64,000 bases of DNA from Haloterrigena sp. H1 (GTDB lineage Archaea > Halobacteriota > Halobacteria > Halobacteriales > Natrialbaceae). Location: NCBI RefSeq assembly GCF_005938085.1, contig NZ_SMZK01000001.1, positions 1,426,001 to 1,490,000 of the forward strand. Reading direction: 5' to 3'. Below, piece by piece: positions 1 through 64,000 of the stretch (positions are counted from its first letter, which is position 1; the number at the start of each line of letters is the position of its first letter). The notes under the pieces were generated by a model that was not told the DNA's origin, ran no database searches, and worked only from the letters and a program-made list of their open reading frames with translations. The translations under genes were made by a program, and so were the position numbers.

Positions 1-206
1 TCGACGTCGGCCAGCGCCTCTGCCGTCGTCAAGAAGACGGTCGGCCGGAGTCGCTTGCCGCCCGCGTCCAGCAGGTATCGAGAGGCTTCGTAGAGCCGCT
101 CGGGTCGCTGGATGGGGAGCTCCTCGGGAATCGCGTCGTTGACGAGTTCACGACGCTTGCGCACCGCTTCGAGCACCGCCTGTTCGCGTGCCTCGGGACT
201 CGTCAT
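1..206 (-). CDS. idsA: polyprenyl (geranylgeranyl) diphosphate synthase, N-terminal part
   Basis: Only the first 68 codons lie in the window; the gene runs off the left edge. The start is the ATG read from 206. The visible peptide contains the GGKRLRP motif near residue 50, which is the diphosphate-binding signature at the N-terminus of trans-isoprenyl diphosphate synthases. The enzyme builds the C20 chains used for archaeal ether lipids and carotenoids. It begins one base after the rnj stop codon, so the two are surely co-transcribed. Chain-length specificity cannot be judged because the aspartate-rich motifs are outside the window. Confidence 0.85.
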   Translation of the reverse strand, partial: MTSPEAREQAVLEAVRKRRELVNDAIPEELPIQRPERLYEASRYLLDAGGKRLRPTVFLTTAEALADV

Positions 207-207
207 A

Positions 208-1560
208 TCAGTCGACGAGCTGGATGAGGTTCCCGTTGCGCGTGACGTGGAGATCTCGTCCCATCTGGTAGCCCTCGTTCGAGGCGAGGTCGACGTAGCC
301 CGAGAACCCTTTCATGTCCTGGTGGGCAGGGATGACGTGCTGGGGCTGGAGTGCATCTAACATCTCGTAGTGGCCCTCCTGGTTGAGGTGGCCCGAGACG
401 TGGATATCGTCGTAGATCCGCGCGCCCTGCATGCCGAGCAGTTTCTCGGCCTGATAGCGCTGACCCTCGTTGGTCGGCTCGGGAATCACGCGGGCCGAGA
501 AGACGACCTTGTCGCCGTCGTCCAGTTCGTAGGGGGTCTCACCGCGGGCCATCCGGGTGAGCATCGCGCGGGGCTCGCCCTGGTGGCCGGTGACGACGGG
601 CAGATAGTCCTCTTTCCCCTCGTTCATGATCCGCTTGAACGTGCGGTCGACGGACTTGCGGTGGCCGAACATGCCAAGATCCGATGGGAAGTCGACGAAG
701 TCCAATCGTTCTGCAGTGCCCGAGTACTTCTCCATCGACCGACCCAGCAAGACGGGCTGGCGGCCGATGTCGTCGGCGAACTCGACGAGCGATTTGACGC
801 GTGCGATGTGGCTCGAGAACGTCGTCGCGACGATCCCGCCGTCGTAGTCCTCCATGCTGTAGAGGACGTCCCGGAGGTGTTCGCGCGCGACGTTTTCCGA
901 CGGCGTCCGGCCTTTCTTGTTGGCGTTGGTACAGTCCTCGATATAACAGAGGACACCTTCGCCCTCGCGGCCGATCTCACGGAACCGCTTCATGTCGATC
1001 GGGTCGCCGATGACGGGGGTGTGGTCCATCCGTTTGTCCAGCCCGTAGACGATCGCGCCCTCGGGCGTGTGGAGGACGGGGTTGATCGCGTCGATGATCG
1101 AGTGGGTGACGTTGACGAACTCGAGGTCGACCTTGCCGGAGTCGCCGATCGACATCGTCTCGCCGGCCTCCATCTTGATCAGGTCGTTCTCGACGCCGAA
1201 CTTCTGTTCGCCCTCGATCTGCTGTTTGACCAGTTCGATCGTAAACGGCGTGGCGACGACCGGTGCGTTGTACCGGTGGGCCAGCTTCGAGATGGCACCG
1301 ATGTGATCTAGGTGCCCGTGGGTGGGGACGATCGCCTGAACGTCGCCCTCCAAGTCGCTCATGACCCGGTCGTCGGGGATCGCACCCATATCGATCAGGT
1401 CGAGACTGTGCATCCGCTCGGTTTCGACGTTATCGTGGATCAGTACCTTCGAGAGGTTCAGACCCATGTCGAAGATGACGACGTCGTCGCCGGCGCGGAC
1501 GGCAGTCATCTGCCGCCCAACCGCTTCGTAGCCGCCAATCGTTGCAATTTCGATTTCCAT
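208..1560 (-). CDS. rnj: ribonuclease J (metallo-beta-lactamase/beta-CASP)
   Basis: A 450-residue metallo-beta-lactamase fold nuclease. The zinc-binding motif THGHLDH is at residues 80-86, and the C-terminal part holds the beta-CASP features, including [11 protein letters not shown] and the VIPAHQD segment. Archaeal RNase J is a 5'-3' exoribonuclease that degrades mRNA. I chose the ATG at 1560 because the family begins at [10 protein letters not shown]; an ATG four codons upstream would only add MLRT. It sits directly before idsA, an arrangement common in haloarchaea, where mvk and ipk normally lie just upstream. Here the trk genes intervene, so rnj-idsA must have its own promoter in the 1561-1913 region. 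Confidence 0.93.
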
Positions 1561-1913
1561 GGTTCGTAGCACTGAAAGCCGCGTGGTGGACTCTCATCGA
1601 AACGGTCCGCGGACTCCCGGTTGTTCGGCCCCGGCGTCTTGCAGCACGTCGGCCATCCCGCTATGCGTCCGCGGAGACAACCCGTCTCCAGCCGGCTCAC
1701 GACATCGTGAGCCCCGAACGCACTTGCCCGCGGGTTTCGCTATGTGCTCGTACACGCCCAGGTCTTAAAAACACAGTGGGTTAGCCCGTCAGTCAGTATC
1801 CGCCTCGCTGATCGGGTACCGAGAGAGCAAACTACCCAGCTTCGCGCATCGTAATCCATTTGCCGGTCGCCCCGAAATCCGTTTCCAGTACTCATGCTTT
1901 CGGAGGGATCGTC
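1561..1913. other. divergent intergenic region between rnj and trkA
   Basis: A 353-base stretch with no credible gene. It separates the divergent rnj and trkA starts and should contain both promoters. An AT-rich core (CTTAAAAA) at about 1762-1770 could serve as a TATA element in either direction. A long inverted repeat lies at 1694-1713. GGAGGG at 1902-1907 is a good ribosome-binding site for trkA. Confidence 0.6.
1694..1713. repeat. perfect 9-bp inverted repeat in rnj/trkA intergenic region
   Basis: GGCTCACGA and TCGTGAGCC are separated by the two bases CA. If rnj starts from the AT-rich box near 1765, this hairpin lies in its 5' untranslated leader, 135-155 bases before the start codon. 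It could equally be a binding site for a dimeric regulator. Confidence 0.6.
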
Positions 1914-3245
1914 GTGTACGTAATCATCGTCGGTGCCGGTGAAGTCGGTCGCTCGATCGCTGCGAACCTCGAGGACACCCACGATGTCGTCGTCGTCGAC
2001 CAGGACGGTGACGTGACCGAGCAACTCACCTACGAGCTCGACGTCCTCACGATCCGTGGCGACGGAACCGACCTCGAGGTACTGCGCGAGGCTGGCCTCG
2101 AGCAAGCCGGCCTCGTCATCGCCTGTACCGACAACGACGAGACCAACGCGGTCGTCTGTGGCGCGGCAAAAGCCACCTCCGAGGTCTTCACGATCGCCCG
2201 TGTCCGCCGGCGGACGTTACTCGAGACCTGGCAGGGCTCACAGGGGGCCTTCGGCGTCGATTTCATGGTCTGTACCGACCTCCTGACCGCACAGACGATC
2301 TTCCGGATCTCGGGGCTGCCGAGCGCCCACGACGTCGATACGTTCGCTGGTGGGCTCGTCCGCATGGCCGAGTTCGACATTCCGGAAGGCAGCCCGATCG
2401 CCGACCGGACGGTCAGCGAGGCTGACTGTTATGACTCGCTGACCTTCGCCGCGATCTTCCGGAACGACGAGATGATCGTCACGCGCGGCGATACCGTCAT
2501 CCGGGCAGGTGATCGCGTCGTCGTTATCGGGAGTCCGGACTCGATGAACGACTTCGCCGATGAGGTCGCGACGACGCCGGACGACACCGAGGAAGTCGTC
2601 ATCGTCGGCGCGAGCGAGATCGGATTTCAGGCGGCTCGCGAGTTCGAAGACCACGGCTTTCGCCCGCGATTGATCGAACAGGACCACGAACGGGCCCGCG
2701 AGGTCGCCGAAGCGCTGCCGAACACCATGGTCATGGAAAGCGACGCGACCAACTCCGAGTTTCTCGCCCGCGAACACGTCGGCGAGGCTGACGTCGTCGT
2801 CGCGGCCCTGGATAGCGACGAGAAGAACCTGCTCGTCTCGCTACTGGCCGACAGACTCGGCGTCGATCGAACCGTCGCCATCATCGAGACGCCCGAGTAC
2901 GCCGACCTCTTCGAGACCGTCGGCGTCGACGTCGCGGTCAACCCTCGCGAGGAGACCGCCGAGGAGATCATCCGCTTTACCCGGACCGACCACACCGAGA
3001 AAATCGCGATGCTCGAGCACGACCGTGCGGAGGTCATCGAGATCGAGGTCGGCCCCGACAGCGTCCTCGTCGGGCAGGACATCGCCGACGCGGCGGCCGA
3101 GCTGCCGGACGGCGTCGTCATCGGTGCGATTTCCCGCGGCGGCGAACACATCACGCCTCGGGGCTCGACGGCTGTCCAGCCCGGTGATCACGTCATCGTC
3201 TTCGTCGACGCGACCGTACTCGACGAGGTTGTCGACCTGATATAG
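1914..3245 (+). CDS. trkA: Trk potassium uptake regulatory subunit TrkA
   Basis: A 443-residue cytoplasmic protein with two tandem RCK units. The first Rossmann motif GAGEVG is at residues 7-12, and the second (VIVGASEIG) is near residue 229; each is followed by an RCK_C/TrkA_C domain. It binds NAD(H) or nucleotides and gates the TrkH channel. The start is GTG 1914, preceded seven bases upstream by GGAGGG. A longer reading from ATG 1860 would add 18 residues unlike the family. trkH follows 125 bases later on the same strand. The pair interrupts what is otherwise an isoprenoid gene block on the other strand. Confidence 0.93.
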   Translation: MYVIIVGAGEVGRSIAANLEDTHDVVVVDQDGDVTEQLTYELDVLTIRGDGTDLEVLREAGLEQAGLVIACTDNDETNAVVCGAAKATSEVFTIARVRRRTLLETWQGSQGAFGVDFMVCTDLLTAQTIFRISGLPSAHDVDTFAGGLVRMAEFDIPEGSPIADRTVSEADCYDSLTFAAIFRNDEMIVTRGDTVIRAGDRVVVIGSPDSMNDFADEVATTPDDTEEVVIVGASEIGFQAAREFEDHGFRPRLIEQDHERAREVAEALPNTMVMESDATNSEFLAREHVGEADVVVAALDSDEKNLLVSLLADRLGVDRTVAIIETPEYADLFETVGVDVAVNPREETAEEIIRFTRTDHTEKIAMLEHDRAEVIEIEVGPDSVLVGQDIADAAAELPDGVVIGAISRGGEHITPRGSTAVQPGDHVIVFVDATVLDEVVDLI

Positions 3246-3370
3246 AGCGCGGCCGTTTCGTCGTTCCGCCGGCACACACGCTCGAAAGCCGGTTACGATG
3301 GATTAATAAATGCTAGCTGAAATGCCGTTAAATACCGTGTACAGGCGTACTTACGCGAGTGGGGTGTTCT

Positions 3371-4909
3371 ATGCGACTGCGCACTGACTGGCGTGCCAGC
3401 GTCGCACTCGTTGGAACCGTCCTCAAGTATCTCGCCGTCCCGCTGGTGATTCCGGTCGTCGTGGCGCTCATCTACGGCGAGCCCGTGTTCCCGTTTGTCG
3501 CGACGATCGCGCTGACGATCGCCGTCGGCCACGGTCTCGAGCAACTCGAACTCGAGCCGGACATGCAGATCCGGGAGGCAATGTTGTTCGTCGCGATTTC
3601 GTGGCTCGCCGTCGCTGCCGTGGGTGCGGTCCCGTACGTACTCGCGGGCGTGGGGACCGAGTCGACGCTCGCCGATCCGGTCAACGCGCTGTTCGAGTCG
3701 ATGTCCGGCTTTACGACGACCGGAGCGACGATCCTCGGGGAAATCTCGCTTGACCGCCACTCCCACGCCGTGATGATGTGGCGACAGCTCACCCAGTGGC
3801 TCGGCGGGATGGGGATCATCGTGTTGATGGTCGCGATCCTCCCGGAAGTCGCTGTCAGCGGTGCCCAGCTCATCGAGTCGGAAGCGCCGGGCCCGGAGCT
3901 ACAGAAACTGACGCCGCGGATCGCCGAGACGGCGCGAATCCTCTGGCTCGTCTACTTCGTCTTTACCGCCGTCTACATCGCGTTGCTCTACGGCTTTCAC
4001 CTCGCGGGGATGGCACCCAACATGGGACTGTACAACGCGATCGCCCACGGGTTTACGACGCTCCCGACCGGTGGATTCTCGCCCGAAGCCGGCAGTGTCG
4101 CGGCGTTTTCCGCGATCGTTCAGTGGACGGCGATCCCCTTCATGATCATCGCCGGGACGAACTTCGCCCTGTTCTGGCACGTCTTCAGCGGCGAGGGCCA
4201 CCGTTTCGTTCGCAACTCCGAGTTTCGCGCCTATATCGCCGCGATCGCCGGGCTGACCGTCCTCCTCGCTGGAATGCTCTATACTGGCGTTGCACCGGCG
4301 CTGGCGGACCTTGGCGGTGTGACCGAGGGCGTCCTCGAGAACTCGCTGCGACAGAGCGCCTTCCAGATCGTGTCGCTACTCACTTCGACAGGCTACGCGA
4401 CCAGCGACTTCGTCGAGTGGTCCTCGACGGGGAAGATCGTACTCCTCTTCGCCATGTTCGTCGGCGGTTCGGCCGGTTCGACCGGCGGTGGCGTCAAGGT
4501 CGTGCGGTGGCTCATCGTCTTCAAGGTCCTCCGACGTGAACTGCTCACGGCCTCTCACCCTGAGGTCGTCCGGCCGATCCGGCTCGGCGGCAACGTCGTC
4601 GACGAAGACGCGATCCGTGGCGTGCTCGGCTTCACGTTCATGTACCTCTTCATCTTCGCCATCGCGACGCTGTTCATCGCGCTCGATGCGAGTCGCATCG
4701 GTTACACGCTGACGCCGCTCGAGGCGTTCAGCGCCAGTCTCGCGACGATCGGCAACATTGGCCCCGGATTCGGCTCGGTTGGCCCCTACGGGAACTACCT
4801 CGCGTTCCCGGACAGTTCGAAGCTCCTGCTGGTCTTTCTCATGTGGATCGGCCGCCTCGAGATCATCCCTGTGCTCGTGCTGTTCACCGGCGGCTTCTGG
4901 ACCCGTTGA
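3371..4909 (+). CDS. trkH: Trk potassium transporter membrane subunit TrkH
   Basis: A 512-residue integral membrane protein of the TrkH/KtrB family. The four P-loop half-helices are visible: MSGFTTTGATIL, GFTTLPTGGFSPE, LLTSTGYATSDF and IGNIGPGFGSVGP. They line the potassium pathway. It partners with TrkA just upstream. The start is uncertain: a TTAAATA box at 3328-3334 would place transcription start near GTG 3359 (four residues longer), but the family N-terminus fits ATG 3371. It ends 30 bases from the convergent ipk stop. Confidence 0.92.
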   Translation: MRLRTDWRASVALVGTVLKYLAVPLVIPVVVALIYGEPVFPFVATIALTIAVGHGLEQLELEPDMQIREAMLFVAISWLAVAAVGAVPYVLAGVGTESTLADPVNALFESMSGFTTTGATILGEISLDRHSHAVMMWRQLTQWLGGMGIIVLMVAILPEVAVSGAQLIESEAPGPELQKLTPRIAETARILWLVYFVFTAVYIALLYGFHLAGMAPNMGLYNAIAHGFTTLPTGGFSPEAGSVAAFSAIVQWTAIPFMIIAGTNFALFWHVFSGEGHRFVRNSEFRAYIAAIAGLTVLLAGMLYTGVAPALADLGGVTEGVLENSLRQSAFQIVSLLTSTGYATSDFVEWSSTGKIVLLFAMFVGGSAGSTGGGVKVVRWLIVFKVLRRELLTASHPEVVRPIRLGGNVVDEDAIRGVLGFTFMYLFIFAIATLFIALDASRIGYTLTPLEAFSASLATIGNIGPGFGSVGPYGNYLAFPDSSKLLLVFLMWIGRLEIIPVLVLFTGGFWTR

Positions 4910-4939
4910 AAACAGTCGTTTCGACTCCCCCTGTTGCTG

Positions 4940-5680
4940 TCAGTCGATCGTCGTCCCTGGATTGTCGCCCTCGAGGAACACAGTCAGCGCCTCGAGCCCG
5001 AAGATCGATGCCTCTGCCTCGAGCGCCAGTAATGTCCGCACTTTGCCGGCCATCCCACCGGTCACGTCGGTTGCGTCGCTGGCTCCGAGGACGTCGGCGA
5101 CGGCATCGAAGTTGTCGATCCGGTCGATAACGGCGTCCGCGTCGTCTAACACGCCGGGCACCGTCGAACAGAGGCCGATCCGATCGGCGTCGAGGTCCGC
5201 AGCGAGTTCGGCAACGAGTTCGTCGCCGCTGACGATCGTTGCACCCGCGCCCGCGTGGGCGATCACGTCGCCGTGGAGCACTGGGACGAACCCCTCGCCG
5301 AGCATCGTTTCGACCTGTCCGGTCGGCAGGTCGAGCGTCCCCTCGCGATCGCGGTGGGCCGCCGAAAACGGGTGGACCGGCACTGCCTGCACGTCGCGCT
5401 CGAGCAACCGACGCAGGACGAACTGATTCAAGGTCTTCATCGCACCGTGGATCGCGAGTGCCGCGTCCGCATCGTGGGTCCCCTCGGTCGTGCTGACGCC
5501 ATGTTCGCTGGCGTTGTGGTGTCCGAAACTCCCGCCACCGTGGACGACGACGAGATCCTCGAGTCCGCCTTCAAGTGCCGCCGCGATCGCGTCGGCAGCC
5601 CGCTCGAGTGCGTCGCCGTCGAGCGTTTCCGGGCGGTCCTTCTCGGTGATGACGCTACCGCCGAGTTTCAGGACGATCAT
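4940..5680 (-). CDS. ipk: isopentenyl phosphate kinase
   Basis: A 246-residue amino acid kinase fold protein. The N-terminal LKLGGSVITEKD strand-loop and HGGGSFGH at residues 47-54 are typical; the last histidine is the family's phosphate-binding catalytic residue. It converts isopentenyl phosphate to isopentenyl diphosphate in the archaeal alternative mevalonate pathway. Its start overlaps the mvk stop by four bases (ATGA), so the two are translationally coupled. It converges with trkH across a 30-base gap. Confidence 0.92.
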   Translation of the reverse strand: MIVLKLGGSVITEKDRPETLDGDALERAADAIAAALEGGLEDLVVVHGGGSFGHHNASEHGVSTTEGTHDADAALAIHGAMKTLNQFVLRRLLERDVQAVPVHPFSAAHRDREGTLDLPTGQVETMLGEGFVPVLHGDVIAHAGAGATIVSGDELVAELAADLDADRIGLCSTVPGVLDDADAVIDRIDNFDAVADVLGASDATDVTGGMAGKVRTLLALEAEASIFGLEALTVFLEGDNPGTTID

Positions 5681-6663
5681 TCGAGTTGCTTCACCCCTTC
5701 TTCGGCGAGCTCGGCACGGAACGCGTCCTCACAGCCCGGGGTAAAGGACAGTGCCGTCTCGGTTTCGGGCGTTGGATCCAGCGCGACGATACAGCCACCG
5801 CCGCCAGCACCGGTGAGCTTTGCGCCGTGGGCACCTGCGTCGCGGGCCGCCCAGACCATCGTGTCAAGCGACCGTGAAGAAACTCCAAGCGCCGACAGCA
5901 GACCGTGATTGAAGTCCATCAGCCGACCGATCTCCTCGATGTCGCCGTCGGCGAGCGCCTGTTCGCCGTTCCGGACGATGTCGCCGATCGCTTCGACCGT
6001 GTCGGCCGCGAAGTCGTACTCGTCTCGGAGTTCGCGTACGCCGGCGACTAGCTGACCGGTATCGCCGGCCCCACCGTCGAAGCCGATCACGATCGGCAGG
6101 TCGGGCGCTTCGAGCGAGCGACAGTCGTCGCCCTCGACGCGGACCGCGCCGCCGGTCGCCGAACAGAACGTGTCCGCCCGCGAGGCCTGTCCGTCCTGGA
6201 CCTGGTGTTCGGTTCGGTAGGCCCGTTCGGCGAGTTCGTCGGACTCGAGGGTGACGCCGAGTTCGCGCGCCGCGGCGTCGATGGCCGCGACGACGACCGC
6301 CGCAGAGGATCCAAGCCCCGCACCAAGCGGAATGTCGCTTTCGATCGTCACGTCGAAGCCGACGTCGTCCTCGCCGGTCACGTCGCGGACCTGTTCGATC
6401 GCGCCGTCGACGTAGCCCATCGCAGCGCTAATCAACGACTCCGAGACATCGACATCCGGGCCGTTCCCCGGCGTGCCGTCGTACTCGACGGTAAAGCCGT
6501 TCAGACTGAGATCCTCGGCGTGGACGCGGAGTTTGCCGTCGTCGCGTCGCTGTACTTCCACCCGCGCTCGCCGCTCGATCGCACACGGGACGGCAGGCTC
6601 GCCGTAGACGACCGCGTGCTCCCCGAACAGATACACCTTGCCGGGAGCGCTCGAGAGTGTCAT
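5677..6663 (-). CDS. mvk: mevalonate kinase
   Basis: A 328-residue GHMP kinase. It has the N-terminal PGKVYLFGEHAVVYGEPAV segment, the ATP-binding loop PLGAGLGSSAA and the C-terminal GAGGGGCIVA motif. It phosphorylates mevalonate for isoprenoid lipid synthesis. A CTATTAAG box at about 6689-6696 lies roughly 28 bases before the ATG, consistent with a leaderless transcript. It is the first gene of the mvk-ipk pair and is divergent from thiR. Confidence 0.94.
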   Translation of the reverse strand: MTLSSAPGKVYLFGEHAVVYGEPAVPCAIERRARVEVQRRDDGKLRVHAEDLSLNGFTVEYDGTPGNGPDVDVSESLISAAMGYVDGAIEQVRDVTGEDDVGFDVTIESDIPLGAGLGSSAAVVVAAIDAAARELGVTLESDELAERAYRTEHQVQDGQASRADTFCSATGGAVRVEGDDCRSLEAPDLPIVIGFDGGAGDTGQLVAGVRELRDEYDFAADTVEAIGDIVRNGEQALADGDIEEIGRLMDFNHGLLSALGVSSRSLDTMVWAARDAGAHGAKLTGAGGGGCIVALDPTPETETALSFTPGCEDAFRAELAEEGVKQLE

Positions 6664-6779
6664 GCCCGGCCGTTCGCACGACGGCGCTTAATAGCTATCT
6701 TTGTCTCGGCGCTCGCAGTCGGCGCGGTGTCGACCGGAACGCAGGCGGACTTATGACGGTGGGTCCACAGGACGGTCGT

Positions 6780-7706
6780 ATGACACTCGTCTTGCCGAGC
6801 GAACTCGTCGTCGACCGGTTCCTGCCGACGGTGCGGGCAATGGTGGCCACGCGACTCGCCGACCGCGGGCTGACCCAGAAGGAGATCGCCGCCGAACTCG
6901 GCGTGACTCAGGCCGCGGTCAGCAAGTACGTCGGCGGCGAAGGTGGCGGCGACGACCGCTTTCGAGACGACCCCGAAACCGTCGCCACGGTCGACCGGAT
7001 CGCCGACGGCCTCACAAGTGGCGAACTAGACGGCTACGACGCACTCGCCGAACTCCTCGCGTTGATCCGCAGCCTCGAGGACCGCGGCCCCATCTGCGAA
7101 CTCCACGAGGAAGCGATGCCCGAGCTTCAGGGACTGGGCTGTGATCTCTGTGTTCGCGGGCTCGATCCCGACGTGCGCGCCGAACGCGACGTGCTCTCGA
7201 ACGTCCGCACCGCCGCGCGGACGCTCGCTGCGATCCCCGGCATGGCTGACTCGATCCCGAACGTCGGCACGAACGTCGGCATGAGCCTCCCCGATCCCGA
7301 CGACGAGACCGACGTCGCTGCGATTCCCGGCCGGATCTACGCCATGGGCGGCCGGATCGAGATCCCGGCCAACCCCGAGTTCGGAGCCTCGAAACACGTC
7401 GCGACGGCAGTACTGGCCGCCAACGAAGTCGACTCGAGCATTCGTGGCGCGACCAACGTCGCCACTGTCGACGACCTACTCGCGGCTGCGACGGAGGTAG
7501 GGATCGACCCGCTCGAGTTCGACGCCGACTACGAGGACCGCGGCGAACATCTCAGACGACGGTTCGAAGACCGCGGGGCAGTTCCTCGCGTCGCCTACCA
7601 CCGCGGCGCATTCGGAATCGAACCCGCGACCTACGTTTTCGGGGCGACGGCCGTCGACGCTGCCGAACTGGTCGCGCAGTTGCTCGAGACCGCGGAGCGA
7701 GCCTGA
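6780..7706 (+). CDS. thiR: ThiN-domain transcriptional regulator (ThiR-like)
   Basis: A 308-residue protein with an N-terminal helix-turn-helix (residues about 31-50, LTQKEIAAELGVTQAAVSKY) and a C-terminal ThiN domain from about residue 130. ThiN is the archaeal thiamine-phosphate synthase module; when fused to an HTH without ThiD it is known as ThiR, a thiamine-responsive repressor of thiamine synthesis and uptake genes. No other thiamine gene is in the window. I used ATG 6780, where the conserved LPSELVVDRFLP begins; an in-frame ATG at 6753 is an alternative. It is divergent from mvk. Confidence 0.82.
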   Translation: MTLVLPSELVVDRFLPTVRAMVATRLADRGLTQKEIAAELGVTQAAVSKYVGGEGGGDDRFRDDPETVATVDRIADGLTSGELDGYDALAELLALIRSLEDRGPICELHEEAMPELQGLGCDLCVRGLDPDVRAERDVLSNVRTAARTLAAIPGMADSIPNVGTNVGMSLPDPDDETDVAAIPGRIYAMGGRIEIPANPEFGASKHVATAVLAANEVDSSIRGATNVATVDDLLAAATEVGIDPLEFDADYEDRGEHLRRRFEDRGAVPRVAYHRGAFGIEPATYVFGATAVDAAELVAQLLETAERA

Positions 7707-7781
7707 TGCGGGCTGCTGTCCCGATGTCTCGGTGCACCCGCTGGGCGGTCGCAGGCCTACCGGCACTGACTGGAGTCCGTA

Positions 7782-8219
7782 TCAGGAACGCTCCTCGATA
7801 CCGATCGTTATCGTCACGGCGTCGAGGGCGGTGTCACCACGTTCGACCCTGACCCGATACGTCCTGACGGGATCGTCCGGCTGTGGCGGGGCAACGGAGA
7901 AGCCGGTGTGATACCTGGTCGGCGAAAGACCGTTGATGTTCTTGACCTCGAGCGATCCGTTTTCTCGGACCTTGTAGACGACGAGCGAGGTGGAGTCGTT
8001 TTCGGTCGCGTTGAGGGCATAGTCGACGTCGAAGCGAGCGCCGTCTAGTTGGTTGATGGTGTCGACGGAGACGTTCTCGATGACGTCGCCGGTTTCGGGC
8101 TCGCTGATCGTCGTCGTGTAGTCTCGAGAACCAGTACAGCCGGCGACGATCAGCGTGCTGACGACCAGCACGGTCGCGACGGCGAGGTGCCAGTCTCGGG
8201 TGGAGGGCGGCGAGGACAT
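7782..8219 (-). CDS. haloarchaeal lipoprotein of unknown function
   Basis: A 145-residue secreted protein. The N-terminus has a hydrophobic segment ending in VAGC, a lipobox, so the mature protein is probably lipid-anchored outside the cell. The rest looks beta-rich, with conserved-looking VVYKVRENG and TYRVRVERG stretches. No family function is recognised. It lies between rpsB and thiR, is convergent with thiR, and is transcribed in the same direction as the rpsB operon but 188 bases beyond it. Confidence 0.7.
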   Translation of the reverse strand: MSSPPSTRDWHLAVATVLVVSTLIVAGCTGSRDYTTTISEPETGDVIENVSVDTINQLDGARFDVDYALNATENDSTSLVVYKVRENGSLEVKNINGLSPTRYHTGFSVAPPQPDDPVRTYRVRVERGDTALDAVTITIGIEERS

Positions 8220-8407
8220 TGTCCCGCTATTCTGTCAGTCACGCATAAATATTATTGATGAAGTTACAGCTATGGGGATGCTGTTGGGATAGCCAGATAC
8301 CGAGACAGTCACGTCTCACCGGTGGTCTGCCGTCGGCCGTCGATTCGGGCGCTGTGGCTGGTTGTCGCGATACGGTGAGAAAACGAACAGCGCCGATATC
8401 GAACGCG

Positions 8408-9214
8408 TTAGACCGTGCTCTCGAAGTCCTCGAGCGAGTAAGACGGCTCTGCGCCGCGGCGGTCGAGGACCTCGTTTGCGAGGAGCCAGTAGACGACCGA
8501 GAGGGCCTTTCGACCCTTGTTGTTCGTCGGGACGACAAGGTCGACGTTACTGACCTGGTTGTTCGAGTCACACATCGCGATGACCGGGATGCCCACCGTG
8601 ATGGCCTCCTTGACGGCCTGGGCGTCGCCGATCGGGTCCGTGACGACGAGCACGTCCGGCTCGATGTAGCCGTCGTACTTCGGGTTCGTCAGCGTGCCCG
8701 GGATGAACCGGCCGGTGCGGGCGCGAGCGCCCACAGCCTCGGCGAACTTTTCGGCCGGGAACCGACCGTACTGGCGCGAGGACGTGACCAGGATCTGTTC
8801 GGGGTCGTAGTTGGCGAGGAAGTCCGCGGCCGTGCGGATACGGCCGTCGGTCTTCGAGACGTCCAGCACGTAGAGACCGTCAGTTCGGACGCGGTGGATG
8901 AACCGCTCCATGTCGTCGGTCTTCTGCTGGGTCCCGATGTGGACGCCAGCGCCGAGATAGTCCTCGACGGGGATCAGTAGATCCGCTTCCTCGTCGGACA
9001 TGACGTCGTCGTCGAGGGTCGGACCGGCGTCCTCCTCGGCGGCGTCGTCGGCTTCTTCGGCCTCGGCCGCGGGTGATCCCTCGGCGTCGGCGGGCTGTTC
9101 GTCTACTGGCTCGACGTCTGCCTCGGCGGCGGGGCCAGCCCCTTCGGCTGGCTCCTCGTCTACCTCTTCCTCGGCGGCGTCGAGCCCTTCCTGGGTTGCG
9201 TCGTTGTCTGTCAT
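8408..9214 (-). CDS. rpsB: 30S ribosomal protein uS2
   Basis: A 268-residue ribosomal protein S2. The core from about residue 80 ([20 protein letters not shown]) to the end matches the family, with [14 protein letters not shown] and the C-terminal [11 protein letters not shown]. The first 75 residues are a low-complexity Glu/Ala/Asp extension typical of haloarchaea. Its ATG overlaps the eno stop by four bases, making it the last gene of the rpoN-rpoK-eno-rpsB group. Confidence 0.95.
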
Positions 9215-10416
9215 GTCGCGTCGTCTGCGATTCGAATGAGCTCGTTGAGCTTTGCGGTTCGCTCGCCGCCGACGGCACCCGTCTTGATGTAGGGGGCGTC
9301 GGTCGCGACGGCGAGGTGTGCGATCGTTGCGTCTTCGGTCTCGCCCGACCGGTGGGAGACGACCGAGTCGTAGCCGTTCTCGGTCGCGAGCTCGATCGCG
9401 TCGAAGGCGTCCGTCAGCGTCCCGATCTGGTTCGGCTTGATCAGGATGCTGTTGGCCGCGTCGCGATCGATCCCCTCGACGAGACGGTCGGTGTTCGTGA
9501 CGAACAGGTCGTCACCGCAGATCAGCGTCCGATCGCCGACTTTGTCGGTGAGGTCGGCGAAGGCGTCGTAGTCGTCCTCGTCGAGCGGGTCCTCGACGTA
9601 GACGAGGTCGTACTCCTCGACGAGGTCGGCGATGTATTCGATCTGTTCGTCGGTGTCGCGACTCCCGTCGCTGTACTCGTACGTACCCGAGTCGGCGTCG
9701 TACAGCTCCGCGCCGGCGACGTCGAGGCCGAACTTGATCTCGAAGCCGACCTCGTCTTCGACCATCGAAACCGCCTCGTCGACGATCTCGAACGCCTCGC
9801 CGTCGTCGATCGACGGTGCCCACGCGCCCTCGTCGCCCTTACCGCAGGGGACGCCGCGCTCGGACAGCAGGTCCGAGACGGCGGCATGGACGGCCGCGTT
9901 GGCGAAGACGGCGTCTTCGACGCTCGGTGCACCGACGGGTGCCGCCAGGAACTCCTGGATGTCGGTCGCGTCGGCGGCGTGTTCGCCACCGCCGACGACG
10001 TTGCCGAGCGGAATCGGGAACGTTTCGCCACGGAACGTGCCACCGAGGTGCTGGAACAGCGGCGCGCCGAGCACGTCGGCACCGGCCTTCGCGGCGGCCA
10101 TCGAGATGGCGACCGCGCTGTTGGCACCGATCTCCGAGAAGTCGTCGGTGCCGTCGGCGGCGTGCAATGCGGCGTCGACGTCACGCTGGTTGCCCGCGTA
10201 GACCTCGCCGACGAGTCGGGGGACGGCGTGTTCTCGAGCCGCGGCGATCGCCTCGCCCGGCGGTCGCTCGACGGCTTCGTACTCGCCAGTGCTGGCCCCG
10301 CTGGGGGCTGCAGCACGGCCGAACCCGCCGCTTTCGGTCACGACGTCGGCTTCGACGGTCGGGTTGCCTCGCGAGTCGAGGATGCGTCGCAGTCGGATGT
10401 CCGTGATGAGCGTCAT
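9211..10416 (-). CDS. eno: enolase
   Basis: A 401-residue phosphopyruvate hydratase that interconverts 2-phosphoglycerate and phosphoenolpyruvate. Family motifs include [14 protein letters not shown] at the start, the catalytic lysine in [11 protein letters not shown], and [15 protein letters not shown]. The start at 10416 ([13 protein letters not shown]) is supported by a four-base overlap with the rpoK stop; the open frame extends further upstream only as noncoding overlap with rpoK. It sits within an RNA polymerase/ribosome operon, a placement known in haloarchaea. Confidence 0.95.
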
Positions 10417-10598
10417 TTTCGGTCGTACCCCCGCTTGACGGTAAACGGTAACACGCCGGCGTCGTACTCCTCGGCGGCGATGAGAATCGGTTCCGTCTGG
10501 TCGGTCTCGATCAACACCGGCGCGCCATAGGAGACCTGTAGCGCTCGCGCGCCGAGGATGCGTGCTTTCTCGTAGCGGTTGTGCTGTTGTTGTTGCAT
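10413..10598 (-). CDS. rpoK: DNA-directed RNA polymerase subunit K (Rpo6)
   Basis: A 61-residue subunit equivalent to eukaryotic RPB6 and bacterial omega. The motif [20 protein letters not shown] is diagnostic. It stabilises assembly of the large polymerase subunits. It overlaps eno by four bases and follows rpoN by two bases. Confidence 0.94.
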
Positions 10599-10600
10599 TG

Positions 10601-10795
10601 TTACTGGTACGGGGAGACGATGTCGACCAGGTCTTTGTGACTGACGAGCATTCGCCGACAGCAGTAGCGGTCGACGCCGAGCTCGTCGAGGACTTCTTCG
10701 GGGTCTTCGTCGCCCTCGTTGGCTCGTTCGTCGAACTCCTCCCAGTGTTCGCCGACGACGTTACCACAGGTGAAACACCGGACCGGTACCATCAT
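10601..10795 (-). CDS. rpoN: DNA-directed RNA polymerase subunit N (Rpo10)
   Basis: A 64-residue zinc-binding subunit equivalent to RPB10. It carries the CFTCG motif near the N-terminus and the RYCCRRM motif near residue 45, together forming the Cx2C/CC zinc site. The start could be either of two adjacent methionines (10795 or 10792). rpsI ends 12 bases upstream. Confidence 0.94.
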
Positions 10796-10807
10796 GCCTG
10801 AATCACC

Positions 10808-11206
10808 TTAGCGGTAGGACTTCTGGTAGCGCGCCCGAGCGCCCGGGCCGCCCCATTTCTTGGGTTCGGACTGGCGAACGTCGTTGACCAGCAGCGACCG
10901 GTCGAACTCCATGAACGCGTCACGGAGTTCGGCGTCGTTCGTGTGCTGGACGATGCCGCGTGCGATGGCGGTGCGGACGGCGTCTGCCTGGCCGCTGATG
11001 CCGCCACCCTCGACGCGAACGTCGATGTCCATCTCACTACGCAGGTCCTCGCCGACGATGCGGAACGGCTCGAGCATCTTGAGCCGGGACATCTCGGGTT
11101 CGACCAGTTCGACGGGCTGGGAGTTGATTCGAACGCGACCCTCGCCCTCGTGGACCGTCGCTCGCGCGACGGCCGTCTTTTTCTTGCCACTCGTGTTGGT
11201 TACCAT
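10808..11206 (-). CDS. rpsI: 30S ribosomal protein uS9
   Basis: A 132-residue S9 protein ending in the conserved RARYQKSYR tail, which reaches the P-site t[15 protein letters not shown] at the N-terminus and [19 protein letters not shown] in the middle are family hallmarks. Its start overlaps the rplM end by seven bases. Confidence 0.95.
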
Positions 11207-11649
11207 GTGACGTTAGCACCTAACTGTTCGGACACTTCGTGTAGGTGGACGAAGCGGATGTTCGATAGGCGATCCAGCGACGTTCCCTCGAGCACTTCCG
11301 AGTCGCGGTCGTCGTCGTGCTCGTAGGGGTTGCCGACGTAGACGCGGACGCTGTCGAGCGCTTCGCGGCCGCGTGGTTTCTTGTACGGCAGCATGCCGCG
11401 GACGGACCGCTTGAAGATCGTGTCCGGTCGTCGCGGGTAGTACGGCCCTCTGTCGGAGCCGAGCTGCAGTCGCGTGCGGTACGTCTCGAAGATGTCTTCT
11501 TTGTCGCCGGTGATGACCGCGTCCTCGGCGTTGACGATCGCGACGCGTTCGCCGTCCAGCGCGCGCTGGGCGACTTCGCTGGCGACGCGACCGAGGATGC
11601 AGTCACTGGCGTCGACGACGGTATCGGCGTCGAACTCTGCGAGACTCAT
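11200..11649 (-). CDS. rplM: 50S ribosomal protein uL13
   Basis: A 149-residue L13 protein. [21 protein letters not shown] at the N-terminus and the central [17 protein letters not shown] stretch are diagnostic. It overlaps the rpl18e stop by four bases and the rpsI start by seven, so translation of the three is likely coupled. Confidence 0.95.
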
Positions 11650-11999
11650 CGAATCACCCGGACGTCGGAGCCTTCTGGGTTCTCTTCGAGCGCTTGCTCG
11701 AGCGGTACCGGTTCGCCGACCTGTTCGATCTTCGTCTCTGCGGACGAAGAGAAGTTGACGGCGGCGACGGTGACGTTTTTCTGTAGTGCGCCGGAGCCCA
11801 GCACTTTGCCGGGAACGACGACAGTCTCTTCTTCGCGTGCGTACCGCTCGATGCGGCCCAGGTTCACCTCAGCGTGGGTGCGCCGGGGCTTCTCGAGTCG
11901 ATCCGCAACGTCTCGCCAGACGTCGGCGTCCGCTTCGCGGGACGTCGACTTCAGCTCGGCGATGAGATCGGTGAGCCTCGGATTGGTCTTGCTACTCAT
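11646..11999 (-). CDS. rpl18e: 50S ribosomal protein eL18 (L18e)
   Basis: A 117-residue archaeal/eukaryotic-type ribosomal protein. [14 protein letters not shown] opens the protein, and [14 protein letters not shown] is the conserved core. The start at 11999 (MSSKTN) is preferred over an upstream ATG at 12020, which adds only seven unlike residues. The operon break before it contains tRNA-Leu. Confidence 0.93.
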
Positions 12000-12083
12000 T
12001 GGTTTCCTCCAAATCTGCAACTGCTGGCACGTCGACGAGACACGCTTGTGTCGTCGACGGTGGAATCGATTCGTGAGAAGTGA

Positions 12084-12168
12084 TGCAGGGAGCAGGATTT
12101 GAACCTGCGGACTCCTACGAGACAGCGCCCTGAACGCTGCGCCGTTGGCCTGACTTGGCTATCCCTGC
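12084..12168 (-). tRNA. tRNA-Leu (anticodon CAG)
   Basis: An 85-base tRNA read on the minus strand. The acceptor GCAGGGA pairs with TCCCTGC, followed by discriminator A. The T-arm GCAGGTTCAAATCCTGC is clear. The anticodon loop sits on the GCGTT/GGCGC arm with CAG in the centre, and a long variable arm is present, as expected for leucine. CCA is not encoded. It lies between rpoD and rpl18e on the same strand and so is embedded in the ribosomal protein block. Confidence 0.93.
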
Positions 12169-12297
12169 TCGCACTTCCACATATCCGTCGCCCCTTCAAA
12201 CCCCTTTCGATTCCAGTGGACGAGCGATCGCCGATCTCGTCGCTCACGGCGTCGGCGAACGGCGCGTCCTGTTCGGGTCGGGGGCGTCGGTTCATAT

Positions 12298-13047
12298 CTA
12301 TAGCTGTACTGCGTCCTCGAGTTCGGTCGCACGAGCCGCGATCGTCTCTGCGGCTCGCGTGACCAGCTCGTCGACGGTAAAGGAGCCGTCAGTCTCCACG
12401 TGGAAGACGAAGGCGTTGGGCACGTCCTCGACCCGGACCTGCTTGCCAGGGTATCGGTTCGAGAGGTCGTGATCGAACTCGCTTGTCGAGACGAGCTCGC
12501 CGTCGTCTTCGATCACACCGCGGATGATCCGGCTCTCTTGCTCTTCGAACTCGGGGAGATCACCGTCGACCTCCACGCGCTGGAGGTGTCGGTAGCCGAC
12601 CGCGACCCCACCCTGATGTTTGGCGTGGTCTTTCCCGCGGTCGATGACGGCGTCGGCCTCGGCCTCGAGGCGCTGGCCGTCTTTGAGTTCGATGATCGGG
12701 ACGTTCTCGTCGGCTGGCTGGACGAGCTCGTCGCTCGAGACGAGGTCGCCGGAGTAGGCGGTGGCCGGCCCTTCGACGTCGATCGAGAGCGTGACGGTGT
12801 CGTCCTCGGCGAACTCGCCGACCGGTGGCGTCGTCAGTGGGACGAGCCCGAGTCGGAGCGCGAGTTGCTCGTCGAACATGACCGACGAGTTCTCGACGAA
12901 CCGGACGGTGTCGATTGCCATGGTCGGCACGTCGGCGACCATCGCGCGACGGATGCCGTTGGCGAACGCGGGTGTCACGCCGCGAACGAGGAATCGTGCC
13001 TCACGATCCTCGCGTTCGACGAACTCGACGTCGTACTCCTCTGTCAT
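12298..13047 (-). CDS. rpoD: DNA-directed RNA polymerase subunit D (Rpo3)
   Basis: A 249-residue subunit equivalent to RPB3 and alpha. [20 protein letters not shown] near residue 25 is the dimerisation/assembly signature, and [13 protein letters not shown] lies in the middle. No cysteine appears in the protein, so the 4Fe-4S cluster that some archaeal Rpo3 proteins carry is absent, as usual in haloarchaea. It follows rpsK by three bases and is followed by tRNA-Leu. Confidence 0.95.
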
Positions 13048-13050
13048 GAT

Positions 13051-13440
13051 CTAGTAGCCGCCCTTGCCTTTCGGTGCGCGCGATCCGTCGTGTGGGATCG
13101 GCGTGACGTCCTCGATGCGCCCGATTTCGATGCCCGAGCGTGCGAGCGCGCGGATCGTCGCCTGCGCGCCGGGACCGGGGGACTTCTGGAGGTTGCCGCC
13201 GGGGCCACGCACGCGAACGTGCAGGCCCGTGATGCCGGCCGCTTTGACCTCTTCGGCGATGGACTCGGCCATCTGCATGGCCGCGTACGGCGACGCTTCG
13301 TCGCGGTTCTGTTTGACCGCCGTCCCACCGGAGGACTTGGCGATCGTCTCCGCGCCCGTGAGGTCGGTCACGGTCATGACGGTGTTGTTAAACGATGCGT
13401 GCACGTGGGCGATGCCCCACTTGTCGTCGTCCTGGCTCAT
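13051..13440 (-). CDS. rpsK: 30S ribosomal protein uS11
   Basis: A 129-residue S11 protein. [20 protein letters not shown] at the N-terminus, the [20 protein letters not shown] core and the C-terminal [19 protein letters not shown] are diagnostic. It lies three bases after rpsD and three before rpoD. Confidence 0.96.
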
Positions 13441-13443
13441 GGT

Positions 13444-13965
13444 TTACTGACCCTCCGCGCGTTCGGGGTGAAGTTCGTCCGCGAGCGGACTGTTCTCGTC
13501 GAAGGCCACCAGGTCCTCTTCGTCGACGTCGACGACGTAAGAGGGAACGCTGTGGCGCTGACCGTCGACCACGATGTGGCCGTGGCTGATGAACTGACGG
13601 GCCTGCTGGGTCGTGTTCGCCAGTCCGGATCGGTAGACGACCGTCTGCAGTCGGCGCTCTAAGACGTCCTCGATCTCGAGCGACAGGACGTCGCCGAGTT
13701 CGTCGGTTTCGTTGAGGATGCCGACGCGCTTGAGCCGGCCGAGGAACTCCTCGGAGCGGCGGATGACGGTTTCGTCGTCCTGGGCCTGGCCGAGCAGGTC
13801 ACGAGCCTCGCGCCGGTAGGAGCGAAGCTCGGACTGGGCACGCCAGAGTTCTTCCTTGTTCTTGAGGCCGTAGCGGTCGACAAGGGAGTGTTCGGAGGCG
13901 ATGCGCTCACCCTGGTAGGGGTGATTCGGCGTCTCGTACTGCTTGGTGTCGGTGCCGAGTGGCAT
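13444..13965 (-). CDS. rpsD: 30S ribosomal protein uS4
   Basis: A 173-residue archaeal S4. The S4 RNA-binding domain is seen around residues 105-155 ([20 protein letters not shown], then [13 protein letters not shown]). It is shorter than bacterial S4 because archaeal forms lack the zinc-binding N-terminus. Its ATG overlaps the rpsM stop by one base. Confidence 0.95.
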
Positions 13966-14486
13966 TATTCGCCCTCACCCTCTTCGGCGGCCTCTTCGGC
14001 CTGTTCTTCGCGGATCTCTTCGACGTTGACCCCGATGGTGCCCTCCGTACGACCGGTGGACTTGGTGCGCTGCCCGCGGACCTTCTGGCCGCGCTTGTGG
14101 CGAGTGCCCTTGTAGGAGTCGATCATCTTCATCCGGTTGATGTCGTGCTGTCGAGTCAACTGAAGATCGTTGCCGATCTCGTGGGTCGTTTCGCCGGTGT
14201 AGAAGTCCGACTGGCGGTTGTTGAGCCAGTCAGGTACTTCGTTGGCGTAGTTCTCGACGACCTCGACGACCTCGTCGATGACGTCGTCGTCGAGTCGGCC
14301 GAACGTCGCCGTTCGGTCGACACCCGCTTCCTCAGCGATGAGCCGGGCGGTCCGTCGACCGATCCCGTTCATCTCCGAGAGCGAGCGCTCGACGGACTTC
14401 GTCCCATCGAGGTCGGTTTGCCCGATGCGGACGAAGTAACGGAGATCTTCGTCGTCTTCTTGTTCTTGAGGTTCTTCCGCGCTCAT
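13965..14486 (-). CDS. rpsM: 30S ribosomal protein uS13
   Basis: A 173-residue S13 protein and first gene of the rpsM-rpsD-rpsK-rpoD series. [18 protein letters not shown] at residues 14-31 and the [20 protein letters not shown] stretch near the C-terminus are diagnostic. An acidic tail of about 20 residues follows. tRNA-Ser lies 73 bases upstream on the same strand. Confidence 0.95.
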
Positions 14487-14559
14487 GATGTCGTGTATCT
14501 GTCTCTAGTCTGCGTGCGGTGCAAATCGACTGGCGGGAAAACGCCAGCGAAGGTTCCGA

Positions 14560-14642
14560 CGTTGTGGCGGGGATTCGAACCCCGGAGGCTTGACGCCACA
14601 TGGTTAGCAACCATGCGCCTTGGGCCGCTTGGCTACCACAAC
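14560..14642 (-). tRNA. tRNA-Ser (anticodon GCT)
   Basis: An 83-base tRNA on the minus strand. Acceptor GTTGTGG pairs with CCACAAC, followed by discriminator G. The anticodon arm GCATGGTT-GCT-AACCATG places GCT in the loop, the variable arm is long, as in serine tRNAs, and the T-arm is CGGGGTTCGAATCCCCG. An AT-rich CTTAAGTATT box lies 80-90 bases upstream (about 14722-14733). It precedes rpsM. Confidence 0.93.
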
Positions 14643-14831
14643 ACGGTCGGTCTATCGTCGCCCTCTCGGACTCGGGGATCGCTCCCCTACACGTATTGCA
14701 CTCGCTCCTACCCCCGTCGAATACTTAAGGGCAACGAAAGACAGCGGCAGGTTATGTCACTCTCTCACACCAATTTCATGCTCGAGTCGATACCTCACGA
14801 TCCCCACTTTGACTACCGCTGTGGTGAGAAC

Positions 14832-15803
14832 TCAGACCCCAGCGTACTCCTCGATATACTTCTCGTTTATCTCCCACTCTCCCTCCTCGTTTTGTACCAT
14901 GTACTCACCGTAGTATGGCACCCGATTCGCGACGACCTCGCGAAACGCCTCGCGGATCTCGGATGTGGTCATCTCGCCCATCGATCTGAGATCGTCGTTG
15001 CGGTTGAGACAACCCTTCAGGTATCCCTCGTGGGTGACCCGAACCCGGTGGCAGTTCGCACAGAACGTCGGGTTCTCGACGGGATCGACGATCTCGACCA
15101 TTCCGCCGTTGACCCAGTACCGTTTCCGGTCGTGCATCGCCCGGTGTTCGATCTCGTCGGCCTGCTCGGCCAGCCAGCCGTGGACCCGTTCGATCTCGAT
15201 GTTCCACTCCGGCTTGCCCGTCAGCTCGGGCATGTACTCGATCAACTGCAGTTGGAGCCCGTCGTTCTCGGCGACGTGGTCGACCATCTCCGGGACGTAG
15301 CCCGCCGTGTGCTCGAAGACGACCATGTTGAGTTTGACCGGGTCCAGTCCTGCCTGGAGCGCCGCCTCGACGCCCTCGATGACCTTCTCGTACGCGCCAC
15401 TCTTCGTGATCTCGGCGAAGTCCGCTGGATCGAGCGCGTCCTGGGAGACGTTGACCCGCTCTAAGCCAGCGTCCACGAGGCCCTCGGCGCGGCCGGGGAG
15501 AAAGGAGCCGTTCGTGGTCAGCGAGACTTCCATTTGATCCGGTGTGCGTGCGATGATCTCTTCTAAATCCTGTCGGAGCAGTGGCTCGCCACCGGTGAAC
15601 TTGACCGCCTCGACGTCGAACTCGGCAGCGACCTCGAGAAAGCGGACGATGTCGTCGGTGTCCATCTCGTTGTCCGCCGGCTCCATCGGCCCACGGGTAT
15701 CGCCTAACCCTTCGTTGTGACAGTAGACACAGTCGAAATTACACCGATCGGTGAGGGAGACGCGGACACCAGTGACCTCCCGTCCGAACTCGTCGGCGAG
15801 CAT
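14832..15803 (-). CDS. moaA: GTP 3',8-cyclase MoaA (molybdenum cofactor synthesis)
   Basis: A 323-residue radical SAM enzyme catalysing the first step of molybdopterin synthesis. The N-terminal cluster motif CNFDCVYC is at residues 21-28 and [11 protein letters not shown] follows. The C-terminal second cluster uses [19 protein letters not shown] (Cx2Cx13C). The usual SLDTL/SLDAL segment reads SQDALD here. A CTTAAG box at 15828-15833 lies about 27 bases before the ATG, so the transcript is probably leaderless. No other moa gene is nearby. Confidence 0.94.
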
Positions 15804-16109
15804 GCTACTCGGTTACATTCGAATCCGCTTAAGTGCGCCGGCGTGTTCGGGATCTCGTAACCGATTTTGGTTGCAGGAACGTGCGGACATTGCCGGTCGG
15901 TCGTGTGGGATGCTCAGCCCCAGTATCATGTCGCTCCGTGTGGCTCTCATTGGCATGAGCACCATCGCGGACTCGCCGTCCCTGCCACTGAGGTCGCACT
16001 CCGTGACACGCTCGCTCGAGGAACTCGTCGCTCTCGATGAGCTGTCGTGACGGCCAATTCGGGAGCAAACCGGCAGAAGACCTACCTCGCCCACGTTCGA
16101 AGCCGACGT
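15804..16109. other. moaA upstream region without a gene
   Basis: A 306-base stretch. It contains the moaA core promoter at its left end. No reading frame with haloarchaeal acidic composition is present on either strand, and no long inverted repeat was noticed. Confidence 0.5.
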
Positions 16110-16331
16110 ATGGACGAGGATATGCTCACAGACCAGCGTCGGCTCGTCGAGCTCATCGAAGCCGAGGGGTGGGACGTCACCGACCTCGAGCTTTCGGCGT
16201 ACGACAGCCCGTGGGCCGACGAAGACGACCCCGAGGCGACGGTGACGATTACGGCGCGAAAACCCTACGAGGGAGAGTCGACTGGGGACGAGGACGACGG
16301 CGACGACGAGAACCCGTTCCGGCTGAAGTAA
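16110..16331 (+). CDS. small acidic haloarchaeal protein, function unknown
   Basis: A 73-residue protein, starting at ATG 16110 (MDEDMLTDQRR); ATG 16122 is an alternative. The first half looks like a compact alpha/beta fold with LVELIEAEGWDVTDLEL, then VTITARKPY, followed by an Asp/Glu/Gly-rich tail ending in NPFRLK. The composition is clearly haloarchaeal, which supports real coding. No motif indicates a function. It stands alone, 158 bases before the flavin reductase operon. Confidence 0.62.
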   Translation: MDEDMLTDQRRLVELIEAEGWDVTDLELSAYDSPWADEDDPEATVTITARKPYEGESTGDEDDGDDENPFRLK

Positions 16332-16427
16332 CTGCCCGGGATCGGTGGCTATGGGCGTTCGATCAGACTCGCGGTCGGACAGCGCGAGCCGAGTCGGTCG
16401 GCCTTCAACACGACGCGTTATTCCTGA

Positions 16428-16437
16428 TTTTATATAA
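16428..16437 (+). promoter_or_regulatory. TATA element of the 16490 operon
   Basis: TTTTATATAA is a strong archaeal TATA box. It predicts transcription start near 16460, about 30 bases before the flavin reductase ATG. The palindrome at 16465-16483 would begin just after that start. Confidence 0.6.
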
Positions 16438-16464
16438 TTAACAAAACCAGTATGGGGTGTGGGT

Positions 16465-16483
16465 GTCTATGTAACCCATAGAC
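16465..16483. promoter_or_regulatory. palindromic operator or leader hairpin before flavin reductase operon
   Basis: GTCTATG and CATAGAC are perfect 7-base arms around the spacer TAACC. The site lies between the predicted transcription start and the ATG at 16490, with only seven bases left before the start codon. This suits a repressor operator or a hairpin that controls access to the start. Confidence 0.6.
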
Positions 16484-16489
16484 AACTGA

Positions 16490-17095
16490 ATGACTCTCTC
16501 GAACGATCCCGACCTCGTCACGCTGCAGCCGGATCAATCGTTCTTCGAGACGCTGTATACGGCGGCACCGCTGGTGATCGTCGGGACGCGTGACGAAGAT
16601 GGCTCGGACGACTTGGCCCCGAAACACATGGCGATCCCGCTGGGCTGGGCGGACCAGTTCGGGTTCATCTGTACGCCCGAGCACGGAACGTACCGGAACG
16701 TCGAGCGGACGGAGGCGTTCACCGTGAGCTATCCTCGGCCCGACGACATCCTCGACGCCAGCCTCGCCGCGGCACCCCGGACCGCCGAGGGCGATAAACC
16801 CTCGCTGACCGAAATCGACACGGTCGACGCCGACGCCGTCGACGCGCCCGCCGTGGCTGGTGCCTACGGCGTCCTCGAGTGCGAACTCGACCGGATCGTC
16901 GAGTTCGACGACGGCGAACTCGTCGCCGGCACGGTCGTCGGCAAACACGTCCATACCGACGCCTACCGAAGCGACGACATCGAGCCCGAAACGCTGCTCG
17001 AGCAGGCCCCGGTGTTGGCACACCTCTATCCCGATCGGTTCGCCGCGATCAACGAAAGCCAGGCGTTCCCGTTCCCGGAGGGCTTCGAGCGATGA
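16490..17095 (+). CDS. flavin reductase-like FMN-binding split-barrel protein
   Basis: A 201-residue protein of the flavin reductase/FMN-binding split-barrel family. The segments LVIVGTRDEDGSDDLAPKHM and FICTPEHGTYRNVERTEAFTVSYP near the N-terminus match the flavin-binding strands of this family. Members reduce flavins with NAD(P)H or act as oxidoreductases with bound FMN; the substrate is unknown. Its stop overlaps the ATG of the M20 peptidase by four bases, so the two are coupled. The operon is preceded by the palindrome at 16465-16483. Confidence 0.82.
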   Translation: MTLSNDPDLVTLQPDQSFFETLYTAAPLVIVGTRDEDGSDDLAPKHMAIPLGWADQFGFICTPEHGTYRNVERTEAFTVSYPRPDDILDASLAAAPRTAEGDKPSLTEIDTVDADAVDAPAVAGAYGVLECELDRIVEFDDGELVAGTVVGKHVHTDAYRSDDIEPETLLEQAPVLAHLYPDRFAAINESQAFPFPEGFER

Positions 17096-18282
17096 CCGCC
17101 TCGGAACCGGAACCGGAATCCACCGCCGAACAGCGGATGCAAGAGTGGGCACACGCACATCGTGAGGGCCTGTCGCAGTACCTCCTCGAACTGGTCGAGA
17201 TGGAGACGCCCACGGAGAACCCCGAGACGTTCGACAACTTCTTCGAGCGGCTGGCGAGTGACCTCCGCGATGTCGGGCTGGAGACCGACCGCGTTCCGGG
17301 CGACGAGACCGGTGGCCGGCTCGAGGCGTGGACGCCGGGCCGAGACGACGACGAGATCCAGCTCGTGATCGGGCACGCGGACACCGTCTGGCCGCTCGGC
17401 ACCGTCGACGACGACCCACCCGAAATTCGCGACGATATCCTCGAGGGTCCGGGCGCGCTCGACATGAAAGGCGGCCTGACGCAGGTCGTCTTCGCGCTTC
17501 GGGCCCTCGACGACCTCTCGCTCGAGCCGTCGCTGCCGGTTCACGTCCTCGTCTCGAGCGACGAAGAGATCGGGAGCCCCGAATCCAAGTCCCGGATCAT
17601 CGACCTCGCAAAGCGGGCAAACCGCGTGTTCGTCCTCGAGCCCGCCAGCGGCCCGGAGGGCAAGATCAAGACCGCACGGAAGGCGGTCGGTCACTTCACG
17701 GTCACGATCGAGGGGAAGGCCGCCCACGCCGGACTCGAGCCCGAAGAGGGAGCCAGCGCGACGGAGGAACTCGGCACCGTCATCCATCGGCTCCACGAAC
17801 TCACCGATATCGACTCGGGCGTCACCGTCAACGTCGGGCAGGTGGAAGCGGGGCTGCGCTCGAACGTCGTTGCGCCGAACGCACGGGCCGAAGTCGATGT
17901 GCGCGCACCCACTGACGAGGCAGCCGAGGCCGTCTCGGCGGAGATTCGATCGCTCGAGGCCACGACACCGGGAACCGAACTGTCGATCGACGGTGGGTTC
18001 GGGCGACCGCCAATGGAACCGACGGCGGGCAATCGCTTGCTCTGGGAGCGTGTCCAGACGCTCGGAGACCGACTCGGACTCACGCTCGAGGGCACGCACT
18101 CGGGTGGTGCGAGCGACGGGAACGACGCCAGCCAGCACGCGCCTACGATCGACGGGTTCGGCGCGGTCGGCGACGGCGCCCACCAGACCTACGAGTACGT
18201 CGATCTCGAGGCACTCGTCGACCGAGTCTCGCTGCTTGCCGCCTGTTTGCACGACGAACCGCTTCCAACCGACCACAATTAG
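17092..18282 (+). CDS. M20 family metallopeptidase (glutamate carboxypeptidase-like)
   Basis: A 396-residue M20 dinuclear zinc hydrolase most like carboxypeptidase G2. The metal and catalytic set is complete: H in GHADTVWPLGT, D in GPGALDMKGG, the EE pair in SSDEEIGSPES, E in VLEPASGPEG, and a C-terminal H in THSGGASDGN. The peptidase domain is interrupted by the usual dimerisation domain (residues about 200-310). The family removes C-terminal glutamate or deacylates N-acyl amino acids; which applies here is unclear. The start is ATG 17092, overlapping the flavin reductase stop. A P-loop protein follows six bases later. Confidence 0.88.
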   Translation: MTASEPEPESTAEQRMQEWAHAHREGLSQYLLELVEMETPTENPETFDNFFERLASDLRDVGLETDRVPGDETGGRLEAWTPGRDDDEIQLVIGHADTVWPLGTVDDDPPEIRDDILEGPGALDMKGGLTQVVFALRALDDLSLEPSLPVHVLVSSDEEIGSPESKSRIIDLAKRANRVFVLEPASGPEGKIKTARKAVGHFTVTIEGKAAHAGLEPEEGASATEELGTVIHRLHELTDIDSGVTVNVGQVEAGLRSNVVAPNARAEVDVRAPTDEAAEAVSAEIRSLEATTPGTELSIDGGFGRPPMEPTAGNRLLWERVQTLGDRLGLTLEGTHSGGASDGNDASQHAPTIDGFGAVGDGAHQTYEYVDLEALVDRVSLLAACLHDEPLPTDHN

Positions 18283-18288
18283 TTACGC

Positions 18289-19296
18289 ATGAACGCAGAC
18301 GTTCACACCTCAGTCACGCGAATCGCCGATCTCGAGCAGCGCTCGTACGATATCGAATCCCGACCCACGTCACAGTGGGAAACGGGTGACTACGTGTTCG
18401 CCCGGGTGACCAAACGCCCCAACCCTGGCGTCAGGGTGGAGAACCCGCAGGGCCGACGCGTCGAACTGATGGAGGGTGAGACGATCGTCGGCGCGCTGGG
18501 GACCCGTCGCGCGACCCGCGAACTGGTCGGCAGCTGGCGGGATGTCGGCGACGATGGCCTGTTGAATATCCTGACCGGCGGCGGCGTTCTCGGTCGCGTC
18601 ACCTCGGCGTCGCCGTTCAGTAAGTCGCCGGTCGAGGTCGAATACGAGGGCCACGTCGTCGTCGACGACGACATCGCCCGGATGCGCGAGTACGGCCTGA
18701 CGGCGACATCGACACCGTCCGAGGTACCGGTCGTCCTCGTCCTCGGCACGAGTATGTCGGCCGGCAAGACCATGACCGGTCGGGTGATCACCCGCGTACT
18801 CGTCGAAAACGGGTACGACGTCGCCGCCTGCAAACTGACTGGAGCGGGCACCTACGGCGACGTGTTGTCGATGGAGGTGGCAGGCGCAGACCCCATCTAC
18901 GACTTCGTCGACGCGGGCCTGCCGACGACGGTCGTCCCCGAAGACACCTTCCGGGAGGCCGTCCGACCCGTCTTCGCCCGGCTCCAGGAGGCGGACGTCA
19001 TCGTCGCCGAGGTCGGGGCCAGCCCGCTCGAGCCGTACAACGGGGAAGCCGTCGTCGACATGCTCGCGGATCACGTCGCCTTCACTGTCCTCTGTGCATC
19101 CGACCCCTACGCAGTCGTCGGGATCGAGGAGGCGTTCGGACACTCGCCCGACCTCGTAGCCGGGATCACGACGAACACGACCGCCGGCGTCGACCTCGTC
19201 GAGGAACTCGTCGACTGCTCGGCGCTCAACGTCCAGAACGAGGCGGCCAAGGAACCGCTTGCGGAGTTACTGCTCGAGGCGCTCGCCGACGCTTAG
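18289..19296 (+). CDS. P-loop NTPase of unknown function (DUF1611/MobB-like)
   Basis: A 335-residue protein. The N-terminal half (to about residue 140) is a beta-rich domain of unknown role. The C-terminal half is a P-loop fold with GTSMSAGKT at about residues 153-161, followed by KLTGAGTYGD and EVGASPLEPYN. This resembles dethiobiotin synthetase, MobB and the DUF1611 family, some members of which are amino acid N-acyltransferases. It is the last gene of the operon with flavin reductase and M20 peptidase. An acyl transfer/deacylation pairing is possible but is inference only. It overlaps the rtcB stop by four bases on the opposite strand. Confidence 0.65.
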   Translation: MNADVHTSVTRIADLEQRSYDIESRPTSQWETGDYVFARVTKRPNPGVRVENPQGRRVELMEGETIVGALGTRRATRELVGSWRDVGDDGLLNILTGGGVLGRVTSASPFSKSPVEVEYEGHVVVDDDIARMREYGLTATSTPSEVPVVLVLGTSMSAGKTMTGRVITRVLVENGYDVAACKLTGAGTYGDVLSMEVAGADPIYDFVDAGLPTTVVPEDTFREAVRPVFARLQEADVIVAEVGASPLEPYNGEAVVDMLADHVAFTVLCASDPYAVVGIEEAFGHSPDLVAGITTNTTAGVDLVEELVDCSALNVQNEAAKEPLAELLLEALADA

Positions 19297-20753
19297 CCTT
19301 TGATGTTACAGACGGGGAACGTCCGCGCGACCTTGTCGCCGATCCCCAGTTCGTCGGAGACGCGGACGACCTCGTCGACGTCCTTGTAGACGCCCGGCGC
19401 TTCCTCGGCGACCGTCGCGCCCGACTGGGCCTTGACGTAGATCTGATCCTGTTCCTCCAACTGCTGTTGGACGTCGCCGCCCCAGTACTCGTTTTTGGCC
19501 TGCGTGCGGCTCATCAGTCGGCCCGCTCCGTGGGCGGTCGACCCGAACGTGAGGTCCATCGAGTTTTCGCCGCCCCGGAGGACGTAGCTGCCCGCGCCCA
19601 TGCTGCCGGGGATGATGATGGGCTGGCCGACGTCCCGGTAGGCTTTCGGGACGTCGGGATGGCCGGCGGGGAACGCTCGCGTCGCGCCCTTGCGGTGAAC
19701 GTAGAGCTCGCGCTCCTCACCATCGACCGTATGTGTCTCCTTTTTGGCGATGTTGTGGGCCACGTCGTACAGCAGGTCCATCTCCATGTCCTCCCACGGC
19801 CGGTCGAAGACGCGCTCGAAGACCTGTCGCGTGCGGTGCATGATCAGCTGGCGGTTGACCCACGCGAAATTGATCGCCGCGTTCATTGCACCGTAGTAGT
19901 CCTCGGCCAGCTGTGAACCCGCGGGCGCGGCCGCGAGTTCCTTGTCCGGCAACTGGTTCAATAGCCCCTGGTGTTGCTGCTCGATCTTCCGCAGGTAGTC
20001 GTTGCAGGTCTGATGGCCCAGCCCGCGGGAGCCACAGTGGATCAGGACGACGATCTGGTCTTCGGAAAGGCCGAACGCTTCGCCGACCGCGTCGTCGAAG
20101 ACGTCGGTCACGCGCTGGACCTCGAGGAAGTGATTCCCCGACCCCAGTGAACCGATCTGATTTTTCCCGCGGTCTTTGGCCTTCTGGCTGATCTTTTCTG
20201 GGGCTGCGCCATCGCGCATCCCCTCGTCTTCGCAGTGGAGCAGGTCGTCCTCGACGGCGTAGTCGTTCTCGAGGGCCCAGTCGACGCCGCGGGCGAGGAT
20301 CTCGTCGACGGTGTCGACGCCGGCCTCGACGACCCCGCCGCCGCCGAGTCCTGACGGAATGTTGGCGAAGAGGGAGTCGACGAGTTCCTCTTCGTGGCCC
20401 TTGAGGTCGTCGTAGGTCAGGTTCGTCCGCATCATCCGGACGCCGCAGTTGATGTCGTAGCCGACCGCGCCCGGCGAAATACAGCCGTTTTCGGCGTCGA
20501 GTGCGCCGACCCCGCCGACCGGGAAGCCATACCCCTGATGCCCGTCGGGCATACAGATCGCGTAGTTGGTGATGCCGGGCAGGTGGGTCGTGTTTTTGAT
20601 CTGTTCGAGCGTCTTGTCCTCCTCGATCTCCTTGAGGAGTTCTTTACTGGCCAGTACTCGCGCGGGGGTTCGCATGCCGTCTTCCTGGGGAATCTCCCAG
20701 ACGTACTCGCGCACCCGCTTGAGCGTGATGCCGTTTGCGTCGAAGGTGGTCAT
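19293..20753 (-). CDS. rtcB: tRNA-splicing RNA ligase RtcB
   Basis: A 486-residue RNA 3'-phosphate ligase that joins tRNA halves after intron removal and takes part in RNA repair. The guanylation and metal-binding landmarks are present: NYAICMPDGHQGYGFPVGG, GYDINCGVRMM, GSLGSGNHFLEVQ, HCGSRGLGHQ and the C-terminal HGAGRLMSRTQA with its nucleophilic histidine. I used ATG 20753 (MTTFDANGITLKRV); a longer open frame upstream has no family resemblance. Archease, its activator, is encoded 128 bases upstream on the same strand. Confidence 0.95.
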   Translation of the reverse strand: MTTFDANGITLKRVREYVWEIPQEDGMRTPARVLASKELLKEIEEDKTLEQIKNTTHLPGITNYAICMPDGHQGYGFPVGGVGALDAENGCISPGAVGYDINCGVRMMRTNLTYDDLKGHEEELVDSLFANIPSGLGGGGVVEAGVDTVDEILARGVDWALENDYAVEDDLLHCEDEGMRDGAAPEKISQKAKDRGKNQIGSLGSGNHFLEVQRVTDVFDDAVGEAFGLSEDQIVVLIHCGSRGLGHQTCNDYLRKIEQQHQGLLNQLPDKELAAAPAGSQLAEDYYGAMNAAINFAWVNRQLIMHRTRQVFERVFDRPWEDMEMDLLYDVAHNIAKKETHTVDGEERELYVHRKGATRAFPAGHPDVPKAYRDVGQPIIIPGSMGAGSYVLRGGENSMDLTFGSTAHGAGRLMSRTQAKNEYWGGDVQQQLEEQDQIYVKAQSGATVAEEAPGVYKDVDEVVRVSDELGIGDKVARTFPVCNIKG

Positions 20754-20881
20754 ACGCGAACGTCCGACCGCCGCGAAGAAAGATGTTCGTCTCTCGCCTC
20801 GTTTATCGAACGCTGGCCTGCGGTTCGACGGGGTGGACCCCCTTCTCGAGTCGGCCACCGGCGTGCCGGTGGGACTGTCGC

Positions 20882-21316
20882 TTAGACGTCGAAGACGACG
20901 TATGCTCCCCAACTCCCGTCATCGGTGCGCTCGAGGCGCATCTCGGAGTAGGTCACGGCCTTCACCTCGCGGGCGTCGATTTCGGAAAGCGGGACACCGC
21001 GGGCGCTGGCCTCGAGGGACCACTCCTCGGTGCCGTCGGCCGACTCGACGACGTCGATCGAGTCGACGCGGTGGTCGACGGGGAGTTCCGCCCGGACGTC
21101 TCGCAGATAGATCAGTTCATCGAGATAGTCGAACAGGAGCGCCTCGCGGCCTTCGGCTGTCACGGACAGGGAAAAGCGCTCGCCGCCGTCGGACGGGATC
21201 TCGTCACAGGAGGCGGCTGCGAGGCCACCGGCCACCGCCGCGAAGGTCGCCTCGAGCGTGTCGCCGGTCGCCGAGACCGCGATGTCGGCCGTGTGGTCGC
21301 GCAGTTCGAATCTCAT
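20882..21316 (-). CDS. archease (RtcB cofactor)
   Basis: A 144-residue archease. The opening FELRDHTADIAVSATGDTLE and the central LLFDYLDELIYLRD are family signatures, and the C-terminus carries VKAVTYSEM. Archease promotes guanylation of RtcB and turnover of the ligase. The location just upstream of rtcB, same direction, fits that partnership. Confidence 0.94.
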   Translation of the reverse strand: MRFELRDHTADIAVSATGDTLEATFAAVAGGLAAASCDEIPSDGGERFSLSVTAEGREALLFDYLDELIYLRDVRAELPVDHRVDSIDVVESADGTEEWSLEASARGVPLSEIDAREVKAVTYSEMRLERTDDGSWGAYVVFDV

Positions 21317-21497
21317 AGCCTCGCTTCGTCGGCCGACCTTCTATGCCCGTCGTTTCGACGCGTCGCCGGCGGTGATCGTTCTGACATGCGATGTGTGAAC
21401 TGCCCTCTCTGCCAGGCTATCATTGGACGTGGCAGCTGTGTCTGACGGCTCCCAGCATCGGCTGCCGGTGGAATTATATTGATTACGGTGGTAGAGT

Positions 21498-21980
21498 ATG
21501 ATAGTGAGCGTCAACATCGACAGTCGCGTCGTCGCGCCGGGGAGCGACGACTTCGTCGACGAAGCCTGGCAGCTAAAGGAGGAGATCAACCGTCAGGAAG
21601 GCGTGCTCAAGCAGCGATATAACTTCTTTACCGATGCGTATCGCCGTTCGACAGTCCACTGTTACGTTCAGGACGAGGAACTCATCGGGTTCGCGGCCGT
21701 TCGACGTGACGGCTATATTCTCTTTCTGGCAGTGTCCCCGGACTATCGCGGTGAAGGCATCGGCAAGCGACTCATCGCCCACGTCGCGGAGGACCACGAG
21801 ACGATCACGTGTCACGCCCGCACGAGCAACGAGAACGCGTTGCAGTTCTACGAACACCTCGGCTTCGAGATCAAACGCCGGATCGACAATTACTACGAGG
21901 ATGGCGGCGACGCCTACTACCTGAAACTCGGCTCGGACGTCGGGCTCGCCGATCGAATTTCCGATCTCATCCGACGCTGA
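21498..21980 (+). CDS. GNAT family N-acetyltransferase
   Basis: A 160-residue GNAT protein. The acetyl-CoA binding motif A is VSPDYRGEGIGKRLI at about residues 81-95, and the later ARTSNENALQFYEHLGFEI is the typical motif B region. The substrate is unknown; protein N-terminal (RimI-like) acetylation is one possibility. A TTATATT box lies about 22 bases before the ATG, suggesting a leaderless transcript. priS follows 75 bases later on the same strand. Confidence 0.88.
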   Translation: MIVSVNIDSRVVAPGSDDFVDEAWQLKEEINRQEGVLKQRYNFFTDAYRRSTVHCYVQDEELIGFAAVRRDGYILFLAVSPDYRGEGIGKRLIAHVAEDHETITCHARTSNENALQFYEHLGFEIKRRIDNYYEDGGDAYYLKLGSDVGLADRISDLIRR

Positions 21981-22055
21981 CGCGTCCGCGACGCTCCGCC
22001 TCGCAGGGACAGTCCAATACAGTTATACCGGACCCACGATGAGTAGGCGAAGCGT

Positions 22056-23231
22056 ATGGAAGAGCGAACGAGGGCCTATCTTCGCGGGCGATTTCGCGAT
22101 CACTACCGACGAACGGAGATCACGCCGCCGCCCGCGGCCAACGAACGCGAGTGGGGCTATATCCCGTGGACAGACGGCCCGGATACGACGATGGTCCGTC
22201 ACCGTTCGCTGCTCGAGTTAGGCGATCTCTCGGAGTTTCTCGTCCGCAAGCGGCCGCGCCACGTCTACTTCTCCGCGGGGCGCTTTCGCGACCCCGGCGC
22301 GAGTTCGATGCACGAAAAAGATTGGCAATCCGCGGACCTCGTCTTCGACTTAGACGCCGACCACCTGCCGTCGGTCACGCTCGGCGAGGACAGCTACGCC
22401 GAGATGCTCGCCAAATGTAAGGACGCCCTCGGTCGTCTCCTCGAGTTCCTCGAGGACGACTTCGCCTTCGAGGACCTCGAGATCGTCTTTTCCGGTGGGC
22501 GGGGCTATCACGTCCACGTCCGCGACGAGAACGTCCTGCACTTAGAGCGGGAACACCGTCGCGAGATCGTCGACTACGTCCGCGGTATCGGTCTCGAGTA
22601 CGACGACCTGATCGAGACCGAAACCGTCGCCGGCCTGGGGCGAAAGACCCCGACCGAGCGCCGCACCCTCCAGATCGAGGGCGGCTGGGGGGCTCGCATC
22701 CACGACCACTTCATGGCCTTCATCGACGAGCTGCTCGAAATGGAGGAGGACGCAGCCCTCGAGCGCCTGCAGGCGTTCGACGGCATCGGCGAGGGGAAAG
22801 CGACGGCGACGCTGAACGCGGCCCGCAACAACCGCGAGGGACTCGAGGCGGGCAACATTACCGTTCACACCGCGGTCGCACAGTTAGCCGAGCGGTTCGC
22901 GAGCAAAGCCGTCGAGCGAGACAACGCACCCATCGACGAACCCGTCACGACCGACACGAACCGGCTCATCCGGCTGCCCGGCAGCCTCCACGGTGGCAGC
23001 GGGCTGAAAACGGTCCGCCTCGCACGCGACGAAATCGACGATTTCGACCCGCTCGTCGACGCCGTCCCCGAAACCTTCGTCGGCCACGAGATCACCGTCG
23101 ACGTTACCGACGGCGGCGAGGTCGAACTTTGTGGAGATAGCTTTACAGTCGCGGAGGGAGACCAAACACTACCCGAATACGTCGCCGTGTTCCTGATGGC
23201 ACGCGGCCGCGCCGAGAAGGAGAAAGAATGA
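22056..23231 (+). CDS. priS: DNA primase small catalytic subunit PriS
   Basis: A 391-residue archaeal/eukaryotic-type primase small subunit. The catalytic aspartates are in DLVFDLDADH (about residues 93-102), and SGGRGYHVHV is the conserved nucleotide-binding stretch. A further conserved segment is TDTNRLIRLPGSLHGGSGLK. It makes RNA/DNA primers together with PriL, which is not in the window. Its stop overlaps the GINS start by four bases, linking primase and helicase-factor expression. Confidence 0.95.
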   Translation: MEERTRAYLRGRFRDHYRRTEITPPPAANEREWGYIPWTDGPDTTMVRHRSLLELGDLSEFLVRKRPRHVYFSAGRFRDPGASSMHEKDWQSADLVFDLDADHLPSVTLGEDSYAEMLAKCKDALGRLLEFLEDDFAFEDLEIVFSGGRGYHVHVRDENVLHLEREHRREIVDYVRGIGLEYDDLIETETVAGLGRKTPTERRTLQIEGGWGARIHDHFMAFIDELLEMEEDAALERLQAFDGIGEGKATATLNAARNNREGLEAGNITVHTAVAQLAERFASKAVERDNAPIDEPVTTDTNRLIRLPGSLHGGSGLKTVRLARDEIDDFDPLVDAVPETFVGHEITVDVTDGGEVELCGDSFTVAEGDQTLPEYVAVFLMARGRAEKEKE

Positions 23232-24181
23232 ATCTAGACGAGCTGCGTTCGGTCCAGAGCAAGGAGCGAAAGAAGGACAGCCTCCAGAACTTGCGCCCCT
23301 CGTTCTATCAGGAGGTCGGCGAGTACATCGCCGACCTGGAGGACGAACGCGACCGCGTCGCCGAGGGGGCCGAAGATCCATTTTCCTCGCCCGAAGTCGG
23401 CCGGCTGACCGACGAGATCGAGACCGCCAAGGACGTCGTCGAGGCGATCTACGAGCGCCGCATGGGTAAACTCGTCAAGCAGGCCAGTCTCGCCGCGGCT
23501 GGCATGGCCGCCGACGACGAGGGGCTGACCGCCGAAGAAGCGGACCTCTTCGATGACCTCATCGACCGCATCAGCGCGAACAAAAGTCGAGTGCTGGATG
23601 TCCTCGAGGGCGTCGAGGAACCGCCCACCGAGGGCAGAGCCGACGCGACCGCGGCGGCTGACGAGTCGACACACCTCGACTCACACTCGCCCGAGCCAGC
23701 ACCCGACCAGCCGCCTGCTGACGACGCTCCACCCACCCCGCCGGAAGAGCCACCGGCAGACATCGATCCCACCACTGGCGAGGATCCAGCAGGAGACGCC
23801 TCGAGCGGTGTCTCACCCGCGGATGTCATGGGCGGGGACGATCCGCCGATCAGTGGTGCGGACGGGGCCGATGGAGACGCTATGGCCGATTCGGCAGCGG
23901 CCAGTCCGTCGCAGTCAGCAGAACGTGCGGCTGCTATCGACGGCGCTGACTCGAACGCTGACGCTGCCGGCTCGACAGCCGCGGAATCCGACGCTGATTC
24001 GTCTGCTGACAGGGAGGGTGCTGCCGTCGATCGCACGACCGTCCGGATTACCCGCGACATCGGCGAGATCCTCGGCGTCGACGACCGCGAGTACACCCTG
24101 ACCAGCGACGACATCGTCACGCTACCGGAGCAAAACGCCGCGCCGCTCGTCGATCGGGAGGCGGCCGAACGCCTCGAATAA
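23228..24181 (+). CDS. GINS complex subunit (Gins51-like)
   Basis: A 317-residue replisome protein. The N-terminal A domain (about residues 1-130; NLDELRSVQSKERKKDSLQN) and the C-terminal B domain (last 45 residues, VRITRDIGEILGVDDREYTL) are typical of archaeal Gins51. A long Asp/Ala/Pro-rich linker of about 130 residues separates them. GINS joins MCM and the Cdc45/RecJ homologue in the replicative helicase. Adjacency to priS is a common archaeal arrangement. Confidence 0.9.
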   Translation: MNLDELRSVQSKERKKDSLQNLRPSFYQEVGEYIADLEDERDRVAEGAEDPFSSPEVGRLTDEIETAKDVVEAIYERRMGKLVKQASLAAAGMAADDEGLTAEEADLFDDLIDRISANKSRVLDVLEGVEEPPTEGRADATAAADESTHLDSHSPEPAPDQPPADDAPPTPPEEPPADIDPTTGEDPAGDASSGVSPADVMGGDDPPISGADGADGDAMADSAAASPSQSAERAAAIDGADSNADAAGSTAAESDADSSADREGAAVDRTTVRITRDIGEILGVDDREYTLTSDDIVTLPEQNAAPLVDREAAERLE

Positions 24182-24291
24182 CGAGTTGTGACTGCGGGAG
24201 CTACTGTTGCCCACCAGTCAGTGGCGACGCGATCACGCGAGATGGCGCGTCGCTGACAACGATCGTTTGCGTCTGATGAATGGATAACCCT

Positions 24292-24306
24292 GTTTGTCCA
24301 ACAAAC
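24292..24306. repeat. inverted repeat upstream of bcp
   Basis: GTTTGT and ACAAAC are perfect 6-base arms around CCA, about 105 bases before the bcp start. It is the most upstream of three repeat elements in this region. Confidence 0.45.
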
Positions 24307-24310
24307 CCAA

Positions 24311-24329
24311 CATAATTTCCGATAGTGGA
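24311..24329 (+). promoter_or_regulatory. bcp upstream repeat, copy 1
   Basis: CATAATTTCCGATAGTGGA. It is nearly identical to copy 2 at 24352, with a 41-base start-to-start distance, close to four helical turns. This placement on the same DNA face suggests cooperative binding of a regulator. Confidence 0.5.
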
Positions 24330-24351
24330 CTACTTGTCAACCAGTCTCCCA

Positions 24352-24370
24352 CATAGTTTCCGATAGTGAA
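24352..24370 (+). promoter_or_regulatory. bcp upstream repeat, copy 2
   Basis: CATAGTTTCCGATAGTGAA, followed directly by CCATAACA, the best TATA-like stretch before bcp. The core GTTTCCGATAGTGAAC is itself an imperfect palindrome (10 of 16 positions symmetric, GTT...AAC ends). Confidence 0.5.
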
Positions 24371-24407
24371 CCATAACACATACAACTGCTGTCGCTAACT
24401 CCGAGGC

Positions 24408-24881
24408 ATGCTTGATATCGGTGACGAGGCACCACCGTTCGAACTGCCAAACCAGCACGGCGAGACGGTCAGCCACTCGGATTTCGAGGGCCAACGGCTC
24501 GTCATCTACTTCTATCCGCGCGCGAACACGGACGGATGCACCACTGAAGCCTGCGAGTTCAACGACGTGCTCTCGACGTTTGCAGCCCGCGACGTGGCCG
24601 TCGTTGGCATCAGTGACGATCCCGTCGACGACCTTGCCGATTTCGCAGCCGACTACGACCTCGAGTTCGATCTCCTCTCGGACGAACTCGGCGAAGTCGC
24701 GACGTTGTACGAGTCCTACGGTGAGAAACGAATGTTCGGCAAGACCTTCGATGGCGTCTTCCGCAACACCTACGTCGTCGGTCCCGACGGCCACATCGAG
24801 GCAGTTTACGAGGGTGTCTCGCCCGAGGGCCACGCCGACGAGGTGCTGGCGGCGCTCGAGCCGGTCGACGCAGTCCACTGA
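24408..24881 (+). CDS. bcp: thioredoxin-dependent peroxiredoxin (Bcp/PrxQ family)
   Basis: A 157-residue peroxiredoxin that reduces hydrogen peroxide and organic peroxides. The active site YPRANTDGCTTEACEF (about residues 37-52) contains the peroxidatic cysteine in the Px3Tx2C motif, with the resolving cysteine five residues on, as in PrxQ. The C-terminal half has RNTYVVGPDGHIEAVYEGV. It stands alone, behind an unusually complex upstream region with two direct repeats and an inverted repeat, which suggests stress-responsive control. Confidence 0.93.
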   Translation: MLDIGDEAPPFELPNQHGETVSHSDFEGQRLVIYFYPRANTDGCTTEACEFNDVLSTFAARDVAVVGISDDPVDDLADFAADYDLEFDLLSDELGEVATLYESYGEKRMFGKTFDGVFRNTYVVGPDGHIEAVYEGVSPEGHADEVLAALEPVDAVH

Positions 24882-25275
24882 GACTGATACTGCCGGACAG
24901 AACGACGTGACGACCGGTTGCGCTGCTGCGGCCGTCACCGGTGAAGACGGCCGCGAATCAGCGAGCGACTTCGTATTGACTGCTGTCCGACAGTATGAAT
25001 CACAGTCAGTCGTGGTCGAAACCCGCGATCTGCCCTACAGGGGCGTTGGGATCTCGTGACGGCACCCTCTGTGAGCGAACACAGTCACCTATCCTTTTGC
25101 GAGACTCTCTGGCGGATCAATACGTTCTTCCACGTGACCGACTGTTCTTGACCCAATCGTGTCCATCACCGAGTAAACCGAACCGATTTTACCGCCGCTC
25201 GAGTCGATTACGACGACGGAGGCACGGCTGGCATCGACGGTTGCCGTTCTCGTCGTCGCCATCGTCGGCGGGTTC
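24882..25275. other. intergenic region between bcp and mscS
   Basis: About 394 bases. The left two thirds hold no plausible gene. The last 99 bases (25177-25275) continue the mscS reading frame upstream of its GTG and read like real coding sequence, but contain no standard start codon (see mscS). Confidence 0.5.
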
Positions 25276-26358
25276 GTGGTCGCACCGGCGCTCGTGCGGC
25301 GGTTCGTGACGGTCGCTGGTGACCGACTCGAGGAGAGCGACGTGGGCTCGGTTCTCGCGGTCCTCGATGGACTGGCCGACGTTCCGTTTCCGATGCGGGC
25401 AGTGATCCGATCGCTACAAGCGACCGTGTTGCTCGCGACGGGACTGGTGTTGCTCGTCATCTGGGGGTACGGATGGCTCGCAGCTCTCGTGGTCTCGGTG
25501 CTTACAACAGTGGTTCCACTCGTCGCGCGAGTCGCGCTGACAGTCACGCTCATCAGCGGTGCGGTGATCGGGACGCGGTATCTCGAACAGCAACTCGACG
25601 AGTGGCTCGCCAACGCGAACTACGTGAGCGCCCATCAGGAGGGGGTCGTCTTCCGCGTGTTGCAGGTGACGATCTTTATCGCGGTCGGGTTGGCCGCGCT
25701 GTCGTTGTGGCAGATCAACCTCAGTGGCTTGCTCGTCGGGGCGGGATTCCTCGGCATCGTCATGGGGATGGCAGCCCAACAGACGTTGGGGTCGCTGATC
25801 GCCGGCTTCGTCCTGATGTTCTCTCGCCCGTTCGAGATCGGTGACTGGGTCCAGGTCGCCGATCATGAGGGACTCGTCGTCGACATTACGATCATCAACA
25901 CCCGGATCCGAAGCTTCGACGGCGAAATCATCGTACTGCCAAACGATAAGGTTTCGAGCGCGACGGTCGTCAACCGGACGAAACGAAACCGGTTGCGACT
26001 CCGACTCGAGGTCGGCGTCGACTACGAGACCGATCTCGAACACGCCGAAGCCATCGCCCGCGAGGCGCTCGAGGGGATCGATGACGTGTCGCCAGCCCCG
26101 AAACCACAGGTCGTTCCGACGTCGTTCGACGATTCAGCCATCACGCTCGAGTGTCGGTTCTGGATCAAACAGCCGAACGTACACAAGAAATGGACGACGA
26201 TTCAGGCGGCGGTTCACGCGCTCAAAGCCGCCTTCGACCGCGAGGGAGTCGCCATCCCGTACCCACAGCGGACGGTTGGAACCCGTGCTGAAGGCGGCTT
26301 TCGGATTCCCGACGCCCAGGACGGCGATACCGAACTCACGTATTCCGACCGCGACTGA
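25276..26358 (+). CDS. mscS: small-conductance mechanosensitive channel (MscS family)
   Basis: A 360-residue channel from GTG 25276. The pore helix region GMAAQQTLGSLIAGFVLMFS and FEIGDWVQV are the MscS signature, followed by a cytoplasmic beta/alpha vestibule domain ending around residue 340. It relieves turgor after osmotic downshift. The start is doubtful: in-frame codons back to the TAA at 25174-25176 encode a family-like N-terminus (EARLASTVAVLVVAIVGG) but offer only ATT or CTG as starts. The GTG start cuts into the first membrane helix, so either a rare start codon is used or the start was lost by mutation. Confidence 0.82.
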   Translation: MVAPALVRRFVTVAGDRLEESDVGSVLAVLDGLADVPFPMRAVIRSLQATVLLATGLVLLVIWGYGWLAALVVSVLTTVVPLVARVALTVTLISGAVIGTRYLEQQLDEWLANANYVSAHQEGVVFRVLQVTIFIAVGLAALSLWQINLSGLLVGAGFLGIVMGMAAQQTLGSLIAGFVLMFSRPFEIGDWVQVADHEGLVVDITIINTRIRSFDGEIIVLPNDKVSSATVVNRTKRNRLRLRLEVGVDYETDLEHAEAIAREALEGIDDVSPAPKPQVVPTSFDDSAITLECRFWIKQPNVHKKWTTIQAAVHALKAAFDREGVAIPYPQRTVGTRAEGGFRIPDAQDGDTELTYSDRD

Positions 26359-26502
26359 CCGTCCACGGCCGTAGCTACGGTCTCCCGTGTTGGCAGCCGC
26401 TCGAGAGCGCCGGCACCACCTCCTGAAAATACAGCCACTGAAAGCGATCGCAGTCGCGCTCGAGGGGTGGCGGAAAAACCGGGCGGGCCGCAACGGTCGT
26501 CC

Positions 26503-28763
26503 TTACTGGAAGGTTCGGCCGAGTTGTTCGTCCTGGGTCGGTTCGGCCTGCTGGAACTCCTCTTCGAGCTCTTCGTACTGCTCGCGCGTCTCGGGGGTCA
26601 CGCTCGGGTTGACCTCCTCTAAGGCGTGCTCGAAGTGGTCCTTGCTGATGCGGACGTTGCCGAGCGTGTCGTCCATCTCGTCGGGGTCGACCGAGTTGAT
26701 GAACTCGCGGCTGGCGGCCATCGAGGCTTCACGGCAGACCGCTTCGATGTCGGCACCGACGTAACCCTCGGTCTCACTGGCGAGCCACTCGAGGTCGACC
26801 GCGTCGGCTAGCGGCTTGCCGCGGGTGTGGACCTCGAAGATCTTCTTGCGGCCGTCCTCGTCGGGGACCGGCACGTGGACGTGACGGTCGAGTCGGCCGG
26901 GCCGGAGCAGGGCGCTGTCGATCAGGTCCGGGCGGTTGGTCGTCGCGATGACGACGACGTCCTCGAGTTCCTCGAGTCCGTCGAGTTCGGTCAGCAGCTG
27001 GGAGACGACGCGTTCGCCGACGCCGGAGTCACCCTGGCGCTGACCGCGTTCGCCCGCGATCGAGTCGATCTCGTCGAAGAAGATCACGGTCGGCGCGTTC
27101 GACCGTGCCTTCTCGAAGACCTCGCGGACGCCCTTCTCGGACTCGCCGACGTACTTGTTGAGCAGTTCAGGGCCCTTGATCGAGATGAAGTTCGACTGGG
27201 CCTCGTTGGCGACCGCCTTCGCGAGCAGGGTCTTCCCGGTGCCCGGTGGACCGTACATGAGTACGCCCTTGGCGGCCTCCATGTCTAGTTGCTCGAAGAC
27301 TTCGGGGTAGTCGAGCGGCCACTGGATCGTCTCGCGCAAGCGCTCTTTGGTATCGCCCAGTCCACCGACGTCGTTCCACGTGACGTCGGGGACCTCGACG
27401 AAGACCTCGCGCATCGCGGAGGGCTGGATGCCCTTGAGTGCCTCCTTGAAGTCATCCTCGCCGACCTCCAGCGACTCGAGGACGTCGGCGTCGATCTCCT
27501 CGGACTCTAAGTCGAGTTCGGGCCGGATGCGCCGGAGCGCGTTCATGGCGCTCTCGCGGGCCAGGCTCTCTAAGTCAGCCCCGACGAAGCCGTGCGTGTT
27601 CTCGGCGTAGTGCTCGAGATCGATGGACTCATCGAGGGGCATCCCGCGGGTGTGGACCTGCAGGATCTCCTTGCGGCCTTCCTTGTCCGGCACACCGATC
27701 TCGATCTCGCGGTCGAAGCGTCCGCCACGCCGGAGCGCGGGGTCGAGCGCGTCGACGCGGTTGGTCGCGCCGATGACGGTGACGCGGCCCCGTTCCTCGA
27801 GGCCGTCCATCAGGCTGAGGAGCTGGGCGACGACGCGGCGTTCGACGTCACCGCCGGCCTCCTCGCGCTTGGCGGCGATGGAGTCGAGTTCGTCGATGAA
27901 GATGATCGCGGGCGCGTTCTCTTCTGCCTCCTCGAAGACCTCGCGGAGTTGCTCCTCGCTTTCACCATAGTACTTCGACATGATCTCCGGACCGGAGATC
28001 GTCTCGAAGTGGGCGTCGATCTCGTTGGCGACGGCTTTCGCCATCAGGGTCTTCCCGGTGCCCGGCGGGCCGTGCAGGAGGACGCCCTTCGGTGGCTCGA
28101 TGCCGAGCTGCTGGAACAGTTCGGGGTGGCGCATCGGCAACTCGATCATCTCGCGGACCTGATCGAGTTCCTCGTCTAAGCCGCCGATGTCCTCGTAGGT
28201 GACGTTCGGGACGCCTTCGGCCGACGGACCGCCGCCGGCGCTGACCTGTTCGGCTGGCGTCTCGGAGATCTCGATGCTCGTCGAGTCCGTGATGACGACG
28301 GTGCCCGACGGTGAGCTGCTCGCGATCTTCAGCGGGACCGACTGACCGGAGCTGGCCATCGGCCCGAACGACAGCGAGAACGGTACCGTCTGGCCCTCTG
28401 TGACGGCCTGACCACTTAGCTTGTCACGGACAAGTGGGCCGATATCCCCCGAATGCGGAGGTTCTGTGGCAGCGCGACGGTAACCGACTTGGCGGGTTTG
28501 ACGTCGGCGGGCTCGACGCTGACGGTGTCGTCGATCCCGACATCGGCTTCCTGTCGGAGGCGACCGTCGATCCGGACGATTCCGCGTCCCTCGTCTTCGG
28601 GGTAGCCGGGCCAGACGCGCGCGACGGCCTGCCCGTCACCGTTGCCCGAGATGACGATGTAGTCGCCGTTCTCGAGGTCGAGTTCGTTCATCGAGACGCG
28701 GTCGATCGCGGCCAGTCCGCGACCGGCATCCTTCTGCTTGAGTGGCTTGACGGTGAGTTTCAT
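26503..28763 (-). pseudogene. cdc48: Cdc48-family AAA+ ATPase, interrupted by a one-base frameshift
   Basis: Two adjacent frames together make one full-length archaeal Cdc48/p97 of about 753 residues. The N-terminal piece (28763 to 28416) is the double-psi-barrel N domain, from MKLTVKPLKQKDAGRGLAAI to PQNLRIRG. It then shifts frame. The downstream frame carries [13 protein letters not shown], two AAA domains each with GPPGTGKT and the DELDS/DEIDS Walker B sites, and the acidic tail. The break is at a run of five C at 28446-28450 (five G on the coding strand), where six would restore the frame. Cdc48 is normally a conserved housekeeping unfoldase in archaea, so a sequencing error, a true null with a paralogue elsewhere, or slippage are all possible. 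The gene overlaps its upstream neighbour by four bases. Confidence 0.9.
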
Positions 28764-29008
28764 CGTTCGTCCTCCAGTTCGACAGTGAGCACGCCATTTT
28801 TCATAAACGTGTGCGCGTCTTCGACGCTGTCGGGAAGATCGATCTCGTATTGGTCGTCAGCGACGACGATGATGACGGTATCGTCGACGACATCGACCGA
28901 GGCGTCAGTCGCCTCGGTGCCGAAGTCGACGGCCATCACCGTCGCGTCGTCGTACTCGTACCGACGGGCTAACTGCCCCTCGTCCCGGGTGAATTGATCG
29001 AGATTCAT
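28760..29008 (-). CDS. Hsp20-like small protein (DUF7127-type), cdc48 partner gene
   Basis: An 82-residue acidic protein. The C-terminal half, with a DLPDSV stretch and then FMKNGVLTVELED, closely resembles the last strands of the alpha-crystallin/Hsp20 fold, but the protein is much shorter than a normal Hsp20. Its stop overlaps the cdc48 ATG (ATGA), so it is co-translated with Cdc48 and may act in protein quality control. A strong TATA box (GATATATAAA at 29038-29047 on the plus strand) lies about 34 bases upstream. The family name is from memory of haloarchaeal annotation. Confidence 0.78.
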   Translation of the reverse strand: MNLDQFTRDEGQLARRYEYDDATVMAVDFGTEATDASVDVVDDTVIIVVADDQYEIDLPDSVEDAHTFMKNGVLTVELEDER

Positions 29009-29037
29009 GCTTCAACTAACCCAAGGTAAGCACTAGA

Positions 29038-29047
29038 GATATATAAA
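29038..29047 (-). promoter_or_regulatory. TATA element of the DUF7127-cdc48 operon
   Basis: Read on the minus strand as TTTATATATC, centred about 34 bases before the 29008 start codon, within an AT-rich block (29036-29052). Confidence 0.6.
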
Positions 29048-29242
29048 TATTTCGCCGACAATCGCAAGACGGGACCGAACTACTGAGAGAGTCCTCTGTT
29101 TGCGGTTCACAGCGAGGCATGACGGTTTTCGGTCGAGCCGTTCTGTCCGTTGGTTGATCCAGTCCGTGTCAATCTCTGCTGCTGGCGGTCGCCGGTCAGC
29201 CGTGGTTCGAGCCTTTATATCCGTTCCGCTCGTTCATCATGT

Positions 29243-30019
29243 ATGGAAACGGTATCACACAACGATCGGGACACGGCATACGAAGTCGTCGACCGGGGCG
29301 GTGACGGACCGCCGCTCTGTTTCATCCATGGGGCTGGTGGATCACACGAGGTCTGGAACGGCCAGCACGCACTCGCCGATCGGTACCCGATCGTCACGCT
29401 CGACCTGAGCGGGCACGGCGAATCGGACGATGTCGACGCGAGCGCCGGCTACACTGCGCTGTCAGCCTATGCCGACGACGTACTGGCCGTCGTCGACGAG
29501 ACCGATGCGGCGGTCCTCGTCGGGAACTCGCTTGGCGGTGCTATCGTCTTACACACCTTGCTCGAGCGCGAGTTCGATCCCGCGGCGGCCGTACTGACGG
29601 GAACCGGCGCTCGTCTCGGCGTTCTCGAGGATCTGTTGCAGTGGCTCGAATCGGACTTCGATCAGGCCGTCGAGTTCCTCCACGGGCCGGATCGACTCTT
29701 TCACGATCCCGATCCAAAAGTGCGCGAGCGCTCGATGGCACAGATGTACGACACCGGGCAGGCGGTCACGCAGCGGGACTTCCTGACGAGCCACGAGTTC
29801 GACGTTCGTGATCGGGTCGGCGAGATCGACACCCCTTCGCTTGCGGTGTACGGCGAGTACGACCAGTTGACGCCACCGTGGTTTCACGAGTACCTCGCCG
29901 ACGAGATCGACGAGTGCGAGCTGGCCGAAATCGACGATGCGGCGCATCTGGCGATGGTCGAACAGCCGGCGGCGTTCAACGAGGCCGTCGACGAGTTTCT
30001 GACTGGGACCCTCGAGTAG
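29243..30019 (+). CDS. alpha/beta hydrolase
   Basis: A 258-residue alpha/beta hydrolase fold enzyme. FIHGAGGSHEVWNGQ carries the oxyanion region, LVGNSLGGAIV holds the nucleophilic serine (GNSLGG), and YGEYDQLTPP and DDAAHLAMVEQP hold the acid and histidine. The catalytic triad is therefore intact; the substrate cannot be inferred. The start is ATG 29243, 26 bases after a TTTATAT box at 29214-29220, so the transcript is probably leaderless. Confidence 0.88.
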   Translation: METVSHNDRDTAYEVVDRGGDGPPLCFIHGAGGSHEVWNGQHALADRYPIVTLDLSGHGESDDVDASAGYTALSAYADDVLAVVDETDAAVLVGNSLGGAIVLHTLLEREFDPAAAVLTGTGARLGVLEDLLQWLESDFDQAVEFLHGPDRLFHDPDPKVRERSMAQMYDTGQAVTQRDFLTSHEFDVRDRVGEIDTPSLAVYGEYDQLTPPWFHEYLADEIDECELAEIDDAAHLAMVEQPAAFNEAVDEFLTGTLE

Positions 30020-30106
30020 GGGGCGGCCAGACAGCATACGGGGCGAGCGATGTGGGAGACGCGCTGGTACCGGAGATACCCGGCGACACATCGCCTGTGC
30101 CGTGAA

Positions 30107-30301
30107 CTACTGCCGTGCCTCGAGGGAGACGAACGAATCGGCAGTGGCGGTGATCCACTGCGTCGCGGCCGCGTTCTCGTCGGCATACTGTGGGAACATC
30201 GTACACACCGCCACGTCATCCTGCTCGACGGTGATGTGCTGGAGCGACGACGTGCGTTCGGTGGTCGATTCGGGCGTAACTCCCATCTGTGAATCGTGCA
30301 T
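30107..30301 (-). CDS. small haloarchaeal protein (DUF7511-type)
   Basis: A 64-residue protein. The C-terminal pattern ATQWITATADSFVSLEARQ and the central VAVCTMFPQ resemble a family of short haloarchaeal proteins of unknown function annotated DUF7511. The start is the ATG at 30301; MGVTPES at 30286 is possible. The upstream 110 bases are extremely AT-rich and contain GAATATATAAA at 30341-30351, a likely promoter on this strand. Confidence 0.7.
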   Translation of the reverse strand: MHDSQMGVTPESTTERTSSLQHITVEQDDVAVCTMFPQYADENAAATQWITATADSFVSLEARQ

Positions 30302-30509
30302 GGGTGCGATCCTCGCGTTGTAGCTGCACCTCCACCGTCCGAATATATAAACACTGGCCCTATATCGACACTATACCTATATGCTATATTATCACATTAT
30401 AATTGCAGCGCGAACGCGATCCGACCGCCTGCCACCGGCGATCGATTCACGGCCGGCCTGCCGAGGAGATTCCGTGCAGCGGGACAGGCTCGCGGATGAC
30501 GACCGACAG
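30302..30509. promoter_or_regulatory. AT-rich upstream region of the DUF7511 gene
   Basis: Bases 30341-30413 are among the most AT-rich in the window, with at least four TATA-like runs (ATATATAA, CTATATC, CCTATATG, GCTATATT). Both flanking genes are on the minus strand, so this serves the small gene at 30107-30301. The excess of TATA-like elements suggests more than one start site. Confidence 0.45.
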
Positions 30510-31322
30510 TCAGTAGAGGTCTTCGAGATCGCCTTCCTCGTGGCTGTGTTCCTCAGCGGGGAACGCACCGTCTTCGACGGCCGACACGTAGTCGTCGACG
30601 GCTGACTCCATCTCCGCACGGACGTTGCCGAACTGTTTCGAAAACGAGGGAGCCCACTCGCTCAGGCCGACGACGTCGTCGATGACGAGCACCTGCCCGT
30701 CACAGTCCGGCCCGGCACCGATCCCGATCGTCGGGATATCCAGCGCCTGTGTCACGTTGGCTGCGAGGTTCGCAGGGACGTGTTCTAAAACGAGTGAGAA
30801 CGCACCCGCATCCTCGTGGGCCTCAGCCAGTTCGAGAATGCGTTCGGCGGCTTCCTGTTCGGTCCCTTGACGCGGATAGCCGCCGTACTGATTGACGTGC
30901 TGGGGCGTCAGTCCGAGGTGGGCCATTACGGGAATGCCGAGCTGGACCAGCTTCGCGGTCAGGTCGACGGTGTGGGGACCACACTCGAGCTTGACCGCCT
31001 GTGCGTCGGCCTCTTTGAGCATCCGGCCGGCGTTCTCGATGCTGTCGGACTCGTCGACGCCGATCGAGAGAAACGGCATGTCGGCGACGACGAGGGCGTC
31101 GTCGGTTACACGCGCGACCGCTGCGGTGTGGCGTACCATGTCGTCGACAGTGACCGGCAGCGTCGTCTCGTACCCAAGACTCGTGTTGCCGAGGCTGTCG
31201 CCGACGAGGATGATGTCGGTGCCGGCCTCGTCGACGATCGCCGCCGTCGGCGCGTCGTAGGCCGTCAACATCGTGATCGGCTCGTCACCCGCCTTCGCTT
31301 TGAGATCCCGCACGGTAGGCAT
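30510..31322 (-). CDS. panB: 3-methyl-2-oxobutanoate hydroxymethyltransferase
   Basis: A 270-residue PanB, which makes ketopantoate from ketoisovalerate for coenzyme A synthesis. Signature segments are ITMLTAYDAPTAAIVDEAG, VGDSLGNTSLGYETTLPVT, AVKLECG, HLGLTPQHVNQYGGY and IPTIGIGAGPDCDGQVLVI. The start is ATG 31322 (MPTVRDLKAK) or the ATG two codons upstream at 31328; a TTTAAT box near 31345 fits a leaderless start at 31322. About 30 C-terminal residues are acidic extension. No panC or panE neighbour is seen. Confidence 0.93.
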   Translation of the reverse strand: MPTVRDLKAKAGDEPITMLTAYDAPTAAIVDEAGTDIILVGDSLGNTSLGYETTLPVTVDDMVRHTAAVARVTDDALVVADMPFLSIGVDESDSIENAGRMLKEADAQAVKLECGPHTVDLTAKLVQLGIPVMAHLGLTPQHVNQYGGYPRQGTEQEAAERILELAEAHEDAGAFSLVLEHVPANLAANVTQALDIPTIGIGAGPDCDGQVLVIDDVVGLSEWAPSFSKQFGNVRAEMESAVDDYVSAVEDGAFPAEEHSHEEGDLEDLY

Positions 31323-31425
31323 ACCCATAGGTTCGTGTCCGATGATTAAACGTCGTTGTTCTCGCGTCGGCGTCGCGTGGGCCACACCCGCGGCGCTTAA
31401 GAGGACCGGGTTGCCATACTCGAGC

Positions 31426-31659
31426 GTGCCTGAACGCGTCGAAACGACCACACCCGACGGCGTCGACTACGCCTGGGTCATGCAGATGACCTTCGTCATC
31501 ACGATCCTGATCGGCGCGCCGATCGTCGCCGTACTGTCGACGACCGCAACCCTCCCGACATGGATGGACCGCGCCGAGTTTGCGATCCGGGTCGGGGCCC
31601 CGGTCTGGCTGGTCACGTCGCTCATCGTGTTTGCCTACGCGAAACGAAACCAGACGTAG
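31426..31659 (+). CDS. small two-helix membrane protein (DUF5822-type)
   Basis: A 77-residue protein starting at GTG 31426. It begins with PERVETTTPDGVDYAWVMQ and has two hydrophobic segments: residues about 20-42 (TFVITILIGAPIVAVLS) and 52-72 (FAIRVGAPVWLVTSLIVFAY), ending in a basic KRNQT tail. It looks like a conserved haloarchaeal membrane protein of unknown function. It is divergent from panB. Confidence 0.72.
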   Translation: MPERVETTTPDGVDYAWVMQMTFVITILIGAPIVAVLSTTATLPTWMDRAEFAIRVGAPVWLVTSLIVFAYAKRNQT

Positions 31660-31765
31660 TCGACCCGAATACTCGACCCGCCTCTCGTACGGACTCCTGT
31701 CAGTGGGTGCCGGTGAGACCGCAGGGCGATCGCGGTTCCTCCGGACATCGTGACAGCAGACCGTC

Positions 31766-32305
31766 TCACACGCCCGACGGCCCCTCACCGACGTATTCGA
31801 AGTCGACGCCTGCCCGTTTTGCGGTCTGCTGGTCTCGCGCGGAGTCGCCGACGAAGAGCGCTCGTTCGGGGTCGGCCCCAAGTCGGCTGACGGTCGCGAG
31901 CAACGGTTCCGGGTTCGGCTTCCACGTCTCGACCGTATCACGACCGACGACGGCATCGACCGCTGGGGAGAGGGCGTGTTCCTCGAGCGCGATCCGACAG
32001 GCCCGCTCGCAGTTGAGCGAACAGACGCCTGCCGGCAGCGACCGCTCGAGAAGGTCGTCGGCGTGGGCGAGTCGGGCCGACGTTCGTGCCCCGTCGTGTT
32101 CGTGGGTCGCGATGGCGGCCTCGACGTCCGTTGCCAGTCCGACGTCGCTGGCTGTCTCGAGCATTCCCCAGAGTCCGTCACCCGGCGGCTCGATGTCCGC
32201 ACGGTGATAGATCTCCCGAACGTCGACGGCGACGGCCTCCCAGTCGACGTCGAGCTCGACGAGCGTTCCGTCCAGATCGTAGACGACGGCGTCGTATCCG
32301 GTCAC
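31766..32305 (-). CDS. HAD superfamily hydrolase (phosphoglycolate phosphatase-like)
   Basis: A 179-residue HAD phosphatase. Motif I is VYDLDGTLVEL at residues 8-18, the third motif lysine lies in ETWKPNPEPL, and motif IV is FVGDSARDQQTAKRAG. The small cap is helical, as in class I enzymes. The likely substrate class is small phosphorylated metabolites; no specific one can be assigned. Confidence 0.87.
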   Translation of the reverse strand: MTGYDAVVYDLDGTLVELDVDWEAVAVDVREIYHRADIEPPGDGLWGMLETASDVGLATDVEAAIATHEHDGARTSARLAHADDLLERSLPAGVCSLNCERACRIALEEHALSPAVDAVVGRDTVETWKPNPEPLLATVSRLGADPERALFVGDSARDQQTAKRAGVDFEYVGEGPSGV

Positions 32306-32358
32306 GAACGTGAGTACGGGCGGGACGTGAATATACTGTTCGCCGACAGCCGACCAAC

Positions 32359-33276
32359 CTAGAGCCCAGCGAGGTCCAGTTCCTCGAGTTGCTCGCGCAT
32401 TTCTTGCGCGGACTCGTCGTCTTTCAGCCGCAGCGGACTCCGCAACGGGCCGGCGTCGAAGTCGCGCATGCGCAGCGCCGTTTTGACGCCGGACATATAC
32501 GCCCCGCCGGTCTTGAGCGCGTTTCGTACCTGAAAGATCGTGCTCTGGAGTTCGCGTGCGCGGTCCTCGTCGCCCGCATCGTAGGCCTCGTAGCAGTCGA
32601 CGACGAGTTCCGGGAAGACGTTCGCGACGGCGCTGACCGCGCCCGAGCAGCCCACCTCGAGCCCGGTGAAGACCAGCGAGTCCGAGCCGGCGAGGAAGGT
32701 TAAGTCGGGATTAGCGTCGATCGCCTGGGCGAGCCACGGCACGTTCTTGCTCGAGTCTTTGACGCCGGCGACGGTGTCGATCGCTGCGAGTTCGGACAGT
32801 GTCTCGAGGGACAGCTCGTTGCCGGTCTTGCTCGGGATGTGATAGATGTAGACCGGCAGGGAGACGGCCGCGGCGACCCGCCGGTAGTGCTCTATGGCCC
32901 CCTCGTGGTCCAGTGGGTAGTAGTACGGCGTGACGACGACGATCCCGTCCGCACCGACGGATTCTGCGTGTTCGGCGTGGGCGACGGTCCGATAGGTACT
33001 CGGCGCGCCGACGCCGGCGATGACCGGCACCTCGCCGCCGACTTCCTCGACGACGGCCTCGACAACTTGATCGCGCTCCGTGCCCGACAACAGTGGGAAT
33101 TCTCCGTTAGTCCCAAGCGGGAAGACGCCGTGAGCGCCGCGGTCGACGACGAACCGGGCGTGGGCGGCCGTCCCCTCGTAGTCGACCGACTCCTCGTCTC
33201 TGAACGCGGTGACGGTCGGGGGAACGACACCGTGAAGTGACAGCGGATCGGCAGCGCCGGGATCGTGGTGTGACAT
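32359..33276 (-). CDS. DapA-family aldolase, probable 2-keto-3-deoxy(phospho)gluconate aldolase
   Basis: A 305-residue class I aldolase of the dihydrodipicolinate synthase family. Substrate-binding FPLGTNGEFPLLS, the tyrosine in YIYHIPSKTG, and the Schiff-base lysine in VAGVKDSSK are all present. Haloarchaea use a DapA-like KdgA as the aldolase of the semi-phosphorylative Entner-Doudoroff pathway, and glucose dehydrogenase and GfcR are encoded about 2.4-4 kb away, so that role is more likely than lysine synthesis. The start is ATG 33276. An HTH regulator is encoded just upstream on the same strand. Confidence 0.78.
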   Translation of the reverse strand: MSHHDPGAADPLSLHGVVPPTVTAFRDEESVDYEGTAAHARFVVDRGAHGVFPLGTNGEFPLLSGTERDQVVEAVVEEVGGEVPVIAGVGAPSTYRTVAHAEHAESVGADGIVVVTPYYYPLDHEGAIEHYRRVAAAVSLPVYIYHIPSKTGNELSLETLSELAAIDTVAGVKDSSKNVPWLAQAIDANPDLTFLAGSDSLVFTGLEVGCSGAVSAVANVFPELVVDCYEAYDAGDEDRARELQSTIFQVRNALKTGGAYMSGVKTALRMRDFDAGPLRSPLRLKDDESAQEMREQLEELDLAGL

Positions 33277-33332
33277 ACCGCGTTCTCCGTCGAGCACGGT
33301 CAAAAAACGCCCGCCGGCTCTCGCACTCGTCG

Positions 33333-34013
33333 TCAGTCCGGGGTCGCGATCTCGCTTGCCGACTCGTCTATCCGTTCGCCCGCGAGGACGCGGTTCGCCC
33401 GTCGCAGCCGCTCGGAGAGCGCCTGATGGGAGATGTCGAGTTCGTTCGCGAGTTCCTCGAGCGAGATCTCGCGTGGCACGTCGTAGTAGCCCTGCCGGTA
33501 GGCTTCTGCGATCGCCTCCTGCTGGGGTTCGGTCAGCGCTGCCGTCGTCTCGAACTGCTCGTCCTGCCCGGCTTCGACCATGCGTCTGACATCGATACTG
33601 ACACCGTGGTCTTCGATCGCTGTGACGGCCGTTGCCAGCTCCTCGCGATGGGGAAAGAGCAGCCGGAGCGTCCACTGCTCGTCGCGGACGTGTGCGTCGA
33701 GGACCGTGCCGTCGTGGCTGTAGACACACCGACAGACCGACTCGGCGGTCTCGGCGTACTCGAGCCGGTAGAACAGGTCGCCGTCGGCGGTGCGCTCGAG
33801 TAACTGCCGATACTCGGCGACGGTCGAATCCGACTCGAGGGCCGGCTCGAGTGCGTCGGGATCGACGTTCGAGAACCAGACGAGCGGTGCGGTCCGGGCC
33901 GGCCCCTCCGCGACGACGCTTTCGACGCGAACCTCGAGGGCCGGCCGTTGCTCGACTGTCTGTGCAAGTGCGAACTCGGCCACCGAAAGCGAGAGTTCTG
34001 CGATCGTCGTCAT
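33333..34013 (-). CDS. bacterio-opsin activator (HTH-10) family regulator
   Basis: A 226-residue regulator. The C-terminal HTH-10 domain is clear: LTEPQQEAIAEAYRQGYYDVP, then ISLEELANELDISHQALSERLRR (residues about 165-215). The N-terminal part is a sensor domain of the Bat type without a visible cofactor motif. It lies 56 bases upstream of the aldolase gene in the same direction and may control it. The start is ATG 34013 (MTTIAELSLSVAEFAL). Confidence 0.87.
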   Translation of the reverse strand: MTTIAELSLSVAEFALAQTVEQRPALEVRVESVVAEGPARTAPLVWFSNVDPDALEPALESDSTVAEYRQLLERTADGDLFYRLEYAETAESVCRCVYSHDGTVLDAHVRDEQWTLRLLFPHREELATAVTAIEDHGVSIDVRRMVEAGQDEQFETTAALTEPQQEAIAEAYRQGYYDVPREISLEELANELDISHQALSERLRRANRVLAGERIDESASEIATPD

Positions 34014-34213
34014 CAGTAATGTACCTCGTGGTGTCGAAGCCGGTCGGCGAACGACGCCACTGTCGTGGTCGCGCTGAGACAATAGAGGGCGCGAATCGAA
34101 TTGATGGACCGGCCTTTGTGTGCCGGCAGTTTAAGCGAGCACGTCACGAGTCGTGACGGTCTGAACACCGCTGTGGAACGGGAATGCCGGCGGTCCCGGT
34201 CCGAGATTGCTGC

Positions 34214-35485
34214 TTAGCTGAGCCGAGCCAGCCGGTTGAGCGCGTACACCGTCCGGAGCACGTCGACGCTTTTCCCGCGGTCGAAGACGAGTTCGTCCGT
34301 CTCGAGGACGTGTTCCAGGGTGTCCTGGGAGGCGTGTTCCGGGGCAGCCGCGATGCCGGCATCGTTTTCGGCGACCCACTGCATCACGCGGAGGTCGCTC
34401 TTGGAGTCGCCCATCACGAGCGCGAACGGGTCGTCGACTCCGAGCACGTCCAGTGCGCGCTCGACGCCGACCACCTTGTTTAACTCGAGGCTACCGATTT
34501 CGGCCGCGTCGGCCTCGTAGTAGGCGACGTCGATCCGCTCTAAGACTGCTGCGAGCGCGTCGGGGATCGTGTCGTCATCGAGGTCGGGGTAGGACCCCTC
34601 GCTCTCGAGGACCGCCCTGATTTCGGGGTCCTGTGCGGCGTAGAAGGCGCGGGTCCAGTCGGTGATCGTCTCGTCGTCGAGTGCCGACTCGCCGTCACCG
34701 TCGCCGTTCTCGAGGGCGTCTCCAACGGCGTCGGCCAGCAGATCGATGAGATAGACCAGCGCCTCGTCGATGATCTCGCGGGCATCCGCGGAGCCGGTCT
34801 CGTAGTTGGGCTTCATCGTGACGTTGAACTCGTTGCCCTGCAGGTGACAGCCACGCCGAAGGTCCTCGGGTGCTTCGGGCAGCACGCGCGAGCGCACATC
34901 GTCGAAGACGGTCCGGATCTCCTCCTCGAGGTCCTCGTAGAGCAACTGCTTCGTGTCCGCGCCGTGGCCCGGCGTGAACACGCCCGTTCCCGCCTCGTAG
35001 ACGATCGAGAGGTCACCCGAGTGGACGATCTCACTGCCCAGCCCCTGGATCGCGAATCCCTTGACGTTCTCGAGGGTCTGGCCCGTACAGATGACGATCG
35101 GGACGCCGGCGTCGTAGAACTCGGTCAGCAAGTGCAGCGTCTCGCGGGGGATCTCGTTGTCGGTCCCACCCGCAGAGCGCAGCGTCTCGTCGACGTCGAG
35201 GACGAGGACGTTGACCGCCCGGCCGTACTTCGCCTCGAGATCGAGCGCAGTGAAGGCCTGATCGCGGGTCGCGCGGGCGGCGATCTCCGCGAACGTCTCG
35301 CCGGCTGCAAACGACGACCGGATCTCGTCTTTTCGCTCCTCGAGTTCCTCGGTCGCCCCTTGCCAGTGCTCGAGGGCGACCCGGGAGTCGACGGCCGGGA
35401 AGACGTCGACGAACTCCTGAAACTCCCGTAAGGTCTTCGTGTCGTACTCGTCGTAGAGCTGGTAGACGAGATCGTATCGCTCCAT
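34214..35485 (-). CDS. HAD superfamily phosphatase, large haloarchaeal form
   Basis: A 423-residue protein. An N-terminal helical region of about 100 residues precedes the HAD core, whose motif I is VLVLDVDETLRSAGG. ICTGQTLENVKGFAI is motif II-like, LNKVVGVERALDVLG supplies the conserved lysine, and MGDSKSDLRVMQWV is motif IV. The layout resembles Cof-type sugar or nucleotide phosphatases but with a longer insert (residues about 225-330) rich in Asp/Glu. Specificity is unknown. The start is ATG 35485. Confidence 0.83.
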   Translation of the reverse strand: MERYDLVYQLYDEYDTKTLREFQEFVDVFPAVDSRVALEHWQGATEELEERKDEIRSSFAAGETFAEIAARATRDQAFTALDLEAKYGRAVNVLVLDVDETLRSAGGTDNEIPRETLHLLTEFYDAGVPIVICTGQTLENVKGFAIQGLGSEIVHSGDLSIVYEAGTGVFTPGHGADTKQLLYEDLEEEIRTVFDDVRSRVLPEAPEDLRRGCHLQGNEFNVTMKPNYETGSADAREIIDEALVYLIDLLADAVGDALENGDGDGESALDDETITDWTRAFYAAQDPEIRAVLESEGSYPDLDDDTIPDALAAVLERIDVAYYEADAAEIGSLELNKVVGVERALDVLGVDDPFALVMGDSKSDLRVMQWVAENDAGIAAAPEHASQDTLEHVLETDELVFDRGKSVDVLRTVYALNRLARLS

Positions 35486-35610
35486 GGAGGCTACAGGCAT
35501 GGGCAGTCGGATAATCGTTTCCGCTGGCGGTCGCATCGGGACGCTAGATCGGCGTTCGGATACACCTGACTGTCAGGACCGTTCATACCATATCAATTAA
35601 CTCGGATGGG

Positions 35611-35622
35611 AATAAATATTTA
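35611..35622 (+). promoter_or_regulatory. TATA element of gdh
   Basis: AATAAATATTTA centred about 31 bases before the gdh ATG at 35648; it predicts a short or absent 5' leader. Confidence 0.6.
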
Positions 35623-35647
35623 CCTTCACGGTTCCTACTGGGTGAGT

Positions 35648-36772
35648 ATGAAAGCCATCGCAGTTCAGCCCGGAGCGGGCGTCCCCGATGTCGTCGAGCG
35701 GCCCGTTCCAGAACCAGCCCCCGGCGAGGCGCTCGTGCGGATCCACCGCGTGGGCGTCGATGGAACCGATTACGAGGTCATCGAGGGGAGCCACGGCGGG
35801 GTCCCCGAGGGCGACGACCGGCTCGTCCTCGGCCATGAGGCCGTCGGCGTCGTCGACAACCCGAACGGCACCGGGCTCGAAGCGGGCCAGTACGTCGTCC
35901 CGACGGTCCGCCGGCCGCCACCAGGAACCGAGACCAACGAGTATTTCGAGCGTGGCGAGCCCGACATGGCTCCCGAGGGCGCGTACGTCGAACGCGGGAT
36001 CGTCGGTGCACACGGGTTCATGGCCGAATATATCACGAGCCCGGCCGAGTTTCTGGTGCCGATCTCGGCCGACCTCGCTCCGTGGGGTTTTCTCGTCGAA
36101 CCGCTCAGTATCACCGAGAAGGCGCTCGAGCACGCCCGCGCGAGTCGCTCGGCCTTTGACTGGCAGCCCGACTCAGCACTCGTCCTCGGCACTGGTTCGC
36201 TGGGACTGTTGACCGCCGCGATGTTTTCGGCGGCAGACGACTTCGAGCGGGTCTACTGTCTCGGCCGGAAAGACCGGCCACATCCGGTGATCGACGTCAT
36301 CGAGCGACTCGGCGCGACCTACATCGACTCCCGGGAGACGCCAGTCGCCGAGATTCCCGCCGCCTACGAGCCGATGGACCTCGTCTACGAGGCCACCGGC
36401 TACGCCAAACACGCCTTCGAGTCCATCGACGCGCTCGCTCCTAACGGAGTTGCCGCTCTCCTCGGCGTCCCGGGAGACTGGACGTTCGAAATCGACGGCG
36501 GCCGCCTGCATCGCGAACTCGTCCTTCACAACAAGGCCATCGTCGGCAGCGTCAACTCCAACCGCGGCCACTTCGAGGCGGCGATCGAAACGCTCGAGAC
36601 GCTTCCAGATTGGCTGCTCGAGGCGATCGTGACCGGGATCTACGGCCTCGAGGCAGCCGATCGGGCCTTCCCAAATGCGGCGGCACACGCCGCGACTGCC
36701 GACGACGAGTCGGCAGGAACCCCGGATGACGACACGACTATAAAAACAGCGGTCGAATTCACGACTATATGA
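35648..36772 (+). CDS. gdh: glucose 1-dehydrogenase
   Basis: A 374-residue zinc-dependent medium-chain dehydrogenase, first enzyme of the semi-phosphorylative Entner-Doudoroff pathway. Asp38 (in GVDGTD) and His63 (in GHEAVG) coincide with the zinc ligands described for the haloarchaeal enzyme, where the usual cysteine is replaced by aspartate. VLGTGSLGLLTAAMF is the nucleotide-binding motif. The stop codon overlaps the gfcR ATG by four bases, so the enzyme and its probable regulator are coupled. The C-terminal 20 residues (AGTPDDDTT) look like a spacer that also contains the gfcR core promoter. Confidence 0.93.
   Translation: MKAIAVQPGAGVPDVVERPVPEPAPGEALVRIHRVGVDGTDYEVIEGSHGGVPEGDDRLVLGHEAVGVVDNPNGTGLEAGQYVVPTVRRPPPGTETNEYFERGEPDMAPEGAYVERGIVGAHGFMAEYITSPAEFLVPISADLAPWGFLVEPLSITEKALEHARASRSAFDWQPDSALVLGTGSLGLLTAAMFSAADDFERVYCLGRKDRPHPVIDVIERLGATYIDSRETPVAEIPAAYEPMDLVYEATGYAKHAFESIDALAPNGVAALLGVPGDWTFEIDGGRLHRELVLHNKAIVGSVNSNRGHFEAAIETLETLPDWLLEAIVTGIYGLEAADRAFPNAAAHAATADDESAGTPDDDTTIKTAVEFTTI
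36739..36746 (+). promoter_or_regulatory. internal promoter of gfcR within gdh
   Basis: TATAAAAA lies inside the gdh coding end and is centred 27 bases before the gfcR ATG at 36769. This is the expected geometry for a leaderless transcript, so gfcR can probably be expressed separately from gdh. Confidence 0.6.
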
Positions 36773-37422
36773 AAAACGTCGACGACCTCATCGAGAGCGC
36801 GGCCGAGCTCGCGGCTCGAGGGCTCTCGAAAGGCGAAATTGCGGACGAACTGAACGTCTCGCGTGAGACCGCGAGCTGGCTCGTCGAGCGCAGCGGCACG
36901 ACGCCCCAGCAGACCGAGGACCCGGCTCAGCCGCCGGCAAACGGCGTGAGCGGCCCACAGGACATCCACGTCGATTGGTCGGCGATCGGCCGCGACAGCG
37001 AGCGAATGAGTCACATCGCCTCGGCGATGGCTAATATGCTCGCCAAACACGGCGAGAACGTCGATCTGACGATCGGCATCGAAAAGGCCGGTGGCCCCAT
37101 CGCGACGCTGGTCGCGCGCGAACTCGAGACCGACCTCGGAACCTACACGCCCGCGAAACACCAGTGGGAGGAAGGCGACATCGAGGAACTCGGCGGCACG
37201 TTCAGCCGGAACTTCGCCGGCATCCGCGACCGCGAGTGTTACGTCGTCGACGACATCGTCACTAGCGGCACCACCATGCGCGAGACCATCGAGGCCATCC
37301 GCGCCGAAGGCGGAGAGCCGCTTGCGTGTGTCGTCATCGCCGACAAACAGGGCGTCGAAGAACTCGAGGGCGTTCCCGTCTACTCGCTGTTGCAGGTTAT
37401 CAGCGTCGGCAAAGACGAGTAA
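36769..37422 (+). CDS. gfcR: GfcR, PRTase-like regulator of sugar catabolism
   Basis: A 217-residue protein with an N-terminal helix-turn-helix (LSKGEIADELNVSRETASWLV, residues about 20-40) fused to a phosphoribosyltransferase domain. The PRPP-binding motif is CYVVDDIVTSGTTM near residue 157. Haloarchaeal GfcR is known as a transcriptional activator of sugar-degrading pathways rather than an orotate transferase. Adjacency to glucose dehydrogenase, and the nearby KdgA-like aldolase, support this role. Confidence 0.9.
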   Translation: MKNVDDLIESAAELAARGLSKGEIADELNVSRETASWLVERSGTTPQQTEDPAQPPANGVSGPQDIHVDWSAIGRDSERMSHIASAMANMLAKHGENVDLTIGIEKAGGPIATLVARELETDLGTYTPAKHQWEEGDIEELGGTFSRNFAGIRDRECYVVDDIVTSGTTMRETIEAIRAEGGEPLACVVIADKQGVEELEGVPVYSLLQVISVGKDE

Positions 37423-37509
37423 TCGACCGGTTATGACAGACTGATCGACGGTGCGGCCGCTCGGATCTGATTTTCGACGCGATAAAATCGGGAGTAAAGC
37501 CGAGTTCGG

Positions 37510-38472
37510 CTAGCCGTGAATGCCCATCGCTTCGATCTGTTCTTGATACCGATTCCGGATCGTCACCTCGGTCACCTGTGCGACGTCGGCGACCTCGCGC
37601 TGGGTCTTCTTCTCGTTGCAGAGAAGGGACGCAGCGTAGATCGCAGCCGCGGCGTACCCCGTTGGTGACTTGCCCGACAGCAGCCCTTCCTCGGCCGTCT
37701 TCTCGATGATTTCGTTGGCCTTGGTCTGGACCTCTTCGGACAGTTCGAGTTCAGAACAGAAGCGCGGGACGTATTTTTTCGGGTCGACGGGACGCATCTC
37801 GAGGCCGAGTTCCTGCGAGATGTATCGATACGTGCGACCGATCTCTTTGCGTTCGACGCGAGAGACTTCCGAGATTTCCTCGAGGCTTCGTGGGATTCCT
37901 TCTTTGCGACAGGCAGCATACAGCGCCGATGTCGCGACACCTTCGATCGAGCGCCCGCGGATGAGGTCTTCTTTGAGCGCGCGTCGATAGATAACCGACG
38001 CGACCTCGCGAACCGAGCGTGGCACCCCCAGTGCGGAGGCCATCCGGTCGATTTCACTGAGCGCGAACTGGAGATTGCGCTCGCCGGCGTCTTTGGTTCG
38101 AATCCGTTCCTGCCATTTGCGCAGCCGGTGCATCTGGCTGCGCTTTTTCGAGGAGATCGAGCGGCCGTAGGCGTCCTTGTCTTTCCAGTCGATCGTCGTC
38201 GTCAGCCCCTTGTCGTGCATCGTCTGGGTCGTCGGCGCGCCGACGCGGGACTTTTCCTGCCGTTCCTGGTGATTGAACGCCCGCCACTCCGGGCCGGGGT
38301 CGATCTGTTCCTCCTCCACGACGAGCCCACAGTCTTCACAGATGAGCTCTCCCCGGTCGGAGTCCTTGACGAGATTGTCCGATTCACACTCGGGGCAGGC
38401 ACGTACCCCTTCTTGATCCTCGGTCTCGTCCGTCTCGCGCGTTCGCTCCCGCTGGCGGGTGGACCGTGTCAT
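37510..38472 (-). CDS. tfb: transcription initiation factor IIB (TFB)
   Basis: A 320-residue TFB. The N-terminal zinc ribbon is [12 protein letters not shown]...CEDCGLVV (residues about 25-50), followed by the B-reader region ([19 protein letters not shown]) and two cyclin-like repeats ending in [16 protein letters not shown]. Haloarchaea usually have several TFBs; which paralogue this is cannot be told. A TTTATATATGG element (plus-strand 38500-38510) lies 30-37 bases upstream on this strand. Confidence 0.95.
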
Positions 38473-38634
38473 CGCACTTTTATAGTAGTATCACCACCAT
38501 ATATAAATGTTTGGCAAGGGTTTTGCTGGCTTGATCCGTATTGCCCGAAAACAGGGGGTACAAGCGTTTACACCCAGGGTTTACGATTCGGAACCGGAAA
38601 ACCTTTATCCCATTCTGGCCGATGCCGGACACGA

Positions 38635-39228
38635 ATGCCGGTTATCGAATGCGATGTCGAAACGGCTCGTGAGCGGCTCGAGGACGCGGGCGTTCCTGTC
38701 GAGTCTGGTAACACGGACCACGAGCGCTGGCGGGCCAGCCGGGGCGGGGCGACAGCTGTCGCCTACGACGACAAGATCGTGATTCAGGGCTCGGACCCGC
38801 GGGATCTCGAGGCACTGCTGCGCGAGGGTGGCGGGCGCGCCCACGTCTACTTCGACGGTGGCTCGCGTGGCAACCCCGGCCCCGCCGCGATCGGCTGGGT
38901 GATCGTCACGAGTAATGGAATCGTCGCCGAGGACGGTGAGACGATCGGAACGGCGACGAACAATCAGGCCGAGTACGAGGCACTGATCGCCGGGCTGGAG
39001 GCCGCCCGCGACTACGGCTACGACGATGTCCACGTCCGCGGTGACTCCGAACTCATCGTCAAGCAGGTCCGTGGTGAGTACGACACCAACAATCCCGAAC
39101 TCCGCGAAAAGCGCGTAACCGTCCACGAACTACTGGCCGCGTTCGACGAGTGGACCCTCGAGTACGTCCCTCGCGACGTCAACGAGCGCGCGGACGGGCT
39201 CGTCAACGAGGCGCTGGATCAGGCCTAA
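38635..39228 (+). CDS. rnhA: ribonuclease HI, haloarchaeal type
   Basis: A 197-residue RNase H1. A 65-residue N-terminal region precedes the catalytic fold, which has all four acidic residues: D in AHVYFDGGSRGNPGPAA, E in NNQAEYEALIAGLE, D in VRGDSELIVKQV and D in NERADGLVNEAL. It degrades RNA in RNA-DNA hybrids. The start is ATG 38635, about 30 bases after a CTTTATC box, so it is probably leaderless. A longer upstream frame overlaps tfb antisense and is rejected. Confidence 0.93.
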   Translation: MPVIECDVETARERLEDAGVPVESGNTDHERWRASRGGATAVAYDDKIVIQGSDPRDLEALLREGGGRAHVYFDGGSRGNPGPAAIGWVIVTSNGIVAEDGETIGTATNNQAEYEALIAGLEAARDYGYDDVHVRGDSELIVKQVRGEYDTNNPELREKRVTVHELLAAFDEWTLEYVPRDVNERADGLVNEALDQA

Positions 39229-39302
39229 CGCTGACACCACGCGGGCCAGCGCGCAAGTCTGGATCGGCAAGCGGAAAACCGCTCGCGTGCGTACGTGTTC
39301 CC

Positions 39303-39920
39303 ATGACCGATCCGAACGCGATCGACGGCGATGAGGACGGTGACGGAGCGGCAAGCGACGAGACGGACCTTCCCCGGGATGTCGTCGACGAGGTCGAACG
39401 ATTAACTCGACTGACACGAACCACCGTCGACGACAACGAGGCTACAGCCTACGAGGACCGCCGTGACGACCTCCTCGAGGAACACGATTTCACATCTCGC
39501 ATCCGCGACGACGACGGCGACGACGTACTCGTGCTCCATCCCGAAGAGTGGCACGAGGACGGCGTCATCCGAACCGACCGCATCGAGGACATCGACCGCG
39601 CGGTCGAGATTCCGCTCGAGGGGGCGGGCGATCCGGACGACTGGGACGACGTCGACACCCACAACCGCGACCTCGTCGCGACGGTCAGGGACGCCCACGG
39701 CGACGTTCACGGTGACAACGCGGCAATCCTGGCCGATTTCGCGGGCAACCACTACGCGAAGCCGATCGAATCACTGACTGGCGAGGAACTCGCGGAGTTC
39801 CGGTCGGAGTACCTCGTCAGGAACGCTTGGCCGTCGGAAAAACAACGGGACGTGATCGACGAATCGATCGAGCTGATCTTCGAGACTGCTGAAGAGCAGG
39901 TCCCGGAGCGTCGAGTCTAG
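39303..39920 (+). CDS. rnhA operon protein (DUF7108-type), function unknown
   Basis: A 205-residue very acidic protein encoded 74 bases after rnhA on the same strand; similar proteins in other haloarchaea are labelled rnhA operon protein. It has an N-terminal acidic stretch, then DDVVDEVERLTRLTRTTVDD, a central VLVLHPEEWHEDG segment, and a C-terminal helical region with YAKPIESLTGEELAEFRSEYLVRN-like composition. No catalytic motif is recognised. Its stop overlaps the convergent padR stop by three bases. Confidence 0.75.
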   Translation: MTDPNAIDGDEDGDGAASDETDLPRDVVDEVERLTRLTRTTVDDNEATAYEDRRDDLLEEHDFTSRIRDDDGDDVLVLHPEEWHEDGVIRTDRIEDIDRAVEIPLEGAGDPDDWDDVDTHNRDLVATVRDAHGDVHGDNAAILADFAGNHYAKPIESLTGEELAEFRSEYLVRNAWPSEKQRDVIDESIELIFETAEEQVPERRV

Positions 39921-40276
39921 TAGCTGTTCTCGACGAGGTCGCGGATCTCGTCGGCGCGGTCGTCGCCCGTGACGACCTTCGAGAGCGTCCACTCGATACC
40001 GTCGAGGACGGCGTCGTAGCCGTCGTCAGTCAGCGAGTACTGGTTGGTCCGCTTGTCGAGTTCGCTCTTCTCGACCAGTCCCAACTCGACGAGTTCGTCG
40101 AGGTTGGGGTAGAGACGCCCGTGGTTTACTTCCGTTCCGTAGTAGTCCTCGAGTTCGCGCTTGATCGCGAGGCCGTACATCGGCTCTTTCGCGAGGATGA
40201 CGAGGATGTTGTTCTGGAACGCGGTAAGTTCGCGTGCAATACTCTGTTCGCCGGTGATTGATTGTGCCTCTGACAT
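39917..40276 (-). CDS. PadR family transcriptional regulator
   Basis: A 119-residue PadR winged-helix protein. LTAFQNNILVILAKEPMYGL, IKRELEDYYGTEVNHGRLYP, and LVELGLVEKSELDKRTNQYSLT follow the PadR consensus helix by helix. The ligand is unknown. A TATTTAA box (40299-40305) sits 26 bases before the ATG, giving a leaderless start, and a partial palindrome GTGCAATTGTCAC at 40281-40293 lies between them. Such placement fits autorepression. The 3' end overlaps the convergent neighbour's stop. Confidence 0.9.
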   Translation of the reverse strand: MSEAQSITGEQSIARELTAFQNNILVILAKEPMYGLAIKRELEDYYGTEVNHGRLYPNLDELVELGLVEKSELDKRTNQYSLTDDGYDAVLDGIEWTLSKVVTGDDRADEIRDLVENSY

Positions 40277-40280
40277 ACTT

Positions 40281-40293
40281 GTGCAATTGTCAC
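40281..40293. promoter_or_regulatory. candidate PadR auto-operator
   Basis: GTGCAATTGTCAC has GTG/CAC ends and a CAATTG centre. It lies between the padR TATA element and start codon. Confidence 0.4.
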
Positions 40294-40482
40294 CAGACTA
40301 TTTAAGACTTGTCAACTATCCCTTCGTATCAGCCGGTCGGACACCCAGCAACCGGCCGATACGAGCCCGGAAACGGGTGTAACGGGCCTTCGCGATGTCT
40401 GTCGAGTATCTGGCAACCGTCACTCGAATACTGACAGTCGATTACGAAAGTACTTTTTCATCGACGGTGGATCTTCCGGTAC

Positions 40483-41016
40483 ATGGTCAACCTCTGGGAA
40501 GACCTCGAAACTGGACCGAACGCACCCGAAGAGATCTACGCCGTCGTGGAATGTCTCAAGGGCGAGCGAAACAAGTACGAGTACGACAAGGACGTGCCGG
40601 GCGTCGTCCTCGACCGCGTGCTCCACAGCAACGTCCACTATCCGAGTGACTACGGTTTCATCCCGCAGTCGTACTACGACGACGAGGACCCCTTCGACGT
40701 GCTCGTCCTCGTCAAGGACCAGACGTTCCCCGGCTGTGTCATCGAAGCCCGTCCCGTCGCGCTGATGAAGATGGACGACGACGGCGAGCAGGACGACAAA
40801 GTCATCGCCGTTCCGAGTGAGGACCCACGCTACGATCACATCGAGGATCTCGACGACATCCCACAGCAGCAACTCGACGAGATCGACGAGTTCTTCGAGA
40901 CCTACAAGAACCTCGAGGAAGGCAAGGAAGTCGAGACGCAGGGCTGGGAGGACAAGCAGGCTGCCTACGACGCGATCGAACACGCCCAGGACCTCTACGA
41001 AGAGCACTTCGAGTAA
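40483..41016 (+). CDS. ppa: inorganic pyrophosphatase (family I)
   Basis: A 177-residue soluble pyrophosphatase. Active-site segments include VPGVVLDRVLHSNVHYPSDYG, the metal-binding DDEDPFDVLVL, and IAVPSEDPRYDHI. It hydrolyses pyrophosphate from biosynthetic reactions. ATG 40483 follows an ACTTTTTCATCG stretch with no clear ribosome-binding site. It is divergent from padR. Confidence 0.95.
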   Translation: MVNLWEDLETGPNAPEEIYAVVECLKGERNKYEYDKDVPGVVLDRVLHSNVHYPSDYGFIPQSYYDDEDPFDVLVLVKDQTFPGCVIEARPVALMKMDDDGEQDDKVIAVPSEDPRYDHIEDLDDIPQQQLDEIDEFFETYKNLEEGKEVETQGWEDKQAAYDAIEHAQDLYEEHFE

Positions 41017-41118
41017 CGACCGCCACCGGTCGTTTTTCGTTTCTGTCGTTCGCTCCACCGCTCAATTCCCCAGAGTTATCTCCGGCCTGTTTCCGGATGC
41101 GTTATGAGCATGGGTAAT

Positions 41119-41126
41119 TTTATCCC
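41119..41126 (+). promoter_or_regulatory. TATA element of the 44-residue gene
   Basis: TTTTATCC in the short AT-rich run AATTTTATCC; it lies about 28 bases before the ATG at 41151, the spacing of a leaderless archaeal promoter. Confidence 0.45.
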
Positions 41127-41150
41127 TGTCTTCCCCGTATGTCTCACTGT

Positions 41151-41285
41151 ATGGCAGCATCCAACCCCGCCCCACGATCGGGATCGCCGGCCGACGACGC
41201 AGTCGACACCGGCGTCGGCATGGCCCACCTCACGGTCGTTCCAGCCAACTTCGAGCCCGCCGACTCGAGCGACCGCGACGAGTGA
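41151..41285 (+). CDS. 44-residue small protein, function unknown
   Basis: ATG 41151 to TGA 41285. The peptide starts MAASNPAPRSGSPADDAVDT and ends MAHLTVVPANFEPADSSDRD plus E. It has haloarchaeal acidic composition and a TATA-like element at the right distance for a leaderless transcript. I do not recognise a family. It lies between ppa and the phosphatase-superfamily gene, in a 426-base stretch that otherwise has no gene. The second methionine (GMAHLTVV) is a possible shorter start. Confidence 0.5.
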   Translation: MAASNPAPRSGSPADDAVDTGVGMAHLTVVPANFEPADSSDRDE

Positions 41286-41442
41286 CCGCGTTCGCGTCAG
41301 CAGCCGACGCCGATCTCGACACAGCGATCTCGATTGCGCCGGTCGCCAATTACAACCGGTCGTCTGCGTCCGCCGTCGTAGGTATTCGCAAAACACTGTC
41401 TCGAAACGAACCTTCTTGTATCCGGTCGAACTACGTCCGGCC

Positions 41443-42786
41443 ATGGGTCTGTTCGACCGATTACGGGGCGACGGTGATCCCCGAGTCGCGTTTATTGGGG
41501 TCGACGGCGTACCGTATAGTCTCCTCTCGGAGCACGAGGAACTGTTTCCCAACTTTGCGGCGCTCGCCGACGACGGCACGGCGGCAGAGATCTCGAGTAT
41601 CGTGCCGCCGGAATCCAGCGCCTGCTGGCCGTCGCTGACGACCGGGAAGAACCCCGGCGAGACCGGTGTCTACGGCTTCCAGGACCGGGAAGTCGGCACC
41701 TACGACACGTACGTCCCGATGGGGCGTGACGTCCAGGCTGACCGTGTCTGGGACCGCGTGCAGGAAGCCGGTCGCACGGCGACAGTGCTGAACGTCCCCG
41801 TCACCTTCCCGCCACAGCGTGACGTCCAGCGGATGGTCTCGGGTTTTCTCTCACCCGACCTCGAGAAGGCAGCCTACCCCGACGACGTCCGGAGCTACCT
41901 CGAGACGCTCGACTACCGCATCGACGTCAATCCGAAACTCGGCCACCAAGAGGACAAAGCCGAGTTCATCGAGGACGCTCACGCGACCGTCGACGCGCGC
42001 TTCGAGGCGTTCAAACACTACATCGAGGAAGACGACTGGGACCTCTTCTTTGGCGTCTTCATGACGACCGACCGTGTCAACCACTTCCTCTTCAAGGACT
42101 ACGAGCGCGACGGCGAGTACAAAGACGACTTCCTCGAGTTCTACCAGAAGGTCGACGACTACATCGGCCGGCTGCGCGAGGCACTCCCCGACGACGTCAC
42201 CATGGTCGTCGCCTCCGACCACGGCTTCACCAGCCTCGACTACGAAGTTCACTTCAACGAGTGGCTTCGCGAGGAGGGCTGGCTCTCCTTTAGCACCGAC
42301 GACCCCGAGGAACTGGGTGACATCTCGACCGATACGAAAGCCTACTCGTTCATCCCCGGTCGCTTCTACATCAACCTCGAGGGACGGGAGCCCCGCGGCT
42401 CCGTCCCCGAAGACGAGTACGACGAGGTCCGCGACCAGCTCAAAGCCGACCTCGAGGCGCTCGAAGGCCCCGACGGCAACAAGGTCGTCGACCGCGTCGT
42501 CGAGAAGGAAGCAGCCTTCCGTGGCGACCACGACGACATCGCGCCCGATCTGGTCGCGATCCCGAACAAAGGCTTCGACCTCAAATCCGGCTTCAAAGGC
42601 GATGCCGAGGTCTTCGATACGGGCCCGCGTAACGGAATGCACAGCTTCGACAACACGTCGCTCTATATCGACGATCCGGAGGCGACGATCGACGGTGCCG
42701 ACCTGTTCGACATCACGCCGACGATCCTCGAACTGATGGAGATCGACTACAGCCGCGGCGACTTCGACGGCGCGAGCCTCGTCTAA
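41443..42786 (+). CDS. alkaline phosphatase superfamily protein (phosphodiesterase/nucleotide pyrophosphatase-like)
   Basis: A 447-residue metal-dependent enzyme. VAFIGVDGVPYSLL gives the first metal aspartate, PESSACWPSLTTGKNPG the nucleophile loop, MTTDRVNHFLF the second aspartate/histidine pair, and VVASDHGFTSL the D/H pair; a late histidine is in GMHSFDN. It is therefore likely an active phosphodiesterase or pyrophosphatase. No signal peptide is seen, so it acts in the cytoplasm. The start is ATG 41443 (MGLFDRLRGDGD); the longer frame upstream is basic and unlike the protein. Confidence 0.85.
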   Translation: MGLFDRLRGDGDPRVAFIGVDGVPYSLLSEHEELFPNFAALADDGTAAEISSIVPPESSACWPSLTTGKNPGETGVYGFQDREVGTYDTYVPMGRDVQADRVWDRVQEAGRTATVLNVPVTFPPQRDVQRMVSGFLSPDLEKAAYPDDVRSYLETLDYRIDVNPKLGHQEDKAEFIEDAHATVDARFEAFKHYIEEDDWDLFFGVFMTTDRVNHFLFKDYERDGEYKDDFLEFYQKVDDYIGRLREALPDDVTMVVASDHGFTSLDYEVHFNEWLREEGWLSFSTDDPEELGDISTDTKAYSFIPGRFYINLEGREPRGSVPEDEYDEVRDQLKADLEALEGPDGNKVVDRVVEKEAAFRGDHDDIAPDLVAIPNKGFDLKSGFKGDAEVFDTGPRNGMHSFDNTSLYIDDPEATIDGADLFDITPTILELMEIDYSRGDFDGASLV

Positions 42787-42852
42787 GCGATACACGGACT
42801 CGAGACGAGCCCGATTCGATCCCGTTTTCCGACCGGCAACGAACCCCGTTGC

Positions 42853-43266
42853 ATGGAAGAGGTTATTCAGGCTCGCGGTCACGAGCACGTCAGTGCCGAA
42901 CACGCGAGCACCTTCGAAGTGACGACCGACGACTATCTCACTCCTGCGGGCGACTGCATCCTTGCGATCGAGGCCGACCGTTCCCCGGCTGATTTCGACC
43001 CTGAGTTCGTCGCTGCGTGTCAGGACGCCGACGCGACGATCACGGTCACGCTTGAGGCCGACGGCTACACGGAGTCGGTCTCCGGACGTGGACACCCCGA
43101 CCTCGAGCTGACCAACGAGCGCAGCGCGGTCGGCCGCACGAGCGACTACGTCGACGACCGGACGATCGTGGTAGACGCCGAGTTCGCAGCCGAAGGATTC
43201 GACCGCGACCTCGTCGCGGCGCTGGCCGACGGTGCCGAGGCGACGGTGACGATCACCGTCGAGTGA
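42853..43266 (+). CDS. DUF371 family protein
   Basis: A 137-residue archaeal conserved protein. The pattern EVIQARGHEHVSAEHASTFEV followed by YLTPAGDCILAIEAD and the C-terminal VTITVE strand fit DUF371, a family with no assigned function. It is encoded 66 bases after the phosphatase-superfamily gene and 73 before nth, all on the same strand. Confidence 0.8.
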   Translation: MEEVIQARGHEHVSAEHASTFEVTTDDYLTPAGDCILAIEADRSPADFDPEFVAACQDADATITVTLEADGYTESVSGRGHPDLELTNERSAVGRTSDYVDDRTIVVDAEFAAEGFDRDLVAALADGAEATVTITVE

Positions 43267-43339
43267 CCGGGTTGGCAGCGCTCGCTCGAGTCCCACCGCT
43301 TCCGTCGCGGTTTTGTCCCGTCCGTTCTACCGTCCGAAT

Positions 43340-44152
43340 ATGAGCGACGATCCGGAGCCAGCCGTCAACATCAGTGGTGGCACGGCAGGCGGCGGTGCGG
43401 CCGCCGAGTTCGATCCCGCGACGGCCGACACCCGCGCAGAGGTGGTCGTCGACCGACTGGGTGAGCTGTACTGGCAGAAGACCTACGGCGGCCAGGACGC
43501 ATTCACCTGTCTCGTCCGGACGATTCTGAGTCAGAACACCAGCGACAAGGCGAGCCAGCCGGCTCACGATGCACTGCTCGAGCGGTACGATGGCGATGAC
43601 GTCGACCTCGCCGAATCGCTTGCCAGCGCCGAGCAGTCGACGCTTGCTGAGACGATCAGCTCGGCGGGGCTGTACAATCAGAAGTCCGAAACCATCATCG
43701 ACACCGCCGAGTGGGTGCTCGAGGCGTTCGGCTCCGCCGACGCGTTCGATACGTTCGTCAAAGACGAGGAGCCGTCAGCGGTTCGCGAGACGCTGCTCGA
43801 GGTTCGTGGTGTCGGCCCGAAGACCGCTGACTGCGTCCTGCTCTTTTCGGGTGGCCGTGGCGGCGTCTTCCCCGTCGACACGCATGTTCACCGGATCTAC
43901 CGACGGATTGGGATCGCGCCACCGGACGCCGATCACGAAACGGTTCGCGAGGTTCTCGAGCGCGACGTGCCCGCGGCCAAGTGCGGGTTCGGGCACACAG
44001 CGACGATCCAGTTCGGCCGCGAGTACTGCACCGCGCGGAAACCAGCCTGTCTGGACGATCCCGAGGCGTGCCCGATGGCCGATCTCTGCGAGCAGGTCGG
44101 CGTATATCCTGCGACGGGCGAGGTCGTCGATCCGACCGATGCCCCCGAATGA
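43340..44152 (+). CDS. nth: endonuclease III (DNA glycosylase/AP lyase)
   Basis: A 270-residue base-excision repair enzyme. The HhH motif VRGVGPKTADCVLLF carries the catalytic lysine, and the conserved aspartate is in FPVDTHVHR. The 4Fe-4S site uses CTARKPACLDDPEACPMADLC; the middle spacing is six residues rather than the usual two, because of a short LDDPEA insertion. The first 30 residues are a Gly/Ala-rich extension. The start is ATG 43340. It removes oxidised pyrimidines from DNA. Confidence 0.92.
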   Translation: MSDDPEPAVNISGGTAGGGAAAEFDPATADTRAEVVVDRLGELYWQKTYGGQDAFTCLVRTILSQNTSDKASQPAHDALLERYDGDDVDLAESLASAEQSTLAETISSAGLYNQKSETIIDTAEWVLEAFGSADAFDTFVKDEEPSAVRETLLEVRGVGPKTADCVLLFSGGRGGVFPVDTHVHRIYRRIGIAPPDADHETVREVLERDVPAAKCGFGHTATIQFGREYCTARKPACLDDPEACPMADLCEQVGVYPATGEVVDPTDAPE

Positions 44153-44306
44153 GACATCTCGGAGAAACCTATTCATACGGAGCGCACCCGACCCGAGCGC
44201 TCGAGTGGTCTCCTGACTACTGCCGGACAGTATGACTGCTCATCGGGGGTAGCGTGTTTTCTAATCAGCCCTGCTCGAGCCGCCTCGTCGGCGGCCAGTC
44301 ATCGGA

Positions 44307-44312
44307 TTTATA
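44307..44312 (+). promoter_or_regulatory. TATA element of bluB
   Basis: TTTATA in GGATTTATACAATATTGG; the ATG at 44338 is about 28 bases from its centre, so the transcript is probably leaderless. Confidence 0.55.
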
Positions 44313-44320
44313 CAATATTG

Positions 44321-44336
44321 GTTTCAGATGTGAAAC
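44321..44336. promoter_or_regulatory. palindromic operator overlapping the bluB transcription start
   Basis: GTTTCAGATGTGAAAC: perfect 6-base arms (GTTTCA, TGAAAC) around GATG. It ends one base before the ATG and fills the gap between TATA element and start codon, the position of a classical repressor site. Confidence 0.65.
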
Positions 44337-44337
44337 A

Positions 44338-45039
44338 ATGGTTGCATTCACGGACGCGGAACGGGAGGCAGTGTACAAGACGATTTACGCCCGGCGCGAC
44401 ATCCGGCGGTTTCGTGGCGACCCGATCCCGGATGAAGTGCTCGAGCGACTGCTGCAGGCCGCCCACCACGCGCCAAGCGTCGGGTTCTCGCAACCGTGGG
44501 ATCTCGTCGTCGTCAGCGACGATGAGACCAAAACGGAAATCGCGTCGATCGCAGAACGCGCCATCGCGGCCGCCCGCGAGGGCTACGAGGAACCGCGGCG
44601 AAGCGAGTTCGCGGAACTGAAACTCGAGGGGATTTGCGAGTCCCCGATCAACATCTGTGTGACCTGTGATCCGACCCGCGGCGCACCCCACGTGCTGGGT
44701 CGCAATTCGATGAAGCGCACCGACGTCTACTCGACGTGTCTCGCGGTGCAGAACCTCTGGCTGGCAGCGCGCGCGGAGGGCGTCGGCGTCGGCTGGGTGA
44801 GCGTCCTCTACCCCTACGAGGTCCAGGAAGTCCTCGACATTCCGCCACACGTCAAGCCGGTCGCGTATCTCTGTATAGGCTATCCGGAAGATGGCTTCCC
44901 CGAGGAACCGGTCCTCCAGCAGGAGGGATGGCGCGAGCGACTCGATATGGAGACGCTCGTCCACGAGGAACGCTGGGAGGGTGACGAAACGATGACGGCC
45001 GATCAGGACGAGACTGTGCCGTCAGCCGACTCTTCGTAA
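44338..45039 (+). CDS. bluB: 5,6-dimethylbenzimidazole synthase BluB
   Basis: A 233-residue nitroreductase-fold enzyme. The FMN-binding YARRDIRRFRGDPIP, the SQPWDLVVVSD loop and especially CDPTRGAPHVLGRN and YSTCLAVQNLWLAARAEGVG match BluB, which fragments reduced flavin mononucleotide to make the lower ligand of cobalamin. A plain nitroreductase role remains possible. The last 35 residues are a polar tail. No other cobalamin gene is nearby. The start is ATG 44338, directly behind the palindrome at 44321-44336. Confidence 0.85.
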   Translation: MVAFTDAEREAVYKTIYARRDIRRFRGDPIPDEVLERLLQAAHHAPSVGFSQPWDLVVVSDDETKTEIASIAERAIAAAREGYEEPRRSEFAELKLEGICESPINICVTCDPTRGAPHVLGRNSMKRTDVYSTCLAVQNLWLAARAEGVGVGWVSVLYPYEVQEVLDIPPHVKPVAYLCIGYPEDGFPEEPVLQQEGWRERLDMETLVHEERWEGDETMTADQDETVPSADSS

Positions 45040-45143
45040 CTATCTGATCGCCATCATCGATCCGAGTAGCCTGTCCGTCGCCGAAGTTTCGGAGCCCGAG
45101 CGCAGGCAGCTTGTTACAGCGACCGACCAACCACCGTGGCCGT

Positions 45144-45181
45144 CTCGAGCGCGCGCCTCGAGTAGGAGGCGCGCGCTCGAG
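45144..45181. terminator. 16-bp perfect GC hairpin between bluB and fttA (1 of 3)
   Basis: Arms 45144-45159 (CTCGAGCGCGCGCCTC) and 45166-45181 pair perfectly, with loop GAGTAG. It is the strongest hairpin in the window. Both flanking genes end toward it, so it may act as a bidirectional 3'-end structure. Confidence 0.6.
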
Positions 45182-45204
45182 TCACGGGGGAGGGCAGGCC
45201 GACC

Positions 45205-45232
45205 GCGCGGCGCGCAGGTTCGCGCGCCGCGC
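45205..45232. terminator. 11-bp GC hairpin between bluB and fttA (2 of 3)
   Basis: GCGCGGCGCGC (45205-45215) pairs with GCGCGCCGCGC (45222-45232) around loop AGGTTC. Confidence 0.55.
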
Positions 45233-45256
45233 TGCGGTGCGATCCTGGTGGACATT

Positions 45257-45298
45257 GAAAGGGCGAGCGAGCGCCTGGCGGCGCTCGCGAGGGCTTTC
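45257..45298. terminator. compound hairpin at the fttA stop codon (3 of 3)
   Basis: An outer GAAAG/CTTTC pair and an inner 9-base GCGAGCGCC/GGCGCTCGC stem with loop TGGC. It overlaps the first two bases of the fttA stop codon (stop at 45297-45299 on the minus strand). Confidence 0.5.
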
Positions 45299-47231
45299 AG
45301 AGGAAACGGAAGGTTTCCAGATTCTTCGGCGCGAAGGTGCGCATGTCGTAGTTGTGGTAGAGTGCGCTCGAGAGGTCCTGCGTGGAGCGTTCGTCGCCGT
45401 GGACACAGAGCACCTTCTCGGGGCGTGGGTTCATCGTCTTGACGAAGTTCTCGAGGCCGGCGCGGTCGGCGTGGCCGGAGAAGCCGTCGACGGTTTCGAC
45501 GTTCATGTTCAGCGAGAGGGTGCCGCGGCCGCCGCCGTTGCCCATGGCACCGACTTCGCTGGTCGGAATCTCGTCCCAGCCGTTCTGGATACGTCGGCCG
45601 AGGGTACCCTGGGCCTGATAGCCGACGAAGACGAGCGTCGAGTCCGGATCTGGGCCGATATGCGAGAGCCAGGACATGATCGGGCCGCCGGTGACCATCC
45701 CCGAGGTCGAGAGAATGATACAGGAGTCGCCGTCGGCGACGTCCTGGCGTTCCTCTTCGCCGCCGTCGATGTGGTTGAACTCCTCGGCGAGGAAGGGGTT
45801 CTCGTCCTCGTGGAAGATGCGGTCGCGCAGGTCGTCACGGAGGTACTCGGGATAGGTGGTGTGGATCGCCGTCGCCTCCCAGATCATGCCGTCTAGGTGG
45901 ACCGGCATTGACGGGATTTCCCCTTCACGCATCGCCTCCTCCAAGACGAGCATGATCTCCTGGGAACGCCCGACCGCGAACGCCGGAATGACGACCTTGC
46001 CGCCTTTCTCGTAGGTCTCGTTGATGACTTCCTTGAGGTTCTTCTCGGAGTCTTCCTGATCGGTCTGGTAGTCGTTGCGGCCGCCGTATGTCGACTCCAT
46101 CACGAGCGTTTCGACCCGCGGGAAGTCGTTGGTCGCGCCGTTGAACAGGCGGGTGTCCTCGTAGTGGATGTCACCGGAGAAGGCGACGTTGTAGAGGCCA
46201 TCGCCGATGTGGAAGTGCGAGACGGCCGAGCCAAGAATGTGGCCGGCGTTGTGGAAGGTGAGTTTGACGTCCGGCGCGATGTCGGTGACGTCGCCGTACT
46301 CGAGCGGGATGGTGTGTTTGATCGCCTCGCGGACCTGTTCGCTTTCGTAGGGTGGGCTTCGGCCTTCCTTGGCCGCAACGTCGAGATAGTCGAGAGTCAG
46401 CAGTCCCATCAGGTCCCGCGTGGGTTCGGTACAGTAGATCGGGCCGTCGTAGCCGTACTTGAACAAAAGCGGGATGAGCGCGGAGTGGTCGAGGTGAGCG
46501 TGCGTGAGGACGACGGCGTCGATGGTCTGGGGGCCAGCGCCGAGTGCCTCGGGTGCGTGGAGATAGGGCACTTCGCCTTCCGCGCCGGGTTTGTCACCAC
46601 AGTCGATGAGAATCCGGGTTTCGGGCGTCGAGAGGATGAAGGAGGCCCGGCCGACTTCACGACAGCAGCCCAGTGTGGTGATGCGGACGTACTCGTCGTC
46701 GGACATCTCCTCGCGGTGGATCTGTCGACCGACCTTCTCCAAGATGTCTCGGCGCTCGTCGCGCTCCTGTTTGAGGAAGCTCCGAACGTTCGAGACGGTC
46801 GAGGATTCGATCGGCGGGGTGCGAACGACTTCGGGCGTCCAGCCGACGTTTTTCGTGATTTCGCGGAGCGTCGAGCCGTGGCGGCCGATCACCATGCCTG
46901 GCTTTTCGGCCTCGATGACGACCTCGCCGGTGTCGGCGTGAAAGTCGAGATCTGTCACGCCCGCTTCCTCGGGGATAACGTCCATGATCTCTTCACGTGC
47001 CTGCTCGGGACGGGAGAGAACGCTCGGGTCGGGACGGACGGTGATCCGTTTGCGAAGCTTGCTCGCAAGCTGTCGGATGAGATCGCCCTGCTGGGCAAAC
47101 TTTTTCGGGTCGCGAGTGTAGACCACCAGTTCGGGGCCTTCGTATTTCACCGAGGAGACCGAGATATCGCTCGGTAACTCGCTCGTGATCTGTGCTTTGA
47201 GATCGTCGAGTTGCTGCTCTACAGTGCTCAT
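45297..47231 (-). CDS. fttA: transcription termination factor FttA (aCPSF1)
   Basis: A 644-residue KH/metallo-beta-lactamase/beta-CASP ribonuclease, the archaeal CPSF73 homologue that cleaves nascent RNA to end transcription. The N-terminal KH region includes GMVIGRHGSTLREI at residues 112-125. The zinc motif THAHLDH is at 243-249, followed by HNAGHILGSA, SGDIHYEDT and the C-terminal GFSGHADR and VHGDERS. The length matches the family. Three GC hairpins lie directly downstream of its stop codon. Confidence 0.95.
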   Translation of the reverse strand: MSTVEQQLDDLKAQITSELPSDISVSSVKYEGPELVVYTRDPKKFAQQGDLIRQLASKLRKRITVRPDPSVLSRPEQAREEIMDVIPEEAGVTDLDFHADTGEVVIEAEKPGMVIGRHGSTLREITKNVGWTPEVVRTPPIESSTVSNVRSFLKQERDERRDILEKVGRQIHREEMSDDEYVRITTLGCCREVGRASFILSTPETRILIDCGDKPGAEGEVPYLHAPEALGAGPQTIDAVVLTHAHLDHSALIPLLFKYGYDGPIYCTEPTRDLMGLLTLDYLDVAAKEGRSPPYESEQVREAIKHTIPLEYGDVTDIAPDVKLTFHNAGHILGSAVSHFHIGDGLYNVAFSGDIHYEDTRLFNGATNDFPRVETLVMESTYGGRNDYQTDQEDSEKNLKEVINETYEKGGKVVIPAFAVGRSQEIMLVLEEAMREGEIPSMPVHLDGMIWEATAIHTTYPEYLRDDLRDRIFHEDENPFLAEEFNHIDGGEEERQDVADGDSCIILSTSGMVTGGPIMSWLSHIGPDPDSTLVFVGYQAQGTLGRRIQNGWDEIPTSEVGAMGNGGGRGTLSLNMNVETVDGFSGHADRAGLENFVKTMNPRPEKVLCVHGDERSTQDLSSALYHNYDMRTFAPKNLETFRFL

Positions 47232-47665
47232 AAGTCGCCAATGTGGCTTGCGTGAACTCGCCGTCCGGGATCGAGGACGCTGCCGGGCCGGGCGGAAGCG
47301 ATCGGAGACAACTGACGGAACTCGGTGTCGTGACGGCCGCCGATCGGCCGTCGCCGTGTCAACATCGGTGGTGAGTGTCGTCCGGATGGGACAACGTAGC
47401 TCACACTCCGTCTCGTCTCGTGGATCATCGTATCCTACTCCATGCCTGACGAAGACGCTCCCGGATCGGTTATCCTGGTTCGTGCGGGAAGATTCCAGGG
47501 AGAACCCGCTTACTCGAGGCTATTCTTTGCGTAGTATAAAAGCCTTCGCAAGACAGGGTCCGTAGCCGGTCTCCTGTTGGCCAACAGGAGTATCGCGGCC
47601 GTCCGGGTCGGTGGGTGCGACGGATGATATAGAGCTTTGGCAGCTGCGGCCGTCGTCGATATCCC
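47232..47665. other. 434-base intergenic region between fttA and the 47666 gene
   Basis: Divergent promoters are expected here. I see no convincing gene. TATAAAA at 47535-47541 predicts a plus-strand start near 47565, and the 20-base palindrome at 47571-47590 follows directly. The leader before ATG 47666 would then be about 100 bases, unusually long for this genome. Confidence 0.55.
47571..47590. promoter_or_regulatory. perfect 20-base palindrome downstream of a TATA element
   Basis: CTCCTGTTGG and CCAACAGGAG form a fully symmetric site with no spacer. It begins about six bases after the predicted start site of the TATAAAA promoter at 47535-47541, which suggests a repressor operator. Confidence 0.65.
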
Positions 47666-48148
47666 ATGCACATCACACCCGCTCGCGTCAGTGAGGAACG
47701 CGACTGGATCGTGGCCCGCGCCGATCGAGTCGTCCCGATCATCAACGATGTCCGCGACGACCTCGGCGACATCTTCGAGACCGACGTCGACGCGGTGACG
47801 ACGGCACAGTACCGTACAGAAGTCGACGCCGTCTTCGCCGACGGCGATCTGGCCGTTAACGTCGCCGCGCTGGTCGCGCTCCTCAGAGGGCTCGACGTCG
47901 ACGGTGACTATCCAGGATTCATCGTCGACGAAGTCCTCGGTCGCGAACTGGCCGGGACGATCGCCGGCCGCCAGCCGCTCCGGACGCTCGGCGAGGCGAC
48001 CTACCACTATGCAGACGTCCACGTCCACGGTGAGGAAGGTGAAAACGCCGGCGTCGACGACTGCGAGGCTGCACTGGCCGCCGGCTTTCAGGAACGCCTT
48101 CCCGGTTGGGACTGGACCGAACGCGAGAGTCCGTTCAGCGTCGAATAA
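47666..48148 (+). CDS. conserved-looking haloarchaeal protein, function unknown
   Basis: A 160-residue soluble acidic protein. It starts MHITPARVSEERDWIVARAD and has a predicted helical first half and a more mixed second half with YHYADVHVHGEEGE, a His-rich stretch that could bind metal. It ends in LPGWDWTERESPFSVE. No family is recognised. It is behind a palindromic promoter, which implies dedicated regulation. It converges with the lipoprotein gene at 48153. Confidence 0.72.
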   Translation: MHITPARVSEERDWIVARADRVVPIINDVRDDLGDIFETDVDAVTTAQYRTEVDAVFADGDLAVNVAALVALLRGLDVDGDYPGFIVDEVLGRELAGTIAGRQPLRTLGEATYHYADVHVHGEEGENAGVDDCEAALAAGFQERLPGWDWTERESPFSVE

Positions 48149-48152
48149 GCAG

Positions 48153-48713
48153 TTACGACTCGGTGCCGGTGGTCGACTCGTTCGTGTCGCCGCTCACATC
48201 GGTCGAGTTGTTCGTCGCTCCCTGCTGGCTGTCGGCTGCCGCCTGTTGTTGCTGGAGTTGGTCTCGTCGCTGCGCGAACTGTTCGTACCGATCGCGGGGA
48301 TAGATTGCACTGATGTCGCCGCTTTGCAGCGCGCCAATGATGGTTGCGGCGGGTGCATCGATGAGGAAGAAGCCGTACGACGGGGACGACTGTTCGATCG
48401 TCACGTCGTCATTGGCAGCTGCCAGGTCCTGGATCGCCGCCCCGGCTTCTTCGGTTAGTTCGCGCTGTTTGTCACGGAACCGCTGACCGGCCTGTTGCTG
48501 CGTAATGCTGCCGTTCTCGATGGATTGTCGGAGGTCCTGCTCGTAACTCGTCAGTTGCTCTTGATCCGGCATGACAGTCACTGTCAGCGGGCCATCTGCA
48601 CTTCCCGAGTCGTTCTGCGTGATCGATTCGAGTTGTGAACAGCCGGCAATCGATGCGACTGTACCGGTGCCAGCAGCTGCGAGGAATCCGCGACGGGTGG
48701 GGAGATTCGCCAT
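48153..48713 (-). CDS. Tat-exported lipoprotein, function unknown
   Basis: A 186-residue protein. The N-terminus has a twin-arginine motif (TRRGFLAAAG) followed by a hydrophobic stretch and the lipobox SIAGC, so it is exported folded and lipid-anchored. The mature part is helical and rich in Gln, Asn and Ser (QQQQAAADSQQGATNNS near the end). No enzymatic motif is recognised. The start is ATG 48713. It is divergent from nucS. Confidence 0.78.
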   Translation of the reverse strand: MANLPTRRGFLAAAGTGTVASIAGCSQLESITQNDSGSADGPLTVTVMPDQEQLTSYEQDLRQSIENGSITQQQAGQRFRDKQRELTEEAGAAIQDLAAANDDVTIEQSSPSYGFFLIDAPAATIIGALQSGDISAIYPRDRYEQFAQRRDQLQQQQAAADSQQGATNNSTDVSGDTNESTTGTES

Positions 48714-48838
48714 CGTGTCGTGTGCGGGGTGGGAGGTCAATATACCTTCTGCGTTCGTCTTGACTCGAGGGCGACGACTCGAGACGAAATCCACCCGACA
48801 GCGGGGGGCTTTTATCTGTCCCGCCATTACCGCTGCCA

Positions 48839-49582
48839 GTGACGGAGTCAGAGCACGGGCAACGAACCGAGACCGTCGAGCGGCCGACGCCGGCGACGGC
48901 CCGCGATGTGATCGCCCGCGGATTCGATCGCGACGCCATCGTGACCGTCTTCGGGCGCTGTACCGTCGATTACGACGGCCGGGCGACGAGCTATCTCGAG
49001 GCGGGCGACCGCCACGTCATGTTCAAACCCGACGGCGCGGCGCTGGTCCATACCGACGAAGGCCAGCAGCCGGTCAACTGGCAGCCGCCGGGCTGTGACC
49101 ACGACGTCTTCACGGATGACGAGGTGCTCGTCCTCGAGAGCTGCCGATCGACGCCGGACGAACGTCTCACTGTCCGGTTTCAGGAGATCCACCAGGTCTC
49201 CGCGCTGTCTGGCTCCGACGAGAACGACCTCGCCCTCGTCGGTACCGAGGAGGACCTCCGCCAGCAGATCTTGGAACAACCCGGGCTGCTCGAGCCCGGC
49301 TTTACACCGCTGGCGACCGAGCGCGACACGCCGGCGGGTGCGGTCGACATCTACGGCGAAGATGACGCTGGGCGGGCGGTCGTCGTCGAACTGAAACGCC
49401 GGCGGGTCGGTCCCGACGCGGTGAGCCAGCTCCGGCGGTACGTCGACGCCCTCGAGCGGGATCTCCACGCCGAGGCGACGGTCCGCGGGATTCTGGTCGC
49501 GCCGTCGGTGACCGATCGCGCGGCGCGGCTGCTCGACGATCACGGCCTCGAATTCGTCTCGCTTGAGCCGCCGGCCGAGTGA
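48839..49582 (+). CDS. nucS: endonuclease NucS (EndoMS mismatch endonuclease)
   Basis: A 247-residue RecB-like nuclease. The N-terminal DNA-binding domain includes CTVDYDGRATSYLEAGDRHVMFKPDG, and the C-terminal catalytic domain has GAVDIYGEDD with the metal aspartate, VVVELKRRRVGPDAVSQLRRY (E-x-K) and VRGILVAP. NucS cuts double strands at mismatches in archaea and actinobacteria. The start is GTG 48839. It is 850 bases from the end of mutS, bringing two mismatch repair systems together. Confidence 0.93.
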   Translation: MTESEHGQRTETVERPTPATARDVIARGFDRDAIVTVFGRCTVDYDGRATSYLEAGDRHVMFKPDGAALVHTDEGQQPVNWQPPGCDHDVFTDDEVLVLESCRSTPDERLTVRFQEIHQVSALSGSDENDLALVGTEEDLRQQILEQPGLLEPGFTPLATERDTPAGAVDIYGEDDAGRAVVVELKRRRVGPDAVSQLRRYVDALERDLHAEATVRGILVAPSVTDRAARLLDDHGLEFVSLEPPAE

Positions 49583-49595
49583 GATATGGAAGCCG

Positions 49596-50051
49596 TCAGG
49601 CCGGGTACGTTCCTTCGAGACGTGTCTCCGCGAGGACGTGGCCGTCCATCGCTGACCGGAGTTCGTCTGCGCCGGCGTCGGATCCGAGGTCGAGCGATGC
49701 GTCCAACGCGTACAGTTCGAACCGGTAGGTATGTTCCCTGTCCGGTGGGTTCGGGCCGCCGTAGCCGTGCTCGCCGTAGTCGTTCGTTCCCTCGGTCGCG
49801 TCGGCGGCGTCCCAGTCTTCGGCGATCGTTTCCGTCGTCGTCGGGACGTTCCAGACGACCCAGTGATCCCAGATTTTCCCGGCGGGCGCTCTCGCGTCCG
49901 GATCGTCGACGATCAATGCGAGTGATTCGGCGTCGTCGGGGACGCCGTCGATCTCGAGTGGCGGGTTGACGTCGTCGTTCGTGTAGCCGTACGCCGCGGG
50001 GATGCGCTCGCCATCGTCGAACGCCGGACTCGACAGTGATAGGTCTCCCAT
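49596..50051 (-). CDS. YbhB/YbcL (phosphatidylethanolamine-binding) family protein
   Basis: A 151-residue PEBP-like protein. The family signature is intact: FDDGERIPAAYGYTNDDVNPP, LIVDDPDARAPAGKIWDHWVVWNVP and HGYGGPNPPDREHTYRFELYALD. Members bind small anionic ligands; the role in archaea is unknown. ATG 50051 is preferred because GAGGTG lies eight bases upstream; an ATG at 50069 would add six residues. It converges with nucS across 13 bases. Confidence 0.92.
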   Translation of the reverse strand: MGDLSLSSPAFDDGERIPAAYGYTNDDVNPPLEIDGVPDDAESLALIVDDPDARAPAGKIWDHWVVWNVPTTTETIAEDWDAADATEGTNDYGEHGYGGPNPPDREHTYRFELYALDASLDLGSDAGADELRSAMDGHVLAETRLEGTYPA

Positions 50052-50174
50052 CTCTGTTTCACCTCTCATCTCGGCTGTTCACCGGCGTGACAGAAGAACC
50101 TTACAGCCGGCTCGAGGGCTGGCTGTGGGGCGATCGAACCGACGTAAGCGGCCCGAACCCGTCCAAGCGGTCGG

Positions 50175-50318
50175 CTACCGACGAACGGTGAAGATCACGA
50201 TCCCCAGTACCAGCAACATAACACCCCACCACCACGATTTTCCCGGGAGATACGCTAGCAGGAGGGTGACGATGCCCGACGTGATGAGCGACCAGCCGAT
50301 AGTCGTTCGATACGTCAT
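50175..50318 (-). CDS. 47-residue two-helix membrane protein
   Basis: ATG 50318 to TAG 50175. It begins MTYRTTIGWSLITSGIVTLL, has a hydrophobic first segment (residues 7-24), a PGKSWWWG turn, and a second hydrophobic segment (residues 31-45) ending in TVRR. The clean two-helix pattern with a basic tail, and codon use like its neighbours, support it as a real gene. The function is unknown. It lies between mutS and the PEBP gene, all on the minus strand. Confidence 0.6.
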   Translation of the reverse strand: MTYRTTIGWSLITSGIVTLLLAYLPGKSWWWGVMLLVLGIVIFTVRR

Positions 50319-50431
50319 GGGATGATGTCGTCGCTGTCACGGTTGTGTGTTGTGCCGGATGGTGCCATACGCGGTCTGCTTGGCGTTCCACGTCGACGGC
50401 TTGGATCGACGCGACCGACGGAGCGACCGGC

Positions 50432-53152
50432 TTACTCCTCGAGCAGCCGTTTGAGCCGATCGAGTTCCGTCAGCGCCTCGACGGGCGTGAGGTGGGCGAG
50501 ATCGAGCGCGCGGAGTTCGGCCGCCACGTCCGCCGGTACGTCCCCGCCGTCTGCAGTCGCTGTCTCCGGTGCGTTCTCGTCGGTGTCTGGGGCCGGTCCA
50601 TCGCTCGAGCCAGTGCCGATAGCTGCCTCGCTGCCATCGTCGCCCGTCCCGGCCTCCGCGGCGGCTGCGTCGGCGACCAGTTCCCGCGCTCGATCGACTA
50701 CATCCTCGGGCACGCCGGCCGCAGTCGCGACCTCGACGCCATATGAGCCCGTGGCCGCGCCGGGCGCGATCTCGTGGTGGAAGGCGACCTCGCCGTCGTC
50801 CTGATCGACCTCGAAGTGGAGGGAAAAGGCGGCCGCGAGGTCGTCTGCCAGTTCGGTCAGCGGATGGTGATGCGTCGCGAAAAGCGTCGTCGCGCCGACT
50901 GCGTCGTGGAGGTGTTCGGTGATCGCCTGCGCGATGGCCATGCCGTCAGCAGTCGAGGTGCCTCGCCCGACCTCGTCGAGGAGGACGAGCGAGCCTTCGT
51001 CGGCGTCTCGGAGGATCGTCGCGAGTTCGTCCATCTCGACCATGAACGTCGACCGCCCGCCGGCGATGTCGTCGCTGGCCCCAACGCGGGTGAAGATCCG
51101 GTCGACCGGCGTGAGTCTGGCGGCGCGAGCGGGGACGAAACTCCCAACCTGTGCCAACAGAACGATCTGGGCCACCTGGCGCATGTACGTCGACTTGCCG
51201 GACATGTTGGGGCCGGTAATCACCGCCAGCCGCCGGTCGCTGGTCAGGTGGGCATCGTTGGGGACGAACGACTCCTGGGTACGCTCGACAACCGGGTGGC
51301 GACCGCCTTCGATATCGATCTCGAGGCCGTCCCGTTCCTCGCGCTCGAGCAGCTCCGGCCGGCAGTAGTCGTACTGGGCGGCGACGGTCGCGAGCGAGAC
51401 GAGCGCGTCGAGCGTCGCCAGCGCGTCGGCCAGGGCCTGGACGCGTTCGACTTCGGCGGCGATCTCGCGGCGCACCGCACAGAAGAGTTCGTACTCGCGG
51501 TCATCGGCCCGTTGCTCGGCGCCGACGATTTCGTCTTCGCGCGATTTCAGTTCTGGCGTGACGAAGCGCTCGGAGTTTTTTAGCGTCTGGCGGCGCTGGT
51601 AGTCGTCGGGGACGGCGTCGAGATTCGGATTCGTCACCTCGATGTAGTAGCCATGCACCGAGTTGTGGCCGACCTTCAGCGAGCTGATGCCGGTGCGCTC
51701 GCGTTCGCGTGCCTCTAAGTCGTCGATCCACTGTTTGCCGTCGCGGGCGGTCGCGCGCACCTCGTCGAGGTCGTCATCGTACCCCTCTGCGATGATTCCG
51801 CCCTCGGTAATCTCGATCGGTGGCTCGGCGACGATCGCGTCCTCGATCAACTCGCGGACGTCCGAAAGCGGATCGAGCGCCTCGTGGAGCTCCCGTAGCC
51901 GTCCGCAGTCGGCGTCCTCGAGTTGGGCACGGATCTCGGGGACGACCGCGAGCGTATCCCGCAGCGAACGCAGGTCTCGCGCGTTGGCCCGCTCGCGGGA
52001 GATCCGTCCGATCAGTCGCTCGAGGTCATAGACCTCCCGCAGCCGCTCGTGAAGCTGTTCGCGTCGCTGGACGGCCGCTTTCAGTTCCGCGACTGCGTCG
52101 TGGCGCGCCTCGATTCGTGCGGGCTCGAGCAGCGGTCGGCGGAGCCAATCGCGAAGCCGGCGGCCGCCGAGGGCGCTCGCGGTTTCGTCGAGCACGCCGA
52201 TCAACGTCGCATCGTCGCGGCCGTGGACCGTCCGGGGTTCGAACAGCTCGAGGCTGCGCAGGGCGACGGCGTCGAGTAAGAGATACTCGCGGGGGTCGTA
52301 GCGGGTGAGCTGCGTGATGTACTCGAGGCGCTGGTCGGCGTCGCCCTCGAAGACGGCGTCGACGCGTTCGTCGTCGCCGCGCTCGCCCTCGTGGTCGCCG
52401 CCGCGGACGTACTCGGCGTAGGCTAGTAATGCGCCGCAGGCACGGATTTCGGCGTCGGTTGCGAGCAGAGCGTCGGGATTTCTGAAGTATGCGGCGAGCT
52501 TTTTGCCGGCCCGCTCGCGGTCGAACGCACGCGCGTCGAACGGCGTCACCATACAGTCGTCAGGAACGGGCGCTGCCGGCGCGTCGGGACCGACGACCGC
52601 CTCCGAGGGGGCAAAGCGGCTCAGTTCGTCGGCGATCGATTCGGTCGCCGTCGCGCTCGTCGCGTAGAAGTCGCCGGTCGAGACGTCGAGGAAGGCCAGG
52701 CCGAGTCGCTCGTCGTCGCGGGCGAGCGCCGCCACGAAGTTGTTGTCGTCGCTGGCAAGTAGTTCGTCCTCGGTGAGCGTCCCCGGCGTGATTACGCGCG
52801 TGACTGCCCGCTCGACGACGCCCGAGGTCTCGCCGGGCTCTTCGACTTGATCCGCGACGGCGACCCGGTAGCCGGCTTCGAGTAAGTCCTCGATGTACGA
52901 CTCGGCGTTGTCGATCGGAATGCCGGCCATCGGGTACTCGCCGGTGGAGTCCTCACGGCTCGTCAGGGCGATCTCGAGCAGACGCGCGGTACGTTCGGCC
53001 GCGCCACAGAAGGTTTCGTAGAAATCACCGACTTGAAAGAGGACGATCGCGTCGTCGTAGCGTGCACAGAGGTCGTGATACTGCGCCATCATCGGCGTCA
53101 GCTCGTCGCGTTTCTCGGCCATCGCGTCGGGCGGGCCAAGCGCCGGATCCAT
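50432..53152 (-). CDS. mutS: DNA mismatch repair protein MutS
   Basis: A 906-residue MutS1. The mismatch-wedging motif [10 protein letters not shown] is at about residues 39-48, so this is a true repair MutS and not MutS2. The C-terminal ATPase has GPNMSGKST (Walker A), [16 protein letters not shown] and FATHHHPL. The C-terminal 90 residues include an acidic, low-complexity insert before a final helix-rich dimerisation segment ([17 protein letters not shown]). mutL is not in the window. A second, unrelated mismatch nuclease, NucS, is close by. Confidence 0.94.
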
Positions 53153-53274
53153 ACCCGGAGTCGGCCGTCCGACGCGGAAATAGCTTGCTGGATCCGCGCG
53201 GCGTGGCCGTCAGTCGGCTTACGTGACTATCACGAAACGGGAAAAGCGTATTACGGTCGGTCGCAGACAGACCG

Positions 53275-54609
53275 ATGACAGCTATGACAGGGGTGTCGTC
53301 GATCTCGAGTCACGCCTTCGCGATAATTCTCGTTGCCGTGGTCCTCAGCGGTGCAATGGCAGGCGTTGCAGCCGGCAAGTCGGCCGCCGGAGTGGGGACA
53401 GTCGGGTCGACGAACGCGCTCGAGTCCGTGCTCAACGAGACGACCGACGAACTCGAGTCCACGACGGAACCCACCACTGACGATCTCGAGATTACGACCA
53501 ACGAGACGACCGCAGCGGTGGAAAACACAACCAAGACCCTCGACGACACCGTCTCGAGCACGACGGAACTCACCACTGACGACCTCGAGACCACGACCAA
53601 CGAGACGACTCAGACGGTAGAAAAGACGGCCGAGACGCTCGACGACACCCTCAACGCCACTGCGGAAACCGTAGACGGCACCGTCAACGAAACGCCGGAG
53701 GTGATTGACGGCGGCAACGCGACTGCCAACGCCTCTCTCGGTGTGGGATCGGACTCGACGCGAGCGGCCCAGACCCCGAGTGCCGATCCCGACGGCCCCG
53801 ATACCGGGGAGCAGGGACCCAACGAGACGGCCGGTCGCGGTGACGACGCTAGCGGTCCCGCCGATCCACCGAGTACGGGCGAAGCAGCAGCGAACGCCGT
53901 CCTGGTCGGGCTGTTAGGTGCAATCGCGTCCGGCACTGCAGCGAGCAACGCGGCCGGGGCTGGGACATCCGGTGTCGCCGGAAGCGCAGGTACCGCGGCC
54001 GCCGGCTGGCTGAGCACCCTCCGCGAGGCGGTCCATCTTCGACGGCCAGGAACTGACAACCTGCGACGTGCGGGGACTGATCTTTGGAAAGCCCTGCCGA
54101 TCTTTCGTTACAGCCGCTACGACGACTCCGATCCGCTCGAGCACGATCGCCGACGCGCGATCTACGAGACGATTCGGGACCGGCCAGGTACCTACCTCTC
54201 GGCGGTTAGCGACCGGACCGAGATCCCCCTCTCGACGGTTCGGTATCACGTCCGGATTCTCGAGGACGAAGGCCTGCTCACGACGCGCACGGTCAACGGG
54301 AAGCGCCGTTACTTCCTCGAGGACGACGATGCCGAACTCCAGGCCGCCCTCGAAGACCCCGCAAAGCGGGCCGTCCTTGAGGCGATCGCTGACTGCGGGC
54401 GGGTCCATAACAGCCAGCTGGCGGACGAGCTCGACCGCGACCCAAGTACGGTTTCTCACCACCTTGCTGCACTCGAGGACGACGGGTTGGTCGTCCGAGA
54501 GCGGGACGGCCGCTCGATCGTCAACGGCCTGCCGCCGCGCGTCGCGGCGGCGCTGGCCGACGACCCGACGCCGGCTGCCGACGCAAGTGCCGCGCCGGCT
54601 GACGACTGA
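53275..54609 (+). CDS. membrane-anchored winged-helix transcriptional regulator
   Basis: A 444-residue protein with an unusual layout. Residues about 12-32 form a signal peptide or first membrane helix. Residues 35-200 are Thr/Asn/Glu/Asp-rich and full of N-glycosylation sequons (NET, NTT, NAT), so this part is probably outside the cell; it contains a 33-residue tandem repeat. A second hydrophobic segment is at about 205-225. The cytoplasmic end holds two winged-helix domains: one at about 286-352 (LSAVSDRTEIPLSTVRYHVR) and one at 355-425 (QLADELDRDPSTVSHHLAAL). This suggests a one-component sensor that carries a surface signal to DNA. The start may be ATG 53275 or 53287. Confidence 0.8.
   Translation: MTAMTGVSSISSHAFAIILVAVVLSGAMAGVAAGKSAAGVGTVGSTNALESVLNETTDELESTTEPTTDDLEITTNETTAAVENTTKTLDDTVSSTTELTTDDLETTTNETTQTVEKTAETLDDTLNATAETVDGTVNETPEVIDGGNATANASLGVGSDSTRAAQTPSADPDGPDTGEQGPNETAGRGDDASGPADPPSTGEAAANAVLVGLLGAIASGTAASNAAGAGTSGVAGSAGTAAAGWLSTLREAVHLRRPGTDNLRRAGTDLWKALPIFRYSRYDDSDPLEHDRRRAIYETIRDRPGTYLSAVSDRTEIPLSTVRYHVRILEDEGLLTTRTVNGKRRYFLEDDDAELQAALEDPAKRAVLEAIADCGRVHNSQLADELDRDPSTVSHHLAALEDDGLVVRERDGRSIVNGLPPRVAAALADDPTPAADASAAPADD
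53461..53658 (+). repeat. two tandem 99-bp coding repeats
   Basis: Copies 53461-53559 and 53560-53658 encode 33-residue units, each running from TTE(P/L)TTDDLE through TTNETT to TLDDT. A third, degenerate unit may follow. They lie in the extracellular region of the membrane regulator. Confidence 0.75.
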
Positions 54610-54939
54610 TCACGGGCTCGTCTCGAAGTACAGTTCTGCGTGCTTCTCGCAGCCGGGATTGAACGCCGCATCGCAAGCCGGGCAGCGATAGTCGGCCTCG
54701 AGATAGTCCGGGACGGGAAGCGTGGTATCACAGACGCCACACAGGACGGACGGCTCGTCGAATCGGTCACGCGGCCACGGCACCGCCTCGTGATCCGTCC
54801 GTTCCTCGTGACAGCGAAAACAGGGATAGTAACACTCACAGCACGCAAATTTGAACGCGACGACGTCACGGTCGGTGCGGTAGTGAGCACACCGGGTTTC
54901 CGGGCCGACGTCGACGCCGCGGACGGGCGGGCTCGACAT
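54610..54939 (-). CDS. CHY zinc finger protein
   Basis: A 109-residue protein dense in Cys/His. It has CAHYRTDRDVV, CCECYYPCFRCHEE, CGVCDTTL, CPACDAAFNPGC and a final H, matching the CHY zinc finger order (about nine Cys plus His ligands for three zinc ions). Related proteins act in redox or protein import quality control in eukaryotes; the archaeal role is unknown. It converges with the membrane regulator, with the stop codons almost touching. Confidence 0.88.
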   Translation of the reverse strand: MSSPPVRGVDVGPETRCAHYRTDRDVVAFKFACCECYYPCFRCHEERTDHEAVPWPRDRFDEPSVLCGVCDTTLPVPDYLEADYRCPACDAAFNPGCEKHAELYFETSP

Positions 54940-55126
54940 GGCGTGTTCGGTCGAGTCGACGGGATGAGATGTCTTCGAGGTTGCGGTCGGATGCGACGTC
55001 GAGAGCGAGCAGGCGTCGACTGTCGTGGTATCTGCTCACATGGCGAAGGCAGAACGGTGGCAGTGAGCGACACAGCTGCAGCTACCGCTCAAGCGCCCGC
55101 GAGCGAACTCGACCGGCGTCGAATCG

Positions 55127-55669
55127 TCACTCGAACTGGGCGGTGTCGCCGCGCCGGTAGCGGTCGACACGGCGGTAGCCGTGGACGGTCGCGCTGGGGT
55201 CGAGTTCGATCTCGTAACGTCCGATGATGTCCTGTGTATCGGGGACGGCCCGTCGTTCGACGACCTCGACGACGGCCCGCCAGCCGTCGTCGGTCGGCGA
55301 GATCTCGCTGACGCCGTCGAACTCGTGGCCGATGAGCTGGCCGGCGGTCGACTGGACGGTCTCTCGAACGGCGAGAATCCCCGCGATCTCCTCGGCGGCG
55401 TCGACGTCCGCGTCGACCGCCCCGGGATCGGTCTTTTCCTCCGCTGTCATTGTCGTCGTGCCGCGAGACCTGGGTTGCTCGACGTCACCGCTTTCGGCCT
55501 GTTCGTCGGGCTGTTCCTCGGCCTCGGCTGTCTGACTGTCGCTCACTGTTGGATCACTCTCGTCGTGCTGATAGCAGAAGCCGTCGTCCTGTGCCGGCCG
55601 CGAGCAGCGCTCGCCGTCTTCGGTGCGAGCCTTACACTGCGCCTGTGATTGGGTGTCGGCTTCGGCCAT
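55127..55669 (-). CDS. gvpO: gas vesicle protein GvpO with N-terminal zinc-knuckle extension
   Basis: A 180-residue protein. The last 95 residues (AEEIAGILAVRETVQSTAG, then the FDGVSEISPTDDGWRAVVEVVE core and IIGRYEIELDP) match GvpO. The first 30 residues contain a Cys/His cluster, CKARTEDGERCSRPAQDDGFCYQHD, spaced like a small zinc knuckle. An acidic linker joins the two. GvpO is needed for gas vesicle formation in haloarchaea. It is the last gene of the gvpA-N-O unit. Confidence 0.87.
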   Translation of the reverse strand: MAEADTQSQAQCKARTEDGERCSRPAQDDGFCYQHDESDPTVSDSQTAEAEEQPDEQAESGDVEQPRSRGTTTMTAEEKTDPGAVDADVDAAEEIAGILAVRETVQSTAGQLIGHEFDGVSEISPTDDGWRAVVEVVERRAVPDTQDIIGRYEIELDPSATVHGYRRVDRYRRGDTAQFE

Positions 55670-55725
55670 TGGTCTGCGTTCGGTGTGCTCTGTAAGTCGT
55701 CTGATTCGATGCTGCCGTCTGTGGG

Positions 55726-56751
55726 TCAAATCGTCTCGCTGATCTGCGATCGCAGGGTATCGATGTCGCCGCCGTCTTCGCCCGCGACCTTCGGTGCGAG
55801 CACGTCAGTGAAGACGGTCGCTAACGTCTCGTCGTCGAACGTGCCGGATTCGTCGTGCCCATCGAAGACGGCAAGCCCCTTCGCCGCCGTGATCGCTGCC
55901 CGCGTACCGACGACGATCTCGAGCCCGTCGCGAAGCGCTCGCGTCGTCTCGACGACGGTCGCGATGTCGTCGTCCGACAGGTCGACGTGTGCGCGGACGA
56001 TCTCGCGTTCGGTCTCGGCGTCGTAGTAGTCGACGTGGACGCCGACGAATCGGTCGAGGAGCGCGTCCTGCTGTTCGTGGACGCCGGCGTACTCCACGTC
56101 GTTGGACGTGAGGATCGCCCGGAACTCGGGGTGGACGTCGATCGTCCGGTCCTCGCCGCGCTTGCCGGGTCGCTCGAGGACGCCCTCCTCGAAGACCGAG
56201 AGCAGGACGTTGTGGGCGACGGGGTCGCTGCGCGAGAACTCGTTGTAGACGAGCGTCGCGCCCTCTCGAACGGCGACCGAGAGTGGGTTGTCGACCCAGC
56301 GTTCGCGGACGATCTCGGTCTGCTTGCTGACCCCGCCGACGAACTGGTCGTGCTCTTTGTAGCGTTCGCCGCCGGCGTGGGCACCGACCAGCGCCGCCGT
56401 ATCGACTGCGTCGTCGCCGTTGATCCAGACGACCGGGCGGCCGCGTTCGGCAGCGACCGACAGCGCGAGTGCTGTCTTCCCACAGCCAGTCGGCCCGAGC
56501 AGGTGGACCGGCTGGTCGGCCTCGAGCCAGCCCGCGATTCGCTCTTGGAGGTGTTCGACGGCGTCGGTTTCGACGAACGGTTCTGGGATGACGTCGCCCG
56601 GATCGGAAAGCGGACTGTCGCCGTTTCGTTTGCTGGCGCTCGATGCCGTTCGCGCGAGCTCTTTCTTCGCTTTGCGTCCTTCCTTCTGTGCGCGACTGGC
56701 CCTGATCTTACGACCGCGGACCGTGCGCTTGCGCGAGGCGTCGTCGGCCAT
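55726..56751 (-). CDS. gvpN: gas vesicle ATPase GvpN
   Basis: A 341-residue MoxR-type AAA+ ATPase. Walker A is GPTGCGKTALAL (about residues 85-96) and Walker B/sensor features follow in TLVYNEFSRSDP and FRAILTSNDVEYAGV. GvpN is required for enlargement of gas vesicles. The first 45 residues are a basic, Arg/Lys-rich extension, unusual in this acidic proteome. It lies six bases after gvpA and 56 before gvpO. Confidence 0.93.
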   Translation of the reverse strand: MADDASRKRTVRGRKIRASRAQKEGRKAKKELARTASSASKRNGDSPLSDPGDVIPEPFVETDAVEHLQERIAGWLEADQPVHLLGPTGCGKTALALSVAAERGRPVVWINGDDAVDTAALVGAHAGGERYKEHDQFVGGVSKQTEIVRERWVDNPLSVAVREGATLVYNEFSRSDPVAHNVLLSVFEEGVLERPGKRGEDRTIDVHPEFRAILTSNDVEYAGVHEQQDALLDRFVGVHVDYYDAETEREIVRAHVDLSDDDIATVVETTRALRDGLEIVVGTRAAITAAKGLAVFDGHDESGTFDDETLATVFTDVLAPKVAGEDGGDIDTLRSQISETI

Positions 56752-56757
56752 GCGGGG

Positions 56758-57045
56758 TTATTCGGTGGTTGACTTCGGCGACGATTCGGGGCGGGGCTCG
56801 ACCTCGAGTTCTTCGAGCTCCTCGAGTTCGCCCTCCGCCGTGGCTTGCTCAATTTTTGCGATCTCCTCCGCGTAGTGCAGGAAGGTGTCGACGGAGGCGA
56901 CGACGACGCGGGCTTCGATCGTCAGCAGCTCGATCCCGACGACCGAGATCCGGGCCCAGACGTCGATGACGACGCCCTTATCGAGGACGCGGTCGAGTAC
57001 CTCCGCGAGACTCGAGGAGTCGGGTCTTCGTTGTGGTTGTGCCAT
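56758..57045 (-). CDS. gvpA: gas vesicle structural protein GvpA with acidic C-terminal tail
   Basis: A 95-residue GvpA, the main shell protein. [41 protein letters not shown] and [11 protein letters not shown] give the canonical alpha-beta-beta-alpha core. The C-terminus extends beyond the usual 76 or so residues by a Glu-rich tail ([16 protein letters not shown]). The start is ATG 57045 with GGGAG just upstream. It is first in the minus-strand gvpA-N-O unit; no gvpC follows, unlike classical clusters. Confidence 0.95.
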
Positions 57046-57203
57046 ACTCCCTGATGTTGACCGGCCCTCCGTAACACGACTCGGACTGCGGCTGCAAGCA
57101 CGCTGGCTCGAGCCCGTCTGCTTCCCAGAGAGCGCCCACCTTCGTATTGGACAGGCCTCGAGACTGTGGAGGATGCAACTGCAAGCACTACCGTAACCCA
57201 CCG

Positions 57204-57219
57204 GAACAACGAATTGTTC
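57204..57219. promoter_or_regulatory. palindrome in the gvpA/gvpF intergenic region
   Basis: GAACAA and TTGTTC are perfect 6-base arms around CGAA. It lies about 160 bases before gvpA and 195 before gvpF. Confidence 0.45.
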
Positions 57220-57294
57220 ATGACGATACTCGAGTGCTCGTTGCGGTGTCCGCACGGAGCACAGCTATCAAGCCTATGTCAGCTAGTTATCCTC

Positions 57295-57307
57295 CCTCCG
57301 ACGGAGG
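57295..57307. repeat. inverted repeat 106 bases before gvpF
   Basis: CCTCCG-A-CGGAGG, 6-base arms with a one-base centre. Confidence 0.35.
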
Positions 57308-57412
57308 CGGCGTGTTCCGATCGTCTGTCTCTCCCCGTGACGCTCGACGCGGCCGACCAGACACGAGACTGGACGGAGAGTCCGTCGCATCAGTTCAACG
57401 GGTGATCCACCG

Positions 57413-58033
57413 ATGACCAACCGGTACGTCTATGGAATCGTCGACGGCGATACGGTCGAGTTCGAGACCGAAGCCGTCGCCGGTGCCGAGCGCGTCTACA
57501 CGATCTCTCATCGGCGACTCGGTGCCGTCGTCTCCGATATCGACACGACCGATCCCGAGGAAACTGACGAGGATGCACAGCGCCATGACGACGTTCTCCG
57601 GGAGATCATGGACTACGACGGTGGAACGACGGTCGTTCCCATGCAGTTCGGCATGGCCTTCGAGGGGGATCGGGAACTGAAGAACGTCCTGCGTGGGGCG
57701 CGACCGGCGTTCCGACGCGCGATGACCGATATCGAGGGCCGGTTCGAACTCGGCCTCAAACTCGTTCGCGAGGACGACGCCGACGTCGACCGTGAGGCGA
57801 TCGAAGACGAGGTCGCTGATCGTCTCGGGCCAATTGCCGCACAGTCGGTCGCGAATGATCTGTTCAGCGATCGGCTCGTCCTCAATCGCTCGTATCTCGT
57901 CGATCGCAACGAACGTGAGGCGTTCGACGACGCGGTCGCCGATTTCGAGGACGACCGCGACGACCTCATGGTCCGATATACGGGTCCGTTCGCGCCGTAC
58001 AGTTTCGTCGACGTCAAAATCGGTGCTCAGTAA
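57413..58033 (+). CDS. gvpF: gas vesicle protein GvpF
   Basis: A 206-residue GvpF/L-type protein. RYVYGIVDG opens the first domain, PMQFGMAFEGDRELKNVLR is the conserved middle, and the family's C-terminal YTGPFAPYSFVDVKI is present. GvpF binds GvpA monomers and takes part in nucleation. It is the first gene of the plus-strand unit, divergent from gvpA. Confidence 0.94.
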   Translation: MTNRYVYGIVDGDTVEFETEAVAGAERVYTISHRRLGAVVSDIDTTDPEETDEDAQRHDDVLREIMDYDGGTTVVPMQFGMAFEGDRELKNVLRGARPAFRRAMTDIEGRFELGLKLVREDDADVDREAIEDEVADRLGPIAAQSVANDLFSDRLVLNRSYLVDRNEREAFDDAVADFEDDRDDLMVRYTGPFAPYSFVDVKIGAQ

Positions 58034-58036
58034 TCT

Positions 58037-58291
58037 ATGTTCGTCCTCGACGACCTTCTGTTCCGGCCGTTCGTCGGTATCATCGACGCGCTCCACACCA
58101 TCGCGCTCGACGAACTCTACGACGTCGAGGCCCTCGAGGACGACCTCAAAGAAAACCAGTTGCTGTACGAACTCGGCGAGCGCTCCGAGGCGGAGTACCA
58201 GCGCCGCAAGGAGGAACTCGAGGCGGAACTCGAAACTGCCCGCGACGTCCACGAGCGGCTCGCAAGCGGCCGTGTGGAGGTAAAACGATAA
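58037..58291 (+). CDS. gvpG: gas vesicle protein GvpG
   Basis: An 84-residue GvpG. VLDDLLFRPFVGIIDALHTIA is the typical amphipathic N-terminus, followed by a charged coiled-coil region (EYQRRKEELEAELETARDV). It is an accessory assembly protein. It begins three bases after gvpF and overlaps gvpH by one base. Confidence 0.93.
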   Translation: MFVLDDLLFRPFVGIIDALHTIALDELYDVEALEDDLKENQLLYELGERSEAEYQRRKEELEAELETARDVHERLASGRVEVKR

Positions 58292-58857
58292 TGACCGACC
58301 AGCCCCCGACCGACGACCGCGACGAATCGGACGACCACCGCACCACCGACGATCACCTCGCTGATGAGAGCGACCACTGGCTCTCGAGCCTGCTATCGGC
58401 GCTCGAGTCGCTCGAGAGCGGCGTGACGTCGGCCTCGGGGCGACGGCGGAGCGATCGGGCCGTCTTCGATTACGACATCTCGATCCGACCGGCCGACGAC
58501 CTCTCGGCCGACGACTCGCCGCTTGGACGACATCCGGGCGGCGACAGGGATCGATCACGGATGCGACGGATTCGATCGGCGGGCCCCTCGAGCGATCACA
58601 ACGTGGCGATCCGCGCCGACGACGACGAACTGCTGGTCACGGCGGACGTCGCCGGTGCCGACCCGGACGACGTTACAGTCGGCTTCGACGACTCGATCCT
58701 CGTCGTCGCCGTTGGAGGGACCGAACTCGATCGGATCGAGGTTCCCTGGCGAGAGACGGACTCTCGGGCGACGATCAAAAACGGGATACTCACCGTTCAG
58801 GTCAGGCCGGAGACGACAGAGACCGAGGGACCGGATGCGGGGGAGGACGACAAATGA
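58291..58857 (+). CDS. gvpH: gas vesicle protein GvpH (Hsp20-like)
   Basis: A 188-residue protein with an acidic, variable N-terminal region and a C-terminal alpha-crystallin-like domain from about residue 105 (VAIRADDDELLVTADVAGAD, later IKNGILTVQVRPE). GvpH is an accessory chaperone-like protein. The same Hsp20-type ending is seen in the small protein before cdc48 at 28760. It overlaps the next gene by four bases. Confidence 0.92.
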   Translation: MTDQPPTDDRDESDDHRTTDDHLADESDHWLSSLLSALESLESGVTSASGRRRSDRAVFDYDISIRPADDLSADDSPLGRHPGGDRDRSRMRRIRSAGPSSDHNVAIRADDDELLVTADVAGADPDDVTVGFDDSILVVAVGGTELDRIEVPWRETDSRATIKNGILTVQVRPETTETEGPDAGEDDK

Positions 58858-59756
58858 GTGATGCCGAATCCGCCGACGATTTCCTCGAAGAGGCGGACGC
58901 GGGCCTCGAGCGACTCGAGGACACCCTCGGAAATCTCGACGACCTCGACGAACTCGAGGGCGAGACCGTCGAGACGGTGATCGGCGACGTCGACACCCTC
59001 GTCCGGGTCGCCGACGAACTCGTCGAGTTGCTCAACGAGCTAGATCTCAGTGAGTTACCGGACGCGGTCGACGAGGAGGAACTTCTGGACGCGATCGACG
59101 TCGGCGAGATTCCCGACGCGATCGCGAACGACGACGACGGTGTGTCTGACGCCGTCGAATTCACGAAACTGTTCGACGCGATCGACCTGCTGAACGCCTG
59201 GAACGCCACGGATCTGACCGACATCTGGCAGGAGAAACGTGAACTCGACGACGCTGTCGACGACCTCGCGGACGGCGACGATGCCGGAATGATCGAAGAC
59301 ACGGTGTCGGATCTCGCTGACGACGATGACGGGCAGTTAGTCGGTGACGACGAGGCTCTCATCGAGACGGACATGGACGCGGTGTCCGCGACGAAGGCGG
59401 CGCTCGGCGATATCGACGTCGCCGAGGACCCGGAAGCCTATCAGGTCGCCATCCAGCAGCAGGCGATGGCCGGCATCGACGCCTTCCGGACGGCCCTCCT
59501 CGAGACGCACGAGCGATTCGAGCGACTCTACGAGTTCAACCGCGAGAAGATGCGTCGGCAGGACACGAGCACGGACTCGCGGAATCCGACAGCGTCATCG
59601 ACGATCCCCACCGACCGGCGGGATCTCGGCGGCGGGGCCCGCTATTCGACGGTGCCACAGGACGTGAAGCTCTCGACGGCACCCTCCCGAAAACGGATCT
59701 ACGGCCGTCGGTTCGAACTCGAGCGGGAACGACGACGGAGAACCAATCATGACTGA
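58854..59756 (+). CDS. 300-residue gas vesicle cluster protein with acidic body and basic tail
   Basis: It occupies the position of gvpI, between gvpH and gvpJ, but is about twice as long as GvpI. Residues 1-150 are very acidic and built of Leu/Asp/Ile-rich segments such as ELPDAVDEEELLDAIDVGEIP, then LFDAIDLLNAW and TDIWQEKRELDDAV. A helical region (AYQVAIQQQAMAGIDAFRTA) follows. The last 65 residues are Ser/Thr-rich and strongly basic (SRKRIYGRRFELERERRRR), recalling the basic character of GvpI. Extra genes have been described at this place in haloalkaliphile clusters. Assignment as a GvpI fusion is inference. Confidence 0.72.
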   Translation: MSDAESADDFLEEADAGLERLEDTLGNLDDLDELEGETVETVIGDVDTLVRVADELVELLNELDLSELPDAVDEEELLDAIDVGEIPDAIANDDDGVSDAVEFTKLFDAIDLLNAWNATDLTDIWQEKRELDDAVDDLADGDDAGMIEDTVSDLADDDDGQLVGDDEALIETDMDAVSATKAALGDIDVAEDPEAYQVAIQQQAMAGIDAFRTALLETHERFERLYEFNREKMRRQDTSTDSRNPTASSTIPTDRRDLGGGARYSTVPQDVKLSTAPSRKRIYGRRFELERERRRRTNHD

Positions 59757-59844
59757 CCCACCAACGCGGCGACTGAACGGCTGTGAGGGGCGTCCGACCA
59801 ACCTTCGGCCCAGTCTCACCGGCGGTGATCACGATGGTCGATGA
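59749..59844 (+). CDS. possible 31-residue coupling peptide upstream of gvpJ
   Basis: ATG 59749 overlaps the preceding stop codon region (ATGACTGA), and the TGA at 59842-59844 lies 11 bases inside gvpJ. The peptide begins MTDPPTRRLNGCEGR and is basic. It could be translated to carry ribosomes from the previous gene to gvpJ. Nothing beyond this geometry supports it. Confidence 0.25.
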   Translation: MTDPPTRRLNGCEGRPTNLRPSLTGGDHDGR

Positions 59845-60229
59845 CTTCCAGCCTAGCCGCCAGAAGGCTGATCTCGCGGAAGTCGTCGAGATGCTGCTCG
59901 ACAAGGGGATCGTCATCAATGCCGATATTGCGGTCTCGATCGGCGACACGCAACTGCTTGGCGTCCAAGTGCGGGCCGCGATCGCCTCCTTCGAGACCGC
60001 GGCGAAGTACGGCCTCGAGTTCCCCGAGGGAACGGACATGCGTCGCGTCGCCGAGGCGGCCGGCGATCCCGAACTCGCCGAGATGGACCGACCGAATCCG
60101 GTAATCGATCCGACTCGGAGCGTCAACGTCACCGCGGACGAGGCCGAGACGGACGCGACCGACGCGGAATCCGAGACCGACGGGACTGCTCGGGACGCGG
60201 CGGCAGAATCGGAGGGGGACGACACGTGA
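59834..60229 (+). CDS. gvpJ: gas vesicle protein GvpJ
   Basis: A 131-residue GvpA paralogue. The core [40 protein letters not shown] and [19 protein letters not shown] match GvpJ. The C-terminal 50 residues are acidic and variable. GvpJ is a minor shell/assembly protein. GGTGATCA lies just before the ATG at 59834 as a ribosome-binding site. It overlaps the gvpK start by four bases. Confidence 0.92.
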
Positions 60230-60570
60230 CGGCGATCGACGTCGGCGACGGCGAGGATGCCCGGGACGGACTGATGACACTGGTCATCACCGTCGTCGAA
60301 ATCCTGATCGACGCACTCGAGCGCGAGGCGGTCCGTCGCATGGAGTCGGGGACCCTCTCGGACGAGGAGATCGAACGGCTCGGCAGCCAACTCGCGACGA
60401 TCGAGGCCGAGATCGAACAGCTCAAAGACGACGAGGGGATCGAAGACGGCGTCGACGACCTCCGGGGCGATCTGGACGGCTTGGTCACCGATGCGATCGA
60501 ACAACTACACGGCGAGCCGACGGCTGTCCAGCAACCCGGCTACTCCGTGTTCGGAGGTGAGGGTGAGTGA
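60226..60570 (+). CDS. gvpK: gas vesicle protein GvpK
   Basis: A 114-residue Gvp[40 protein letters not shown] and a following coiled-coil stretch are the family pattern. The start is GTG 60226, overlapping the gvpJ stop (GTGA). An accessory protein needed for vesicle formation. Confidence 0.93.
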
Positions 60571-61511
60571 GCCACGATCGAACTGATGAGCCCGGCACCG
60601 ACGAGCATCTCGAGACGCTCGACGATCAGCCAGCCGAGGAGCGTGCCGAGCTGCCGGATATCGAGACGGGGCGCTACCTGTACTGTCTCGTCCAGACCGA
60701 CGCGGACGCTTCCCTCGAGACGACCGGCGTCGACGGCGAACCGGTCTCGATCATCGTCGAGGACGGTATCGGAGCCGTCGTCCACGCCTGTGACGGTATC
60801 TACGACTCGGCAAATCTCGCACAGATCCGGCGGTGGCTGGTTCGCCATCAGACGGTCGTCGACGAGGCGGGACAGGCCTTCGGAACACCGATCCCGTTCC
60901 AGTTCGACACGATCATTCGAGGTGACGACAGCGCCGTCCGCGAGTGGCTCCGAGAGGAGCGAGCGACCCTCGAGCGCGCGCTCTCCGGGCTGGCCGACCA
61001 CTGGGAATACCGCGTCGAAGTCGTCGAAGTCGATCCGATCGATGACGAAACGCTGACCGAACGCGACGAGCGACTGCGGGACCTCGACGAACGGATCGGC
61101 GACTCCGAGGAAGGGACGGCATTCCTGCTCGAGAAGCAGTTCGACCAGCGGCTGGCGGAACTGCGTGCCGCGCGACGGGAGTCGCTGACCGCCGACCTCG
61201 AGGAGCGACTGGCCGCCGAGGCGCGGGAAGTCCACGCCCTCGAGCGCTCGCCGAGTGCATCGCTGGCCGACGACCTGGCCGGCGGCGAGTCGGGCTCGAA
61301 CGGTGGCAGTGAAACCCTCTGTCGGCTCACGCTGTTGGCCCACGAAGACGACGAGGATGCGATCGGCTCGATACTCGACGACGTGGCCGCAAACGAGGGA
61401 CTCGAGGTCAGGTTCACAGGGCCGTGGCCGCCGTATACGTTCGCGCCGGAACTGGGCGGTGGCGACGACGGAGCCGCGTCCGACACTGACCGTCCGAACT
61501 CACAGCCATGA
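60567..61511 (+). CDS. gvpL: gas vesicle protein GvpL
   Basis: A 314-residue GvpF/L family protein. After a 35-residue acidic lead, [11 protein letters not shown] and the [10 protein letters not shown] segment match the first domain; the conserved [18 protein letters not shown] and the C-terminal [14 protein letters not shown] match the second. It is thought to bridge other Gvp proteins during assembly. The start is GTG 60567, overlapping the gvpK stop. Confidence 0.93.
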
Positions 61512-61819
61512 GACCGCGAAAGGACGACGAGGCGTTCGTCGACGTACTCGACGTGCTGCTCAGAGATGGCGCGGTCCTCCGTGCGGACGTGATCGTCTCC
61601 GTCGCGGAGATTCCGCTGGTCGGAATCAAACTCACAGCGGCGATCGCCGGCATGGAGACGATGACCGAGTACGGTCTCTTCGAGGAGTGGGACACCAGTC
61701 GCCGGAATGCGGCCGTCAGCCGCCGCCAGTACGGCCGGTCGCCCGGCCGGGGCCGTCCCACGTTCGACGAACTCGGTGTCGGTCGCTCTCACGAGGGTGT
61801 TGACGATGCCTCTAACTGA
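61508..61819 (+). CDS. gvpM: gas vesicle protein GvpM
   Basis: A 103-residue GvpA paralogue. FVDVLDVLLRDGAVLRADV, IVSVAEIPLVGIKLTAAIAG and MTEYGLFEEWD match GvpM/J-type cores. The C-terminal 35 residues are Arg/Gly-rich. It is the last gene of the plus-strand unit and overlaps gvpL by four bases. A GC hairpin follows about 100 bases later. Confidence 0.92.
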   Translation: MRPRKDDEAFVDVLDVLLRDGAVLRADVIVSVAEIPLVGIKLTAAIAGMETMTEYGLFEEWDTSRRNAAVSRRQYGRSPGRGRPTFDELGVGRSHEGVDDASN

Positions 61820-61916
61820 CTCGCTGGATCGGGACGGAGCCACGCCGATGTACAAGAAACGAGAACCACCACTGCACCCATGATCGGACGACCTGCTTGA
61901 GGATGTGACAGTCCGT

Positions 61917-61933
61917 GCCCCCGGGATGGGGGC
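61917..61933. terminator. GC hairpin between gvpM and the zinc protein gene
   Basis: GCCCCC and GGGGGC pair around loop GGGAT. It lies between two convergent genes (gvpM ends at 61819, the next gene's stop is at 61940) and may mark both 3' ends. Confidence 0.4.
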
Positions 61934-61939
61934 CGGCAG

Positions 61940-62155
61940 TCAGGCGTACTTCGGACGCTCCGTCGTGTGCTCGACGTCGCCAGTGACTGTCTCCTCGTCG
62001 CGATCCTCGTCGTACATGTATTGACCAGTCGCTCCACAGAGGGTACACTCGTAGGTCTCGGAGATCTCGTTGATCATCTCACCGTCCTCGAAGTAGACCC
62101 GGCTCTGGGTTATCTGCAGGAACTGGGCGGTCTCACAGTTGGTGCAGGTGATCAT
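61940..62155 (-). CDS. small zinc-ribbon protein, function unknown
   Basis: A 71-residue protein with two CxxC knuckles: CTNC at residues 4-7 and CTLC at about 37-40. Between them is a short beta-like stretch (FLQITQSRVYFEDGE). It ends in an acidic/polar tail. Such two-knuckle small proteins are abundant in haloarchaea and mostly uncharacterised. The composition and start are convincing, but no role can be given. Confidence 0.75.
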   Translation of the reverse strand: MITCTNCETAQFLQITQSRVYFEDGEMINEISETYECTLCGATGQYMYDEDRDEETVTGDVEHTTERPKYA

Positions 62156-62251
62156 ACCCGTTCGATGGCCACCACCGGTTGTAGTTATCCGGCTTGTAAC
62201 CGAAAGTGGGTGGCTTCTATGGGGGTATTATCTGTCTCTCCCGTTCAAATC

Positions 62252-62272
62252 GGGTGGCGATAGGAGCCACCC
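62252..62272. repeat. inverted repeat upstream of the zinc protein gene
   Basis: GGGTGGC and GCCACCC are perfect 7-base arms around GATAGGA, about 97 bases before the start of the 62155 gene. GGGTGGCTT also occurs unpaired at about 62209-62217. Confidence 0.45.
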
Positions 62273-62364
62273 CCTGTATCCGGAGACTCGGCCGGGAGTA
62301 ATCACTTCGTACCCATAGACGGAACCGGGTTCAGTCCCGAATACAGCTCGACCGATCCGACGGA

Positions 62365-62380
62365 GGAAAAACAGTTTTCC
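62365..62380 (-). terminator. hairpin after the Gfo/Idh gene
   Basis: GGAAAA and TTTTCC pair around ACAG, about 39 bases beyond the stop codon. Read on the minus strand, it is followed by a short pyrimidine run (CCTCC). Confidence 0.4.
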
Positions 62381-62418
62381 CGGCGAAATAAGAGTATAAA
62401 CATCACACTTCTCGTCGG

Positions 62419-63429
62419 TTATCGATCGACGGAGATTCGATCGCCCGTTCGCGCCGCCTCGTATGCAGCCTCGGTCAGCGCGATCACCCGGAGTGCATCC
62501 CGAACCGTCGCCGGCGGTTCGATCCCGTTCGCGACGCTCTCGATGAACGCGTCCGCCCGGGTCTGCTCGCTGCGAGGATCGACATAGGGAACATACTCCC
62601 CAGCGTCGGCGTCAACTTCGACGACTTCCCGAGAGCCCCACTGAGTACCCTCGAGATAGATCGCTCCCTCGGCGTCCCAGACGTGAACGTGCTCGCGAAC
62701 CGACGGAGCGTCGCCGTGGAACGCGAACGTGCCGGTCGCGCCGTTCTCGAAGCGCACATCGAGGTGTGCGCGCCGGTCGACTCGCTGCTGGTCGTCGTGG
62801 AAATCCATACTCGCAGCGACCGACGTCGGCTCGAGACCGGTCGTCCAGAGGACGCCGTCTAGCACGTGGCTACCCGTGTCGTAGAGGAATCCGCCGCCGG
62901 ACAGGTCGGGATCGAGTCGCCAAGTGTCCCACGACTCCTCGATCCAGCCCTGCGTGATCGAGGCGGTCAGCCACTGCGGATCGCGACCGGCGAACCGTCT
63001 GCGGGCCGTTCGAAATGCCGTTTGCAGGTGGCGCTGATAGCCGACCATCACGATTCGACCGCTTCGTTCGACGATCTCGACGAGTTCGCGTGCTCGCCCG
63101 AGGTCGGTGGTCAGCGGTTTGTCACAGTAGACGTGACAGCCCTGCTCTAGCGCGGCACGGACTTGCTCGTAGTGGAGCGTGTGCGGAGTTCCGACGAGCA
63201 CCGCGTCGAGCGGCGCGTTCGCGAGCATCCGCTCGTACGACGCATACTGCCTGTCTTCGGGAACGTCGAACGCGTGACCGACCTCGTCGCGAACGTCCGC
63301 CTCGAGATCACAGATCGCGCTGACGGTCGCGTCCGAGTGGCGGTGAAACTGCCCGCCGACGGTCGTTCCGATGTACCCGAGTCCCACGATGCCGAGTCGA
63401 AGTGGCCGTTGTCGACCCCCGTCGCGCAT
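62419..63429 (-). CDS. Gfo/Idh/MocA family oxidoreductase
   Basis: A 336-residue NAD(P)-dependent dehydrogenase. The Rossmann motif is LGIVGLGYIGTTVGG near residue 12. The catalytic motif usually read as EKP appears as CDKPLTTD. GGGFLYDTGSHVLDGVLW carries the substrate-binding D and H. The family oxidises sugars or inositols; the substrate here is not evident. The start is ATG 63429 (MRDGGRQRPLRL); a longer frame upstream is unlike the family. Confidence 0.88.
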   Translation of the reverse strand: MRDGGRQRPLRLGIVGLGYIGTTVGGQFHRHSDATVSAICDLEADVRDEVGHAFDVPEDRQYASYERMLANAPLDAVLVGTPHTLHYEQVRAALEQGCHVYCDKPLTTDLGRARELVEIVERSGRIVMVGYQRHLQTAFRTARRRFAGRDPQWLTASITQGWIEESWDTWRLDPDLSGGGFLYDTGSHVLDGVLWTTGLEPTSVAASMDFHDDQQRVDRRAHLDVRFENGATGTFAFHGDAPSVREHVHVWDAEGAIYLEGTQWGSREVVEVDADAGEYVPYVDPRSEQTRADAFIESVANGIEPPATVRDALRVIALTEAAYEAARTGDRISVDR

Positions 63430-64000
63430 ACGATCTGAACGGACCGTAGCACTATCGTTCTGAAGGCGTCGCAAGCAAGCAACCACTGGCCGCCAATCGT
63501 TCGGGATCGTTTTGTGACTGCTCACCCGACTCGAGATCCGGGCTGCGGACGGACGGCCGCCGGGAAGTAACAGGATGCTACACGGCGTTACACGCTGCCT
63601 GCGTGTGGTTCGAGACCACTACGCCGTGCCAAGCGGCTGCATAACTATTGGTGAACCGTGCATCGACAAACGTGCGGGGTTGCAAACCCCCGCCGGGTAC
63701 ACGCTCGGCCCAAGCGACGTGCGAACAGCCGATTGCGTGCGTTCGTGCCCGGATCGCTCGGACGTGGACTCGCCCCCGCTTCGAGTACGCTCATGTCTCT
63801 CACGCCCAGGGCGGCTCCCCCGCTCCGCCCGGGTTTCCGATACACGACTCAAAGAGCGACGGCTCACGACTGGGATAACGACGGTTCTGGAGTCCGGCAG
63901 CGGCTGTGCAACCAGGATGTCTGTTCTTCTTTTCCTGATCGGCGACGTCATGAGCAGCTCAGTCTCTCGCGATCCGACTGCCTGACCACTGCCGTGACTC
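63430..64000. other. 571 bases without a convincing gene
   Basis: Several open frames exist on both strands, but all are basic, Arg/Ser-rich and unlike haloarchaeal proteins. Structure is visible: GGGGTT-GCA-AACCCC at 63676-63690, and GGGCGG/CCGCCC arms around 63810-63832. TAACTAT at 63642-63648 could be a plus-strand TATA element about 25 bases before this. An untranslated RNA or the upstream control region of a gene beyond the window is possible. No signature of SRP RNA or RNase P RNA was recognised. Confidence 0.4.

Follow-up and report, generated by a model that had tools for sequence, protein, structure and literature searches.

What do three tightly spaced genes of Haloterrigena sp. H1, encoding a flavin reductase-like protein (P0001), an M20 hydrolase (P0002) and a P-loop protein (P0003), do together? 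They lie within the window, by which we mean the whole 64,000-nucleotide stretch of DNA that was analysed. In our judgement there is about an even chance that the trio constitutes a self-contained pathway of three steps, an acylation, a redox change and a deacylation, which act on one amino acid or a close analogue.

Results

Genes and protein families

The first two genes overlap by four bases (ATGA), and six bases separate the second from the third, which are precisely the figures given in the initial annotation of this DNA. Its family assignments are borne out for two of the proteins. P0001 matches PF01613 (Flavin_Reduct) with 66.6 bits in a profile search (cut-off 27), and P0002 matches the M20 profiles PF01546 and PF07687 with 78.9 and 62.3 bits, respectively. 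The third assignment, a DUF1611/MobB-like NTPase for P0003, is in doubt, as described below. An NCBIfam search gave no name to either P0001 or P0003.

Table 1. Features of the trio locus (positions in the 64-kb window)
Feature	Positions	Strand	Length	Remarks
TATA-like run TTATATAAT	16430..16438	+		Predicted promoter element, this genome only
Operator-like inverted repeat GGGTGTGGGT-GTCTATGTA-ACCCATAGAC	16456..16484			Kept in relatives; about 6 nt 5' of the start codon
Perfect palindrome TGTCTATG-TAACC-CATAGACA	16464..16484			8+5+8; its end lies 5 nt upstream of the ATG
P0001, FMN split-barrel protein of the flavin reductase-like family (PF01613)	16490..17095	+	201 aa	Cys61 invariant and specific to its clade
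P0002, M20 metallo-hydrolase resembling carboxypeptidase G2	17092..18282	+	396 aa	Predicted N-acyl-amino-acid deacylase
P0003, P-loop protein whose N-terminal beta domain is separate	18289..19296	+	335 aa	Predicted N-acyltransferase

The trio is conserved and co-inherited

Conservation beyond the species, a check fixed beforehand, proved to be strong and exceeds by far what had been guessed. In all 34 complete loci of the trio P-loop clade the three genes are adjacent, and in 33 of these 34 they have the same order and strand, consistent with the single tight module that had been suggested. The archaeal scope implied at that time was too narrow, as complete loci occur in Haloarchaea, Cyanobacteria, Pseudomonadota and Bacteroidota. 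Of 146 genomes of the order, 5 have the P0001 family, and the trio-type P0003 clade is present in precisely these 5; pairwise distances among the P0001, P0002 and P0003 proteins are correlated with one another (0.93-0.96). When neighbouring genes were compared at bacterial and archaeal loci, no fourth conserved gene was common beyond close relatives.

The palindrome and the TATA-like run are confined to this genome

Both upstream elements noted initially, a TATA box and a 7+5+7 palindrome, are present, the latter in fact with longer arms (8+5+8), but both are specific to this genome. Neither is kept in the aligned upstream regions of Natrinema hispanicum, N. limicola and two Natronorubrum species, and the TATA-like run was not found at the aligned position in loci L002, L003, L004, L005 and L006. 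Such repeats are also not rare in the window, which holds 33 exact 8-bp inverted repeats with spacers of 3-8 (17.4 expected), including 7 with a spacer of 5 (2.65 expected). The 8+5+8 palindrome was rejected as a conserved operator in the form given, since relatives are without it. What the relatives keep just before the start codon is a different inverted repeat of the form CGTGGGT-N9-ACCCACG, with a conserved GTCTATR inside, which overlaps the palindrome. It occurs at the equivalent position in five Natrinema/Natronorubrum loci, where 5-7 of the 7 inner-arm positions match (6/7 in this genome and 7/7 in N. limicola).

P0003 resembles DUF1611 proteins in fold but is not a proper member of the family

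P0003 carries a Walker A motif of the dethiobiotin synthetase (DTBS) type (GTSMSAGKT, residues 153-161), in which Lys160-Thr161 is invariant. Against PF07755 (DUF1611_C) it scores 23.6 bits (41/201 positions), below the cut-off of 25, or 26 bits in the whole-genome frame. PF17396 (DUF1611_N, the Rossmann-like N-terminal domain) has no match in P0003, whereas DgcN of the same genome reaches 110.8 bits. This true DUF1611/DgcN gene lies elsewhere, adjoining the enolase-family gene dgcA, and no dgcA was seen next to P0003 in the trio loci read. P0003 is not a proper DUF1611 member, contrary to the initial assignment.

In the structure model (pLDDT 89), the N-terminal domain of P0003 is mostly beta and the C-terminal domain has the fold of DUF1611 proteins, among them DgcN. 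The top match is the DUF1611 structure 2g0t (Z 16.1, rmsd 2.9, 171 aligned); 2obn, another DUF1611 structure (Z 14.9, rmsd 3.1, 179 aligned), and DgcN, 7xrj (Z 14.2, rmsd 3.4, 175 aligned), also match. DgcN is an N-acetyltransferase according to the title of its PDB entry and to papers citing it. However, this structure search, which had been proposed as a check, does not single out the DUF1611 proteins, because the matches of the P-loop domain to CTP synthase (Z 15.6) and to DTBS (Z 14.7) are no worse than that to DgcN; the fold by itself therefore does not give acyl transfer, and an ATP-dependent ligase fits it equally. Such a ligase, of the dethiobiotin synthetase or CTP synthase kind, would link an amino group with a carboxylate or with CO2, or else amidate a carboxylate, and P0002 would later cut the bond, so that the order of steps would be the same and only the first chemistry would differ. 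The DTBS-type Walker A motif with its invariant Lys-Thr pair points in this direction, as does a search of the PDB with the P0003 family profile, which ranked MobB and DTBS first, albeit weakly. On the other side, the top structural match is a DUF1611 entry and DgcN is named an N-acetyltransferase; the relatives described in the next section bear on the same choice.

A PDB sequence search with P0003 alone returned chance matches only, and the N-terminal domain alone matched nothing convincing among solved folds (best Foldseek E 0.57; best Z 3.1, to a LexA chain). Comparison of the P0003 family with the genome's own DgcN by hhalign was weak (probability 9.6), which counts against the acylation-redox-deacylation pathway.

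The DgcN-like fold of the P-loop domain, with an M20 deacylase at hand, could also suit a conversion of D- to L-amino acids via an N-acyl intermediate, with P0001 in place of DgcA, the epimerase of the DgcN-DgcA D-glutamate pathway; that pathway is reported in halophilic archaea, going by the title of a reference cited in PMC12363236. Yet a dgcN-dgcA pair is already present elsewhere in this genome, and the trio is without an enolase-family gene. In addition, we know of no flavin split-barrel racemase, and we consider this conversion very unlikely.

Distant relatives of P0003 lie in arginine operons

Full-length relatives of P0003 are encoded between argG and argC in 14 Bacteroidota loci, where argD, the N-acetylornithine carbamoyltransferase gene, argB and usually argE follow downstream, and between argR and argC in one Pseudomonadota locus. 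Among the 21 genomes with an arginine-type relative that were checked, none has an ArgA over the cut-off or an ArgA2 GNAT, and 20 are without ArgJ, the exception being G378. In each of seven Bacteroidota operons that do not have the P-loop gene, ArgA2 stands directly upstream of argG. As these relatives sit in arginine operons of genomes without ArgA and ArgA2, and mostly without ArgJ, the P0003 superfamily probably consists of N-acyltransferases, with the arginine-type proteins predicted, from their operon position, to act at the N-acylglutamate-synthase step. In known pathways this step is carried out by acyl-CoA transferases, which argues against P0003 being a ligase of the kind outlined above, and we regard the ligase as unlikely. 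An acylating enzyme is also more likely than the generic NTPase of the initial annotation. At the same time, P0003 and the arginine-type proteins share only about 25-36% identity and form separate clades, which weakens the case for an acylation by P0003.

The trio itself was considered as an arginine-biosynthesis operon and rejected. Two trio-bearing Flavobacteria (G149 and G289) keep ArgA2-type genes, two other Bacteroidota genomes (G302 and G350) hold both a trio-type and a separate arginine-type P-loop gene, and no arg genes were found beside the trio at the loci compared.

P0002 has the catalytic residues of M20 hydrolases

The closest solved structure to P0002 is carboxypeptidase G2 (CPG2; phmmer E 1e-31). 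The five metal ligands and the catalytic Glu (H95, D124, E158/E159, E183 and H364) align with those of CPG2 and are invariant or nearly so. The carboxylate-binding residues H212, N258 and R305 likewise align with CPG2 residues, which we take to be His229, Asn275 and Arg324. This likeness and these three kept residues favour the idea that P0002 is a folyl- or gamma-glutamate carboxypeptidase, acting on substrates of the kind raised initially, with P0001 and P0003 as helpers in cofactor salvage. The resemblance to CPG2 is, however, the sole support for folyl-glutamate, and CPG2-like M20 enzymes include aminoacylases as well. In the alignment, Lys193 of P0002 takes the place of CPG2 Ser210, which presumably lies near the gamma-carboxylate. 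Moreover, trio neighbourhoods contain no folate-related genes, and the idea leaves the P0003 relatives in arginine operons unexplained. It seems highly improbable to us.

P0001 belongs to a distinct clade of flavin split-barrel proteins

The nearest solved structures to P0001 are 1eje (MTH152), 4z85 (2-nitrobenzoate nitroreductase) and flavoredoxin, and FMN binding and redox activity are predicted from its family. Cys61 is invariant in its clade, which also shows an APKHMA-like motif. P0001 may also be a mere flavin reductase for an enzyme encoded elsewhere, which would count against a redox step within the trio's own pathway.

The clade-specific Cys would fit salvage of an S-modified or damaged cysteine by N-acylation, flavin-dependent C-S cleavage and deacylation, as in the scm/ytn/yha systems of B. 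subtilis; this would be a special case of the pathway proposed here. The three enzyme roles equal those of the scm cluster (PMC12757645), and in a plasmid cluster of Priestia megaterium an M20 enzyme accompanies a P0003 relative, together with a luciferase-like monooxygenase. Against this, P0001 is not a luciferase-like monooxygenase, P0002 is closer to CPG2 than to ScmP/YxeP (1ysj), and the loci compared have no conserved cysteine or sulfur genes beside the trio. Cysteine salvage appears distinctly unlikely.

Discussion

The reading that we prefer, in which the trio acylates, alters and deacylates one amino acid, builds on the families of the proteins, the residues in the active site of P0002, the obligate association and co-inheritance of the three genes, the DUF1611/DgcN-like fold of the P-loop domain of P0003 and the distant relatives of this protein in arginine operons. 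We infer that P0003 would transfer an acyl group, most likely taken from acyl-CoA, to the alpha-amino nitrogen, and that its P-loop would hold the phosphates of the cofactor. P0001, as an FMN split-barrel enzyme, would then perform or support a redox change on the acylated molecule, and P0002 would finally strip off the acyl group, freeing the product. As had been suggested initially, the trio would amount to a small pathway, and chemistry on an N-acyl amino acid is likely.

P0003 and its relatives might represent a new class of N-acyl-amino-acid synthases in which an N-terminal beta domain of unrecognised kind is joined to a P-loop fold. Of its two branches, one would be the missing N-acylglutamate synthase for arginine biosynthesis in many Bacteroidota, and the other would drive an undescribed three-enzyme pathway in archaea and bacteria. 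We put this forward tentatively, judging its chances to be somewhat short of even. That the module has stayed whole in archaea and in three bacterial phyla, with no assigned function that we could trace, points to an undescribed amino-acid pathway; in agreement with the initial annotation, no description of this enzyme set was found in the searchable literature.

Several known systems share parts of this scheme. The DgcN-DgcA pathway (a DUF1611 N-acetyltransferase and an enolase-family epimerase) has the P-loop fold and N-acyl amino acid chemistry in common with the trio, but P0003 is without DUF1611_N, reaches the DUF1611_C threshold barely or not at all and has no adjacent dgcA, and the dgcN-dgcA pair of this genome is separate. 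P0001 is in the same split-barrel family (PF01613) as MTH152-type FMN-binding proteins and 2-nitrobenzoate nitroreductase, from which the invariant Cys and the APKHMA-like motif of its clade set it apart. Similarly, P0002 agrees with carboxypeptidase G2 and other M20 hydrolases in its metal ligands, its catalytic Glu and the residues that bind carboxylate; it differs from CPG2 in its distant sequence, in Lys193 and in always standing beside P0001 and P0003.

By analogy, the logic of the pathway would be that of arginine synthesis and S-alkylcysteine salvage, with acylation and redox enzymes unrelated to theirs. To our knowledge, the scm acetyltransferase is not a P-loop protein. For S-(2-succino)cysteine, B. 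subtilis has an established route of acetylation, breakdown and deacetylation, in which an acetyltransferase acts first, then an FMN enzyme and finally an M20 deacetylase (PMC12757645); ScmL, ScmK and ScmP are encoded together in its scm (yxe) cluster, as are the enzymes of the trio. The scm FMN enzyme, however, is a monooxygenase, in contrast to the split-barrel P0001, the scm M20 enzyme is not the nearest relative of P0002, and no ScmK-kind FMN monooxygenase is conserved at the trio loci compared. The N-acyl arginine biosynthesis of Bacteroidota (ArgA2/BT3761 type) follows the same protect-modify-deprotect logic and uses an M20 deacylase as well; although ArgA2 is annotated as a GNAT and the trio has no arg genes, distant relatives of P0003 stand at the first step of that pathway in part of the phylum.

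Results

The three genes form one module. Homologues of P0001 (the FMN split-barrel protein), P0002 (the M20 hydrolase) and P0003 (the P-loop protein) were adjacent in all 34 complete loci found by a genome-wide scan and further genome searches, in archaea as well as bacteria, bearing out the co-occurrence of the three families raised in the initial annotation. Gene order and strand were the same in 33 of the 34, the odd locus being that of Planktothricoides, where the P0001 and P0002 homologues diverge from that of P0003; in Crocosphaera, the contig ends within the locus. In the scan, relatives of P0003 occurred in Haloarchaea, Cyanobacteria, Nitrosomonas, one gammaproteobacterium and many Bacteroidota, the bacterial proteins being 40-48% identical. 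Within the order, the P0001 clade was present in 5 of 146 genomes, exactly the five that carry the P0003 clade typical of these loci (the trio clade). Pairwise distances of the three proteins correlate at 0.93-0.96 overall (29 loci), and at 0.72-0.82 when only distant pairs are considered. The distribution is patchy: one of six sampled genomes of the window's own genus carries the trio. Comparison of the neighbours gave no fourth common gene beyond close relatives.

In the window, the genes are as tightly spaced as first reported, with an ATGA overlap followed by a gap of six bases. P0003 and the RtcB gene are convergent, and their stop codons share TTAG (19293-19296). The window belongs to a haloarchaeal genome close to those of Natrinema hispanicum and N. 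limicola, whose third proteins are 97% and 96% identical to P0003.

Genes and other features of the trio and its relatives
Feature	Position	Strand	Description
P0001	16490-17095	+	PF01613 flavin-reductase-like split-barrel protein
P0002	17092-18282	+	M20 hydrolase
P0003	18289-19296	+	edge match to DUF1611_C P-loop domain
Upstream palindrome	16464-16484		8+5+8
dgcN-dgcA pair	L119:2799-4987 (own genome, contig C1, ~680.3-682.5 kb)		DUF1611_N + DUF1611_C, then enolase-family gene; 4-base overlap
arg-type genes, Bacteroidota	L107:5511-6581; also L095-L106, L110		between argG and argC
arg-type gene, Pseudomonadota	L111:5619-6734		order argR, P-loop gene, argC, argB

RtcB and archease genes adjoin the trio in Natrinema (window 19293-21316) and lie about 2 kb off in Arenibacter (L016:533-2398); this proximity is probably due to chance. 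In a cyanobacterium (L090:4886-6868, genome G561), the trio seems damaged, with a stop codon in the matched P-loop frame and only its 3' half open, and this copy may be decaying.

The palindrome upstream of P0001 is real and longer than the 7+5+7 repeat described initially, but N. hispanicum, N. limicola and Natronorubrum share neither this palindrome nor the TATA run. The conserved element is instead an inverted repeat immediately 5' of the start codon that overlaps the window palindrome, CGTGGGT-N9-ACCCACG with GTCTATR inside; its inner arm positions are 7/7 in N. limicola and 6/7 in the window. It is plausibly a repressor or activator site, its conservation being partly inheritance because the species compared are close kin. 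The stretch at 16440-16455, AACAAAACCAGTATGG, 5' of the trio, is better conserved than the TATA run in related Haloarchaea, including Natronomonas.

The closest solved structure to P0002 is carboxypeptidase G2 (CPG2). Conserved residues include the metal ligands and catalytic glutamates of M20 enzymes (H95, D124, E158/E159, E183 and H364) and also H212, N258 and R305, the equivalents of CPG2 His229, Asn275 and Arg324. Cleavage of an amide beside a free alpha-carboxylate is therefore expected, the predicted target being either an N-acylated amino acid or a residue at a C-terminus. Lys193, Arg196 and Lys197 are nearly invariant, perhaps hinting at an acidic side chain in the substrate. For P0001, the closest solved structures are the FMN-binding protein MTH152 and 2-nitrobenzoate nitroreductase.

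Neither P0001 nor P0003 received a name in an NCBIfam search, and the P0003 sequence had no convincing match in the PDB. A confident P0003 model was obtained from 19 relatives (pLDDT 89.4, pTM 0.89). Its C-terminal domain (~143-335) matches the DUF1611 structures 2g0t (Z 16.1) and 2obn (Z 14.9) and the N-acetyltransferase DgcN (7xrj, Z 14.2); CTP synthases and dethiobiotin synthetases match equally well. The N-terminal domain, modelled alone (pLDDT 89.1), had no convincing PDB match. The Rossmann-like DUF1611_N, present in the genome's own DgcN, was not matched in P0003. As modelled, the P-loop domain thus shares the DUF1611 fold, though P0003 is no DUF1611 member by domain content, since its DUF1611_C match is at edge level and DUF1611_N is absent. 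The genome's own dgcN lies elsewhere (C1, near 680 kb), directly 5' of an enolase-family gene, an arrangement as in the D-glutamate pathway.

Distant full-length relatives of P0003 (~25-36% identical) form a separate clade, the arg-type (support 100/99; trio clade 100/100). All 14 Bacteroidota loci of this type that were read have the gene between argG and argC of an arginine operon that continues, by NCBIfam names, with argD, N-acetylornithine carbamoyltransferase and argB, followed in most cases by an M20 deacylase of the ArgE/DapE type. Among 21 genomes picked for carrying an arg-type gene, ArgJ was absent from 20, ArgA2 was found in none, and ArgA exceeded the cut-off in none, its higher-scoring matches corresponding to ArgB, a related kinase. 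ArgA2 (BT3761), assigned earlier to this arginine step (PMC7311316, PMC9026213), directly precedes argG in 7/7 Bacteroidota arg operons lacking the P-loop gene. Given its position and these absences, the arg-type gene is the obvious candidate to encode the N-acylglutamate synthase that those genomes otherwise lack.

Could the trio-type protein be an arginine enzyme too? Two trio-bearing Flavobacteria (G149 and G289) also have ArgA2-type genes, the G289 match reading through stop codons, and two other Bacteroidota (G302 and G350) each carry trio-type and arg-type P-loop genes, which argues that the trio-type protein does a different job.

In other Bacteroidota, the searches found no ArgA2 and no P-loop gene, implying further solutions to this step; many of them do have argC (G156, G159, G160, G161, G165, G166, G169-G171, G174 and G177; L120-L126 set).

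On a Priestia megaterium plasmid (L033; NZ_CP085446.1, 81738-96538), genes for a P0003 relative, an M20 enzyme and a monooxygenase of the luciferase-like kind occur together with those for PEP mutase, a pair of thiamine-pyrophosphate subunits, two ATP-grasp ligases and an ornithine carbamoyltransferase, the last possibly for self-resistance. From its gene content this looks like a phosphonate cluster, so P0003 relatives would also enter such clusters. Another branch of the P-loop family lies directly 5' of an ABC transporter gene on Rhodobacterales plasmids (L034, L035, L036), two of which also have a gene for an alpha/beta-hydrolase immediately upstream; in a Bacteroidota locus (L109:5700-7693), a P0003 relative overlaps an isoaspartyl peptidase/asparaginase-type gene (PF01112) by four bases.

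Discussion

We propose that P0003 would acylate an amino group, using either acyl-CoA or ATP plus a carboxylate as the donor, that P0001 would carry out or feed a redox step, and that P0002 would take the acyl group off. As the initial annotation held, no description of this enzyme set was found, nor of its strict conservation across archaea and three phyla of bacteria, nor of a P-loop protein in the proposed acylating role, in a literature search outside of which most subscription journals lay, so that this absence is weak evidence. The operon-wide logic, in contrast, is already known: the strategy resembles the acylation, transformation and deacylation by which B. subtilis degrades S-(2-succino)cysteine, an established route that its authors liken to arginine synthesis (PMC12757645).
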